IMG/VR virus record: IMGVR_UViG_3300022934_000049
Coordinates: 1 to 43,083 of that record
Length of the DNA: 43,083 bases
Reading direction: 5' to 3' (one strand)
DNA from: a virus
Shown here: positions 1 through 43,083 of the stretch, piece after piece
Layout: the number at the start of each line of letters is the position of its first letter
Position numbering within the stretch: the stretch's first letter is position 1
Made by a program: the position numbers and the translations under genes
The notes under the pieces: generated by a model
Told to the model about the DNA's origin: nothing
The model's input: the letters and a program-made list of their open reading frames with translations, nothing else
Databases searched by the model: none

Positions 1-140
1 TTCGGATACGCTTTCCGGTGCAACTCGCTAATTTTGTCGTTGTCGAGCGACTTTAGATATTCCGCTGATGTTTCCGGGAATAACGCTTGCTGTCCCGCCT
101 CGGCATATTCTTTATTCCGTAGGAGTATTTGCTTAATTCC
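1..140. repeat. Terminal overlap of a circular assembly (left copy)
   Basis: This stretch matches 42944-43083 base for base except position 14 (T here, G at 42957). It contains no repeat structure of its own and sits in the middle of a coding frame that reads through without a stop. It is therefore best read as the overlap of a circular or circularly permuted genome of 42943 bp, not as a functional terminal repeat. The mismatch changes a Lys codon (AAA) here to Gln (CAA) in the other copy, either strain variation or an error at the contig edge. Confidence 0.93.
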
Positions 141-2717
141 GCTACCGTCTTGCGGCTCCTCACCAAAAGCATCTGAGTAAATTTTTTGTAGCTGCGATCT
201 CGCGTCCATGTTTGGTTCGACCTTCGTTGGCTCCGGCTCAACGTGTTCGTATGGCTCGAGATGTTGCGGCTCAATAAGTGTTTCCTTGGATTCTCGCTGC
301 TGCTCTAGCTGCGGTTTTGTTTTATACCCCTCGTCACTCGGGGACTGTAGTTTTTGTTCACTACCCTGCCTTTGAATAAATGTCGGCCTAAGCGATTCTT
401 CTGTGTCGGTGGTTTCGTCCGCTGCGTATTGATCTGGGTCGCTGAACGTGCCTTCTTCTATGTCCTCTAACGCGCGTCTGAGTTTTCCGATTGTCGGATT
501 GTAGAGCGCAAAATTTTCGTCTTTGAAGTCCACGTAAATAATGCTTGGAGCGACTTCACTGATGTATCTTGCCAATGTCCGAAACTGTGAAGTCGTTGGC
601 ATCTTCGGGGTGTCTATTAGCGCCGCTTCCGCATCGAATCTAATAGCGTTAGCGTTTTCCAAAATGTGCATGAGCTTATGGTACTGGCTGTAGTCACGGC
701 CCATGTCCGGCTTCAGCCCCCATCTTTCCGCAGCTTCGTCTGTCATAACTGCGTCACGGTGGTCGATCACTCGATTGCCGTCTCGCGAGTCGCCACTTAG
801 GTCGAGCAGCGTTCCGTCGTTTGCAATAAAGCCCGCCGATTGCAGAGAGTCCGTTTCTGGGTATTGATTTCGCAGCCATTCGTCGTACTGATGCGGCTCC
901 ATCTGCTCCGGCTCATACGCGATTCCGTTGTAATTTTTCTCGCCTATTCTTGTGGGTTTACCATATTGATTAAAACCGCGTTTTGCTTGCCTATCGAGCA
1001 ATCGCATTAACGTCCTACCGCTGTCCGTTTTCCAATCCAGTTCTTCCTCGCCAACGTGAAAGCCCGCAATGTTCAGACTATTTTCCCTGCGATACGGGCC
1101 GGTATGGTAGGACGCAAACGCTACCGTTGCTAATTCCTCGTCGGATATGTCGGGGATCATTTCCGCAAACAAGTTTTTATCTTGTATTAGCGCGTCGATG
1201 CTTTCGCCGTGCGGTAGATCATCTTCGTCGTACTGCTCGTAGTCCGTCACCATGTCCTCGAACGCTTCTTGAGCGTTGAGCAGTCGATTGTCGAGCACGC
1301 GATTAGCTGTCTCGCTTTCGTACTTGTCTAGCTTGTCACGCAGTCCAGCAATTAGCTCGAATCCTTTTGGCACTGGTGGCTCGTCCGTCCCCACTTGCTG
1401 CTGTAGCTCCTTCACGTCTCGCAGCGTGATGTTTTTAAGATTGAGCGTTCCCTTTGCTCTCTGCTTCCAGAAGCCGAGGTTTTGCTGCACGTGCTGAAAA
1501 AGATAATATGCGTAATCGGGTAAGAGCTGTTCCGAGTCCACCGTAATCCCAATCGACTCTGGCCTGAAATCCTTGTGCGGTGTTCCGACGGTATCCTCCC
1601 CACCTTTTCGCTGAATCCAGAAGTCCGCGTTCGGATCGTTGGTTCTAGCCGTGAACGCTGGCCCTCGCGGTGTCGTTCTCGGGAATTGGCCCTCGATCCT
1701 ATCTAACGCTTCGCGCAAATCGTCCACGTGAAAGCCTAGTTCGTCCGACTCGTTTGCTATTAGCTCGTCGATAGAAGCGTCTAGTTCTCGCCACTGGTGC
1801 GGGTACAGAGGGTTTACTCGTTCGCCCTGCTCCACTCCGTCGTTGTATTCAAGCACCTCTCGCATGTCGTCAACGTAATCTCTCACGTTGTCCGAGTGGG
1901 TTTCTTCGTCGAAGTGACCGTGCTCGCGCATGAGCGTGCGACCGTGCTTTGCTTGACCCCAATCGTCGTGCTGTGCTTCGCTGCTCGTTGGGTCGATCTT
2001 TGTGAGCTTGCCCGTGTCGAATATGCGTATGCGACCGTCTGCATCTACCCCGTGCTGTATGCGGTCGTTCAGTCGCCACCCAGCGTCGTGGAACGCTTTG
2101 AGCTTTGCTCGATATTCTTTGATTTGGTCGGAAGATAGCTGGCCGCCGATTTCGACCTTGGGCATAAACGTGAATCCCTTTTCGCCGTGCTCCTCGAACT
2201 CCTGCGGGAGCAAGATATCGTGGCCCTCGCTTATCGCTTGGTTAGTCACCTCTGCCTGCCTGCGAGCGTCCGCGATTGCGTGGTGATGGGCGCGGTGGTT
2301 CTGCAAGTTGTAAGGAACGGTCGTCGTAACTTTGCCGACTCTGCCCTCGCCTACATCGAATACCATCCCGTCGTCGCCCTTGCCGAGCCACTTCGCGCGT
2401 CCCTCGCGGATCGCGTTTATGTGGTGGTTCGACGGGTGCTCCGGAACGTCAACTTTCTGGTTTAGATCGTCCGCAAAGTGCTTTACGGAGTCTCTTGGCA
2501 TTGTGTACGTGCCGCCAGTCTCAGAGCTTACGGTAGCGGAATGTCCATCGCTTTCAGTAACCGTGAATTTCGCGTCCCCAGTGATGCGTCTCTCACCGTC
2601 CGCGTCGGAATAGATCGGAACATTGAAAGTCTGCCCGACTTCGTGTCCCAATCTTTTGGGTTGTTGCGGGCCTCCCTGCCCGTCAATCGAATCTTCTTCG
2701 AGTCCGTACCTATCTAC
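1..2717 (-). CDS. Giant polyvalent protein, N-terminal part (continues at 43083)
   Basis: The minus frame is open from 2792 to base 1 and continues from the right end of the window down to 40507, about 1717 residues from 2717. No well-placed start was found: the first in-frame ATG (2499-2501) has no Shine-Dalgarno. The frame is -1 relative to the preceding gene, which ends in nine A residues, so expression by frameshift is favoured. Counting from 2717, residues about 110-245 look kinase-like: a glycine loop GKGDDGMVF, a following VGKV lysine, and later FHDAGWRLND and IFDTG resembling catalytic and DFG segments, with no C-lobe. Residues about 350-440 resemble an HsdS target-recognition domain (EDTVGTP, LLPDYAYYLF, AKGTLNLKNI). 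Residues about 625-740 hold a GFIANDGTLLDLSG...DHRDAV module without known function. A Glu/Pro-rich linker follows. It is probably packaged and injected. Domain calls are by eye; only the open frame is certain. Confidence 0.7.
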
Positions 2718-4081
2718 TTTTTTTTTAAGTCGGCTTGGTATCTCGCAACCGCTTCGCCAAACGTGCTGAAAAGTGATTGCTGGTCTGGGTGGTCATTCAT
2801 TCTGTCGAACATGAGTCCCTGCTTTGCCTTTTCTTTTTCGTTTTCCAGTTTGAACTTGTTTTGCTTGGTCGTTTTCTTGCCCGTTCCCTCGAATAGACCG
2901 AGCTGGTCGCCTTCTTCCGCTTCTTCGTTGTCTATTTCCTTGCTTGGCATGACGATACCCGATTTCTCGGGCTTATTGTCTGCTTGCAATCTGTCTACTT
3001 CTTTCTTGCCGTAAGTCTGCTGAGACTTGTAGTCGTCCTCGTCATCGTACATTGCACGCTCGAGCGGTGTCATGCTTTCCCACGTCTTTGCTTTTTCTTC
3101 GGTCGCTGCGGCGTAGCTGTCGGCTTGAAAGCGTCGTCTCCCGAGCACGGTGTCGAGCAACGTGTCTCTAGCGCCCTTTGCTGCCCGCTGCCCTAGCTGG
3201 ATACCCTTGGCGTTACCGAATCCTTCGACCAATCCCTCGCCGAATCGACGCATTGCGGATTTTCGCGGTTCCGGTGCGTAGCCTGTTCGCTCGAGAATTG
3301 CACGTAGAGCTTTTTGCATACCCTGCCCGTGAACTGCGGCTCGCAATCCGTCCGCTGTGTCGATCAACTTAGCTCCCCGCAATCCGATCATTTCCGCGAA
3401 CTGCGAGATTTCCTGTGGCGTTGCATCGAACGCTCCGGCGGCCATGAGATGATCCTCGAGCCACTGATCTTGCCCAGCGAGCCTTTTGCCACGGTCGATT
3501 GCGTCCTGCCGCCACGCATTTTCTTGGGGCGTGCGTTCTACCGGCGGTGCAATTAACTCCGGCTCCGGTTCTGGTGGCGGCGGGGGCTGCGGCGGCCCTT
3601 GCTGCTGTGCCGGTTGCGGTTGTGGTTTTGGTTGTGGTTTTGGTTGCTGTTGCTCTTGGGCCGGTGGGTTTCCTAATACTTGCTCGACGAGCGACGGATC
3701 TTTACGGAGCATTTGCAGCGCCGCGTCCTTGCCTCCTCTGCCTATTCCTTTTGCTAATTCTTGCACTGCTTGTTTGAAACTAGGCGATTCCTCGTTCACT
3801 TGCTGCGGGGGTGCTCCGCTCCCTGCTGGGCTTACTCCGCTCGGCCACCCTGCCTGCTTTGCCTGCTCCGCGAAGCTCGGCTCCGCCTCTGGCTCGCCGC
3901 CTATGGGCGTAAACTCTGTCGGCTTCATCTGCTCTTGCTTTATTGGCCCGATTGGGCCTGCTGGTGGTCGCTTCGGCTTGTTGAGTTTTGCTGTGCCTGC
4001 AACTGGTTCAAGACTCGTTGCGTCCGGCGTGCTTCGTTCCGGCTTTTCTTCATTCACGTCGGCGTAGATGTCACGGATCAT
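2714..4081 (-). CDS. Portal-proximal head protein, Pro/Gln-rich, 455 aa (frameshift donor)
   Basis: I do not recognise a family. The ATG overlaps the portal stop as ATGA, so it is translationally coupled to the portal. The N-terminal half is low-complexity (Pro, Gly, Glu), with an extreme stretch of QPKPQPKPQPQP type followed by PPPPPEPEPE at about residues 143-175. The C-terminal half is helical and charged (DHLMAAGAFDATPQEISQFA, then RRFGEGLVEGFGNAKG). In Mu-like phages this position holds the minor head protein F, but I see no gpF signature. It ends ADLKKK at an A9 slippery run, so part of the product is probably extended into the polyvalent protein. A structural role as the anchor that packages that extension is inference. 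Confidence 0.75.
   Translation of the reverse strand: MIRDIYADVNEEKPERSTPDATSLEPVAGTAKLNKPKRPPAGPIGPIKQEQMKPTEFTPIGGEPEAEPSFAEQAKQAGWPSGVSPAGSGAPPQQVNEESPSFKQAVQELAKGIGRGGKDAALQMLRKDPSLVEQVLGNPPAQEQQQPKPQPKPQPQPAQQQGPPQPPPPPEPEPELIAPPVERTPQENAWRQDAIDRGKRLAGQDQWLEDHLMAAGAFDATPQEISQFAEMIGLRGAKLIDTADGLRAAVHGQGMQKALRAILERTGYAPEPRKSAMRRFGEGLVEGFGNAKGIQLGQRAAKGARDTLLDTVLGRRRFQADSYAAATEEKAKTWESMTPLERAMYDDEDDYKSQQTYGKKEVDRLQADNKPEKSGIVMPSKEIDNEEAEEGDQLGLFEGTGKKTTKQNKFKLENEKEKAKQGLMFDRMNDHPDQQSLFSTFGEAVARYQADLKKK
2717..2726 (-). promoter_or_regulatory. Probable -1 frameshift site A AAA AAG (A9 run) joining the 455-aa protein to the polyvalent protein
   Basis: The upstream gene ends TTA AAA AAA AAG TAG. 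Nine consecutive A plus G give the classical slippery heptamer A AAA AAG directly before the stop. A one-base backward slip reads KKK then VDRYGLEED and enters the 1717-residue frame. Two small hairpins lie downstream on the mRNA, at 2687-2701 (TCGAA/TTCGA) and 2667-2682 (CGGGC/GCCCG). The absence of a start with a Shine-Dalgarno in the downstream frame supports recoding. Transcriptional slippage on A9 would give the same product; an assembly indel in the homopolymer is the main alternative. Confidence 0.6.
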
Positions 4082-5673
4082 AGGTAGGTTTCCACTCTAT
4101 TCTTAAAGGCTCTACGCATTGCTGCGCCGTTTGCTGAGTTTTGTTCTATTACCTGCCCGAGGTCGATGGGCTTTGTGGCTGGCTCGCCGGGTGCTGGCAT
4201 TGCCGACATTTGTGCCTCGACTTCTGGCTGCTGCATCGCCGCCATTCCTGCTTGCATGAAAGCGGGATTCTGTAGCACCTCGTCACTTGCGTCCGGCATG
4301 GAAACGCCGATGGTGTCGGCAACTTCGTCGGCCTTAATTTTCATCCCCATATCCCACGCCATTTTCATCGACGCGAGCCTGCGGTCGCTGTCCGGTTCTT
4401 CGGTGCTAATACGGAACTGCAAGCGTATTCCAGCACTGGACGGGAAATTCCAGAGCTGCAACGGACGAAGAAAATCGGTCGTAATCGTTTCCTCGAGATT
4501 TACGCTGTCGTACTGCACGATGTCCGCAAGGGTAGCGAGATGTGCGTCGGCAACTCCCGAACCGAGTCCCGTTGCTTCCGCTTCGCTACTGAGCACCTGC
4601 CCGAGAATGAATCGCTTTATCTTGTGGCCCCAGTACGTGCGGATCATGTCGATTGTCGTGTTGATCCCGCCTAAGCCCGGCTCGATTAGTCTCGGAACGA
4701 ATAGCTCTTGATCTTCGCCCGGCTGGATCGGTGCGAGAATGATAGTACGCCCTCCGCCCATTGCTTCTTCGGCGGCTTTTTCCGTCGCTGCTTTTTGCGC
4801 TGGGCTTCCTGCTTGGTAGGGCCATATTTCCACGCCAAACGCCGCTCGGTCGAGATACTCTACAACTCGCTGTAGGCACTCAATCATCGCGTACCAATCC
4901 CAATAGATGTAGTCGCGAATACCAACCCCGTTAATTCTGCCCGCTAGTTTCGGCTCGAAAAACGGCGCGTCCTCAATCATGTGCTTGTGAACTACCGCTT
5001 GCCGTCGCTCCCACTTGTCCAGCCAATAAACAAGCCCTTCCTCCGTCGGCTGCACTTTCTGCACCACCTCTCCGGTCGTCGGGTCGAGATAGTTTCGCGG
5101 TGCTGAGTACGCCGTGCTAACGCGGATTCCCACCTGCCCGTCCACGTGCTTTAGCGTGCCGTCGTCGAACCTGAATTTCAGCTTATCGCCGTTACGTGGC
5201 GACCACTTCGAGCAACAAATACGGTTCACTCCGCCGATTTGCTTATTCTCGAACGTGCCGAGCGTCATATATCGCCCGTACCATAAAGCCTCGAGCAAGC
5301 ATCGCCGCATCTCGGTGAATCGTGGAGTTTCCTGCAAGATGTCGGTCATGCACCTGACAAGCTCTTGCTGCTCGTAGCTGCTGCTGTCCTCTGGCTCAAT
5401 CGACCAGTTTTGTAGGGCAACCGCTCTTTGCCGTGCGTGCAAACTTTCCATGATGCCGCAATCGTTACGCATTCGGTAAGCGTTTTCGCGGCTGTCGTTA
5501 ATCGCTTGGTCGGCGGAAAGATACGAGTACGAGACAAGCCCGTAGCGCCCATTTACCGATGAAACGTGCGGTAGAATCTCGCGGTTAAAGTTAGGTGCTC
5601 CGCTAGTTCCTGCTGCCGGATCTTTTGGCCTGCTGTAAAGAAACTCGGCGGGTAGTGCAGCGTCGTTTGCCAT
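4078..5673 (-). CDS. Portal protein (DUF935 / Mu gp29-like), 531 aa
   Basis: Forms the dodecameric ring at the capsid vertex through which DNA is packaged and ejected. Family features visible: an N-terminal RNDCGIMESLHARQRAVALQ segment, WSIEPEDSS, a central LLEALWYGRYMTLGTFE segment, WSPRNGDKLKFRFDDG, and a long helix around AAFGVEIWPYQAG leading to a GGGRTIILAPIQPGED turn typical of DUF935 portals. The length fits the family. The start is an ATG two bases after the TAA of the KTSC gene; the stop overlaps the next ATG. Position immediately after terminase and before the head operon supports the call. Confidence 0.85.
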   Translation of the reverse strand: MANDAALPAEFLYSRPKDPAAGTSGAPNFNREILPHVSSVNGRYGLVSYSYLSADQAINDSRENAYRMRNDCGIMESLHARQRAVALQNWSIEPEDSSSYEQQELVRCMTDILQETPRFTEMRRCLLEALWYGRYMTLGTFENKQIGGVNRICCSKWSPRNGDKLKFRFDDGTLKHVDGQVGIRVSTAYSAPRNYLDPTTGEVVQKVQPTEEGLVYWLDKWERRQAVVHKHMIEDAPFFEPKLAGRINGVGIRDYIYWDWYAMIECLQRVVEYLDRAAFGVEIWPYQAGSPAQKAATEKAAEEAMGGGRTIILAPIQPGEDQELFVPRLIEPGLGGINTTIDMIRTYWGHKIKRFILGQVLSSEAEATGLGSGVADAHLATLADIVQYDSVNLEETITTDFLRPLQLWNFPSSAGIRLQFRISTEEPDSDRRLASMKMAWDMGMKIKADEVADTIGVSMPDASDEVLQNPAFMQAGMAAMQQPEVEAQMSAMPAPGEPATKPIDLGQVIEQNSANGAAMRRAFKNRVETYL

Positions 5674-5675
5674 TA

Positions 5676-6644
5676 TTAGCCTCTATTCGGTGTTCCACGG
5701 TCGGGGTTGCCTCGCTCCGGCGTTGCAAAATCTTGCGGGGGAAGCGTGCTACGCATGAATCCTCGTCGCTGCAACTCTCTCTCGCGTTCCGATGCGTTCG
5801 CCGGAAGTCTAGCATTAACGGCACTGGGCCTGCCAACTGGTTTTAGGTAGCGTGTCTTGAATCCCTTTGCTGTCGCTTTTCGCGGCACGTAGTCGCCGGT
5901 GACGGAAATTAGCCGATATTGCACCTGATGCCCGAAAATCGTTCCACGGACTCGCAAATGATCCCAAACGGCTGAACCCGCTGACTCTGCTGCCTGAGCG
6001 CGGAAAGCCCTGTATTTCTGCACCGTCACGCCGTAGTAAGCGTATGTCGGCCCGGGGCCTTGTCTGGGCTGGTTCTTGCTTGCGGCTTTTGCGAGAAACG
6101 TAACGTAGAGCACGCCGCTGTATTTGCTTTCCGGCTGATAGTAATAGCTGTAGACGTTAGAGCTTGCGACTTGCACCGCTCCTTCCATCGCTAGCTGGAA
6201 TTCTTCCTCGTCGTAATCAATGCCACGACCCAGCACTTCGATTTCGTCCTCCGGCTCGTCTTGTTCCTGAGCACGTCGGCGATACCACTCCGCTATCCAT
6301 TCGTCCTCGTCTGCTCGCCTGCCCGACGGGAACGGTGGCGGAATCCGTCCCGAACCTTCTTGGCCGGGCGGCACTGGTGGCGGTGGTGGTGGTGGTGGAG
6401 TCGGGCCGAATGGTGGTGGAACCGGAGCTTCCTGCAATTCCTGCTGCGGCACTCGCTGTTCTCTGGATCTCAAGCCCATTTCCTCGAGCCGTCTGCGTAT
6501 CGACCTGCCGATTCCTTGTCCTCGCTCAATCGGCGGCTTTGCAATTCGCACGGTTTCGGGCTGTTGTCGGCGCGTGCCGAGTCCGCCGGGTCTGCCGGAC
6601 AATACGCTGCGGGATAGCCTTGCTAAACGGCTGAGAGTGCTCAT
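5676..6644 (-). CDS. KTSC-domain protein with polyproline N-terminus, 322 aa
   Basis: The N-terminal 110 residues are basic then proline-rich (PTPPPPPPPPVPPG). Residues about 158-233 fit the KTSC fold: SSNVYSYYYQPESKYSGVLY, VTFLAKAAS, TYAYYGVTVQKYRAF and a small-residue helix AESAGSAVW. KTSC domains occur in phage structural and polyvalent proteins and in lysyl-tRNA-synthetase-associated contexts; their role in phages is not established. The C-terminus is basic and ends in PERGNPDRGTPNRG-type repeats. Start and the terminase stop share TAATG, so translation is coupled. Lying between terminase and portal, it may be a minor head protein; this is inference. Confidence 0.7.
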   Translation of the reverse strand: MSTLSRLARLSRSVLSGRPGGLGTRRQQPETVRIAKPPIERGQGIGRSIRRRLEEMGLRSREQRVPQQELQEAPVPPPFGPTPPPPPPPPVPPGQEGSGRIPPPFPSGRRADEDEWIAEWYRRRAQEQDEPEDEIEVLGRGIDYDEEEFQLAMEGAVQVASSNVYSYYYQPESKYSGVLYVTFLAKAASKNQPRQGPGPTYAYYGVTVQKYRAFRAQAAESAGSAVWDHLRVRGTIFGHQVQYRLISVTGDYVPRKATAKGFKTRYLKPVGRPSAVNARLPANASERERELQRRGFMRSTLPPQDFATPERGNPDRGTPNRG

Positions 6645-8065
6645 TACCTGACCCTGTTGTAAAGGTTGCGCCGCCCTCGCCCTCCGCTAAGTGATTGTAA
6701 GCTCTTTCCGAACTGATTGGTTTCTACTTGGTGACGCTTGCGGTCTGCAACCGCATCTTCCGGCTGAGTGAGAGCGGCTAATCGGTTCAGCCCAGCACTA
6801 GCCGCGTCAACTTGGTCAGCCTGTGCTGACTCGGGAAACGCACTCAATTCGCTGAGAAACTCTTGATTCCACTGTCCTTTGACAATCCGCACGTTACCGG
6901 CTTCCGCCTGAGCCGCTAGTGGTTGTGCTCGAGTAATCTTTGCCTGACCCGGCAATTTTACGCCGCCTACGTTTCGTTGAGCTGAACCGCTCGCCAAGTC
7001 TCGGTAGACCGGATAGCCCGCGAGCATCTTTATCATTTGCTGCATGACCTCCTTGCCTCCCGAGCCGCCTTCCTGTTCGGCGTAAATTAGCACCTCTCCT
7101 TTAAACTCCTCCGCGTCCGCCTGAGCTGTTTGCAGAATCACCGTGTCGCGGTCTGCTGGCGACCACTGCCCTCTCACAACGTCCTCGATATAAAAGATTC
7201 CCCTCGGGCAGCGTGCGACTCTCACGCCCGCCGTGTACGAGCTGGTGCTGATCGTACTCGCCGCTTTATCCCAATAGCGGACTCTCAGTGCTTCCCTCGG
7301 TGCGTAATCGACCGGCTGGAACCACTCTCGCCGGAACATAAGCCCGTCGATGTCGATGAACTGCCCGCCAAGTTCCTGAGCCGCCAATAGCGGGCTTAGG
7401 TCTTGCTGCATCGAGTCGAAGAAGTCCTCGGGCAAAAACGGGTTGTCTGCCGTGCTCGCTTGTATGAGCTTCACGCCTTTTTTCGGAACGTAAGGAACGC
7501 CCTGTATCGTCACCTGATTCGGCTCGTCGCCGTTTGCTCTCGAGTAGCATAGCTCGAACGTCCAGTGGCTTCGCCCGCGTGGTGTCATAGTGAGAATTGT
7601 CGGCCCCATTACTCCGCCGCGCCGTAGCGTAGCCCTCGCGATCCGCATTGCGTCGATAGGTTGGTAACTGGCTTCGTCGAGCCATAGACCCGATTTGTTC
7701 GGCCCTCGCAGCTTGTCCGGCTTTTCCGCCGACCTGAATACAATGTGAGCTTCTCCGCCGTCTAGCGTCTGCCACCATATCCTCGGGTACGGACTCATGA
7801 CGACACGATTCAAACAGTTCAGCTTCTCGCAATTCTCAATAAACGTCGGCACGGTCGTCTCGAGACTCACGCCCGCGTCCGGGCTGACCGCCATCCACTG
7901 ATCGTCGTTGCGTGCTCGCGTGATGATCCGATAGCTACCGATGAAGGTTTTGCCACCCCCACGCCCGCACACCATCGCAGTGATGGGCGCATCGCTAGCG
8001 AGGAAGTCTGCTTGCACTTGGCTAATTGGCAGAACATTAACGGCTTCGTCGTTCGCAGCAATCAT
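6644..8065 (-). CDS. Terminase large subunit, 473 aa
   Basis: ATP-driven DNA packaging motor and headful or site-specific nuclease. The ATPase domain shows Walker A GRGGGKT at residues 34-40, Walker B LWLDE at 127-131 and the coupling motif TMTPRG at 159-164. The C-terminal RNase H-like nuclease has the first acidic residue in RYWDKAAS (Asp266), a second segment FYIEDVVRGQWSPADRD, and IYAEQEGGSGGKE with Glu330/Glu332. The length is normal for the family. ATG overlaps the small-terminase stop as ATGA. The nuclease motifs are intact, so the protein should be active. Confidence 0.95.
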   Translation of the reverse strand: MIAANDEAVNVLPISQVQADFLASDAPITAMVCGRGGGKTFIGSYRIITRARNDDQWMAVSPDAGVSLETTVPTFIENCEKLNCLNRVVMSPYPRIWWQTLDGGEAHIVFRSAEKPDKLRGPNKSGLWLDEASYQPIDAMRIARATLRRGGVMGPTILTMTPRGRSHWTFELCYSRANGDEPNQVTIQGVPYVPKKGVKLIQASTADNPFLPEDFFDSMQQDLSPLLAAQELGGQFIDIDGLMFRREWFQPVDYAPREALRVRYWDKAASTISTSSYTAGVRVARCPRGIFYIEDVVRGQWSPADRDTVILQTAQADAEEFKGEVLIYAEQEGGSGGKEVMQQMIKMLAGYPVYRDLASGSAQRNVGGVKLPGQAKITRAQPLAAQAEAGNVRIVKGQWNQEFLSELSAFPESAQADQVDAASAGLNRLAALTQPEDAVADRKRHQVETNQFGKSLQSLSGGRGRRNLYNRVR

Positions 8066-8598
8066 TTCTTCGCTTTTACGTCAATCACGGCCATTTCTTC
8101 GAGCTGCTTGTAGTTCATCTGTTGCAGCGCGTCGATTTCTCCGCGACTGTGAACAATGACCTCGATCAACCCGCTACGAGCAAGAGGATCTACTTTTCCG
8201 CCGTCGTCTTTGTGAGCCGCGACTATATTCCCGATTGCGGTATTTGCTTTTTCCGCAAGAGCAAGAAATCGCGGATCGCCGGGCGGATTGTCCGCTGATT
8301 TGCTTTTATCAAACGACTCAAACGCGAGCGACAAAATGTGCCGCTGCGTCATCAATACCGTTTCCACAAGTTCCTGATGCAGCTCCGCACGTTCTTGCTT
8401 CCACGCTTCGCGTCCACGGTCGATTGCTTTGTAAACCGTCCTTGGAGCCATTGCGAGCGTGTCGGCAATTTCCTGTGTGGAATAACCTTCGAGGTGCATA
8501 CGTAACGCCTCGCAGTCGCGGACGGCTGCTTTAGTCGCTACGTCTTTTTGCTGCCTTCTTACTAGGGCCGAGGTTTTATTGGGCTTGTCTTTCGCCAA
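8062..8598 (-). CDS. Terminase small subunit, 178 aa (TTG start)
   Basis: DNA-recognition subunit that delivers the genome to the large terminase. A helix-turn-helix lies at about residues 38-60 (YSTQEIADTLAMAPRTVYKA), followed by a long helical oligomerisation region, as in small terminases. The start is TTG at 8596-8598, chosen because GGGGAG stands six bases upstream and the frame opens there; no ATG is better placed. It follows the stop of the 351-residue gene by only three bases and overlaps the large subunit by four. The family call rests on HTH plus position. Confidence 0.8.
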   Translation of the reverse strand: MAKDKPNKTSALVRRQQKDVATKAAVRDCEALRMHLEGYSTQEIADTLAMAPRTVYKAIDRGREAWKQERAELHQELVETVLMTQRHILSLAFESFDKSKSADNPPGDPRFLALAEKANTAIGNIVAAHKDDGGKVDPLARSGLIEVIVHSRGEIDALQQMNYKQLEEMAVIDVKAKK

Positions 8599-8601
8599 TT
8601 T

Positions 8602-9657
8602 CTACTCCCCGTTTGCGGCTGCCTCTCTTTCGATTGCTGCCATGATCTGAGCGACCGACGAGGGCTTGCACTTGTCTGGATGCTGCTCTTTTAGGTGCGT
8701 GACGATCTGCTGCTTAGTGCAACCGTCAAACGCCATTTGCCGAACCTGCTCTTTGTAGTTGCCGATTTCGGAATACGTATTGATTGCACCGTCTCGCTCT
8801 CTCGCTTCGGCTGCGTCGGCGGCGTTTTTAAGGTGCTCTTTTGCTGCCGCCAGTTGAGCGTTCTCTTTTTCGCGAACCTGCGATAGATGTTGCTCGGGAG
8901 TCAAGCTCGGCCCCGGCACAACTCCGTCCACGGGTACACCTAGCTCTCGTGCGTAATCAATGACCGTCTGCTGATCGACGTTTTTCATGCGTGCAATCTG
9001 CTTGCTCGGAACGCCCTGCTCGAGCAAGGTTTCCATGCTTTCCGGTGCAATACGGATAGGGTCGGTCTGCTTTGGCTTTTCAACGACTGTTCTGTCCTGC
9101 CGTTTGCGACTCTGCCGACGCTCCCACTGCTCCTTCAATTCGTCCTGTGCTTTCTGCCACGCAGGGTTGGGAGTCGGCTCGTCGATGCCGCTCTCGATCA
9201 CGTCCAGCACTCGCCGCGTATCTGGATCTCCGAACTCGTCCTTCCAGAGGTACATTTTTGCGATTTGTCGGGGTGTAACCTTTTGGACTCTTGCGAGATA
9301 CGAGATTGACTCGAGCATTTGCGGTTGCGGCTTCTGCTTTGCGTGCAGCTTTACCTCGTCCCACGCTTTCCATAGCTCTGCTGTACCGCCGGGGTTTGCC
9401 CTCGGGTTGTCGCGGAACTTGTCCACTTCGTCGATCCACGTATCCATGAGCATAACGAGCTTGTAGGCCGCCGGTTCTGCGTCCTGCCCGTCCACTAGGT
9501 CATAGAGTTCGTTCCACGCGCGGTCGATCTTCTGCGTGACCGCAATTACCTCACGTCGCTCAAACTCCACGGTTGGCGTGCTCGCGTCATCCTCCCATTC
9601 GCGGTGGAGCTTTTCTGTCTCTTTGACTTTCTCCGCGATTTCTTCCCACGTTCTCAT
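8602..9657 (-). CDS. HTH-containing protein upstream of terminase, 351 aa
   Basis: No firm family. The protein is helical and charged; residues about 215-235 (PSKQIARMKNVDQQTVIDYA) and about 310-345 (MAFDGCTKQQIVTHLKEQHP, then SSVAQIMAAIE) both look like helix-turn-helix DNA-binding segments separated by a Glu/Ala-rich helical stretch. It sits just before the small terminase with three bases between them, so it may assist genome recognition or regulate late genes. Neither role is shown by the sequence. The start is an ATG 19 bases after the previous gene. Confidence 0.65.
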   Translation of the reverse strand: MRTWEEIAEKVKETEKLHREWEDDASTPTVEFERREVIAVTQKIDRAWNELYDLVDGQDAEPAAYKLVMLMDTWIDEVDKFRDNPRANPGGTAELWKAWDEVKLHAKQKPQPQMLESISYLARVQKVTPRQIAKMYLWKDEFGDPDTRRVLDVIESGIDEPTPNPAWQKAQDELKEQWERRQSRKRQDRTVVEKPKQTDPIRIAPESMETLLEQGVPSKQIARMKNVDQQTVIDYARELGVPVDGVVPGPSLTPEQHLSQVREKENAQLAAAKEHLKNAADAAEARERDGAINTYSEIGNYKEQVRQMAFDGCTKQQIVTHLKEQHPDKCKPSSVAQIMAAIEREAAANGE

Positions 9658-9676
9658 GATTGCCTCATGCCTCGAG

Positions 9677-10105
9677 TTACACTTTTGCCACGTTCGTGAC
9701 GTTCATACTAAAATTCAAAACTTGATCGTTGAGCGCGTAGCCAATGATCGACAAGTCGGAGCCAACTGCAAGATCCGCGACTGGTGCAATGCCGCCCGGT
9801 GACGCCGATGACACGACGTACACCTCTGCCGGTGTTAGCACGTTCGCCCCAAAGTCGAGTTGTGCGTTTGCTCTAGCTACAACTCCCTGCTGATCGACCG
9901 CTCCGGTTGTGACCGCAATCGCTAACTGCGTTGTGTTTGCTGGTTTTAGCGGGTCGGTCGCATCTGCTTTGTAGAATTTCTGATCGGTGGTGCTTTCGTA
10001 AACGGCTTGCCCGGCGGTAATTGCTTCCCCGTACTGCACTGTGCGATAAACTCCGCCGTTGCCATAACGCAGCACGTCTGTGTCGGTGTAAACGATGTCG
10101 GCCAT
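9677..10105 (-). CDS. Decoration-protein-like small beta protein, 142 aa
   Basis: The start ATG at 10103-10105 was chosen over an upstream in-frame start because GGAG lies nine bases before it and the extension overlaps the preceding gene. The protein is compact and beta-rich: YRTVQYGEAITAGQAVY, then QLAIAVTTGAV, LTPAEVYVVSSASPGGIAPV, ADLAVGSDLSIIGYAL. The pattern 'G-Q-V, yvs, GGIAP.ADL..G' recalls small capsid-decoration or DUF2190-like proteins. It lies after a tail protein, not in the head block, so it could be a tail ornament instead. Family assignment is tentative. Confidence 0.6.
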   Translation of the reverse strand: MADIVYTDTDVLRYGNGGVYRTVQYGEAITAGQAVYESTTDQKFYKADATDPLKPANTTQLAIAVTTGAVDQQGVVARANAQLDFGANVLTPAEVYVVSSASPGGIAPVADLAVGSDLSIIGYALNDQVLNFSMNVTNVAKV

Positions 10106-10109
10106 AGTA

Positions 10110-13100
10110 TTAGACTCCGTAGAATTGCTTGGTAAAGTCGATGATCTGCTGGGCGATCTGCTCAACCGTTATAGCGTTTTGGTCGGCATGGCCTAGCTTT
10201 TTGTAGAGTAGGTTGGCAATTTTGGTTGCCTGCGCAAGCGTTGGCTCCTGCTTTTTTGTCTCCCACCGGTTCATTACGGGTAGCACGTCGTTTGTGCATT
10301 TGCAGCTTCTAAAATACTGCGGGTAGGCTGCTTTGAACGCTTCGCCAACGGTTTTCGGTTGTTCGCTCGCTGGAAGTGCAGCACTGAACGTCGCGTTGTT
10401 GAAACTTGCACCGGCAACGATTTCGCTTTTTGCGAGGTCGATATATGCCTGATCGTTTGCGGATTCGACCTCTCCTTGTTCACAGCACGTCGTCGCTAAA
10501 TATGTTCCATTCCAATAGCCGTTACTGCTAGGATTCGGCGGCATGACTCCGCAACCGCCCGACTGCCCGTACACCATCGGCGCGCAAATTCCCGAGCTTC
10601 CGTTCATCTCAACTGGCGGCGTGATGCCGTACACGGAAGCGGGCGACCATGAAAGATTCATAAACACGTACGGCGTACAGCTTGGATTCGTTGACCCAAG
10701 AGTTTGTTGCGTTACCGTGACCGTTGCTGCGGTCGTTTGCCCTGTGGCTTGGTTTTCCCAGAGCAGCCCGGTAATTTCCCATTCGCAAGACGATGTTCGG
10801 GTGATTATGGATGCAAGTGTGTTTAAGTGGATTTGCTCGTTGTTGTTGTTCACCGCGTCAACGACGGGCGGCCCGTTTAATTTGTAGCCGTAATTCGTGC
10901 AATCGGTATCACCGTACGTGCAGCCTTCGCATGTCATACAGCTATTTACCGGCGGATTCGGGTCGCGGCATGGATAGGTGATGGTCGTCGGGTCACCGGG
11001 CGCAGGCGTGTGGGTCGGCATTTCGCCGGAGCACTCACATTCTTCCGGGCAAGTAAGAGCTGCGACCCAATAACCCGTTTCTTGATTGTACGAGTAGATG
11101 CAATTCGATGCCGAACACGGCGCACATACGCATAGGTCGTAACAGTCCGTGCTTGTTCCGGGTGAATAACTACACACTTGAAGCGTGCTTTTGGTGAGAC
11201 ACAAATCCGTACCCGTAACATTACCCGAGGTTACAACGTCTACGCTCACCGTGTTCGGGATGAGCTGCGTTACAACTGGGTCAGAGTCGCACGTGAACAT
11301 TTTGAAGGATTGCTTGGTCTGATCGTACCCGCAATCGCCTGCCGCTCTCGGCGTCAGGTTCTTCATTAACGTATGTGTCGTCGGTGCTCCGAGGAACGCC
11401 GATTTAGTGCTGATGATGAAATACGTATGATATTCCGGCGCGTAGGTCGCAAGAACGAGGTCGCCGTCGTCGATGCACTCGCACCCGTCGCTACCTACAG
11501 TGCAGCTTATTCGCGGCCTACACGGAGCATCAACGTCATTTCCCTGCTGCGGATTTGCTCCGTCCCAGTAGTACGTCAGATTGTACGTGTTGCCGTCCAA
11601 GTCTTGAAAATTGCCTTGCGACTGCACCTTCGTGAACATCGCCCATTTTGCGTATCGTCCGATCCATCCTTGACCTTGCTGCACTTGCTCTACGACGTGC
11701 TCCACGTACCAGAACGACGTGTGCGTTCCGTAGTTGTGCGGCGTTGTGGTGTTGCCGGAGATAGAGGTGTCCTTCAGTCCCGCTCGCCGAATAAAAATCC
11801 TTGAGCCTGCTATCGCTGTTAGCGAGTATGGGTTTTGAAAAGAAACGTTCCAGCAATTCGGGTTCGACGGGTCTGGCTCGTCTACGAACTCAGGTGGAAA
11901 GTCTCGGTTGGGCGAAGTCGCCGCCGTGTTCGCAACGTCCGCTTCATTGACGTATGCGGTGTACGTAGGATTAACTTCGTTCGGCTTTAGGATCATGCAG
12001 TCGTCTTTGAGCTGCACTTCAATCGCGTCGAGCACCTGCGTGCAAGTCTCAACTTCCCAACGGCTAACATCTTCGGGGTCATTGCACGACGTTGACGGCT
12101 CTCGCCAATAAGCGGTTCCAATGCTGCCGTTTGTAAACTCGAAGTCACCCTCTGCCGGTAGGCAAGCGGTTATTGTGTATTCGTCCTCGCCTACAACGTC
12201 GGGAAACATATTTGCAGGATCATGCACTTGAACGATGTCGCCGCACGTGATTCCAGTGGTGTTGCGATGCTGCAAAACGACGCATTGCCAAATACCGCTT
12301 CCCGCCTGCCCGACTTGGCTTTTCACGCGGAACTGTATCCACTGCGAGCCACCTGCCCCGGGCGGCCCCGGCTCGCCCTGAATCGCGAACCATCCTGTAT
12401 TGCTTTGGAAGTAGCAATTTAGAACCGTACCCGCTGGAATCGCTTGACTTGCTGGCCCGAGTAGCGTGACCGTGACCGTTCCGCTGCTGCCGTCGTATTT
12501 CGTGTCCAGCTCTTGAATCGTGCCTTGCCCGCTTGTCGCCCCTTGCGGTATTCCGCTGCCGGTTAGCGTGATGCGTGCAAGCTCCTGTGGGTGGCGATAA
12601 AACGATGCCGATTGGCTGATATTGAGATTCGGTATTACTCCGGTCTTGTAGCTTTGGTGCGTCGTCGCAAGTCGCGGCTGATCGGTCGTGCCGTCGATCT
12701 TGATAAACGTGTAGTCGGTGAATCCTGACTCGAGCAAGCTACCGCCAATGGGAGCGTCCGCGTAGGTTACGCAAAACTGCTTCTGCTGCCACTTGCGAAA
12801 GCCTTGGCACAATATGTCGGTGAGAGCTGTAGCCCGCTGCTCGCTGCCCGAGTCGTTCTGCTCGAGATAAAACGTGCTGATAACGTGCGGCATACCCGTT
12901 TCGCCGCTAGCTCCGCCGGTGGTGTCGTCTCGCTTCGTCCATGAATTGTTGTCGTAATGGTCGTAAAGATTCCGAACGCTAAAGGAATATTCCTGTGGGT
13001 CGGGAGCTGCTGGATTCCCGCCCGGCTCGCCGAGCAGAACTGGAAAGCCTGCCTGCCGCATGTTGCCGATATACGTGTCCAGATCCGTTTCGGCATTACT

Positions 13101-13889
13101 GACCGCTGTGACCTTGAACGATTCGGCAAACGGGTCGTAGATCACGCGACGGCCCGACGACGCTGCAATGTGGTCGAGCGCGTAGCCCGCTGACCGTGCA
13201 ACCGAGAAATAGCCGGGGTCTGGATAAAGGTAAGCGGGATCGACCGTTCCAACGTTTGTGACTGAGCCGGGGCCGACTGAACCGACCTCTGTTGCGAGCT
13301 GTGTCCAGCTTTTCGGAGCCGAACACTTTACGTCGAGCGTCTCTGGGTCGGTAACGTGGTGTAGCTTTGCAAATCTCGCATCGACAAACGGGCATAACCA
13401 TAGTTGTCTTTTGTCGCCGCTCTGCGCCGTCGTCACGTCTAGCTGTATCGGCGTTTGCAGGTAGAGCTTTGCTCGGAAGTCGGATCTCGCTGTTGTGATG
13501 TTGAGCGTTACTGCTGCGGCTTGCACGTTGCCTGCTTGCGGGATATTGCCCTCTCCGCTCCACGACGTTTGCCAAGCCGCTGAAAGCAGATCACTTATAT
13601 GCTCGCCTGCAATCAGAAACAGACCGCGACCGAATCGAGCCGCTCCGCCGGGTAGCAGAAGCGAGTTGTACGTAATCTCCGGCAAGTCCGTGTCCATCTG
13701 CCGGTTGCCGACCACGCCCGTTGAATGATTGATTGCTGCTGCAAACTCGTCGTCCGCGTAATTAGCAAACGGCCATTCGGAGTTACGTAACCGCTTGCGC
13801 AGATATACGCCTACCTGATCGTCAATATCCATGACGATAGGCACTTTGGCTTGCCCTGCCGCGAACCATATCTTGCACGTGTCGGTCAT
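10110..13889 (-). CDS. Large Cys-rich tail or tail-tip protein, 1259 aa
   Basis: The largest gene of the tail block. The N-terminal third (to about residue 430) begins MTDTCKIWFAAGQAKVPIVM and is beta-rich, with WPFANYADDEFAAAI and FYLEQNDSGSEQRATALTDI segments. A short collagen-like GEPGPPGAGG bridge sits at about residue 515. The middle and C-terminal parts carry many Cys in short spacing (SDGCECIDDGD, CYDLCVCAPCSASNC, CPEECECSGE, CMTCEGCTYGDTDC), suggesting disulfide- or metal-stabilised knobs. The extreme C-terminus is helical with KKQEPTLAQATKIANLLYKK. The position at the end of the tail operon suits a tail-tip, fibre or adhesin protein. No enzymatic motif was seen. Confidence 0.8.
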   Translation of the reverse strand: MTDTCKIWFAAGQAKVPIVMDIDDQVGVYLRKRLRNSEWPFANYADDEFAAAINHSTGVVGNRQMDTDLPEITYNSLLLPGGAARFGRGLFLIAGEHISDLLSAAWQTSWSGEGNIPQAGNVQAAAVTLNITTARSDFRAKLYLQTPIQLDVTTAQSGDKRQLWLCPFVDARFAKLHHVTDPETLDVKCSAPKSWTQLATEVGSVGPGSVTNVGTVDPAYLYPDPGYFSVARSAGYALDHIAASSGRRVIYDPFAESFKVTAVSNAETDLDTYIGNMRQAGFPVLLGEPGGNPAAPDPQEYSFSVRNLYDHYDNNSWTKRDDTTGGASGETGMPHVISTFYLEQNDSGSEQRATALTDILCQGFRKWQQKQFCVTYADAPIGGSLLESGFTDYTFIKIDGTTDQPRLATTHQSYKTGVIPNLNISQSASFYRHPQELARITLTGSGIPQGATSGQGTIQELDTKYDGSSGTVTVTLLGPASQAIPAGTVLNCYFQSNTGWFAIQGEPGPPGAGGSQWIQFRVKSQVGQAGSGIWQCVVLQHRNTTGITCGDIVQVHDPANMFPDVVGEDEYTITACLPAEGDFEFTNGSIGTAYWREPSTSCNDPEDVSRWEVETCTQVLDAIEVQLKDDCMILKPNEVNPTYTAYVNEADVANTAATSPNRDFPPEFVDEPDPSNPNCWNVSFQNPYSLTAIAGSRIFIRRAGLKDTSISGNTTTPHNYGTHTSFWYVEHVVEQVQQGQGWIGRYAKWAMFTKVQSQGNFQDLDGNTYNLTYYWDGANPQQGNDVDAPCRPRISCTVGSDGCECIDDGDLVLATYAPEYHTYFIISTKSAFLGAPTTHTLMKNLTPRAAGDCGYDQTKQSFKMFTCDSDPVVTQLIPNTVSVDVVTSGNVTGTDLCLTKSTLQVCSYSPGTSTDCYDLCVCAPCSASNCIYSYNQETGYWVAALTCPEECECSGEMPTHTPAPGDPTTITYPCRDPNPPVNSCMTCEGCTYGDTDCTNYGYKLNGPPVVDAVNNNNEQIHLNTLASIITRTSSCEWEITGLLWENQATGQTTAATVTVTQQTLGSTNPSCTPYVFMNLSWSPASVYGITPPVEMNGSSGICAPMVYGQSGGCGVMPPNPSSNGYWNGTYLATTCCEQGEVESANDQAYIDLAKSEIVAGASFNNATFSAALPASEQPKTVGEAFKAAYPQYFRSCKCTNDVLPVMNRWETKKQEPTLAQATKIANLLYKKLGHADQNAITVEQIAQQIIDFTKQFYGV

Positions 13890-13890
13890 G

Positions 13891-14445
13891 TTATTCGCTA
13901 TCTGGCGTTAGTTGCCAGATTCCCCAGTCGAACGGCGTGTTGAATGTGATGCTCAGTCCGAGCATTTGTGTTTGCCCAACCTGCGTAAAGCCGGGCGGGT
14001 CGGCTGCCCTCACCGATAGTTGCTCCCGCAGGAGCATCCTCGTAAGAGCTGTCTCGTCGTCCACAATTTGTAGGTCGAAGTCGTCCGCAAGCAATGCCCG
14101 CAGTATTTGCCATTTCCGCTCGAGCAATCCGTCTGCCTGCGAAAGCAGTGCTCGGCTAGCTGTCCTCGGAGCGTCTCGCACCTGCCGAACCATCGGTGTA
14201 ATGACCGTCGTAGCGTTTTCTGTCAGAGTGGTGTACCCGCCTCCCGTGAACATTGGCTCCACGAACGAACCGCCACCGGGCGTGATGGTGCATACCTCGC
14301 GGCCAATGGGAAAGTCCGGTGGCACTGGCTGGTCGAGAATAAAGCAATTCGCTTCGGTGTACGCTGGAACTTCGTCGATAAGCCTGTCCCGCAACTGCTG
14401 CAAGACTTCCATCTGCGTGGTGAAGCGTCGGATGATGTCGGCCAT
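13891..14445 (-). CDS. Tail-associated protein, 184 aa, unknown family
   Basis: Starts with ATG immediately after the stop of the 672-residue gene and ends two bases before the next start, so it is one unit with them. An N-terminal helix (RRFTTQMEVLQQLRDRLI) is followed by a beta-rich middle (CTITPGGGSFVEPMF) and a helical region with RTASRALLSQADGLLERKWQ. It ends in a beta strand before FDWGIWQLTPDSE. Size and composition would fit a tail terminator or completion protein, but no family signature is visible. Confidence 0.7.
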   Translation of the reverse strand: MADIIRRFTTQMEVLQQLRDRLIDEVPAYTEANCFILDQPVPPDFPIGREVCTITPGGGSFVEPMFTGGGYTTLTENATTVITPMVRQVRDAPRTASRALLSQADGLLERKWQILRALLADDFDLQIVDDETALTRMLLREQLSVRAADPPGFTQVGQTQMLGLSITFNTPFDWGIWQLTPDSE

Positions 14446-16464
14446 TTAGGATTCCTCTGTTGCTGCGATAGCGAGCTTTCCGGTGTCGTCCATTATCTGC
14501 GACAACTGGAAGCTGTTTTGGACTGCTGCGTTCTTGTCGATAGGATTTCCGCCGGGGTTGATTTCTTCGTCGCTGCCGATGCCTCGCTCAACTCCGTAGA
14601 TAAGCCTGAGTGCAAGCCCGTACGCTTTTGTATTACCATCCGCTCCAATTTCCGGTGGCCGCAATGTAAGTTGCTGGTCGAGCAGATACATCCTAGAGCC
14701 GCTCGGTAATTGCCGCTCCTCAAGAAACTGCGGGATGAGCGGGTAGTATCCGTTGCGAGTTGCCGCTATCTCAAACGTCACTCGAGTAACGCCGCTATTC
14801 ATTTTGAGAGCCACGGCTGTTATCGGCTTGGGGTCGTTCGGCGATCCGCTGCCGCTGTCGTAAGAGCTGATCGGCAAGTGCATCATTCCGCGAGACTGGT
14901 CGTACGTCGTCGCGTATTGGTACATCGTGTACGGGTAATAGTAGAGGTCGTTTTTCTTTTCTTTCTGCGGATTCACCTGCCCTTGGCTATTTGCCGTCGG
15001 CTTGTTCCATGTGTAAACGTCGTCTCTTAGGTTGAGCGTCGCAACAAGCGTGTCCTGCGGGTACGCGGGCCGGTTGTCTTTCCGTTCATAGCCCCACGCA
15101 GCGTTCGGGTATTTTTGCTCGCCAACCATGCCGTGATATTTTGTGCATGGTTCTTGCAGATAACATTGCAGAAGCGATACCGGCTGCTCTGAATCATACG
15201 CTAAAGGAGTTGACCATACGCACGGGTCGTACCCTGCAATTCCCGGGTTGTCCGCTGAAGGTACGAGATTGCCGCCACGCCCGCCGGTCATGCTCTTTAT
15301 TCGTTGGCTCAGGAACGTAACTTCTGCCGTCGTGTATTTGACGCTCGCTCGCATTTCTATGGTCGGCTGGTCGAGTTGGTCTATCACCGCCATTTCATTG
15401 AGCACGACGTTGTTGTTGTTATTGTCTCCACTGTTTTGAATGTCTCGTATGCGGAGCGTAAGCACTTGGCCCGCTGCGTCGATAAGCTCTTGCTTGTCTA
15501 CGTTTTGTCCGCCAGTAAGTTTTATATTGAAGTTCGCAATTTGCACCGCCCCGTTGTTTGTCGTCGATTCTGTGTGTGTCGCGTTCCATGAAATTGCGGG
15601 CGCTGGCGGAGCCGCATACTCTTGCTTGTCCTCGATGACGTATTTCATCACCGTACCGGCTTTGTCCGTCGCAAATCGCTGGCTCATCCTCCGGTAGCCT
15701 TCAAACAGCGGCGGTAGCACCATATCGCGGTAGTTTTGAGCGAAATACGTATGATGCCGGGTGCGAATTTCTCCCTCGATCACTCGGGTTGTCACCCAGT
15801 TCTGATCTTTCGATTCGGTAATTCCCCACGAGTTATTTAAGATTACGCCGTTTTCACGGTCGGGCGTGAGCCACTGATCGTTCGGGTTTGGGCTAATGTT
15901 CGGATAACCGTCGGTTCCGCACGGCACGACGCTTACCTTAAATGTCGCTGACACTCGCGCCGCCTTGCCGCCGAAAATCTGCTCTACTGCTACGTCCTCT
16001 ACATGCGGGCCATTCTCCACGTCGATGACCTGAAAACGCGCAACAGTGCCGCTACCCGTTCTTGGGTTCTGCACCATCTCGTCGTTGCCGTTGGAATCCT
16101 GCAAGGCTCCTGCTGCAACAATGATAGTTTGCTCGTAATCCTCGGCTGGATCGCCCGGCGTTTGCCCTCCGAGCACCATCCAAAAGTCCCGTCTGTTTTG
16201 CGTTAAGCGATCCTGCAACTCGCGCAGCACCGTAGAAAGCGATTGCGGCTGGCTGCCGACTGGAACGTAATTGAAGGCGTTACGAGTGTATTGCGTTCCA
16301 ATTCCCGGGTCTTGGTAAGCTGTCTCAACGGTTGTCGATTCAACGGTGATAACGAACTGCTGAAAAATTACATCCGTTTGGCTCGCGTCACGCACTGCGC
16401 TTTGCTGAAACCGCGTTACGACGCAATCTTTAAGAGCTAAGCCGTTGTAGTAAATGGTAATCAT
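14446..16464 (-). CDS. Large tail structural protein, 672 aa, unknown family
   Basis: Begins ITIYYNGLALKDCVVTRFQQ with ATG overlapping the tape-measure-candidate stop (ATGA). It is beta-rich throughout, with a run of Asn (DNNNNNVVLNE) at about residue 345, many aromatic residues and a central RHHTYFAQNYRDMVLPPLFE segment. Its place directly after the tape-measure candidate is where siphophages encode distal-tail and baseplate-hub proteins. That role is inferred from order only. No catalytic motif was seen. Confidence 0.7.
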   Translation of the reverse strand: MITIYYNGLALKDCVVTRFQQSAVRDASQTDVIFQQFVITVESTTVETAYQDPGIGTQYTRNAFNYVPVGSQPQSLSTVLRELQDRLTQNRRDFWMVLGGQTPGDPAEDYEQTIIVAAGALQDSNGNDEMVQNPRTGSGTVARFQVIDVENGPHVEDVAVEQIFGGKAARVSATFKVSVVPCGTDGYPNISPNPNDQWLTPDRENGVILNNSWGITESKDQNWVTTRVIEGEIRTRHHTYFAQNYRDMVLPPLFEGYRRMSQRFATDKAGTVMKYVIEDKQEYAAPPAPAISWNATHTESTTNNGAVQIANFNIKLTGGQNVDKQELIDAAGQVLTLRIRDIQNSGDNNNNNVVLNEMAVIDQLDQPTIEMRASVKYTTAEVTFLSQRIKSMTGGRGGNLVPSADNPGIAGYDPCVWSTPLAYDSEQPVSLLQCYLQEPCTKYHGMVGEQKYPNAAWGYERKDNRPAYPQDTLVATLNLRDDVYTWNKPTANSQGQVNPQKEKKNDLYYYPYTMYQYATTYDQSRGMMHLPISSYDSGSGSPNDPKPITAVALKMNSGVTRVTFEIAATRNGYYPLIPQFLEERQLPSGSRMYLLDQQLTLRPPEIGADGNTKAYGLALRLIYGVERGIGSDEEINPGGNPIDKNAAVQNSFQLSQIMDDTGKLAIAATEES

Positions 16465-17315
16465 GGGCCGAAAATCCTTGTTCTGTCTGCGTCGCTCATC
16501 AGCGGTCGGTTGCCCGGGTTCAAGTAATCAGTCCCGTTTCCATCGAATTTGCCGTCTCGCACGTCACTAAGAAAAGCTCGACCCGCCGTTGCTGTCGATA
16601 GATCATCCGTTTCTTCTCGCTGAAACAACCAATCTACAATGTCGTCCACGCCCTCAGTTAGAGAAGCGAGCGGCTCCGCTACCCAGCTAAGCGCCCAGTT
16701 ACGTAGCTCAAGAATTGATGCTTGTATCTCCATGCCTGCGGACTGGAGCGGCGCTTTGATGTCCGTCATCATGTCTTGATATTCCTGCGAAGCCTCATTC
16801 ATCCGAGCGTACTCGTCGCCGATTTCCGCGCCCGTCTGAGCCGCTCGAGCCATTCCCCTTGCCTCCGCCTGCCCCACGGAAGCTGCGATCTGAGCGTTGT
16901 ATTCCGCCAGACCCGAGTTTGCTCGTAACACTGTGTTGGTCAGCCCATCGAGAGCTTTGTTTGCTGCTGTGAGAGCTGCGCCGAGAGCAACCATGTTTCC
17001 TGCTGCGGCTCCGATGCCTCTGCCGGTCGCGCCTGCAACGTCCGGCCCGTCTGAGCTTCCGTCTGGCCCTCGAGAGCGTTCCGCGTCCATGATGTCGCCC
17101 ATCCGGTTTTCGGGCCTTGGATCGACGTTTTCGCTGTCGTCTTGCGGATTCTGATTGCGGTTGCCGGTAGACTCTGGCTGAGTCGGCTGCGCCGTTGGCT
17201 CACTTGTTGGGTCGCCTGCTGGGTTGCCGCCGGGCTGTCGTTGCTGCTCCTCGTCACGCGGCCCCTGCTGCTGCCCCTGTCGCAAAATATCTTCCATCCT
17301 GCGGTTGTCGGCCAT
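16461..17315 (-). CDS. Short tape-measure-like protein, 284 aa
   Basis: The N-terminal 90 residues are hydrophilic and Gln/Pro/Asp-rich. They are followed by a small-residue hydrophobic segment (GRGIGAAAGNMVALGAALTA) and long Ala-rich helices (TNTVLRANSGLAEYNAQIAA and on), then an amphipathic region with LRNWALSWVAEPLASL. The gene follows the frameshifting tail chaperone pair, where the tape measure stands in siphophages. At the usual 1.5 angstrom per residue, 284 residues would give a tail of roughly 40 nm, which is short. The family is otherwise not recognisable. Confidence 0.6.
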   Translation of the reverse strand: MADNRRMEDILRQGQQQGPRDEEQQRQPGGNPAGDPTSEPTAQPTQPESTGNRNQNPQDDSENVDPRPENRMGDIMDAERSRGPDGSSDGPDVAGATGRGIGAAAGNMVALGAALTAANKALDGLTNTVLRANSGLAEYNAQIAASVGQAEARGMARAAQTGAEIGDEYARMNEASQEYQDMMTDIKAPLQSAGMEIQASILELRNWALSWVAEPLASLTEGVDDIVDWLFQREETDDLSTATAGRAFLSDVRDGKFDGNGTDYLNPGNRPLMSDADRTRIFGP

Positions 17316-17351
17316 TTCGGTGCTTCTCCGTTTGCTGCCACGCTACTGTGT

Positions 17352-17378
17352 GTCACGCGAGTGTCACGCGACCGTCAC
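17352..17378. repeat. Three GTCAC half-sites at 11-bp spacing
   Basis: GTCAC occurs at 17352, 17363 and 17374, each pair separated by six bases, so the sites fall on one face of the helix. The array covers the end of the G-T frame and the leader of the tape-measure candidate. The same spacing of the same five-mer, arranged as a dyad, occurs at 26781-26813. Confidence 0.6.
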
Positions 17379-17970
17379 GCTTTCTTGGTACGTACCATTG
17401 CCGCTTGGTGCTTGTGGAAGTGGTGTTTTGCCTCGTCCACGGTATCCGTTAATGCCGCGTACCAACCGACTTTCTGGCTGCCCGTCATGGCTGTAACTGT
17501 TCCGAGTCTGACTGACTCTGCGTGCCGAATGATCGCCCGGTCTTTGTTAAGCCACAACGAGAAGAATAGATCGTAGCGTTTTTCGATGAGTTGGTTCAAA
17601 TCCCCAACTCCGTAGGATGCCGCTACGTCGCAGAATGGGCCGTTTTTTTTTGAATCTGGAAGCACCATAGATCGAAAGCATCGACCAATCCGATCAGTTC
17701 CGCGATTGTCATGCCTTCGCCGGTTTTCTCGTCCAGCCGTGGAATCCCGAACGCTATTTCCGCCGCTTGTGCAACGATTTCCATAGAAGCTGGCTCGAGA
17801 TTCTTGGCCTGCTGCAAGTGCTGCTCGGTGTATCGCTTATCAAACTTGAGAGCGAGAGCAATCGCCATTGGATCGGCATATCGCTTTTCGCCGCTTGCCT
17901 CATACGTGAATATGTTGCGGTTTTTGTTCTCTGCTCGCAATCTGCGACGATGCAACCACCTGCGTATCAT
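17375..17970 (-). CDS. Frameshifted tail assembly chaperone G-T fusion, about 198 aa
   Basis: A -1 slip on CAA AAA AAA C (A9 at 17643-17651) converts QKKTAHSAT into QKKNGPFCDVAASYGVGDLN and adds about 89 residues, ending HHFHKHQAAMVRTKKA. The T part has no well-placed start of its own; its frame begins within the G gene at a GTG-like codon without a Shine-Dalgarno. In lambda and most long-tailed phages the G:GT ratio is set by such a -1 site and is needed for tail assembly. A perfect CGTAG/CTACG hairpin at 17611-17626 stands 16 bases downstream as a possible stimulator. Confidence 0.8.
17623..17970 (-). CDS. Tail assembly chaperone (lambda gpG-like), 115 aa
   Basis: Short-frame product of the chaperone pair that coats the tape measure during tail assembly in siphophages. 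It starts at ATG one base after the previous stop. The central part LKFDKRYTEQHLQQAKNLEP and GEGMTIAELIGLVDAFDLWC fits the small helical chaperones of this class. It ends shortly after an A9 run (QIQKKTAHSAT), where the ribosome can slip back one base. Call by position, size and slippery site; direct homology cannot be tested here. Confidence 0.75.
   Translation of the reverse strand: MIRRWLHRRRLRAENKNRNIFTYEASGEKRYADPMAIALALKFDKRYTEQHLQQAKNLEPASMEIVAQAAEIAFGIPRLDEKTGEGMTIAELIGLVDAFDLWCFQIQKKTAHSAT
17643..17652 (-). promoter_or_regulatory. -1 ribosomal frameshift site (A AAA AAA) in tail chaperone
   Basis: Nine A residues in frame as CAA AAA AAA A provide the heptamer A AAA AAA. The shift connects 17623-17970 to the frame ending at 17375. 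The arrangement matches the conserved G/GT recoding site of siphophage tail genes. Confidence 0.85.
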
Positions 17971-17971
17971 C

Positions 17972-18604
17972 CTAGCCCCCTGTGTAATCTGGATTCGACG
18001 ACGTTACCAATTCGGATAGGAACACTTCCGCCTGATCTGGCATTGCTGATTTAATGCTGGCAAGGATCTGGCCGTTGTGCTCTACCTGAATCATATAGTC
18101 GCCGGTTCCTCGAGTGAACGCTACTTGCCGGTAAAGATCCAGCTCTGCATATCCCTGCACGGTCGCGACTTCGTTGCGAACCACTGACGGATCAATGTTG
18201 TTGTTCACGACGCTGTTTGCTTCGCATAGCGTGCATTTTACGAGAGCTTCGTCCACGGCTTCTCCATTCAGCGCTACCTGAATCTTGAGCCGACACATAT
18301 CTGCTGCTGGTGGTGTTGGTATCACGTTTACGTACAAAGTCCCTGTGAATTCATTGCCGTTTGCTCCAAAAGTCACGCCCTGTTGGACTTGCGGCTGAGT
18401 AGGTAGTGTCATGTTCCCGACGGTAAATCCGACGGTCACGCCTGCTCTAACGTCTGTCGGTGCTGGCACTACACCTTCCGACGGTGGAAGCGTTCCGGCC
18501 AACGTATTGATCGCATCCCCGTACTGCGGCGCTGTGTTCACCACGTCGGACTCTGCCGGGTAAATTGCCCCGAAAAAGGTCGCGAAACTGTTTTGCTGTG
18601 CCAT
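17972..18604 (-). CDS. Virion-associated protein upstream of tail chaperones, 210 aa
   Basis: Not recognised. The protein is beta-rich and acidic with a Thr/Val-rich middle (VRAGVTVGFTVGNMTLPTQP, then FTGTLYVNVIPTPP). It follows the 620-residue fibre gene by seven bases and precedes the G gene by one. Its composition suggests an immunoglobulin-like or fibre-accessory protein, possibly a tail component. A major tail tube protein would also fit immediately before G, but no tube signature is visible. Confidence 0.65.
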   Translation of the reverse strand: MAQQNSFATFFGAIYPAESDVVNTAPQYGDAINTLAGTLPPSEGVVPAPTDVRAGVTVGFTVGNMTLPTQPQVQQGVTFGANGNEFTGTLYVNVIPTPPAADMCRLKIQVALNGEAVDEALVKCTLCEANSVVNNNIDPSVVRNEVATVQGYAELDLYRQVAFTRGTGDYMIQVEHNGQILASIKSAMPDQAEVFLSELVTSSNPDYTGG

Positions 18605-18611
18605 GTCACGC

Positions 18612-20474
18612 CTACGAGAGAGTTACGTCGATTGTATCGCCGGACTGAGCGGTCGCTGTGTAGCTTTGCCCCGTTTTGATGACCGTCGCAAGGTCGGTTG
18701 TCCTAGCCAACGGCACTAGCTCGCTTGATTGAGCTAAGCCCGCAAGCTCTGCCGACGTTGCGAGCGGCGCAAGCTCCGCCGAGGTCGCTAGCGGTGCGAG
18801 GTCGCTGGTGGTTGCTAACCCAGCTTGAATTTCGCTGATTGGGTGAACGTGATACGGGAGAATCACAAACTCGTCACCGTTGAGAATTGACCCGACAAAC
18901 GGCTCCTCGAACGTGAAAGTGCCGTTAGTTGCGTCAAACGAGAGAATCCCTCGAGACTGTCCGGTGCAGTTTCCGGTGAGAAATACGAGCATCTGCTCGT
19001 TGAACGCACCTGTGCCGTACCCGGTAATTCCTGAGTCGAATTGCGTCGATGTCGGCGTGCCTGCAACTGTTCCATCTACCGATAGATTGCTCTTTTTGAT
19101 GGTGTCGAGCAACTTACCCATTGTCCCGCTGGCCGTATGAGCACTCGATTGTGCGTCCCACACTGCGTTCTCGACTTGCGTTGCGGTCAGATCGTTTAAA
19201 TTGCTGATGTCGGTTTGTATCGTGCTAGTCGAATCGCTGACGTTTGTTGATGTTGCCAATGCAGAAACGTCGGCTTTTGATAAAGCTGCAACTGATCCTG
19301 CTGCGGCTGCCGTTGCTCCGGTGTTGTTGTTGACTAGCTCGAGCAGTGCTGCCGTGTCGAATCCGCCGACTTGCACTGAGCCACCGCCACCGCTGCCCTG
19401 TGACAGAGCTGCGACCGATCCGGTAGCCGCTGTTGTTTCACCTGTGTCGGTGTTAGCGAACTTCGCCAGTGCCGTTTGCGTGATATCCCCAACGGTTACG
19501 TTGCCGCCCGCGCTGCCTTGAGCAAGTGCTGCAACTGAGCCGGAAGCTGCTGCCGTCTCACCCGTGTCAGTGTTGGCGAACTTTGCCAATCCCGCTTGAG
19601 TCGCGTCAACGAGCGTAACCTCGTCCTGCATTAGCTGAATTACGCTGCCTGCCACAATATCCGCTGACACTGCTGTCGTGTTTAGCGTTGCAAACTGCTC
19701 TAACGCTGCTGCGTTGAAACTTGCAACCGTAACGTCATTCGCTGTGACCGGAGAAGTCCCCGCGATGATGCTAGCGACGTTAGTGTCTATCGTCGCGATG
19801 GTGCTGTTGTCCGGTGCTACAGTGTTTGCTCCGTTTGTCCCACGCATATCGCTGTTGGCCGTACAAGTATCAACCAAGGTCACTCTGTCGATTGCTCCCG
19901 CGGTCGTCGAGCCGATCAGTAAAGTGGAGAAATTTAGTGGTGCGTTCATTGCATTGCCCGCCGCATCCGACATTGCGCCAATTCTCTCTACGGCTCCCTT
20001 TCCGTTCAGAAGAATTGTGTCGATAGCTGGCCCTGTAATAATGTCTGTCGCCGCTAAAGTGCTGCGGCTGCTAATAGTGTCATCGAGCCGTGTAAGTCCA
20101 AGGCTGGTTGCATCGCGTAAGTCTGCATCGAGCACGCAGAAACGGATGATCTTATTTAGTGCTCCCGTGTAAGTCAGGTAGAGCGTTGCTGAGTCCTGTG
20201 CTCCGCTGAACAGAGCGTTGTCGAGATGAAATTGATACACGCCGGGCATGTTGGTGGAATCGACTTCCGCCCACACTCCTGCATTATACGTCGCCCCCGG
20301 TAGCCCGTTTGCTGGCTGCGTGTGCGCCGTCGCTGTCCCGCCTTCAAGAACATAATACGCTGTAAGATTCACGGCGTTCACGCCTGTTAATCCCTGCCCG
20401 GTCGTCGCGTCACGCATGACAATTTCGATGATTTTGCTCGTCGTGCCGCGTAGGAGCGTTTGGTCGAACGCCAT
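18612..20474 (-). CDS. Repeat-containing tail fibre protein, 620 aa
   Basis: The N-terminal 110 residues form an anchor-like beta domain (EIVMRDATTGQGLTGVNAVN ... GVYQFHLDNALFSGAQDSAT). The centre carries three approximate tandem repeats of about 35 residues around FANTDTGETAAASGSVAALA. Near the C-terminus short repeats of the type LATSAELAPLA form a heptad-like run before a final VIKTGQSYTATAQSGDTIDV strand. Such architecture suits a trimeric fibre. It abuts the next fibre gene (start directly after TAA). Confidence 0.75.
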   Translation of the reverse strand: MAFDQTLLRGTTSKIIEIVMRDATTGQGLTGVNAVNLTAYYVLEGGTATAHTQPANGLPGATYNAGVWAEVDSTNMPGVYQFHLDNALFSGAQDSATLYLTYTGALNKIIRFCVLDADLRDATSLGLTRLDDTISSRSTLAATDIITGPAIDTILLNGKGAVERIGAMSDAAGNAMNAPLNFSTLLIGSTTAGAIDRVTLVDTCTANSDMRGTNGANTVAPDNSTIATIDTNVASIIAGTSPVTANDVTVASFNAAALEQFATLNTTAVSADIVAGSVIQLMQDEVTLVDATQAGLAKFANTDTGETAAASGSVAALAQGSAGGNVTVGDITQTALAKFANTDTGETTAATGSVAALSQGSGGGGSVQVGGFDTAALLELVNNNTGATAAAAGSVAALSKADVSALATSTNVSDSTSTIQTDISNLNDLTATQVENAVWDAQSSAHTASGTMGKLLDTIKKSNLSVDGTVAGTPTSTQFDSGITGYGTGAFNEQMLVFLTGNCTGQSRGILSFDATNGTFTFEEPFVGSILNGDEFVILPYHVHPISEIQAGLATTSDLAPLATSAELAPLATSAELAGLAQSSELVPLARTTDLATVIKTGQSYTATAQSGDTIDVTLS

Positions 20475-21800
20475 TTAATTGTCCTCAATAAGAATGACAT
20501 TACCCCCGCCCGACGGTAATTGATCGAGTAAATATCTGTAGGGGTAAATCAGCGTGTTTATAAGCGTGTCGCCGCTTTGATCTCGCAGTTGGTCGCCCGC
20601 TGTGTTGTTGTTGAGATTGAAGTCTAGGGTCACTCCGGCTACGAACGGATCGCCGGGCAACAAAGTAGGAAATTCCGTAGCAGTCGGCGCGAGTGCCATG
20701 TTGTAATACTTCGTGCGGCTCATATTGTTGCCGTACGAAATCGAGTTAGCTGGGAAATCCACCAAGACGTTATTCGTGAACGATTGGAAAGTATCGTCTC
20801 CGCCCTGCGTCAGCGCAGCACCCCAATAGTCAGTACCATTCACTCCGCCACGGAGGACGCAATCCTCTATTCTGGTTTTCTCGCAAAGATACGAGGGGTT
20901 TGTGATGTAGGAACAGTAGGAAGGTACAGCGAGCACGCAACTGTGAAATCTCGCATCGGCTGTCCATAGTTGCCCCGCCGTAGAAAATAAATAGCCCGTA
21001 GCTTGGTAGAACATCGAATTGCTTGCGTCAACTTCTCCGCAAAGTGTTCCAAATGGCGATTGATAAACTAGCGTTTGATTGCACCGCAGTATTCCGTCTC
21101 CTCCAAACGAACCACCCCATACCGCGTCAAAAGTATTGCCGTTTAACTCGCCAATATCGCAACGGTAGCAACTGATGATGCAATCTCCACCGTAACCGCC
21201 AAATGCTCCGTTTACCCCACCAAGTGTTATTCCAGTTGGGTTATACGGCTTAAATAATATGTTTTCGCAGTAATTGATGCTTCCCGGCTTAAAGAAATCA
21301 TTGCCGTAAATTGTGATTTTTCGCTTAACTAGCTCATCGTCCGATTTGAACGCAAATGTTGAGCCGGTCGCGACTTGGTTTGTCTGCCAATAAACAAGCT
21401 GATCCGTTTCTAGCTCGAATGAAGTCGCGCCGTTTTGGAGAGGGTTGGATAAAAGATTTTCGACATCGCCTAGTGTCCGGCGAGTGCCGCCGACCGCCCA
21501 GCTAACGCCCATTGCTGAGTTGGTTGTTTGTTCAACCGTAGTGACGTATCCGCCCGATTCGCTAACAACCTCAAAAAACTCTCGATAGTTGGTTGAGCCG
21601 CCGCTGCTGGCGTTTGCATCTACCCAAAGCACGTCCCCCGGGCTGATACCTCCGCCTCCGCTCACCTGTATGGTGTTGCTTCCCGAACTAAACATTGCGT
21701 TATTGGAGCCGTACAGATTTGAAGCTCCGCAGCCTGAAGCTGTTGTGCTGCTGCCTGTAGTATTGTTTAGCTTGATGTATCCGTTATTTGGAATCGGCAT
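20475..21800 (-). CDS. Beta-helix-like tail fibre or receptor-binding protein, 441 aa
   Basis: Gly/Asn/Ser-rich with regular short strands: an N-terminal VDANASSGGSTNYREFFEVV domain, then rungs with Asn and aromatic stacks such as GFTDAV-like turns, FGGYGGDCIISCYRCDIGEL, GGDGILRCNQTLVYQ and RIEDCVLRGGVNGTDYWG. This pattern resembles a right-handed beta-helix, common in receptor-binding and depolymerase tail spikes. No catalytic residues can be assigned. Start shares TAATG with the preceding membrane gene. Confidence 0.7.
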   Translation of the reverse strand: MPIPNNGYIKLNNTTGSSTTASGCGASNLYGSNNAMFSSGSNTIQVSGGGGISPGDVLWVDANASSGGSTNYREFFEVVSESGGYVTTVEQTTNSAMGVSWAVGGTRRTLGDVENLLSNPLQNGATSFELETDQLVYWQTNQVATGSTFAFKSDDELVKRKITIYGNDFFKPGSINYCENILFKPYNPTGITLGGVNGAFGGYGGDCIISCYRCDIGELNGNTFDAVWGGSFGGDGILRCNQTLVYQSPFGTLCGEVDASNSMFYQATGYLFSTAGQLWTADARFHSCVLAVPSYCSYITNPSYLCEKTRIEDCVLRGGVNGTDYWGAALTQGGDDTFQSFTNNVLVDFPANSISYGNNMSRTKYYNMALAPTATEFPTLLPGDPFVAGVTLDFNLNNNTAGDQLRDQSGDTLINTLIYPYRYLLDQLPSGGGNVILIEDN

Positions 21801-22036
21801 TATTGCTTCCCTCTAATCGCCTCGACCTCAACTCCTTGCTGCTTGGCGAGCAATTTCCAGATCGCTAATCGGTCGTCCTGACAATCTTGAAGCATTGATT
21901 CCGCGTGTTTTAGTTTCGCGTCAAGACTGTTGAAATGCGTAGTCTGCTGCCGATACAGAGCGGCAATCGCCGTTCCGAGTATTCCGCAAGCTCCGAGTAG
22001 CATTGTTACCTGAGTAGGGTCGGTCGCTCCGAGCAT
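21800..22036 (-). CDS. Single-pass membrane protein, 78 aa
   Basis: The start at 22034-22036 was chosen over a longer upstream frame because it shares TAATG with the end of the peptidase gene. One hydrophobic segment (TMLLGACGILGTAIAALY, about residues 9-26) is followed by a heptad-like charged helix (LDAKLKHAESMLQDCQDDRL). The topology is that of small phage membrane proteins with a cytoplasmic or periplasmic coiled coil; a holin, antiholin or i-spanin role is possible from its place beside the peptidase, but not shown. Confidence 0.65.
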   Translation of the reverse strand: MLGATDPTQVTMLLGACGILGTAIAALYRQQTTHFNSLDAKLKHAESMLQDCQDDRLAIWKLLAKQQGVEVEAIRGKQ

Positions 22037-22809
22037 TATTCTTTCCTTGCCTTCACGTGAGATATGCCCACCAATTCCCACGATTCCATACGTTTACCGT
22101 AAAACTCGCCGAATCCCCCATTTTCCCACTCTGGCCCATAAGAATTTACAAACCGGATGCCGTACCTGTCGAGCGATTTTGCATCACCTTTGCCGGTGTC
22201 CAGCACCTCGAGTCCGCATACCGCGTGCCTCCACCATGGAAGCGAAAAGGTTACGGGTATCGGTTCTTCGCCGAGCATTGCGGAGATTGCCGCGTCTAAG
22301 TCCTGCCCGAAGTCGATAAATTCGGTGAGCTGGTTTTTCCGCCTGCTGTCTGCCACCTCTGGTCGGTTTTTGTAGAGCTGGTCGAGATGGTAGCCGTTCG
22401 GCCATACCTGCACGTTCGGAACGCCGCCTTGATCCTGAATGTATTGAACCGCTCGAGTGCAATAACCGCCGATATTCCTAAAATTTGTCCCGACGGCTGC
22501 AACCGCTGTAGCGGAGAGGTGTGGCACTGGGTCATTGATTCCCATAAACGCGAGCCGGTTCATTACGCCTGCGACCACCGAATAGCACCAACAATATTTC
22601 GTGATGTCCTGATTCAGAACGGGGACGCCGTAGAACTTGTGGAACAGAATCGGGGATAGCTTGAGCCGATTGATTTCGGCGATTCGCTCGGGCCACTGCT
22701 CCCGGGGGATGTATCCGCCGTCCCATTGACCGCAGACTGTGCCGATTGGCTCCGATGCGTAGTCTCGCTCAATCAGCCCGAAGTCGTCGCTCGGTTCGTC
22801 CCAACTCAT
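22036..22809 (-). CDS. Papain-like (C1) cysteine peptidase, 257 aa
   Basis: Catalytic elements of the papain fold are visible in order: oxyanion Gln67 with Cys73-Trp74 (VLNQDITKYCWCYSVV), a GGYCTRAVQYIQDQGGVPNV helix, His195 (WRHAVCGLEV) and Asn222 in FVNSYGPEWENGGFGEFYGK, equivalent to the NSWG motif. The length fits a mature C1 domain with a short pro-like N-terminus; no signal peptide is seen. It lies among small membrane proteins, where an endolysin would be expected, and no murein hydrolase was found elsewhere. It might degrade a proteinaceous envelope or act at the tail; this is inference. Confidence 0.8.
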   Translation of the reverse strand: MSWDEPSDDFGLIERDYASEPIGTVCGQWDGGYIPREQWPERIAEINRLKLSPILFHKFYGVPVLNQDITKYCWCYSVVAGVMNRLAFMGINDPVPHLSATAVAAVGTNFRNIGGYCTRAVQYIQDQGGVPNVQVWPNGYHLDQLYKNRPEVADSRRKNQLTEFIDFGQDLDAAISAMLGEEPIPVTFSLPWWRHAVCGLEVLDTGKGDAKSLDRYGIRFVNSYGPEWENGGFGEFYGKRMESWELVGISHVKARKE

Positions 22810-23174
22810 TGCGTTACCTTTTTTATGTTATCAATTAGGTCGTCATCCACTTCGATGATCGTGAGCTTGCCGTCTACACTGACCGCTGCCGCTGGCCTGT
22901 GTCCCTTAGTAGCGTCGTAAAGCTCTGTAACCCACGGTTCAGCGTCGGCAACCGATACTCCGTCGTCGTACCTGCGAACTTCGTAGCCGTTTTCCTTCGC
23001 CCACTCGTCGATCAGTAGGCTACCGGCAATGCCGCCGGGCGGCACGAGCACAATAGCGTCTGGGGCTTCCGTGTTCACTTTCGGCTTTCCCTGCTTTTTT
23101 GGTTGCTGCGATGCAAAATAGACCACAAGCGCCATAGCCGCCAAAAACAGCGCTTTTTGTGCCTCTACGCTCAT
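22806..23174 (-). CDS. Membrane-anchored small protein, 122 aa
   Basis: One N-terminal hydrophobic segment (ALFLAAMALVVYFAS, residues about 8-22) is followed by a Lys-rich linker and a compact alpha/beta domain (GYEVRRYDDGVSVADAEPW, then AAAVSVDGKLTIIEVDDD), vaguely glutaredoxin-like but without a CxxC. Its start shares TAATG with the upstream gene and the frame is also entered by a -1 slip at the A8 run just upstream, so a fusion with the 129-residue protein is possible. It overlaps the peptidase start. Confidence 0.7.
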   Translation of the reverse strand: MSVEAQKALFLAAMALVVYFASQQPKKQGKPKVNTEAPDAIVLVPPGGIAGSLLIDEWAKENGYEVRRYDDGVSVADAEPWVTELYDATKGHRPAAAVSVDGKLTIIEVDDDLIDNIKKVTQ

Positions 23175-23563
23175 TATTGCCCCCGTTTTTTTTGGCTTTG
23201 TGTTTTGCGAACTTCCTCGATCACCTGCCGAATGATCTCACGCTCCTCATCTCGAGTAAGCAATCCACTTTCCAGCTTTTCGCGATTTGTCAGCTCTGGC
23301 TCCTCTGGGCTGATGATTCCGATAAGCGATTGAATGATCGACTTAACCGTGGGCCACGCTCCCGCTACGAGCATAATCGCAACGTAACCAACAAGATCGA
23401 CCGCTGACACGATAGCCTGCACGACAATAGCGATTGCGTCGGCATTACCGACGGCTTCGTCGTCCCCACTTACCGCCTCGAACCACCCAGCCGTGTAGAG
23501 CTTGTATGCGGTGAAGATTACGAAACACCCCACTAAAAACCTGAATCCTCTATCTTCTTTCAT
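23174..23563 (-). CDS. Two-pass membrane protein, holin candidate, 129 aa
   Basis: Two hydrophobic segments at about residues 8-26 (FLVGCFVIFTAYKLYTAGWF) and 44-70 (IVVQAIVSAVDLVGYVAIML) precede a charged C-terminal tail (REKLESGLLTRDEEREIIRQ). Size and topology fit a class II holin. The gene overlaps the previous stop by 14 bases, with GGAAG before the ATG. It ends QKKRGQ over an A8 run, where a -1 slip would read into the next gene. Confidence 0.65.
   Translation of the reverse strand: MKEDRGFRFLVGCFVIFTAYKLYTAGWFEAVSGDDEAVGNADAIAIVVQAIVSAVDLVGYVAIMLVAGAWPTVKSIIQSLIGIISPEEPELTNREKLESGLLTRDEEREIIRQVIEEVRKTQSQKKRGQ
23186..23193 (-). promoter_or_regulatory. Possible -1 frameshift site (CAA AAA AAA CGG) between two membrane-protein genes
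   Basis: Eight A residues give A AAA AAA in frame, five codons before the stop of the 129-residue gene. A slip back by one reads KKTGAIMSVEAQKA, entering the following 122-residue frame at its own start with no stop between. The neighbouring gene has its own TAATG-coupled start, so this may be coincidental. Confidence 0.3.
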
Positions 23564-23816
23564 TATCTTCCAACCAATTTTCGAGCCATTTCCTGATGAG
23601 TGCTGCCGCGAACGCCATAGCGATTTTTATGAGAATCGCCGAAAAGATGCCGCCTCCCACCTTCGTTCTGCGAATGTAACGAAACACGTCCTGCTGTATC
23701 AAACTCGCAGTATCGGCACTCATTTTCCCGTCGTGCCGCAAGCGTGACTCCCACCGTTCGCGAGCATATTTGCGTATCCTGTCTCGGTCGCTTTTACGTA
23801 AAGCTCTCTCAATCAT
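23550..23816 (-). CDS. Small basic membrane protein, 88 aa
   Basis: The start ATG at 23814-23816 overlaps the previous stop as ATGA and was preferred to an upstream TTG. The N-terminal half is strongly basic (RALRKSDRDRIRKYARERWE); a C-terminal hydrophobic helix (GGGIFSAILIKIAMAFAAAL, about residues 55-75) ends in KWLENWLEDNERR. It resembles pinholin or antiholin-like accessory proteins in layout only. It is part of a run of four overlapping small membrane or secreted genes. Confidence 0.65.
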   Translation of the reverse strand: MIERALRKSDRDRIRKYARERWESRLRHDGKMSADTASLIQQDVFRYIRRTKVGGGIFSAILIKIAMAFAAALIRKWLENWLEDNERR

Positions 23817-24199
23817 CACTTTCCCCAAATCCTAACCCGGAAACTGCCATACTCTGAGCTGGCTGATGCGTCAGCGAGAAGCTCTCGCGAATCGTCGCTC
23901 GATGCCGAACTAACGCCGCTCGGCCTGCACGTTGGTACTAGCTCTCGCTGCACCACTCGATACCGCCAACCTACACCTTCAAACGTAGCTTGTTCAATGT
24001 TTCTCCAATCTGCCACGCTACGAGGTGGATGCCCTCGATAGCCGTGCTCCGCCATGTAGTCAGCACGAGCCTGAGCTATTTGCTGCGCCGTGTCGTCCCT
24101 ACAAACGACAACAGCCACGGAAAACTCCCGTGGCCGCTGCGGTACTTCGACGTTGTTTACGCTGAAAAGCGTTATTGCTGCGATGATTGAATTTCGCAT
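23816..24199 (-). CDS. Putative exported small protein, 127 aa
   Basis: A short hydrophobic N-terminus (MRNSIIAAITLFSVNNVEV) could be a weak signal peptide. The mature part contains FSVAVVVCRDDTAQQIAQAR, HGYRGHPPRSVADWRNIEQA and WRYRVVQRELVPTC, with one conserved-looking Cys and a Ser/Asp-rich tail before FRVRIWGK. The family is unknown. It overlaps the end of the upstream gene by 28 bases and the start of the downstream one by one. Confidence 0.55.
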   Translation of the reverse strand: MRNSIIAAITLFSVNNVEVPQRPREFSVAVVVCRDDTAQQIAQARADYMAEHGYRGHPPRSVADWRNIEQATFEGVGWRYRVVQRELVPTCRPSGVSSASSDDSRELLADASASSEYGSFRVRIWGK

Positions 24200-24483
24200 C
24201 CCAATGCCCTGCGACGTAGCAATCTCGGTAGCAACCGGCGGCTGCTCTCACGATTGATTGTAACGCTTTTGGTGCGGACGGGACGTGCCAAAACGCGAGG
24301 CAAGACTGCCTGAACGGTGATCTCAGGAACTTCCACCTGTGGAACCGTAATTGTTTTTGCTTTGCTGCGAATGATGGTCGGCTCGCCTGCTGCTGGCTTT
24401 TTGCTGCCTGCGTCAACTGGGCTGTCCGACGTGACAAGCGCGAAAACAATAGCTGCCGCTAATACACTGATTGCGAATTTCAT
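24172..24483 (-). CDS. Putative exported protein with signal peptide, 103 aa
   Basis: The start at 24481-24483 was chosen because GGAGG lies five bases upstream and a typical signal peptide follows (MKFAISVLAAAIVFALVTSD, likely cleavage near VDAG). The mature part is basic and Val/Arg-rich (TVPQVEVPEITVQAVLPRVL), ending in an Arg-rich tail. First gene after the terminator at 24503-24570, so it opens the next block. Function unknown; an envelope or lysis-related role is suggested by neighbours only. Confidence 0.6.
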   Translation of the reverse strand: MKFAISVLAAAIVFALVTSDSPVDAGSKKPAAGEPTIIRSKAKTITVPQVEVPEITVQAVLPRVLARPVRTKSVTINRESSRRLLPRLLRRRALGCEIQSSQQ

Positions 24484-24502
24484 TGAAACCTCCGTGAATG
24501 AG

Positions 24503-24570
24503 AAAAAACGCCGCCGGAGTAAGCCAATCTGCAAAGGGGCGGCTGCATAAAATTAGACGACCCCGGCGGC
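24503..24570 (-). terminator. Intrinsic terminator after the replication operon
   Basis: On the minus strand GCCGCCGG (24570-24563) pairs with CCGGCGGC (24517-24510), followed by GTTTTTTC. A second upstream arm, GCCGCC at 24543-24538, can pair with the same 3' arm and gives a shorter loop, so two stems compete. It lies between the resolvase stop at 24599 and the next gene at 24483. A weak promoter-like pair (TTGCGT, 18 bases, TATTTT) precedes it. Confidence 0.75.
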
Positions 24571-24598
24571 TGTAACAAAATAAACGAGTAGTTGCCGA

Positions 24599-25267
24599 CT
24601 ACGCAAGCTCCTCGTCGTCGTCCTCGTCCTCGGGCTTATTTACGTTGGTGAAGAACCCTTGAAACTCCTCAATTTCGCAAACCACAAACTCCGCTCCAAA
24701 GTCGTGATTCTCCAATTCTTTCGTCGAGTGCTGAGCTTGCCAAATTTGCTTGATGTTTTTTGGCCCGTCGTCGGGAATCAGTCCAGTGCGCACGATTGCG
24801 TCGATTAGTGGCTTAACGCATAGATTGTCCACGTCGATTAGCCGCTTTCTCCAATGACTGAACTTCAGCGTCAGCGGGCCGTCGAACTCGCGTGGTCGCT
24901 CGGTAATTGCTTTAACCACTTCCTCCCGAGCAACAAACTTTTTCAGAAACTCGTGCTCGGCTGGGTTTTCCTGCCTCATCTGCTTAACAAGCTCTTTCCT
25001 GCCCTTTGTCGGCTTCGTCAGTGCCTCGTATTCGATGTTGATGATGGGAACCGCCCACTCATGCCCGCAAAGTGCTTCACGCACTCTAGCCTCTGTCAGT
25101 CTTATCAGCCGGTTTTTCGTCATGTGGTGCATTGCTAACATGCGATTCCAGCTCGGCACTGCGAAGTCGTCGAGCATTATTGCCATTGTAAAAATCGGCT
25201 TATCGAGCCGGATTTCTGTCCGAGTTTCGACGGATTGTGCGTCCGCCGTTACGTCTAGCCAGTGCAT
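24599..25267 (-). CDS. rusA: RusA-like Holliday junction resolvase, 222 aa
   Basis: Resolves branched DNA before packaging. The family core is visible: KLIDVDNL-type motif as RLIDVDNLCVKPLIDAIVRT followed by GLIPDDGPKNIKQIW, giving the clustered Asp residues that bind metal in RusA. The protein is longer than E. coli RusA (120 aa), with an extra N-terminal beta domain and an acidic tail (EDEDDDEEL). The start at 25265-25267 was chosen for its GGAGG seven to eight bases upstream and TAATG coupling to the preceding gene. Last gene before the terminator. Confidence 0.8.
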   Translation of the reverse strand: MHWLDVTADAQSVETRTEIRLDKPIFTMAIMLDDFAVPSWNRMLAMHHMTKNRLIRLTEARVREALCGHEWAVPIINIEYEALTKPTKGRKELVKQMRQENPAEHEFLKKFVAREEVVKAITERPREFDGPLTLKFSHWRKRLIDVDNLCVKPLIDAIVRTGLIPDDGPKNIKQIWQAQHSTKELENHDFGAEFVVCEIEEFQGFFTNVNKPEDEDDDEELA

Positions 25268-25575
25268 TACGCTTTCCTCCGATACTGTGGCGTTCTCCGA
25301 CCGTTGCTTTTCGGGCCACGCATCGCAACCCACTCACCTGTTTCCTCAATAATTCCCGCCATTCGCAACGAGCGAGTGAACGCTCCCCATGCGTTCGGAT
25401 GATGCGGCTTCACGTCTTTAAACTCGCAAATCAAGCGTATGTCCTCCCCGGTAAACGTATCTCCCAGCATAAACGCTTCTCGCACGATTTGCCTCGCTTG
25501 CTGCTTCCAGTCGGATGCCGCGTTTTCCCAAACGAGCGATAGCTGCTGCTCTTTTCGTTTCTCTGCCGTTTCCAT
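25267..25575 (-). CDS. Winged-helix-like small DNA-binding protein, 102 aa
   Basis: The start ATG at 25573-25575 shares TAATG with the preceding stop and has GGAGGGG eight bases upstream. The C-terminal half, FTGEDIRLICEFKDVKPHHP then NAWGAFTRSLRMAGIIEETG and a basic tail RTPQYRRKA, matches a pattern common in phage replication clusters (HPNAWGAL...GIIE.TG) and reads as a winged helix. Role unknown; its place beside the resolvase suggests DNA metabolism. Confidence 0.65.
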   Translation of the reverse strand: METAEKRKEQQLSLVWENAASDWKQQARQIVREAFMLGDTFTGEDIRLICEFKDVKPHHPNAWGAFTRSLRMAGIIEETGEWVAMRGPKSNGRRTPQYRRKA

Positions 25576-25811
25576 TAGTCCCACCCCTCCCAAATTGGTT
25601 GATTAAACTTCCATCGCAAAACGTCGTGGCCTTTTATGTCGAGAATTAGCCAAATACGCCCCTCTCGGTGGATAGCATCGTGGGGAACGTTGCCCTCGAC
25701 TATTCGCGGTATGTAATAGATTTGCCCGTTTCCGTCGCTGATATACGATCCTTCCCGCGTTGGCCGAACTTTCCAAATATCGAAAATCTTAACTCTTTTG
25801 AATTGCATCAT
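25575..25811 (-). CDS. Small beta protein, 78 aa, unknown
   Basis: Starts at the first of two tandem ATGs, with GGAG six bases upstream, inside the end of the loader-like gene. The sequence is beta-rich and Trp/Ile-rich (VKIFDIWKVRPTREGSYISD, then RIWLILDIKGHDVLRWKFNQ). No family is recognised. Confidence 0.6.
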   Translation of the reverse strand: MMQFKRVKIFDIWKVRPTREGSYISDGNGQIYYIPRIVEGNVPHDAIHREGRIWLILDIKGHDVLRWKFNQPIWEGWD

Positions 25812-26457
25812 TGCTAACTCCGATCCTCTCGAGTGCTTTCCTTGTCTGCTCGGGTCGCTCCCTATCCGCGACCTCTAGTAGATGTTTTCGTCCATTTATC
25901 GCCGGGGCTGCAATAGCAATAGTTCGCGTAGTCGTTCTCGCTATGCCGCGTAGCGGCTGACACTGGCTGCCCGAAACGCCGGAGCGCCGGAAGTCGCGGT
26001 ACGCTTGCAAAAACTCCTTACGCCGCCAATCCTCCTCGTCGGTTTTCATTTCGCAGAATCGCGTCCAGCCGCCGAGGAACCGGATCGTCGCATTAATCAA
26101 CAAATCCTCGAAGTCCACGTTTTTGTAGGCTCCGATGCGGCCCGCTGCTGCTATCGCCGTGTCCCACGCTCGCATCGAGATAGCCGTCTCGTCTGCACCT
26201 CGTAGCTCGCACGGCTTTGGAAACCACTTCTCGAGAGCAATGTGCGCGTATGCTGCGTTTTCCAGATCGTCGATGCTTACGTCTTTTAAAGATGCCCAGT
26301 ACGCCCGCAAAAGCAGATCGTCGATTTCTTTTCCGTACACAATTCCGAGCTGTTCGATCACGGCTGCGAAACGTAGCTTTTGCTGCCGCTCAATCTCCTT
26401 GTAGGAATCCATCGACTCGCTTGCTGATTTGTTCTTCTTTAGTTGGTTGTTTTGCAT
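25789..26457 (-). CDS. Replication loader-like protein, 222 aa
   Basis: The start ATG at 26455-26457 was chosen over an upstream TTG because AAGGGGTTT precedes it; it overlaps the end of the DUF1376 gene by 68 bases. The first 100 residues are helical with YGKEIDDLLLRAYWASLKDV, then EKWFPKPCELRGAD, a 'W.P.P.ELR' pattern typical of phage helicase-loader or DUF6475-type proteins that partner a DUF1376 initiator. The C-terminal part is basic. No Walker motif is seen, so it is not a DnaC-type ATPase. Function inferred from pattern and neighbour. Confidence 0.6.
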   Translation of the reverse strand: MQNNQLKKNKSASESMDSYKEIERQQKLRFAAVIEQLGIVYGKEIDDLLLRAYWASLKDVSIDDLENAAYAHIALEKWFPKPCELRGADETAISMRAWDTAIAAAGRIGAYKNVDFEDLLINATIRFLGGWTRFCEMKTDEEDWRRKEFLQAYRDFRRSGVSGSQCQPLRGIARTTTRTIAIAAPAINGRKHLLEVADRERPEQTRKALERIGVSNDAIQKS

Positions 26458-27184
26458 TTTCGTAAACCCCTTCAAAAACTTTTACTACGTTGTCGTACTT
26501 CAGCATCCAGTCGAACGACGGCTGAAATGTAAAACGCTCGGTGTTCGGTATCGGTAGCTTGTCCACCGCCACCTTCCACTTCGCATAGAAACCGTTGTGA
26601 TTCTTAACCGCTGTGAGAAACTCACGTCTGCGCTTCTTCGTCACTTCGCTAATCGGTCTGATTGCTTCATGCCGCTCAGCGGCCTCATTCCATCTCTGCT
26701 TGAGCGAAGCGACAAGCGCAGTAGTATCTATCTCTAGCTCTTTCTCTAACTCTATCTCTTTCTCTTTCTCTGTAGAGTGTGTCACGCTGTTGTCACTGTG
26801 ACCTCCTTGTGACGCAACGGTCGTTGCATTAGTCTGCATTTTGTGACGGCTGCGTGCCTTGCGTTCTCTTGCCTTCTCCATGTTCTCGAGACGCTTCTGT
26901 GACTTCTCTTGCTGCTCCTCACGCACTTCTTCCATGCGTTGATTGCAATACTTTCCGTCCGCGTACTCAAACTTGTCGTCCAGTACGAAGTCCATATCGC
27001 TGTGCTCGCTTTCCGAGCTTGGCATGGTGGCTCGCGTTGCCTGTTCGACCGTGAACGGGCCTTTCTTGAATTGCAGCAAAAGCAACTGCAAATAAATTCC
27101 CTGCTGCTGCAAGGTCAGATACCGCGTGCCGACAATCCACTTGTCAGCGTACAGCGGAAACCAATGATACTCTTTCGTTTTCAT
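26390..27184 (-). CDS. DUF1376-type replication protein, 264 aa
   Basis: The N-terminal domain has the DUF1376 pattern: HWFPLYADKWIVGTRYLTLQ, then QQGIYLQLLLLQFKKGPF. A long Arg/Lys/Glu helix (about residues 85-115) and a low-complexity EKEKEIELEKELEID linker follow, then a C-terminal helical domain with RPISEVTKKRRREFLTAVKN and FTFQPSFDWMLKYDN. The C-terminal form is common in phage replication initiators and primosome proteins. It probably recruits the host replisome together with the next gene. The linker DNA holds a dyad of GTCAC sites and a pyrimidine tract, a possible origin. Confidence 0.75.
   Translation of the reverse strand: MKTKEYHWFPLYADKWIVGTRYLTLQQQGIYLQLLLLQFKKGPFTVEQATRATMPSSESEHSDMDFVLDDKFEYADGKYCNQRMEEVREEQQEKSQKRLENMEKARERKARSRHKMQTNATTVASQGGHSDNSVTHSTEKEKEIELEKELEIDTTALVASLKQRWNEAAERHEAIRPISEVTKKRRREFLTAVKNHNGFYAKWKVAVDKLPIPNTERFTFQPSFDWMLKYDNVVKVFEGVYENAKQPTKEEQISKRVDGFLQGD
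26726..26815. other. Candidate replication origin inside the DUF1376 gene
   Basis: GTCAC at 26781 and 26792 and GTGAC at 26798 and 26809 form an exact dyad centred on 26797, with 11-bp spacing on each side. Directly beside it, 26726-26771 is an almost pure pyrimidine run with TCTCTT repeats and AT-rich steps. The arrangement recalls the lambda ori, where initiator sites and an AT-rich element lie within the O gene. The origin call is inference. Confidence 0.4.
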
Positions 27185-27225
27185 GCTATACTTTGTGCTC
27201 CGAAGTGTTGGTTTAGAGAGAGGGA

Positions 27226-27255
27226 GTGGGGGCGGTTTTGCAGAGCCGCCCCCAC
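27226..27255 (-). other. Perfect 10-bp hairpin between HTH and DUF1376 genes
   Basis: GTGGGGGCGG and CCGCCCCCAC pair perfectly around a 10-base loop. No U-tract follows on the minus strand (TCCCTCTCTCTAAACC), so it is a weak candidate terminator; an attenuator, RNase barrier or operator is as likely. The 77-base gap 27185-27261 holds nothing else. Confidence 0.55.
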
Positions 27256-27261
27256 GACTTT

Positions 27262-27576
27262 CTACGCATTAAGAACTCGCCAAACTGTTGAGCGAGACGA
27301 CTTGGTTCGCTGGGCAATTTCCGTCGCCCCGCAACCCTCTTTTGCTAGTTGCTTGATCCAATCGCGATGCCAACTCTTGAGCGGCCTTCTGACTGAACTG
27401 CGACTGATTCTATCCAGACACGGTTTGCTGTGCAGTTTGTGCCTACCGTGCATGATGCGACGTACAGAGACTTCGCTCACGCCGACTTTCTTGCCGACGT
27501 TTTCTAGCGAAAGCGATGTAGTCTCAAGTAGCATCGCAACCTCATCTACCTGCTGCTGAGTGAGCTTATACGTCAT
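27262..27576 (-). CDS. Double helix-turn-helix protein, 104 aa
   Basis: Two HTH segments are visible: residues about 24-44 (LENVGKKVGVSEVSVRRIMH) and about 80-102 (GATEIAQRTKSSRSTVWRVL), separated by a basic linker. The layout resembles paired or resolvase-type HTH domains without a catalytic domain, so a transcriptional regulator or origin-binding protein is likely. It overlaps the SSAP stop by 11 bases and precedes the strong hairpin at 27226-27255. Confidence 0.7.
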   Translation of the reverse strand: MTYKLTQQQVDEVAMLLETTSLSLENVGKKVGVSEVSVRRIMHGRHKLHSKPCLDRISRSSVRRPLKSWHRDWIKQLAKEGCGATEIAQRTKSSRSTVWRVLNA

Positions 27577-28378
27577 CGGCGACCTTCCGCTTTCTCGGCG
27601 GCTTTTCCTCGTCCACTGCTTCCTCGAGCTTTGGAAACGCCTGCTCGACCGTCGTTAAGCCGTCCTTAATCGACGTGAAGATTCTCCGCATAGCGAGATA
27701 CTGAGCTGGCTGAATCGCATCTAGTGACCGCTGGATTTTTGCCGTCAACTGCTCTCGCGAAACTCCGATTTCCTCGAACTTGCCGATCATCGCTGTGATC
27801 TTCGACTTGTCCAAGTCCACGTTCGATTTCAACGTCCGCTCGCACTCGTCTACGGCTTCCTCAATCACGTCTCGCGGTATCACATTTTCCAGACACGTTC
27901 TCACCCGTCTCTGAGCTTGGTTAGCGATCCAGTCCGCTAGCTCATCCTCGCGTAGCTGGCGTTGCCGCCCTCCGACGCGGATTCTGTGCGGGACGATGAA
28001 CTGCCGCGAGTACCGGGCGTTGGTTTGCTGATCCCACGCATACGCCTCGACCGTGCTTTCGCCGCGTCCACGCGATAGCTCCCGATACCCCCAATCGACG
28101 TTACCCCACGCGAGAGCAACCTGAGTCACGAGCGTAATACTCGGGCCGGTAATCTCGCTGCCTCCCTTGCTGTAGCTGTAAACCGCTGACTCCGCTAACC
28201 GCAATCTCTGGCAACTGTTGGCAATTTGACTAATCGCCCGTGCCTCATCTCGTGGACGAGCCGCTGCGACGGTCAAGGATGCCTCAATCGTGCCTCGAGT
28301 GCGCGCCTGCTCCGAAACTGTCATTGTCTGCGTTTCTTGCTCGACGATTTCTGCTAGCTGCTTATTTACTTCGCTCAT
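27566..28378 (-). CDS. Putative single-strand annealing recombinase, 270 aa
   Basis: It directly follows the YqaJ-type exonuclease with an ATGA overlap, the usual two-component recombination arrangement. The core has a beta region (GSEITGPSITLVTQVALAWG, then YAWDQQTNARYSRQFIVPHR) and a C-terminal helical part (KITAMIGKFEEIGVSREQLT then AIQPAQYLAMRRIFTSIKDG) of the kind seen at the ends of phage annealing proteins. A basic tail (PPRKRKVADDV) ends it. The exact SSAP family cannot be fixed by eye. Confidence 0.65.
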   Translation of the reverse strand: MSEVNKQLAEIVEQETQTMTVSEQARTRGTIEASLTVAAARPRDEARAISQIANSCQRLRLAESAVYSYSKGGSEITGPSITLVTQVALAWGNVDWGYRELSRGRGESTVEAYAWDQQTNARYSRQFIVPHRIRVGGRQRQLREDELADWIANQAQRRVRTCLENVIPRDVIEEAVDECERTLKSNVDLDKSKITAMIGKFEEIGVSREQLTAKIQRSLDAIQPAQYLAMRRIFTSIKDGLTTVEQAFPKLEEAVDEEKPPRKRKVADDV

Positions 28379-29289
28379 TTGACTAAAAACCTTCTGCTGC
28401 TTGTTTGTTTAGTGAACTCTTTAACGATCTCGGGATGACGCTCTCTGAGAGCTGTCTGGTCGAGCCGGTTAGTCTTGCTGGCTTTCCACGTGCATAGCAC
28501 GCGGTCGCCGTCTACGAGCCTCTCAGCGTCCTTCATTGCAATCTTCACGCGGCCCTCGAGCATCGTCTGCGTGTCTTTCAGCTCTTTCGCTTTCTTCTTG
28601 ACTGCACGTAGCTGCTCGAGCGTTTCCGCAAGCTCTTGCGTCACCTGCTGGCGTACACCCTCGCGGTGCGACGGCCACGCCTTCTCTGCCTCTGCCGAGC
28701 TTCTCGGGTCGGGCATTGTCTCGGTGATAACGGCTTCCCAAAACGCTTCAGCCTTGTCCACCAAGAACTGCTGAAAATCGCTGTCCGCCTCAATCGTGTA
28801 GATTTCGATGCGGCGGCCATAGTCGAAAAACAGCACGGGAACGTCGGCCCAGTCGAGTCCAGCAATGAGCATGTTCCACTGAACTTGGCAGTAGTATTCG
28901 TCGGGGATTTCCTCCTCGCCTGCTCCCCAATGTCTACTGCTTCCTGCCGTCTTTACCTCGAGCACTCCCTTCCCGCCGTCTGCTGCGAGCACCATCCCGT
29001 CCAGATTGCACCGAGCAAACGGGTATCGCTCGTGCTTGATCGCGTCCAAGTTTACGACGACTTTGTTGCCGGTCATCGCTTCGTATTCTTTCACGATCAG
29101 TGGCTCGAGATACGTGCCTAGCTTCATCGCTAAGTTCGGTTCCTCGTCCCGCACGTCGCTGATTTTGTCGTACCAAACGTCCATCGGTGTGCGGTACCTG
29201 TTTAGCCCGCAAACGGCTGCGATGTCGCTGCCGCCGATGCCCTTCTTGCGCTCGAGCAACCACTCGAGTCTTGCTACACTTGCACCCAT
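28375..29289 (-). CDS. YqaJ-like viral exonuclease, 304 aa
   Basis: Lambda-exonuclease-type PD-(D/E)XK nuclease that resects double-strand ends for the adjacent annealing protein. Motifs: RKKGIGGSDIAAVCGLNRYR at the N-terminus, LGTYLEPLIVKEYE, CNLDGMVLA with the catalytic Asp, and GVLEVKTAGSSRHWG with Glu-x-Lys, followed by EYYCQVQWNMLIAG. The start at 29287-29289 has GGAGGAA eight bases upstream; a longer frame exists but lacks a Shine-Dalgarno. The C-terminal coiled coil is an extra. Confidence 0.9.
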   Translation of the reverse strand: MGASVARLEWLLERKKGIGGSDIAAVCGLNRYRTPMDVWYDKISDVRDEEPNLAMKLGTYLEPLIVKEYEAMTGNKVVVNLDAIKHERYPFARCNLDGMVLAADGGKGVLEVKTAGSSRHWGAGEEEIPDEYYCQVQWNMLIAGLDWADVPVLFFDYGRRIEIYTIEADSDFQQFLVDKAEAFWEAVITETMPDPRSSAEAEKAWPSHREGVRQQVTQELAETLEQLRAVKKKAKELKDTQTMLEGRVKIAMKDAERLVDGDRVLCTWKASKTNRLDQTALRERHPEIVKEFTKQTSSRRFLVK

Positions 29290-29357
29290 CTCAAATTCCT
29301 CCGGCAAGTAAAAAACCCAGAAACCAAAACACAAAAATAATCAAAAGTGATTTTCGT

Positions 29358-29975
29358 TCACTCATTTACAAAATCCTCTATGTCTTGCTGGTGCTGCACT
29401 GCCTCCAAATAGCCTTCAAGCCAATTTTGGAACGCTCGGTGGTCAGCTTTAGTTATCTGGCTGTGGCACTCGAAGGTGTATTCATACGCCGTCCAAGGCG
29501 GTTCCCTAAAGTCCTCCTCCCGGTGTTCGTGTGTGGAAACTGTCGCCTCTACGTCGCTCGGCTCTAGGTGCTTCCGCGTTCCGTACCAGCTCAGTTTTCT
29601 ATACGCAGCGCTGTGCATTTGCTGTAGATGCCATGCGTCCGTTTTCACGTCTGAAGTCACTTTCCATTTCGCATCGACGTAATTTTCACCGTGCTGCCTG
29701 CTGCTTTTTGCTTGCGTTAATCCGATCCACAAACCGGCGAATAGTAGTCTTACCTCGTTTTCTTCTTTAGTGTCGCAAAGTTCTATCTCGTACGTATAAA
29801 CCCAGTGCTGCACCTGCGTGGCAGTCATTCTCGCTTCTTCGCTGATGCTCTCAACGTTGTGTACCGCTCGATGCCCCGACAGTCCATCCGTGATTGCCAT
29901 TTGCTCGTGAGTATCGAGAGCGTCGGCTGCAACGAACGTGAGCTTCAGCTCTTTCTGTTTTTCTGCTTTTAACAT
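29358..29975 (-). CDS. Early protein with internal duplication, 205 aa
   Basis: Not recognised. Two segments resemble each other: WVYTYEIELCDTKEENEVRL followed by LFAGLWIGL, and WTAYEYTFECHSQITKADHR followed by FQNWLEGYLEAV. A similar ending (FIEGFWAGL) occurs in the 96-residue protein upstream. The start carries the GAAGGGGTTT box at 29981-29990. A weak 5-bp hairpin with T-rich 3' side overlaps the stop. The 68-base gap after it holds only the exonuclease leader. Confidence 0.7.
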   Translation of the reverse strand: MLKAEKQKELKLTFVAADALDTHEQMAITDGLSGHRAVHNVESISEEARMTATQVQHWVYTYEIELCDTKEENEVRLLFAGLWIGLTQAKSSRQHGENYVDAKWKVTSDVKTDAWHLQQMHSAAYRKLSWYGTRKHLEPSDVEATVSTHEHREEDFREPPWTAYEYTFECHSQITKADHRAFQNWLEGYLEAVQHQQDIEDFVNE

Positions 29976-30187
29976 GCTTCAAACCCCTTCACGTTGTCGC
30001 GGATATGCTGCTCGATTTCACGCCTCGTGAACCGATGAACGAACAGCTCTCCGTCGTCTAAGATCGCAACCAAATAACGCGCTTTGCCGCCCGAGTTGGT
30101 TACAAGAAAAAACCCGTCGCTGCACGTAACGACGGGGTACAAACAAACGCACAAACGTGCTTGTGCTGCTTTAATTGCTGGAATCAC
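29969..30187 (-). CDS. Small early protein, 72 aa (GTG start)
   Basis: GTG at 30185-30187 overlaps the previous stop as GTGA. The sequence is beta-rich with two Cys (ARLCVCLYPVVTCSDGFFLV) and a helical end (RFTRREIEQHIRDNVKGFEA). No family is recognised. Its end overlaps the next start. Confidence 0.6.
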   Translation of the reverse strand: MIPAIKAAQARLCVCLYPVVTCSDGFFLVTNSGGKARYLVAILDDGELFVHRFTRREIEQHIRDNVKGFEAC

Positions 30188-30474
30188 CTAACTAGCCCCG
30201 CCCAGAATCCTTCGATGAACGCATCGACTCGCTGTTTTTCATCCGGTAGCAAGCTGCTTTGGTCGTGCATGAGCACGATAAGCTGCTCCTGCTCGGACTC
30301 GCAACGAAAGCACTTCCACGTCCAGCTTGCGCTTACGGAAAGCTCATTGAGCTGCGTGCAAAGATGGCCCTCAAAGAATGAGTGATGCTTGCCCTCGACC
30401 CATAGCTTTACGATGTAGATATTGCGTTCTTCTTCGACGCGAGCCGCTTCGTGGTGATATTCCTCAGTTGTCAT
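30184..30474 (-). CDS. Small early protein, 96 aa
   Basis: Acidic and aromatic; contains ASWTWKCFRCESEQEQLIVL and ends VDAFIEGFWAGLVR, a C-terminal pattern shared with the neighbouring 84- and 205-residue proteins. It overlaps the previous gene by 11 bases and the next by four, so the cluster is tightly coupled. Function unknown. Confidence 0.65.
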   Translation of the reverse strand: MTTEEYHHEAARVEEERNIYIVKLWVEGKHHSFFEGHLCTQLNELSVSASWTWKCFRCESEQEQLIVLMHDQSSLLPDEKQRVDAFIEGFWAGLVR

Positions 30475-30664
30475 CTTCGTTTCCTTCTTCTTCGAGTTTC
30501 CAAAGTTCAGTAATTTGCTTAATCATCCGCCGGTCTTGTAGCGAGCACGCTTTATACAGTTCGTAGGTCGGCTTAACGTCGCGGTCGCCGCATCGCTTCC
30601 ACCACCGGATAAACTCTACCCAATTACACGTGCGTCTCTTACGCGGCTGTCTTACGGTCTGCAT
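30464..30664 (-). CDS. Small basic early protein, 66 aa
   Basis: The start at 30662-30664 was chosen because GGAGGTAA lies just upstream; the longer upstream frame overlaps another gene and lacks a signal. Basic N-terminus (RQPRKRRTCNWVEFIRWWKR), acidic C-terminus (LEEEGNEDDN). It may bind nucleic acid; no family is recognised. Confidence 0.65.
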   Translation of the reverse strand: MQTVRQPRKRRTCNWVEFIRWWKRCGDRDVKPTYELYKACSLQDRRMIKQITELWKLEEEGNEDDN

Positions 30665-30669
30665 ATTTG

Positions 30670-30867
30670 TTACCTCCACCGATGGTCTGATTTGTCTGCG
30701 TCCATGTCCAGCTCGTCTCGCAGCCGCTCCTTCGCCTCTGCTATGCGAGCTTCCAAAAACTTGTGCGCGGTCGGGACGAGCGAGTCTAGCTCCTCGTCTA
30801 TCATGATTTGCCGCGCTTCCTCGAGCTGCCTCAACGTCTCGCGGGCTTTGTCTACTGCTTTGCTCAT
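30670..30867 (-). CDS. Small coiled-coil early protein, 65 aa
   Basis: ATG at 30865-30867 with AGGGG seven bases upstream. Almost entirely helical and charged (KARETLRQLEEARQIMIDEE, then LEARIAEAKERLRDELDMDA). Probably an oligomeric coiled coil; function unknown. Confidence 0.65.
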   Translation of the reverse strand: MSKAVDKARETLRQLEEARQIMIDEELDSLVPTAHKFLEARIAEAKERLRDELDMDADKSDHRWR

Positions 30868-30869
30868 AA

Positions 30870-31124
30870 TTAACCCCTGTTCCATCCATCGACCCATGCT
30901 CGCACTAACAATGCTCGTGCAAACGAAACTTTTTTGGTTGAACTAACGCGGTATCGCACTGCATCGCGACCGCTTATCAATGTTGTGTGTTCCATTTCTA
31001 CAGCGACTTGCTCAAGAGCAAGATCCGCCCAACGTGCTACCTTCGACAGCAACAACGAGCACGAAAGCTCTCCTGATGTGTCGTAAAGATCAAACTGCAA
31101 CCGCTCTGGTTTTGGTGTGCTCAC
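30870..31124 (-). CDS. Small early protein, 84 aa (GTG start)
   Basis: The GTG at 31122-31124 was chosen because it forms a GTGA overlap with the preceding stop and has GGAG seven bases upstream; upstream ATGs would extend it into that gene. Sequence includes PERLQFDLYDTSGELSCSLL and ends ARALLVRAWVDGWNRG, similar to the endings of two later early proteins. Function unknown. Confidence 0.65.
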   Translation of the reverse strand: MSTPKPERLQFDLYDTSGELSCSLLLSKVARWADLALEQVAVEMEHTTLISGRDAVRYRVSSTKKVSFARALLVRAWVDGWNRG

Positions 31125-31315
31125 TTTGATTCTCCGTTCATAAGCCATTTGACCCACTGCTGCGAATAATAGTCGTAGCCTTCTTCTTGCTCGTCCTCTG
31201 CGACTGCGCTAAGGCAATCGTTAATCGCGTCACCCGCGTCGTCCTTCGTCAACTGATTGTCGAGCACCATTGCGATATACCCGTCAGCTTTGTCCTTAAA
31301 TTCTTGAAGATCCAT
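31121..31315 (-). CDS. Small acidic early protein, 64 aa
   Basis: Acidic and helical (LQEFKDKADGYIAMVLDNQL, then DAINDCLSAVAEDEQEEGYD). It is preceded by GAGGG and overlaps the next GTG start. Strongly acidic small early proteins often inhibit host enzymes or mimic DNA, but nothing specific is visible. Confidence 0.65.
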   Translation of the reverse strand: MDLQEFKDKADGYIAMVLDNQLTKDDAGDAINDCLSAVAEDEQEEGYDYYSQQWVKWLMNGESK

Positions 31316-31325
31316 CGGTACGCCC

Positions 31326-31577
31326 TCACTTGGTTTTGGTTAGAGATTTGTCGAACGTGCCGAAGTGACGAATACCGTTCAGAACGCGGCATAGCTGCGT
31401 AATGTTGTGCGTGCCGTAGCTGCGGATATCGCCGAACCGAAACGCTCGCTTGCTGCGAACGCAATCCGAGCAGTAACGCTCGAGAGACGCTAGGCTGTAT
31501 GCTGTAGCTGTGTAAACGTGATCGCTGTGAACGATCTCGATAATGAGTGGCTCTGATGCCGTGGCTGAAGATGCCAT
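31326..31577 (-). CDS. First early gene, Cys-containing small protein, 83 aa
   Basis: The start at 31575-31577 has AAAGGGG seven bases upstream, inside a hairpin loop; a longer upstream frame would begin upstream of the promoter and is rejected. It contains ERYCSDCVRSKRAFRF, a possible half zinc site. First gene under the promoter at 31620-31649, so likely the first phage protein made from this operon. Function unknown. Confidence 0.65.
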   Translation of the reverse strand: MASSATASEPLIIEIVHSDHVYTATAYSLASLERYCSDCVRSKRAFRFGDIRSYGTHNITQLCRVLNGIRHFGTFDKSLTKTK

Positions 31578-31578
31578 T

Positions 31579-31594
31579 TGCAAACCCCTTTGCA
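31579..31594 (-). promoter_or_regulatory. Hairpin presenting the Shine-Dalgarno of the first early gene
   Basis: TGCAAA and TTTGCA pair exactly around GGGG, which is the core of the AAAGGGG ribosome site. The ATG follows one base after the stem. The stem is short, so it could tune or mark initiation rather than block it. Confidence 0.45.
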
Positions 31595-31619
31595 TAAAGA
31601 AAATTAACTGTGAGCTAAT

Positions 31620-31649
31620 AGCATATCGACCGACTGTTTCACCCGTCAA
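31620..31649 (-). promoter_or_regulatory. Early promoter, sigma70-like
   Basis: TTGACG (31649-31644) and TATGCT (31625-31620) are separated by 18 bases on the minus strand, upstream of the first early gene. It is the best consensus match seen between divergent genes and probably drives the early and replication operon. Confidence 0.65.
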
Positions 31650-31766
31650 TACTATTTCCGCTTGCAATCGCAGAGAATTTTGATACGCCTACATTTCTGG
31701 CAGATGCACTTTTCGCAAAGTGTCTTGCCGTTTGTAACCTTGTTTCCGCAATTAAGGCATTTCACG

Positions 31767-32219
31767 ATGGGGCGACCGATATACGAGAGCGAGAGCGATA
31801 TTCGTAACCAAGAGCATGTGAAGCGTGAGCTAGAGCGGGCTTGGCAATACTACCTTCAGCCATTGTCTCACCACCAAATACTAGACTACGCGGCTCGGAA
31901 GCCAGAAACGAATGAAATTCATGCGTTTGTGGAGGTAAAGTGCCGGTCTTTTGCTTGGGGTGATTACCCGGACGTGATGCTCTCCGCGAGCAAGTTCGAG
32001 AAAACGCAAGAGCTGTATCGCACCTTCAAAGTGCGGACGATGCTGGTCGTCGCTGACCGGAACCGAGACATCCGATATCTGAATATTCAAAAGCTAAACG
32101 ACACTATTGCTATACCGCTCGAGTACGGTGGTCGAACCCGCAATACTCGGGACAGTGGCGATATAGAGATGATCGTGCGGTTCCCGATTCAATATTTTAC
32201 GCCACTAAAAAGCTCGTGA
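31767..32219 (+). CDS. PD-(D/E)XK-like nuclease, 150 aa, only plus-strand gene
   Basis: The start ATG at 31767 was chosen because AAGG stands nine bases upstream and the N-terminal extension in the same frame is unlike the rest. Residues include HHQILDYAARKPETNEIHAF, then VEVKCRSFAWGDYPDVMLSA and SKFEKTQELYRTFKVRTMLV. Asp, Glu-x-Lys and a later Lys form the nuclease-fold pattern, as in small phage or VSR/VRR-like nucleases. It is transcribed away from the early operon and converges on the head operon. Host DNA breakdown or branch trimming are possible roles. Confidence 0.75.
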   Translation: MGRPIYESESDIRNQEHVKRELERAWQYYLQPLSHHQILDYAARKPETNEIHAFVEVKCRSFAWGDYPDVMLSASKFEKTQELYRTFKVRTMLVVADRNRDIRYLNIQKLNDTIAIPLEYGGRTRNTRDSGDIEMIVRFPIQYFTPLKSS

Positions 32220-32237
32220 CGTGGTGACAATGGTGAA

Positions 32238-32290
32238 CACGCGGCTCGAGCCGGTGGAGGATCGGTGGGAACCAACCCGAGCCGCGCGTG
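32238..32290. terminator. Hairpin between convergent genes, candidate bidirectional terminator
   Basis: CACGCGGCTCG and CGAGCCGCGCGTG pair over eight exact bases plus a bulge and GTG, with a 29-base loop. It fills most of the 88-base gap between the nuclease (plus) and the last head gene (minus). No U-tract is present, so activity is uncertain. Confidence 0.5.
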
Positions 32291-32307
32291 AAAAGTCCCA
32301 ACCGATG

Positions 32308-33057
32308 CTATTCTTCGACAACGGGGCCGGTTTTCGCTCTCTCTGCCACGATAGCGTCGTACTGAGCTTGCATTTCTGCTTCCTGAGCGGAAACGGCTGT
32401 AGAAAGCCCTGCGACGCTCCGGTTCCAGATTACGCCCTTTAGTGCGTTGTTGATCTGCGGGACGCGGTGAGCTTCCATTGTGAAGCTCAGTCCGGTGAAT
32501 TTTGTGCTCTGGCTTGCTTCGATTGGCGAAGCCATTACGCAGCACGGGAAATTGTACGTAAACCAGTCTTGGGATTTCGTAGCCGGAGCTGCCGCTGTGA
32601 TGCGGTTATCCCGTGCTGGAACGATCAAAATACGGAAAGCGTGGTACTGAAAAAGCGGTGTGCCGACTTCCCACTCATAAATAGTTCCGGGAGTCTCGTA
32701 CGCTGTGTTTTGCTGCTCAATCCACGTCCGGGTACGCTGGCTCCACGTGCTGAGATTGAAACTGAGCTGAACGATTCGCCCGAGCACCTGCCGCTCAATC
32801 GGTGGCCCTTGGGGGCCGCCGTGACTGTCCGCCGGTACGTCGTTGAAAAACTCGCGAGTAACAATCGCCATGTCGTCGATCTGTTGCCCGAGCCAATACA
32901 GCGTGTCCTCTGGGTCGAGAGAATTGCCGATGTAGATATTGCTAGCACCGGCAACTTTTACGTCTACGCCGTTGTATTGTGTTGTACCCGCTCCGGTGTT
33001 CGGATCAGGATTGTTGCCGACGGCTTGGGGAGCTACTCGCCCCGGTACGAGTGTCAT
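32308..33057 (-). CDS. Head-completion or tail-tube candidate, 249 aa
   Basis: Last gene of the head operon; ATG overlaps the connector stop (ATGA). Sequence: NPDPNTGAGTTQYNGVDVKV, a DDMAIVTREFFNDVPADSHG segment, a beta-rich centre (IVQLSFNLSTWSQRTRTWIE) and FTGLSFTMEAHRVPQINNAL. No family is recognised. After a gp36-like connector, Mu-like phages encode connector, tail terminator or tube proteins, which suits its size. Confidence 0.7.
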   Translation of the reverse strand: MTLVPGRVAPQAVGNNPDPNTGAGTTQYNGVDVKVAGASNIYIGNSLDPEDTLYWLGQQIDDMAIVTREFFNDVPADSHGGPQGPPIERQVLGRIVQLSFNLSTWSQRTRTWIEQQNTAYETPGTIYEWEVGTPLFQYHAFRILIVPARDNRITAAAPATKSQDWFTYNFPCCVMASPIEASQSTKFTGLSFTMEAHRVPQINNALKGVIWNRSVAGLSTAVSAQEAEMQAQYDAIVAERAKTGPVVEE

Positions 33058-33569
33058 GTTCCACCACCTTGAGCTGTTGGGAGTCTTGTTATTGGCGGTG
33101 GGAATTGCTTGCTCCGCACCGTTAAATCGTTGCGGTTTTGCAGTTGAACCGCAGTTGGCCCCGTATGATCGACCACCGTAGCGTCTAGCTGCGACGGCAA
33201 ATTAAAGACGTTCGCACCGTTTGCGAGCTTGTCCAGCAAGCTCCACCATTTCTGCTGCGATGCTTCCGCGTTGGCGGGTATGCTTTCGCCCCGCCGTTCG
33301 TATAGGCGTATGATCGCTAACCCACAAACGAGGTCTGCGAGATACGCCTTGTTTACGCCCGTAAGGTTCGATAGGTCTGCGACGGTATATTGGCCGCCCT
33401 GAATGAGAGCTGCCTGCACCTGCCCGCTCGCGCCGTCCAATGCTGCAAGCACCGCCGGATGTGTACCGACGGCCCCACGAGATAGGTGTTCGCGATTATC
33501 TGTCGCAAGGTCACCTATCCAATCAATGTCGTAACGAGCGGCTAGGTCATTCCCGTCTGCGTAAGCCAT
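33054..33569 (-). CDS. Head-tail connector (DUF1320 / Mu gp36-like), 171 aa
   Basis: Binds the portal side of the head-tail joint. The N-terminal MAYADGNDLAARYDIDWIGD resembles the MAYAT.eDL..r.g pattern of gp36-type proteins, followed by AALDGASGQVQAALIQGGQY and a helix LADLVCGLAIIRLYERRGES, typical of the family. The C-terminal tail is Pro/Arg-rich. Location directly after the major capsid gene agrees. Confidence 0.85.
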   Translation of the reverse strand: MAYADGNDLAARYDIDWIGDLATDNREHLSRGAVGTHPAVLAALDGASGQVQAALIQGGQYTVADLSNLTGVNKAYLADLVCGLAIIRLYERRGESIPANAEASQQKWWSLLDKLANGANVFNLPSQLDATVVDHTGPTAVQLQNRNDLTVRSKQFPPPITRLPTAQGGGT

Positions 33570-33585
33570 ATCGAATCCCTAGTTA

Positions 33586-34629
33586 CTAGGATACCGCTGC
33601 GGTGAAACGGAACGCTGAAGCTGGCGCGGTGCTTACCACGTCAAAGTCATCGACAACGTGTCCTTCAGTTCTGCGGTTGTCCTCGTCGTCCTTGGTATAG
33701 ACGGTCATATCTTCAGCCAAGAACAAGTGAACGCTCGAGAAACTCGGGCCGCCGGATTCTGCTACCAGACTGCCGGGACGTGCAAGCAGGTAAGCGTCGG
33801 TCGCCGAGCACAAGAAATTGCTGCTTAGTGATGCTCCACGCTTGCTGCTAACCTGAACCGCGTCCTCGACAACGATATTGATGCCGTAGAGCATGTCTGG
33901 AAGGCCGTACTCGCCCCACTTTCCAACTTCGCCCTTTACCTGAGCGTAAGCATCAGGCGACGATTTGATGTGGTCAACGATCTCTTGAGACTCGGCCATC
34001 GCGTGAGCAACAGTCGGGCTAATCACAAGCTGCAAGTCCTTGCGTCTAACAACGGAAAGGGTCGCAATCATGATTTTCTCGACGGCGTAAGCGAGCGAAC
34101 GCTTGATATCCTGTCGAGCAACTGTGGACTGATCCCACGTGCCGGAGTTGCCGGGGATTCCCGTTGCAACGTCTACACTGTGGCCCGTAGCCCACGTGCC
34201 TGCTGTCTCCAAAAGCCCATGAACCGATAGCGTTCTCGCGGTCATCGCTTGCTGGGCTTTGATTCGCGAGTGGCTTTCGATAATGTTCCAATCGGCCTGC
34301 TCGCTAGCTTTGCGACCAATAGTGAAGTCGTAGTCGTACCGCTGACACTCGTAACCGGCGAACTCGAAAGTCTCGGTTCCGTTATTACGCTGCGGTCGCG
34401 GTGCTCCGTCGGGCCATACGAACTCGGCGAGGTTAGCACTCAAAACTCGAGCTGCTTCCTCTGGAGTGATCTTGAGATAGTACCCTGCTGACTTGTTCAC
34501 GTTGCTGAGTTGCACGTAGCTGTTCAGAGCAAAGTCGTCTGGGTTGCGGCTAAACTCGGTGATAAGACGGCCCGACGCATCGAGGTCTTTCACGTAGGTA
34601 TTATTTCCGCCGGGATATGCGAGAGGCAT
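33586..34629 (-). CDS. Major capsid protein, 347 aa
   Basis: HK97-fold-type shell subunit by context and pattern. It begins PLAYPGGNNTYVKDLDASGR, has ECQRYDYDFTIGRKASEQAD and a spine helix AYAVEKIMIATLSVVRRKDL, then DLQLVISPTVAHAMAESQEI and LPDMLYGINIVVEDAVQV, the A-domain region, and ends in a beta strand FDVVSTAPASAFRFTAAVS. AAGGA precedes the ATG by seven bases, after a GC-rich leader hairpin at 34671-34688. It follows the decoration gene. Confidence 0.85.
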   Translation of the reverse strand: MPLAYPGGNNTYVKDLDASGRLITEFSRNPDDFALNSYVQLSNVNKSAGYYLKITPEEAARVLSANLAEFVWPDGAPRPQRNNGTETFEFAGYECQRYDYDFTIGRKASEQADWNIIESHSRIKAQQAMTARTLSVHGLLETAGTWATGHSVDVATGIPGNSGTWDQSTVARQDIKRSLAYAVEKIMIATLSVVRRKDLQLVISPTVAHAMAESQEIVDHIKSSPDAYAQVKGEVGKWGEYGLPDMLYGINIVVEDAVQVSSKRGASLSSNFLCSATDAYLLARPGSLVAESGGPSFSSVHLFLAEDMTVYTKDDEDNRRTEGHVVDDFDVVSTAPASAFRFTAAVS

Positions 34630-34670
34630 AATTACGTCCTTCTAAAACGGGGGTGTATTTCGATAGGTTG

Positions 34671-34688
34671 CGTCCCCCGCCCGGGACG
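34671..34688 (-). other. GC hairpin in the major capsid leader
   Basis: CGTCCC and GGGACG pair around GGGCGG in the 77-base gap between decoration and capsid genes. There is no U-tract. It may protect or delimit the capsid mRNA; a partial terminator is less likely. Confidence 0.45.
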
Positions 34689-34706
34689 TGAGATTTCTAG
34701 TTAGTG

Positions 34707-35099
34707 TTACGCTTGTCCAGATTGAACGATTACTTTCGCTCGGTCGCCAGCAAGTCCGCCTTGCGTTACAACTGCAAAGTATTGCTCTCCGGTTGCGGCT
34801 TCTACCGCAGCACCGTTTGCGTCGGATCGAACTTTGTCGCCGGGATCTAAGTCCGCAGCTCCGACCACGACTTCGCAGCTTTCCGTATCCATATAGATAC
34901 GCTTCGATTGCCCTGTGGGAACGGCAACTACGTCGTTGGCACCCGGAATCGGCGTGTCCCATGCACTTTCGTGCATGATTCCGATAATGCCGTTGTCTGC
35001 TGCTACAGCTTGCCGGACAGTATTGTCGCCACTTAAAGCGACGAACCGACTTACGTTAATAGCGGCTGAAGCCTGAAACTGTTGTGAATTACCTGCCAT
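34707..35099 (-). CDS. Capsid decoration protein (DUF2190-like), 130 aa
   Basis: The small beta barrel-like sequence stands just before the major capsid gene, as decoration proteins do. Typical features: INVSRFVALSGDNTVRQAVA, GIIGIMHESAWDTPIPGAND, SKRIYMDTESCEVVVGAADL, DPGDKVRSDANGAAVEAATG and a final AKVIVQSGQA. GAGGTAAAT precedes the ATG. Confidence 0.75.
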   Translation of the reverse strand: MAGNSQQFQASAAINVSRFVALSGDNTVRQAVAADNGIIGIMHESAWDTPIPGANDVVAVPTGQSKRIYMDTESCEVVVGAADLDPGDKVRSDANGAAVEAATGEQYFAVVTQGGLAGDRAKVIVQSGQA

Positions 35100-35132
35100 T
35101 GGTATTTACCTCTTGTTGATGGTGTTTCTGTT

Positions 35133-37220
35133 TTACTCAGCAGTCAGATCAGCTTTTGCTTTGGCTACCGCGTCTTGGTAGGTCAAGCGATTGCCGCTCT
35201 TAATGCCGTCGTTTACGAGAGCTAAAGCACGGTCTGCAACTTGTGCTGCGAACTTGTCGCTTTGCACGTCGCCGCTCGCAAGTGAACCGTCGTACCCGAG
35301 TGGGATCATCGGCGACTGCGGAGCTGAAACTGCACAATAGTGTTGGATAAGCTCAACTCGCTTGTCGAACTCGTCGTTGCTCATTTCCGAGCCGTTGCTG
35401 TAAAGGCACTCGTCCATTTCACGCTTTAGGTTGACTGCACCGTACTGGTGAGCCAGATGCGTAAGCCGCTCTTTACGCTCTGCGTCGATAGCGTTCTGCC
35501 GGAGCTGCACGACCTCATGCTGAGTCGCTGCGTACATTTGAGCCTGCTCGGTAAGCAGACTGTCGTTGTGAGCTTTTAGTTGATTCAGCTCGGAACGCAT
35601 TTTCTCATTTTCAGCGGTGAGCGCCGCGTATTGATCTCTGCGCATGTTTCCCTCTGCGTAAGAGTCGTAACGGTGATAGCCCGGTGTTGCGCCGAACTGT
35701 TGATTTGGTGCGGAATCTTCCTTCGGCCCCTCGAGAATCCTTGCTAGTATGCCCTTGCCCTTAGTAGCTGCTGCGGTCGCTCCGGCTTTCGCCATGTCCC
35801 CGGCGACTCTACCCGCCATTTCTTTGCCGCGAGCTTTTACGCTGCCTTTGAGAGCATTTCCCGCCCCTCGTAGTGCTCCACCTGCTGCTCCGGCGAGCGG
35901 TGCTGCGTTTTTGTCGGGAGCCATCATTTTTCCGGCTGCGGAACCTACTGCTCCCGCAAGCATTGGAGCCATGTTTTTGTCTTGCGTGTAGTCAGCGTCG
36001 TCTCGCTTCTTGCCGTCGTCAGCCATAAGCGTGTCGCCTACGAAGTCACCCGTGGCTTTTGCTCCGGCTCCTAGCATTGAACTGAGTCCGTACTTGCCCA
36101 TGTTCTGTTCTGGCGGCATCGGGCCGACTTCATCTTCTTCGACCATTTCTTCTTCGACTGGCGGCATCCCCATAGATGGGTCGCCTTCCATTGGTGGCAT
36201 CCCCATAGCTGGATCGCCCATTGGAGCTTCGCCCATCGGTTCTTGCATTGGTGGCTCGGGCATCCCGCCCGCCATTGGATCTGCTTCCGGTGACGGTGGC
36301 ATCACGTCTTGCCCGGAGTTAATAGGCTGCTCGTCGCCGATCATTTGTGCGGCTTGGCTAATAGTCTGCCACTCCTCAGTGCTCATTAGCGCGTTTAGCA
36401 CCTCGCGAATCATGTCTTGATCTGGGGCCGTGGAGCCGTACATATCTTTGCCTTTTTTCTTGTCGCCGAATTGCTTAATGTGAGTGTTCCCGCCTCCGGG
36501 GAACGCCTGTATTGCCGGAGTAGCGTCGTAACGCTCAACGGTTACTGCCTCGTCGTCTGCGGCTGCTGCCGCGTATTGTGCTGTCGTTGGCAGCGGTAGC
36601 CTTGGTGCTTCTGAAAGTGCCGCAATCGGGTCGATATAACGTCGCCCGTTAGCCTTTAGCTGCAATACTTCTACGCTCCGATTTGGTCGATCTCTGAGCT
36701 GCTCCGCTTTGTCGTTTCGTTGCCACTCATTTGCAAAAATGCCCCATCGCGGGTTTTTGCGTCCCATCATGCCCAGTCGGTACGGGCCGACAAATCCAAG
36801 ATTCTTAGGGGGGTCTGGGTCGCGGTACGGTGGTGGCAGCGTGTGCTTATCCACGAGTGCCGTGTATGCGTCGGTGTCGTTAATCCGATGGTTATTCTCG
36901 CGGACGATCTTCGTCAATTCTGCGAGGTCGTAATTCGTGATCTGCTCGCTGCCGTCTGGCCCATAGTTGACTTTTTCGTGTTCCATAAAGAACGGTCGCG
37001 GCTCAGTCGGAGAGTATTGTTCCGCTGAGAAGTAGCGGGAAGCCTGCTCGAACATCTGGTTGCCCATTGTCGAGTCCCACGCTTGCCATACTGCTTGATT
37101 GCGTTGTGCTGGGTCGGGAATCTGCCCAGCGAGCGCATGGTGAGCGCGAACGATAAAGTCCTCCTCGGACTCTCCCTGTGTCGGCCTTATTGCCACTGCT
37201 GGTGTCATTGCTGCTTCCAT
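35133..37220 (-). CDS. Prohead protease/scaffold-like protein, 695 aa
   Basis: The N-terminal 230 residues (EEDFIVRAHHALAGQIPDPA, YDLAELTKIVRENNHRINDT, GPYRLGMMGRKNPRWGIFAN, RPNRSVEVLQLKANGRRYID, AALSEAPRLPLP) fit head-maturation or Mu gpI-like proteins, though I cannot assign a catalytic Ser. The middle contains Met/Pro repeats (GDPAMGMPPMEGDPSMGMPP) and Ala/Gly-rich hydrophobic stretches. A coiled coil at about residues 535-600 (TAENEKMRSELNQLKAHNDS) resembles scaffold C-termini. It lies directly before decoration and capsid genes. GAGGAAATC precedes the ATG. Confidence 0.7.
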   Translation of the reverse strand: MEAAMTPAVAIRPTQGESEEDFIVRAHHALAGQIPDPAQRNQAVWQAWDSTMGNQMFEQASRYFSAEQYSPTEPRPFFMEHEKVNYGPDGSEQITNYDLAELTKIVRENNHRINDTDAYTALVDKHTLPPPYRDPDPPKNLGFVGPYRLGMMGRKNPRWGIFANEWQRNDKAEQLRDRPNRSVEVLQLKANGRRYIDPIAALSEAPRLPLPTTAQYAAAAADDEAVTVERYDATPAIQAFPGGGNTHIKQFGDKKKGKDMYGSTAPDQDMIREVLNALMSTEEWQTISQAAQMIGDEQPINSGQDVMPPSPEADPMAGGMPEPPMQEPMGEAPMGDPAMGMPPMEGDPSMGMPPVEEEMVEEDEVGPMPPEQNMGKYGLSSMLGAGAKATGDFVGDTLMADDGKKRDDADYTQDKNMAPMLAGAVGSAAGKMMAPDKNAAPLAGAAGGALRGAGNALKGSVKARGKEMAGRVAGDMAKAGATAAATKGKGILARILEGPKEDSAPNQQFGATPGYHRYDSYAEGNMRRDQYAALTAENEKMRSELNQLKAHNDSLLTEQAQMYAATQHEVVQLRQNAIDAERKERLTHLAHQYGAVNLKREMDECLYSNGSEMSNDEFDKRVELIQHYCAVSAPQSPMIPLGYDGSLASGDVQSDKFAAQVADRALALVNDGIKSGNRLTYQDAVAKAKADLTAE

Positions 37221-37260
37221 GATTTCCTCGTTTTACGGTTTTTTTGCAACTTCGTGCAAG

Positions 37261-37545
37261 CTAGTAGATTGGTTGGTCTTTTAGCCCTCCCGGGTTTACG
37301 CCCAGCTCTGAGAAATACGGCGTGAGCTTGCCCTTCATTTGGTCGTCAATGGTGCTCGAAGCCCACGCGGGAAAGTCGCCGTATTCAGGTCGGTAATGCT
37401 TTACGCAACAGATTGCGTTTGCTAGCTCGGCAAGGTCGTCGTCGCCGTGCCAATACCCGTCTCCCAACAGAACGATGGACGCTCCGCTTTTGCTGACGAA
37501 GCTCGCTATTACGTACTCGTCGGTGTTTGTTTCGTCTAATTCCAC
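37261..37545 (-). CDS. Small acidic protein, 94 aa (GTG start)
   Basis: GTG at 37543-37545 with AAAGGG six bases upstream. Contains YVIASFVSKSGASIVLLGDG, YWHGDDDLAELANAICCVKH with paired Cys, and ends in PYFSELGVNPGGLKDQPIY. No family is recognised. It lies between the metallopeptidase polyvalent gene and the protease/scaffold gene. Confidence 0.65.
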   Translation of the reverse strand: MELDETNTDEYVIASFVSKSGASIVLLGDGYWHGDDDLAELANAICCVKHYRPEYGDFPAWASSTIDDQMKGKLTPYFSELGVNPGGLKDQPIY

Positions 37546-37560
37546 GCTGTTCCCTTTTTG

Positions 37561-40461
37561 CTAAATCAGCCCGCGCAATGCTGCGACCATAAAATTGAAG
37601 TGGTCTGGTGACTTCTCCGCGAACTCTGCCGCGTCCTCGTAGAGATGTTGAAGCCCCATTGAAATAACCTCGGTGCTCGAAGCCGAGTCGTAAAATTTGC
37701 CAGTGTACGCTGTCAGAAACCCGTCTTTGCTGGCAACTTCGTCGGGGTCGTAATTGGAGTTTTTCAGCTTTAGGCTTCGAGTCGGATCTTTCTGAACCGC
37801 TTGGGCATAGAACGCTCTACCGAGTCGCCCGATATGAGTGTTCGTCTCTATTGCGTGGCCCAGCTCGTGAATCAATACGACCATGCTGTCCTCGCCCGCT
37901 CCCATTTCTACGCGGTTTTTTCCCGGGTTGAATTGGCTGCGACGTTTTCCGATGGTGGTAAATCCCACGCTGAAATTCGGTATCGAGCCGTCGCTGATTG
38001 ATTCGATCCATGCCACGGCGTTCTTCGATCTCCCGCCTGCATACGCTGGGTTAGTGCCTTGGAATTTAAGCTCTATCGCCGTTTGACCTTCTTGCTGCCT
38101 TCGGTTTGACTTAAAGCCTGCGAGTGCTTTGACAATTAGCTGTTTTTCTTCAGTTCGCAAACGGTTTCGCTCGTCTACGAGCTGATAATATTTGTCTTTA
38201 TACTCCTGCATTTTTGCTTGATCGCCGTCGCTTTCCGCTTCGATGGCGATACCTAGTGCTTCCTTGGCTGCTTCATTGACTTTGTTGCGCTCGGCTTGTG
38301 CCTTCTTTGTTTCGGTCACAAACTTTTTGCGTACTTCGTCTACCTGTTTTTTTGCGAGCTGCCGATATTTTCTTCCTTCTGACGCTAACAATCTAAACTT
38401 GTCCGTTTTCTTGTATTCATCTACTGCGTTGACATACTTCTTTGTCCCTCTCGCTGAACGCTGATCGGGACTCCACGTTGCGTCGTGGTACATTTCGTAG
38501 GCATATTCCGGCACTTCCTCGCCACGTTTGACTGCGTTGCGTACGGCAGCGCGGTGTTTTTTCATTATTGAGTCAAGTCCTAGCTTGCCGGACAACCTCG
38601 CTAGGCTCGCAGCTACGTCTCCAAAAGTTTTTGCCTCAGTGTGGCCTACGCCGATTACCTCAAGCATTTCCCGAAACGCCACCATGTTGTCCACGGTGTT
38701 TTTGAATCCGTATATTTTCTCTATTGCCGCTAATTCCTCGGCGGCTTGTTTTTCGCCGATGTCGCGAGCAATGTCGTCTTGAAAGTCTCTAAACGACTGG
38801 AATCCGATGATTGAATTGTTCCTGACATACGACTGTATCCATTCTTTCGTGTCGCTGGTCGGAAGCCCGTAGAATTTGTCCTGTAATTCTTGTATTTCTA
38901 AGGCGCTCTTGAGCACGAGCTGCTCGTGACTCATTTCCTGCGGCTTCAATTTTCTTAATGCCTCTGCGCCGCCGTGTTTCTTTGCAAGTTTTCGCACGCT
39001 TTTGCGTTTTTGCGCTGTGTTTCTCGTGCGTGAAAGGTTCCTTGCGTTTAGGTCGCGCTCGTAGTCTTTTCGTGCTTCTCGCATTGCTGCTGTATTTGCT
39101 TTGAAATTCCCTCGAGTCCACTGGCCGCCTTTTTTGCTCCCTTTCGGTACTCGCGGCTGATCTTTCCATGACTTGCCGGTGCTGTCGAATAGCTTTTCCT
39201 GCTTGTCCGTTTTTTTGGTGAACTGCTCCCACAAGCCGGGCTGCGTGGAGTAGTACGCAACTGCTTCGGCAAATGACGCGGCTTGAAACGGCACGGATTC
39301 GCCGTCGTCGTCCCACATTGATTCGGTGTCGCCGAAAATGATGTTGAATTGCGTCGGAAACTTCTGCGCCATTACCTCGAGTAGCTGCTCTGACCTTTCA
39401 AAGTCGTTTGCTTCCAGAGCTTCCTGTCGCTCTTGCTCGAGCTTTTTGTATGCTGGTTCCTCGAAAATGTCGTCTTTACGTTCCGCGTAAATTTCTGCGG
39501 CCTGCGAAACGATGTCCTCGTTTGTCAGCGGCAACGGCTTCGGTAGTGGCTTTCTGAGTGCCTCGAAAACGGCTTGCTCGTCTGCGTCTCCTCCTTGCAG
39601 CAAATAGCCCGCGTGAGCACGTATGATTGGGAGCAAATTTGCTTCGCTGTCGCTATACCGCTGCCCGTTTATGATTTCGTCCAGCCCGATTTTGTTAAGC
39701 TCGTCTGGGTCTTGTGCAGCTCTCGCTTTGGTCTGCCAATAACTGAGTCCACGGTATTTTCCCGCAAACAGTTGTCGCATTGCGTCCACGATTTCTTGCA
39801 CGCCTTCGTTGTGGCGTTGCTGCACCTCTTTTGCGACTTCGCGGAGTCCTGCTATATCCTCGCTGGTCGGTTCGTAATCTGCGTCGAATCCGACTTCTCT
39901 TGCTACGTCCTCAAATTTGGCCGATTCTCCGCGATTGATATATTTGCCGCTCTTTGTCAGTGTTTTCCACTTGCCGGTTTCTTTGTCGTATCGCTTTACG
40001 CCCTTCACGTCGTCGCTCATCACCTTTTTTGACTTGCTGCCTTTTCTCGGCGTTCCGTCTTTGTTGAGCTTCTTCGGAATCGTGCGAAACGGCTTCAAGC
40101 CGATGTCTTTTCGCTTGTATTGTATGTTCGGTTTTTGATCGCCCTGTTTTTGTTCCGGCTCTCCCTCTAGATCCGCTTTTTGCTGCACCTCGGGCTTTCG
40201 CCGGTATTTGCCGGTAAACGGATCTTCATGCGTTCCGAGCTGGCCCGGGCTGTCACGGTGCGGCTTCGGTTTTTTGGCAACTGCGTCGGGCCGAAAATCG
40301 GCCCATTTGCCGGGATCGGAACTGTCCGGGTTTACTTTGCCGTCGTCCGTTACGAAAATTGCCTGTTTTTTGCCGTCCTCGTCTGGATCGACGCTAATAA
40401 AACGTCCGTTAGCACGGTACTGATCGAGCAACGCGGCAACTGCCTGAGCAAAACTTTTCAC
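37561..40461 (-). CDS. Polyvalent protein with HELGH metallopeptidase domain, 966 aa (GTG start)
   Basis: GTG start with AAGGA eight bases upstream. A basic Lys/Pro-rich N-terminal half opens with RFISVDPDEDGKKQAIFVTD and HRDSPGQLGTHEDPFTGKYR. A RVPKGSKKGGQWTRG peptide at about residues 445-460 recalls capsid-entry motifs of phage head proteins. A long helical region follows. The C-terminal peptidase has LIHELGHAIETNTHIG at about 861-876 and a third ligand in SSTEVISMGLQHLYED at about 927, the HExxH...E arrangement of gluzincin-like MPTase-PolyVal domains, then PDHFNFMVAALRG. It probably cleaves a protein target in the capsid or after injection. Confidence 0.8.
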   Translation of the reverse strand: MKSFAQAVAALLDQYRANGRFISVDPDEDGKKQAIFVTDDGKVNPDSSDPGKWADFRPDAVAKKPKPHRDSPGQLGTHEDPFTGKYRRKPEVQQKADLEGEPEQKQGDQKPNIQYKRKDIGLKPFRTIPKKLNKDGTPRKGSKSKKVMSDDVKGVKRYDKETGKWKTLTKSGKYINRGESAKFEDVAREVGFDADYEPTSEDIAGLREVAKEVQQRHNEGVQEIVDAMRQLFAGKYRGLSYWQTKARAAQDPDELNKIGLDEIINGQRYSDSEANLLPIIRAHAGYLLQGGDADEQAVFEALRKPLPKPLPLTNEDIVSQAAEIYAERKDDIFEEPAYKKLEQERQEALEANDFERSEQLLEVMAQKFPTQFNIIFGDTESMWDDDGESVPFQAASFAEAVAYYSTQPGLWEQFTKKTDKQEKLFDSTGKSWKDQPRVPKGSKKGGQWTRGNFKANTAAMREARKDYERDLNARNLSRTRNTAQKRKSVRKLAKKHGGAEALRKLKPQEMSHEQLVLKSALEIQELQDKFYGLPTSDTKEWIQSYVRNNSIIGFQSFRDFQDDIARDIGEKQAAEELAAIEKIYGFKNTVDNMVAFREMLEVIGVGHTEAKTFGDVAASLARLSGKLGLDSIMKKHRAAVRNAVKRGEEVPEYAYEMYHDATWSPDQRSARGTKKYVNAVDEYKKTDKFRLLASEGRKYRQLAKKQVDEVRKKFVTETKKAQAERNKVNEAAKEALGIAIEAESDGDQAKMQEYKDKYYQLVDERNRLRTEEKQLIVKALAGFKSNRRQQEGQTAIELKFQGTNPAYAGGRSKNAVAWIESISDGSIPNFSVGFTTIGKRRSQFNPGKNRVEMGAGEDSMVVLIHELGHAIETNTHIGRLGRAFYAQAVQKDPTRSLKLKNSNYDPDEVASKDGFLTAYTGKFYDSASSTEVISMGLQHLYEDAAEFAEKSPDHFNFMVAALRGLI

Positions 40462-40506
40462 GTGTATTCATCCTTCACGCCCCTATGTTTTGTTGCCTGT
40501 AGTTTG

Positions 40507-43083
40507 TCATTCTGCGGCTTGATAGAGCAAGCGCCTTGAATCTGGCCCTTGGCGAGTAAAATAGCCGAGATTGTGTGCGCTTTTTACTTGATCGGTTTGG
40601 AATGCTACGTACACGTCGGCGGGTGGGTAATCTTCAAAATCCAGATCGAACTCCTCCACTGCTCCGCCGTAGTCCACGATGTCCTTAAATATAATGCCGT
40701 CGTAGCCAGCATCTTGAGCGGCTTTTGCGTAGTCTCTGGTCGTAAGCTGATATGGAATCGCAACTGTTTCTTTCAATATGTCGAACGCTGGAACGCCGTA
40801 AATCTCGCTTACTTCGTCGATTATCCTTGCAAGGACTAGATTGTCGGTAACGTCGTCGGCATCAAAATCGTCATCGAGAGGGTTTAGATCGCCGAGCTGC
40901 TCCATTTGTTGTTCCGCTTCCGCATCGTTTTGGCTGAACAACCAACTGCGCAACTCCATTGAAGCCTGCGGGTAAGGATTATATCCGGCGTGAGTTATCC
41001 AGTTTGTTAATTGCGGCTGAGTCAGTAACTCGCGAGCTGACGCATACGACTCCGCGTAGTCTTGGTCGAAGTCGCTCGTGGCGAATAAATCTATGTCATT
41101 CCATAGGTTCCCATTTCCTTCGATAATAAGTGGTTTTTCTAGCCGGTAGACAAGCGGATAAACGCCTTTTGCCTGTATGTCTTTACCTCGCTGTCTTTGC
41201 TGTGATGGGTCGTGCAGCCATTTATTCCATCCAACGACTAATTCAAGATCGTTCCCGGACGATATTACCGCTTTCGGCGGTATCTGCGTGTCGTCGCCGA
41301 TTTCTCTCGGCAATTCGTCTCGTGATAGAACTGCGAGCGTTCCAGTTTCGGGATTAGAAAGAAGGTATGACGATACTCTTTCGCCGTCTGGCTCTATGTA
41401 TTCCATAAACAACTTTTTGCTTTTGCTTACGGCTTCTCGCACGTCGTCTACGGTGTTTGCAAACGCCGGTGTTGCGTCATCGTAGTATCCGTTGTTGTAA
41501 GACGTTCCCATTGTCACGTCTGTCGAACTGTAGATATGACCATCTACGTCCAGATTTGCGAACTCGCCGAATCCTCCTAGCGGCGTGCCGTGGAACAAAA
41601 TAAGAGGCAGCCCGTCGCTGTCGAGTGCTACACCGTCACGATTCCATTCCCAATAGTTCGGATTGCTAGCGACTTTTAACTTCATATCCTGAAGCTGCAT
41701 ACGGGCCGATTCCGCTAAATGATGATCGTACAGCTCGCCGTACTGCTCCTGCCAATCGTTCAGCGTAGAGGTAGCTGTGTACGCTTCTTCTATTGCCGCC
41801 GTCGCGCTGTTGGCTATTTCTTCCGCGCGCTTTGTGTACGGCCCGATATCCCCAAACTCGAGCAGACTTTCGGTGGTGTATCGCAACTGATCTCGATACT
41901 TGTCCATCCACTGCATTGAGATTGCTTGCTCCTTCTGACGTTCATCTAAACTTCCGATGAAATTGTTGAAGCGATACAGAAACGTCAATCTTTTCTTAAA
42001 CTCCTTCCATGACTCCGATTGTGTTTCATATAACTGATCCATGTATTCCGGGTCGGTTCTTTGATCCGCAAGATTCTCAAACACGTTTTGCAGAGAAAAA
42101 TATCTGCCGCTGAGTGTGTGTCTGCCGTAATTGTCTAGCGCGTTGCTTTTTTGCTCGTCGCTTAACTGGTCGTTATCAAGAAAATTGCCGCGTTCCGCTG
42201 CAATCACTAACGAATCGAACCATTTTTTTTCGCCCTGCGGATTCGCTCGCGTTTTGTCTATAAAGTAACTATCTAAGTCCCTAACCATTTCAGTCCCGCC
42301 CATTCCGTCGTCGTATTCGTATGGAGCGCTTATTTCAAACTGCAACTCGTACTGCTGCGGTGCTTCTTTTCTTTCTATTTGTCTCAGCAAGGCATCCATC
42401 TGCGACTCGGCTTTTTTTGCCTCTCGAGCTGCTTTTCCTATTTGCTGTCTCTTTGCAACGTCTAACGAGTTCTTCTGCTCTTTGAGATTTTTCGCTTCAT
42501 AGTTAGACCGTTGCATAGCCTGCTGATACTTACCGGCCATTTGCTTCGCGTTTTTGACACGTTCTTTTATTACGTGATTAACTTTGTACGCCGTGCTTTG
42601 CTGGTCGCGAGTTCCCACTTCGTCGATAGCCGCGTAATCTTTTATGTGCTTCTTCGGTACACGAAAAACTTTGAAGTGCTTGCTGTAAATCGGCTGGTCG
42701 TAATTTGATTCGTCGTCCCATTGGCCGGAAGCCTCGAGATTGCGTTGTAGATAATTTAACACGTCGGGCATACCTGACTTCTCAGTCAAGAACACGTTGC
42801 CGCGTATGTTGTGCTGCAAACCTCCACCGAAATTGCTGCTCTGATTCGGCTTCAACCCTTCCTTCTGAATCCAGCTACCGGAGTCGGCTCGAGCCACGTG
42901 GTAAAGATAGTCGTCGTCTGCAAACGGGTTTACACGTTCGGGCTTCGGATACGCTTGCCGGTGCAACTCGCTAATTTTGTCGTTGTCGAGCGACTTTAGA
43001 TATTCCGCTGATGTTTCCGGGAATAACGCTTGCTGTCCCGCCTCGGCATATTCTTTATTCCGTAGGAGTATTTGCTTAATTCC
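40507..43083 (-). CDS. Giant polyvalent protein, C-terminal part with ADP-ribosyltransferase domains
   Basis: Continuation across the contig join of the frame at 1-2717. An ART-like N-terminal signature (LYHVARADSGSWIQKEGLKP, then GNVFLTE) lies at about residue 918 of the joined protein. A long charged coiled-coil region (about residues 990-1100) and a helical segment follow. A clear ART-PolyVal-type domain ends the protein: LILFHGTPLGGFGEF at about 1348, STDVTMGTSYN, then GYDGIIFKD and VAFQTDQVKSAHNLGYF near 1690. In that family the FHGT His, the Tyr and the Gln/Glu of the QVKS motif form the NAD-binding and catalytic set; all three are visible. It probably modifies host or nucleoid targets after injection; the substrate is unknown. 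The stop lies 46 bases before the next gene, the metallopeptidase polyvalent protein. Confidence 0.8.
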   Translation of the reverse strand, partial: GIKQILLRNKEYAEAGQQALFPETSAEYLKSLDNDKISELHRQAYPKPERVNPFADDDYLYHVARADSGSWIQKEGLKPNQSSNFGGGLQHNIRGNVFLTEKSGMPDVLNYLQRNLEASGQWDDESNYDQPIYSKHFKVFRVPKKHIKDYAAIDEVGTRDQQSTAYKVNHVIKERVKNAKQMAGKYQQAMQRSNYEAKNLKEQKNSLDVAKRQQIGKAAREAKKAESQMDALLRQIERKEAPQQYELQFEISAPYEYDDGMGGTEMVRDLDSYFIDKTRANPQGEKKWFDSLVIAAERGNFLDNDQLSDEQKSNALDNYGRHTLSGRYFSLQNVFENLADQRTDPEYMDQLYETQSESWKEFKKRLTFLYRFNNFIGSLDERQKEQAISMQWMDKYRDQLRYTTESLLEFGDIGPYTKRAEEIANSATAAIEEAYTATSTLNDWQEQYGELYDHHLAESARMQLQDMKLKVASNPNYWEWNRDGVALDSDGLPLILFHGTPLGGFGEFANLDVDGHIYSSTDVTMGTSYNNGYYDDATPAFANTVDDVREAVSKSKKLFMEYIEPDGERVSSYLLSNPETGTLAVLSRDELPREIGDDTQIPPKAVISSGNDLELVVGWNKWLHDPSQQRQRGKDIQAKGVYPLVYRLEKPLIIEGNGNLWNDIDLFATSDFDQDYAESYASARELLTQPQLTNWITHAGYNPYPQASMELRSWLFSQNDAEAEQQMEQLGDLNPLDDDFDADDVTDNLVLARIIDEVSEIYGVPAFDILKETVAIPYQLTTRDYAKAAQDAGYDGIIFKDIVDYGGAVEEFDLDFEDYPPADVYVAFQTDQVKSAHNLGYFTRQGPDSRRLLYQAAE
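42944..43083. repeat. Terminal overlap of a circular assembly (right copy)
   Basis: Second copy of bases 1-140, with one mismatch at 42957. Joining the two copies restores a single long minus-strand reading frame. A true short direct terminal repeat cannot be excluded, but one falling inside an essential-looking gene would be unusual. Confidence 0.93.

Follow-up and report, generated by a model that had tools for sequence, protein, structure and literature searches.

The 455-residue product of the gene next to the portal is probably joined to the giant protein encoded behind it by a conserved -1 recoding event. We analysed a window, meaning the whole stretch of 43,083 nucleotides of IMG/VR record IMGVR_UViG_3300022934_000049, and found that the -1 frameshift fusion claimed in a preliminary description of this DNA is well supported: the slip site is conserved, a start codon for the downstream frame is absent, and the start-less segment bears the mark of purifying selection. 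According to this model, most translation would halt at the UAG and yield the 455-residue protein, and a minority would slip to the -1 frame on the run of nine or ten A followed by G, yielding a 2172-residue fusion with a kinase-like segment, a domain of ~100 residues and one or more ART-like regions. The slip would be made either by the ribosome at A_AAA_AAG or by RNA polymerase adding one A. We infer that both products are made, in unequal amounts, and the 455-residue protein is likely the abundant short product.

Besides the window, we found the gene pair in six IMG/VR genomes of this small group of uncultivated phages: L002, L006, L010, L003, L005 and L004/L070. The features of the locus in the window are as follows.

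6644-8065, minus strand: terminase, 5' of the 322-residue gene and the portal gene.
Between terminase and portal, minus strand: 322-residue gene.
4078-5673, minus strand: portal protein of the Portal_Mu family, 531 residues (Pfam PF06074, E=6e-32).
2714-4081, minus strand: 0-frame ORF ('up'), 455 residues, Pro/Gln-rich and partly disordered with helical segments, as judged from alignment and model.
2717-2726, minus strand: slip site, A9 (2726-2718) then G, with A_AAA_AAG in phase with the 455-residue ORF.
2714-2716, minus strand: 0-frame stop TAG directly 3' of the slip site, kept in 4/4 slip-site genomes.
2687-2701, minus strand: hairpin TCGAA-GAAGA-TTCGA.
2664-2686, minus strand: hairpin UUG-A-CGGGC-AGGGAG-GCCCG-CAA, the core of which starts 34 nt past the AAG.
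1347-1679, minus strand: mobile domain of ~100 residues, after the slip site in the window, L002 and L006.
1-2726, minus strand: first part of the -1-frame ORF ('down'), 908 residues from KKKV, start-less.
40507-43083, minus strand: second part of the -1-frame ORF, 858 residues, the opening 46 of which duplicate the last ones of the first part through the overlap of the contig ends.

The gene pair lies directly 3' of the terminase and portal genes, and the portal stop codon overlaps the ATG of the 455-residue gene. The portal shares 92-95% identity with those of close relatives. Bases 1-140 of the window are the same as bases 42944-43083 apart from one mismatch, which gives K/Q in the giant protein, and through this 140-bp overlap the giant ORF resumes at 43083 and runs down to 40507. 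The join across the window ends is supported by unbroken giant ORFs in two relatives, since the corresponding 1550-codon ORF of L002 is intact within one contig and L010 has one of more than 2000 codons. Judging from its ends, this is probably a circular or a permuted genome, whereas the IMG/VR record lists it as linear. The giant part thus amounts to 908 + 858 - 46 = 1720 residues with the KKK and 1717 without, and the earlier figure of about 2172 residues for the fusion proved exact (455 + 1717 = 2172).

The described end of the 455-residue gene, AAA AAA AAG TAG with the next frame one base back, was confirmed in the sequence. The 3' end of the gene reads GAC TTA AAA AAA AAG TAG, and one base back the reading becomes AAA AAA AAA GTA GAT AGG TAC and so on; this -1 frame is open from codon -22, by way of KKKVDRYGLEEDS, as far as window base 1. 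The locus holds an in-phase slippery heptamer within a two-frame overlap, as a programmed -1 frameshift cassette does, and a run of at least nine A, as a transcriptional slippage site does (A9, A9, A9 and A10 in four genomes); with the run broken, the site would read, for example, AAGAAGAAG. The A8G string by itself is unremarkable, with 0.82 expected per window, and what takes it beyond chance is the in-phase position right before the stop, an unchanged -1 relation in three more genomes whose proteins are 35-60% identical to those of the window, and the lack of the string, with a proper start in its place, in the other three. A second A9 run is present at 17643-17651 on the minus strand, where ORFs of 115 and 97 residues overlap; it is probably a coincidence, the 97-residue ORF having its own ATG just upstream.

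We compared the length of the A-run among the relatives. The junction reads A9-G-TAG in L002 and L006 and A10-G-TAG in L010, the upstream protein ends at that TAG in all of them, and the downstream protein carries on in the -1 frame, the extra A of L010 being compensated and the frame relation thereby preserved. The slip-site set therefore comprised four genomes (the window, L002, L006 and L010), of which L002 and L006 are mutually close. All four share the DNA AAAAAAAAAGTAGATAGGTAC, and identity to the window is 35-46% for the upstream proteins and 49-60% for the N-terminal parts of the downstream proteins. Across the overlapping ORF pairs of every fetched locus, A_AAA_AAG with an overlapping -1 ORF that lacks a nearby start was found in this clade only. 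Alignment-based searches of IMG/VR revealed no genomes with both genes beyond the six known relatives, and a DNA pattern search yielded no genomes other than the three slip-site relatives. Among isolated phages, protein searches gave no relative of either half and a weak match to the portal only, and a search of genome collections gave only the L003 contig and distant planctomycete loci. The phage contig of L003 (L017, NZGG01000012.1) is binned in the gammaproteobacterial MAG MED690 and may be a free virus rather than a prophage.

The downstream frame was then assessed for start codons and selection. The -1 frame opens 22, 13, 1 and 8 codons before the KKK codons in the window, L002, L006 and L010, respectively; since it opens one codon before the A-run in L006, the shift must occur on the run itself. 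The first ATG, GTG or TTG of this frame is codon 26 (TTG) in the window, 34 in L002, 92 in L006 and 11 in L010, and none is shared among the four genomes, which agrees with the earlier statement that the giant frame has no convincing start of its own. Comparison of L002 with L006 over codons 21-111 revealed 28 third-position changes versus 4 first- or second-position changes, with 88 of the 91 residues the same, a pattern of strong purifying selection which shows that the segment is translated. Most of these codons precede any possible start in L006. The lack of a shared start, combined with selection on a start-less segment, makes recoding close to required. Codons for the same residue were also more often identical between the slip site and the hairpin end than elsewhere (13 of 14 between the window and L002, p ~0.0003; 13 of 15 with L006, p ~0.003; 8 of 9 with L010, p ~0.008), a supporting rather than decisive result, as the region was picked after viewing the alignment and the genome pairs are not independent.

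Other explanations for the divided frame were weighed against these data. Homopolymers are error-prone and the window is one metagenomic assembly, so a misread or misassembled A-run might have split one continuous gene; this is extremely improbable and largely refuted, because four independent, diverged assemblies share the TAG and the frame relation. Homopolymers of 9-10 are also mutable, and the run length differs among relatives (A9, A10), as phase variation would have it: the A9 would be hypermutable, and A10 genomes in the population would carry one continuous 2172-residue gene, which A9 genomes would not. Random switching would give a mixture of states, but each of the four assemblies shows the one -1 'off' state, with the extra A of L010 compensated, and we regard this explanation as improbable. 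It is very improbable that the downstream protein starts independently, either at a non-standard codon, such as a conserved ATT ~12 codons in, or by reinitiation after the TAG. An ATT within DS-I-D is common to three genomes, and L006 has AGAGG five bases upstream of it; ATT is very rarely used as a start, however, this one is absent in L010 and without a Shine-Dalgarno sequence in L002, and the preceding codons VDRY are conserved as well.

Given recoding, ribosome slippage and polymerase slippage both fit the slip site. In E. coli, few heptamers are as slippery as A_AAA_AAG, and bacterial RNA polymerase slips efficiently on stretches of nine A or nine T, for example in Thermus dnaX (PMC5009743). 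In transcriptional slippage, RNA polymerase would add one A (or drop two) on A9/A10, part of the mRNAs would then carry the fusion as a single unbroken frame, and the same proteins would be made by a different machine. We consider this quite possible, as the runs have 9-10 A in all four genomes although A6G suffices for ribosomal slippage, and neither an upstream Shine-Dalgarno sequence nor a hairpin at the usual distance was seen. On the other hand, A_AAA_AAG is in phase in 4/4 genomes, which transcriptional slippage alone would not need, the codon-level constraint reaches ~50 nt past the A-run, and a long ORF of contig L021 contains A9 runs, where slippage would be costly. The L021 runs, at L021:18487 and 18763, are two in one long ORF of the L003 genome and suggest that A9 alone is tolerated in coding sequence.

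The two stimulator hairpins proposed for the window are doubtful. The one at 2687-2701 is not conserved in relatives. The other, given as 2667-2682, is conserved in sequence in L002 and L006, but it lies 34 nt away, whereas the usual distance of a stimulator hairpin is 5-9 nt (PMC5009743), and its role is therefore uncertain. In L010, an unrelated 10-bp hairpin is found 32 nt past the AAG. Fold scores around the slip site were modest, except in L010.

The remaining three relatives have a different junction. In L003, L005 and L004 (its junction being on L070), there is no A-run, the upstream gene ends CGG TGA, and a downstream-frame ATG with a plausible ribosome-binding site follows a few bases on (TGAGGATATG). 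The second protein of these relatives appears to start separately at this ATG, indicating that not every member needs the covalent fusion. In the portal tree, they group with L010, apart from the window, L002 and L006 (moderate support, 81/100). As the slip site is present in both subclades of the tree, the slip sequence probably goes back to their common ancestor, and the L003 lineage has replaced it. That the same downstream protein is made there from a separate, translationally coupled ATG favours the view that recoding sets the dosage of the downstream protein only, with the fusion incidental and nothing packaged. We consider this view rather unlikely, because the slip product is always a fusion and the two solutions are thus not equivalent, and because a domain relocated across the junction and the portal fusions of relatives, both described below, suggest that the halves act together.

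We next consider the two halves. The 455-residue protein had no family match in Pfam or PHROG, and its model, which was helical and of low confidence (pLDDT 57, pTM 0.27), had no meaningful structural neighbour. It had been called a head protein, a name that follows from its portal-adjacent position; no family match or confident fold match was found that would back it. From its position, the short product would be a virion component. Identity as a MuF head protein was rejected, as the gene after the portal had no Pfam or PHROG match. Within the product of 2714-4081, residues 391-397 (GDQLGLF) are invariant and residues 432-438 (PDQQSLF) are conserved, and the giant protein has a similar GQQALF. 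GDQLGLF and PDQQSLF resemble sliding-clamp-binding motifs.

In the giant protein, fold comparison placed the kinase-like segment at about residues 100-270, where nearly all top matches were protein kinases, at E above 0.03; the model of the N-terminal part was of low confidence (pLDDT 62, pTM 0.37), and the fold support for the kinase-like assignment is weak. The HsdS-like segment of the preliminary description found no support, since no HsdS similarity was detected by sequence in residues 350-460. Of the two ART-like domains described, the window has one Pfam match, to PF18760 (ART-PolyVal), at E=3e-6 and below the curated cut-off, and the matches are clear and above the cut-off in L010 and L003. 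As a candidate polyvalent protein of a portal-terminase phage, the window protein presents a sub-threshold ART-PolyVal match and a weak kinase fold. The mobile domain of ~100 residues is found before the junction, within 'up', in L010, L003 and L005, with 53-56% identity to the window copy. Its occurrence on either side of the junction suggests that both halves are parts of a single functional unit.

Fusions of this kind were also seen at the portal itself. In the distant relatives L018, L029, L033, L035, L049 and L050, a Mu-type portal is in frame with long C-terminal parts (ORFs of 1129-2780 residues), and the fused domains are ART-PolyVal, InPase, topoisomerase IB, PAPS reductase-like or SAM lyase-like. 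A single frame of 3549 codons with LPD1 and the kinase-like segment lies just 3' of the portal at L028:11510-21460. Fusions of portal and MuF proteins to polyvalent domains have been described by Iyer et al. 2017 (PMC5512222). The in-frame portal fusions make effector-loading of the particle more plausible, and the apparent separate synthesis of the second protein in three relatives weakens it. The fusion would ride in the particle and be delivered with the DNA, following the logic of Gag-Pol; whether it is packaged and injected seems to us almost evenly balanced, leaning slightly against. As a tentative and possible synthesis, we propose a Gag-Pol-like strategy in which a -1 slip would attach a multi-effector of 1717 residues to a small share of the copies of a virion protein encoded near the portal, a few copies would be packaged and injected, domains would shift between the halves, and a sister lineage would have swapped the slip for separate initiation.

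The dosing and limiting of virion-carried effectors in phages are poorly understood. With a recoding site placed between a gene near the portal and a polyvalent protein, the effector would be made at a fixed low ratio and would have its packaging tag built in. Gene callers will report such a giant protein as start-less or truncated. Frameshift-extended head proteins are known from phages T7, T3 and Lactobacillus phage A2 (PMC5009743). As in those phages, a -1 frameshift in the final part of a virion gene would here give a minority product with a C-terminal extension, the virion role here being assigned from position. In T7, T3 and A2, however, it is the major capsid protein that is extended, by a short or an Ig-like piece, whereas here a non-capsid gene would gain 1717 effector-like residues, and the window 0-frame product has no family or confident fold match that would place it with T7 10B or the A2 protein. 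Lambda G/GT is likewise a case of conserved -1 frameshifting within the structural genes of a phage. Identity as a G/GT tail assembly chaperone was rejected, as G/GT precede the tape measure gene and the present pair directly follows terminase and portal. The A_AAA_AAG cassettes of dnaX and insertion sequences share the heptamer and a nearby 0-frame stop; here, there is no upstream Shine-Dalgarno sequence and no hairpin at 5-9 nt, and the A-run is longer.

Polyvalent proteins (PMC5512222) are, like the giant protein, multi-domain proteins with ART and other effectors beside portal genes, and are thought to be packaged and injected. They are described as single polypeptides, and 'frameshift' is absent from the text of that paper; here, the link is a recoding site. 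In retroviral Gag-Pol, a frameshift puts enzymes on a structural protein for low-copy entry into the particle (PMC5009743); the proteins are unrelated to those described here, for which packaging is a proposal. The combination of the three known ingredients was not found in the papers searched, all from the open-licence literature of PubMed Central. The parts are known and the combination appears to be new: a Gag-Pol-like layout for a phage polyvalent protein.
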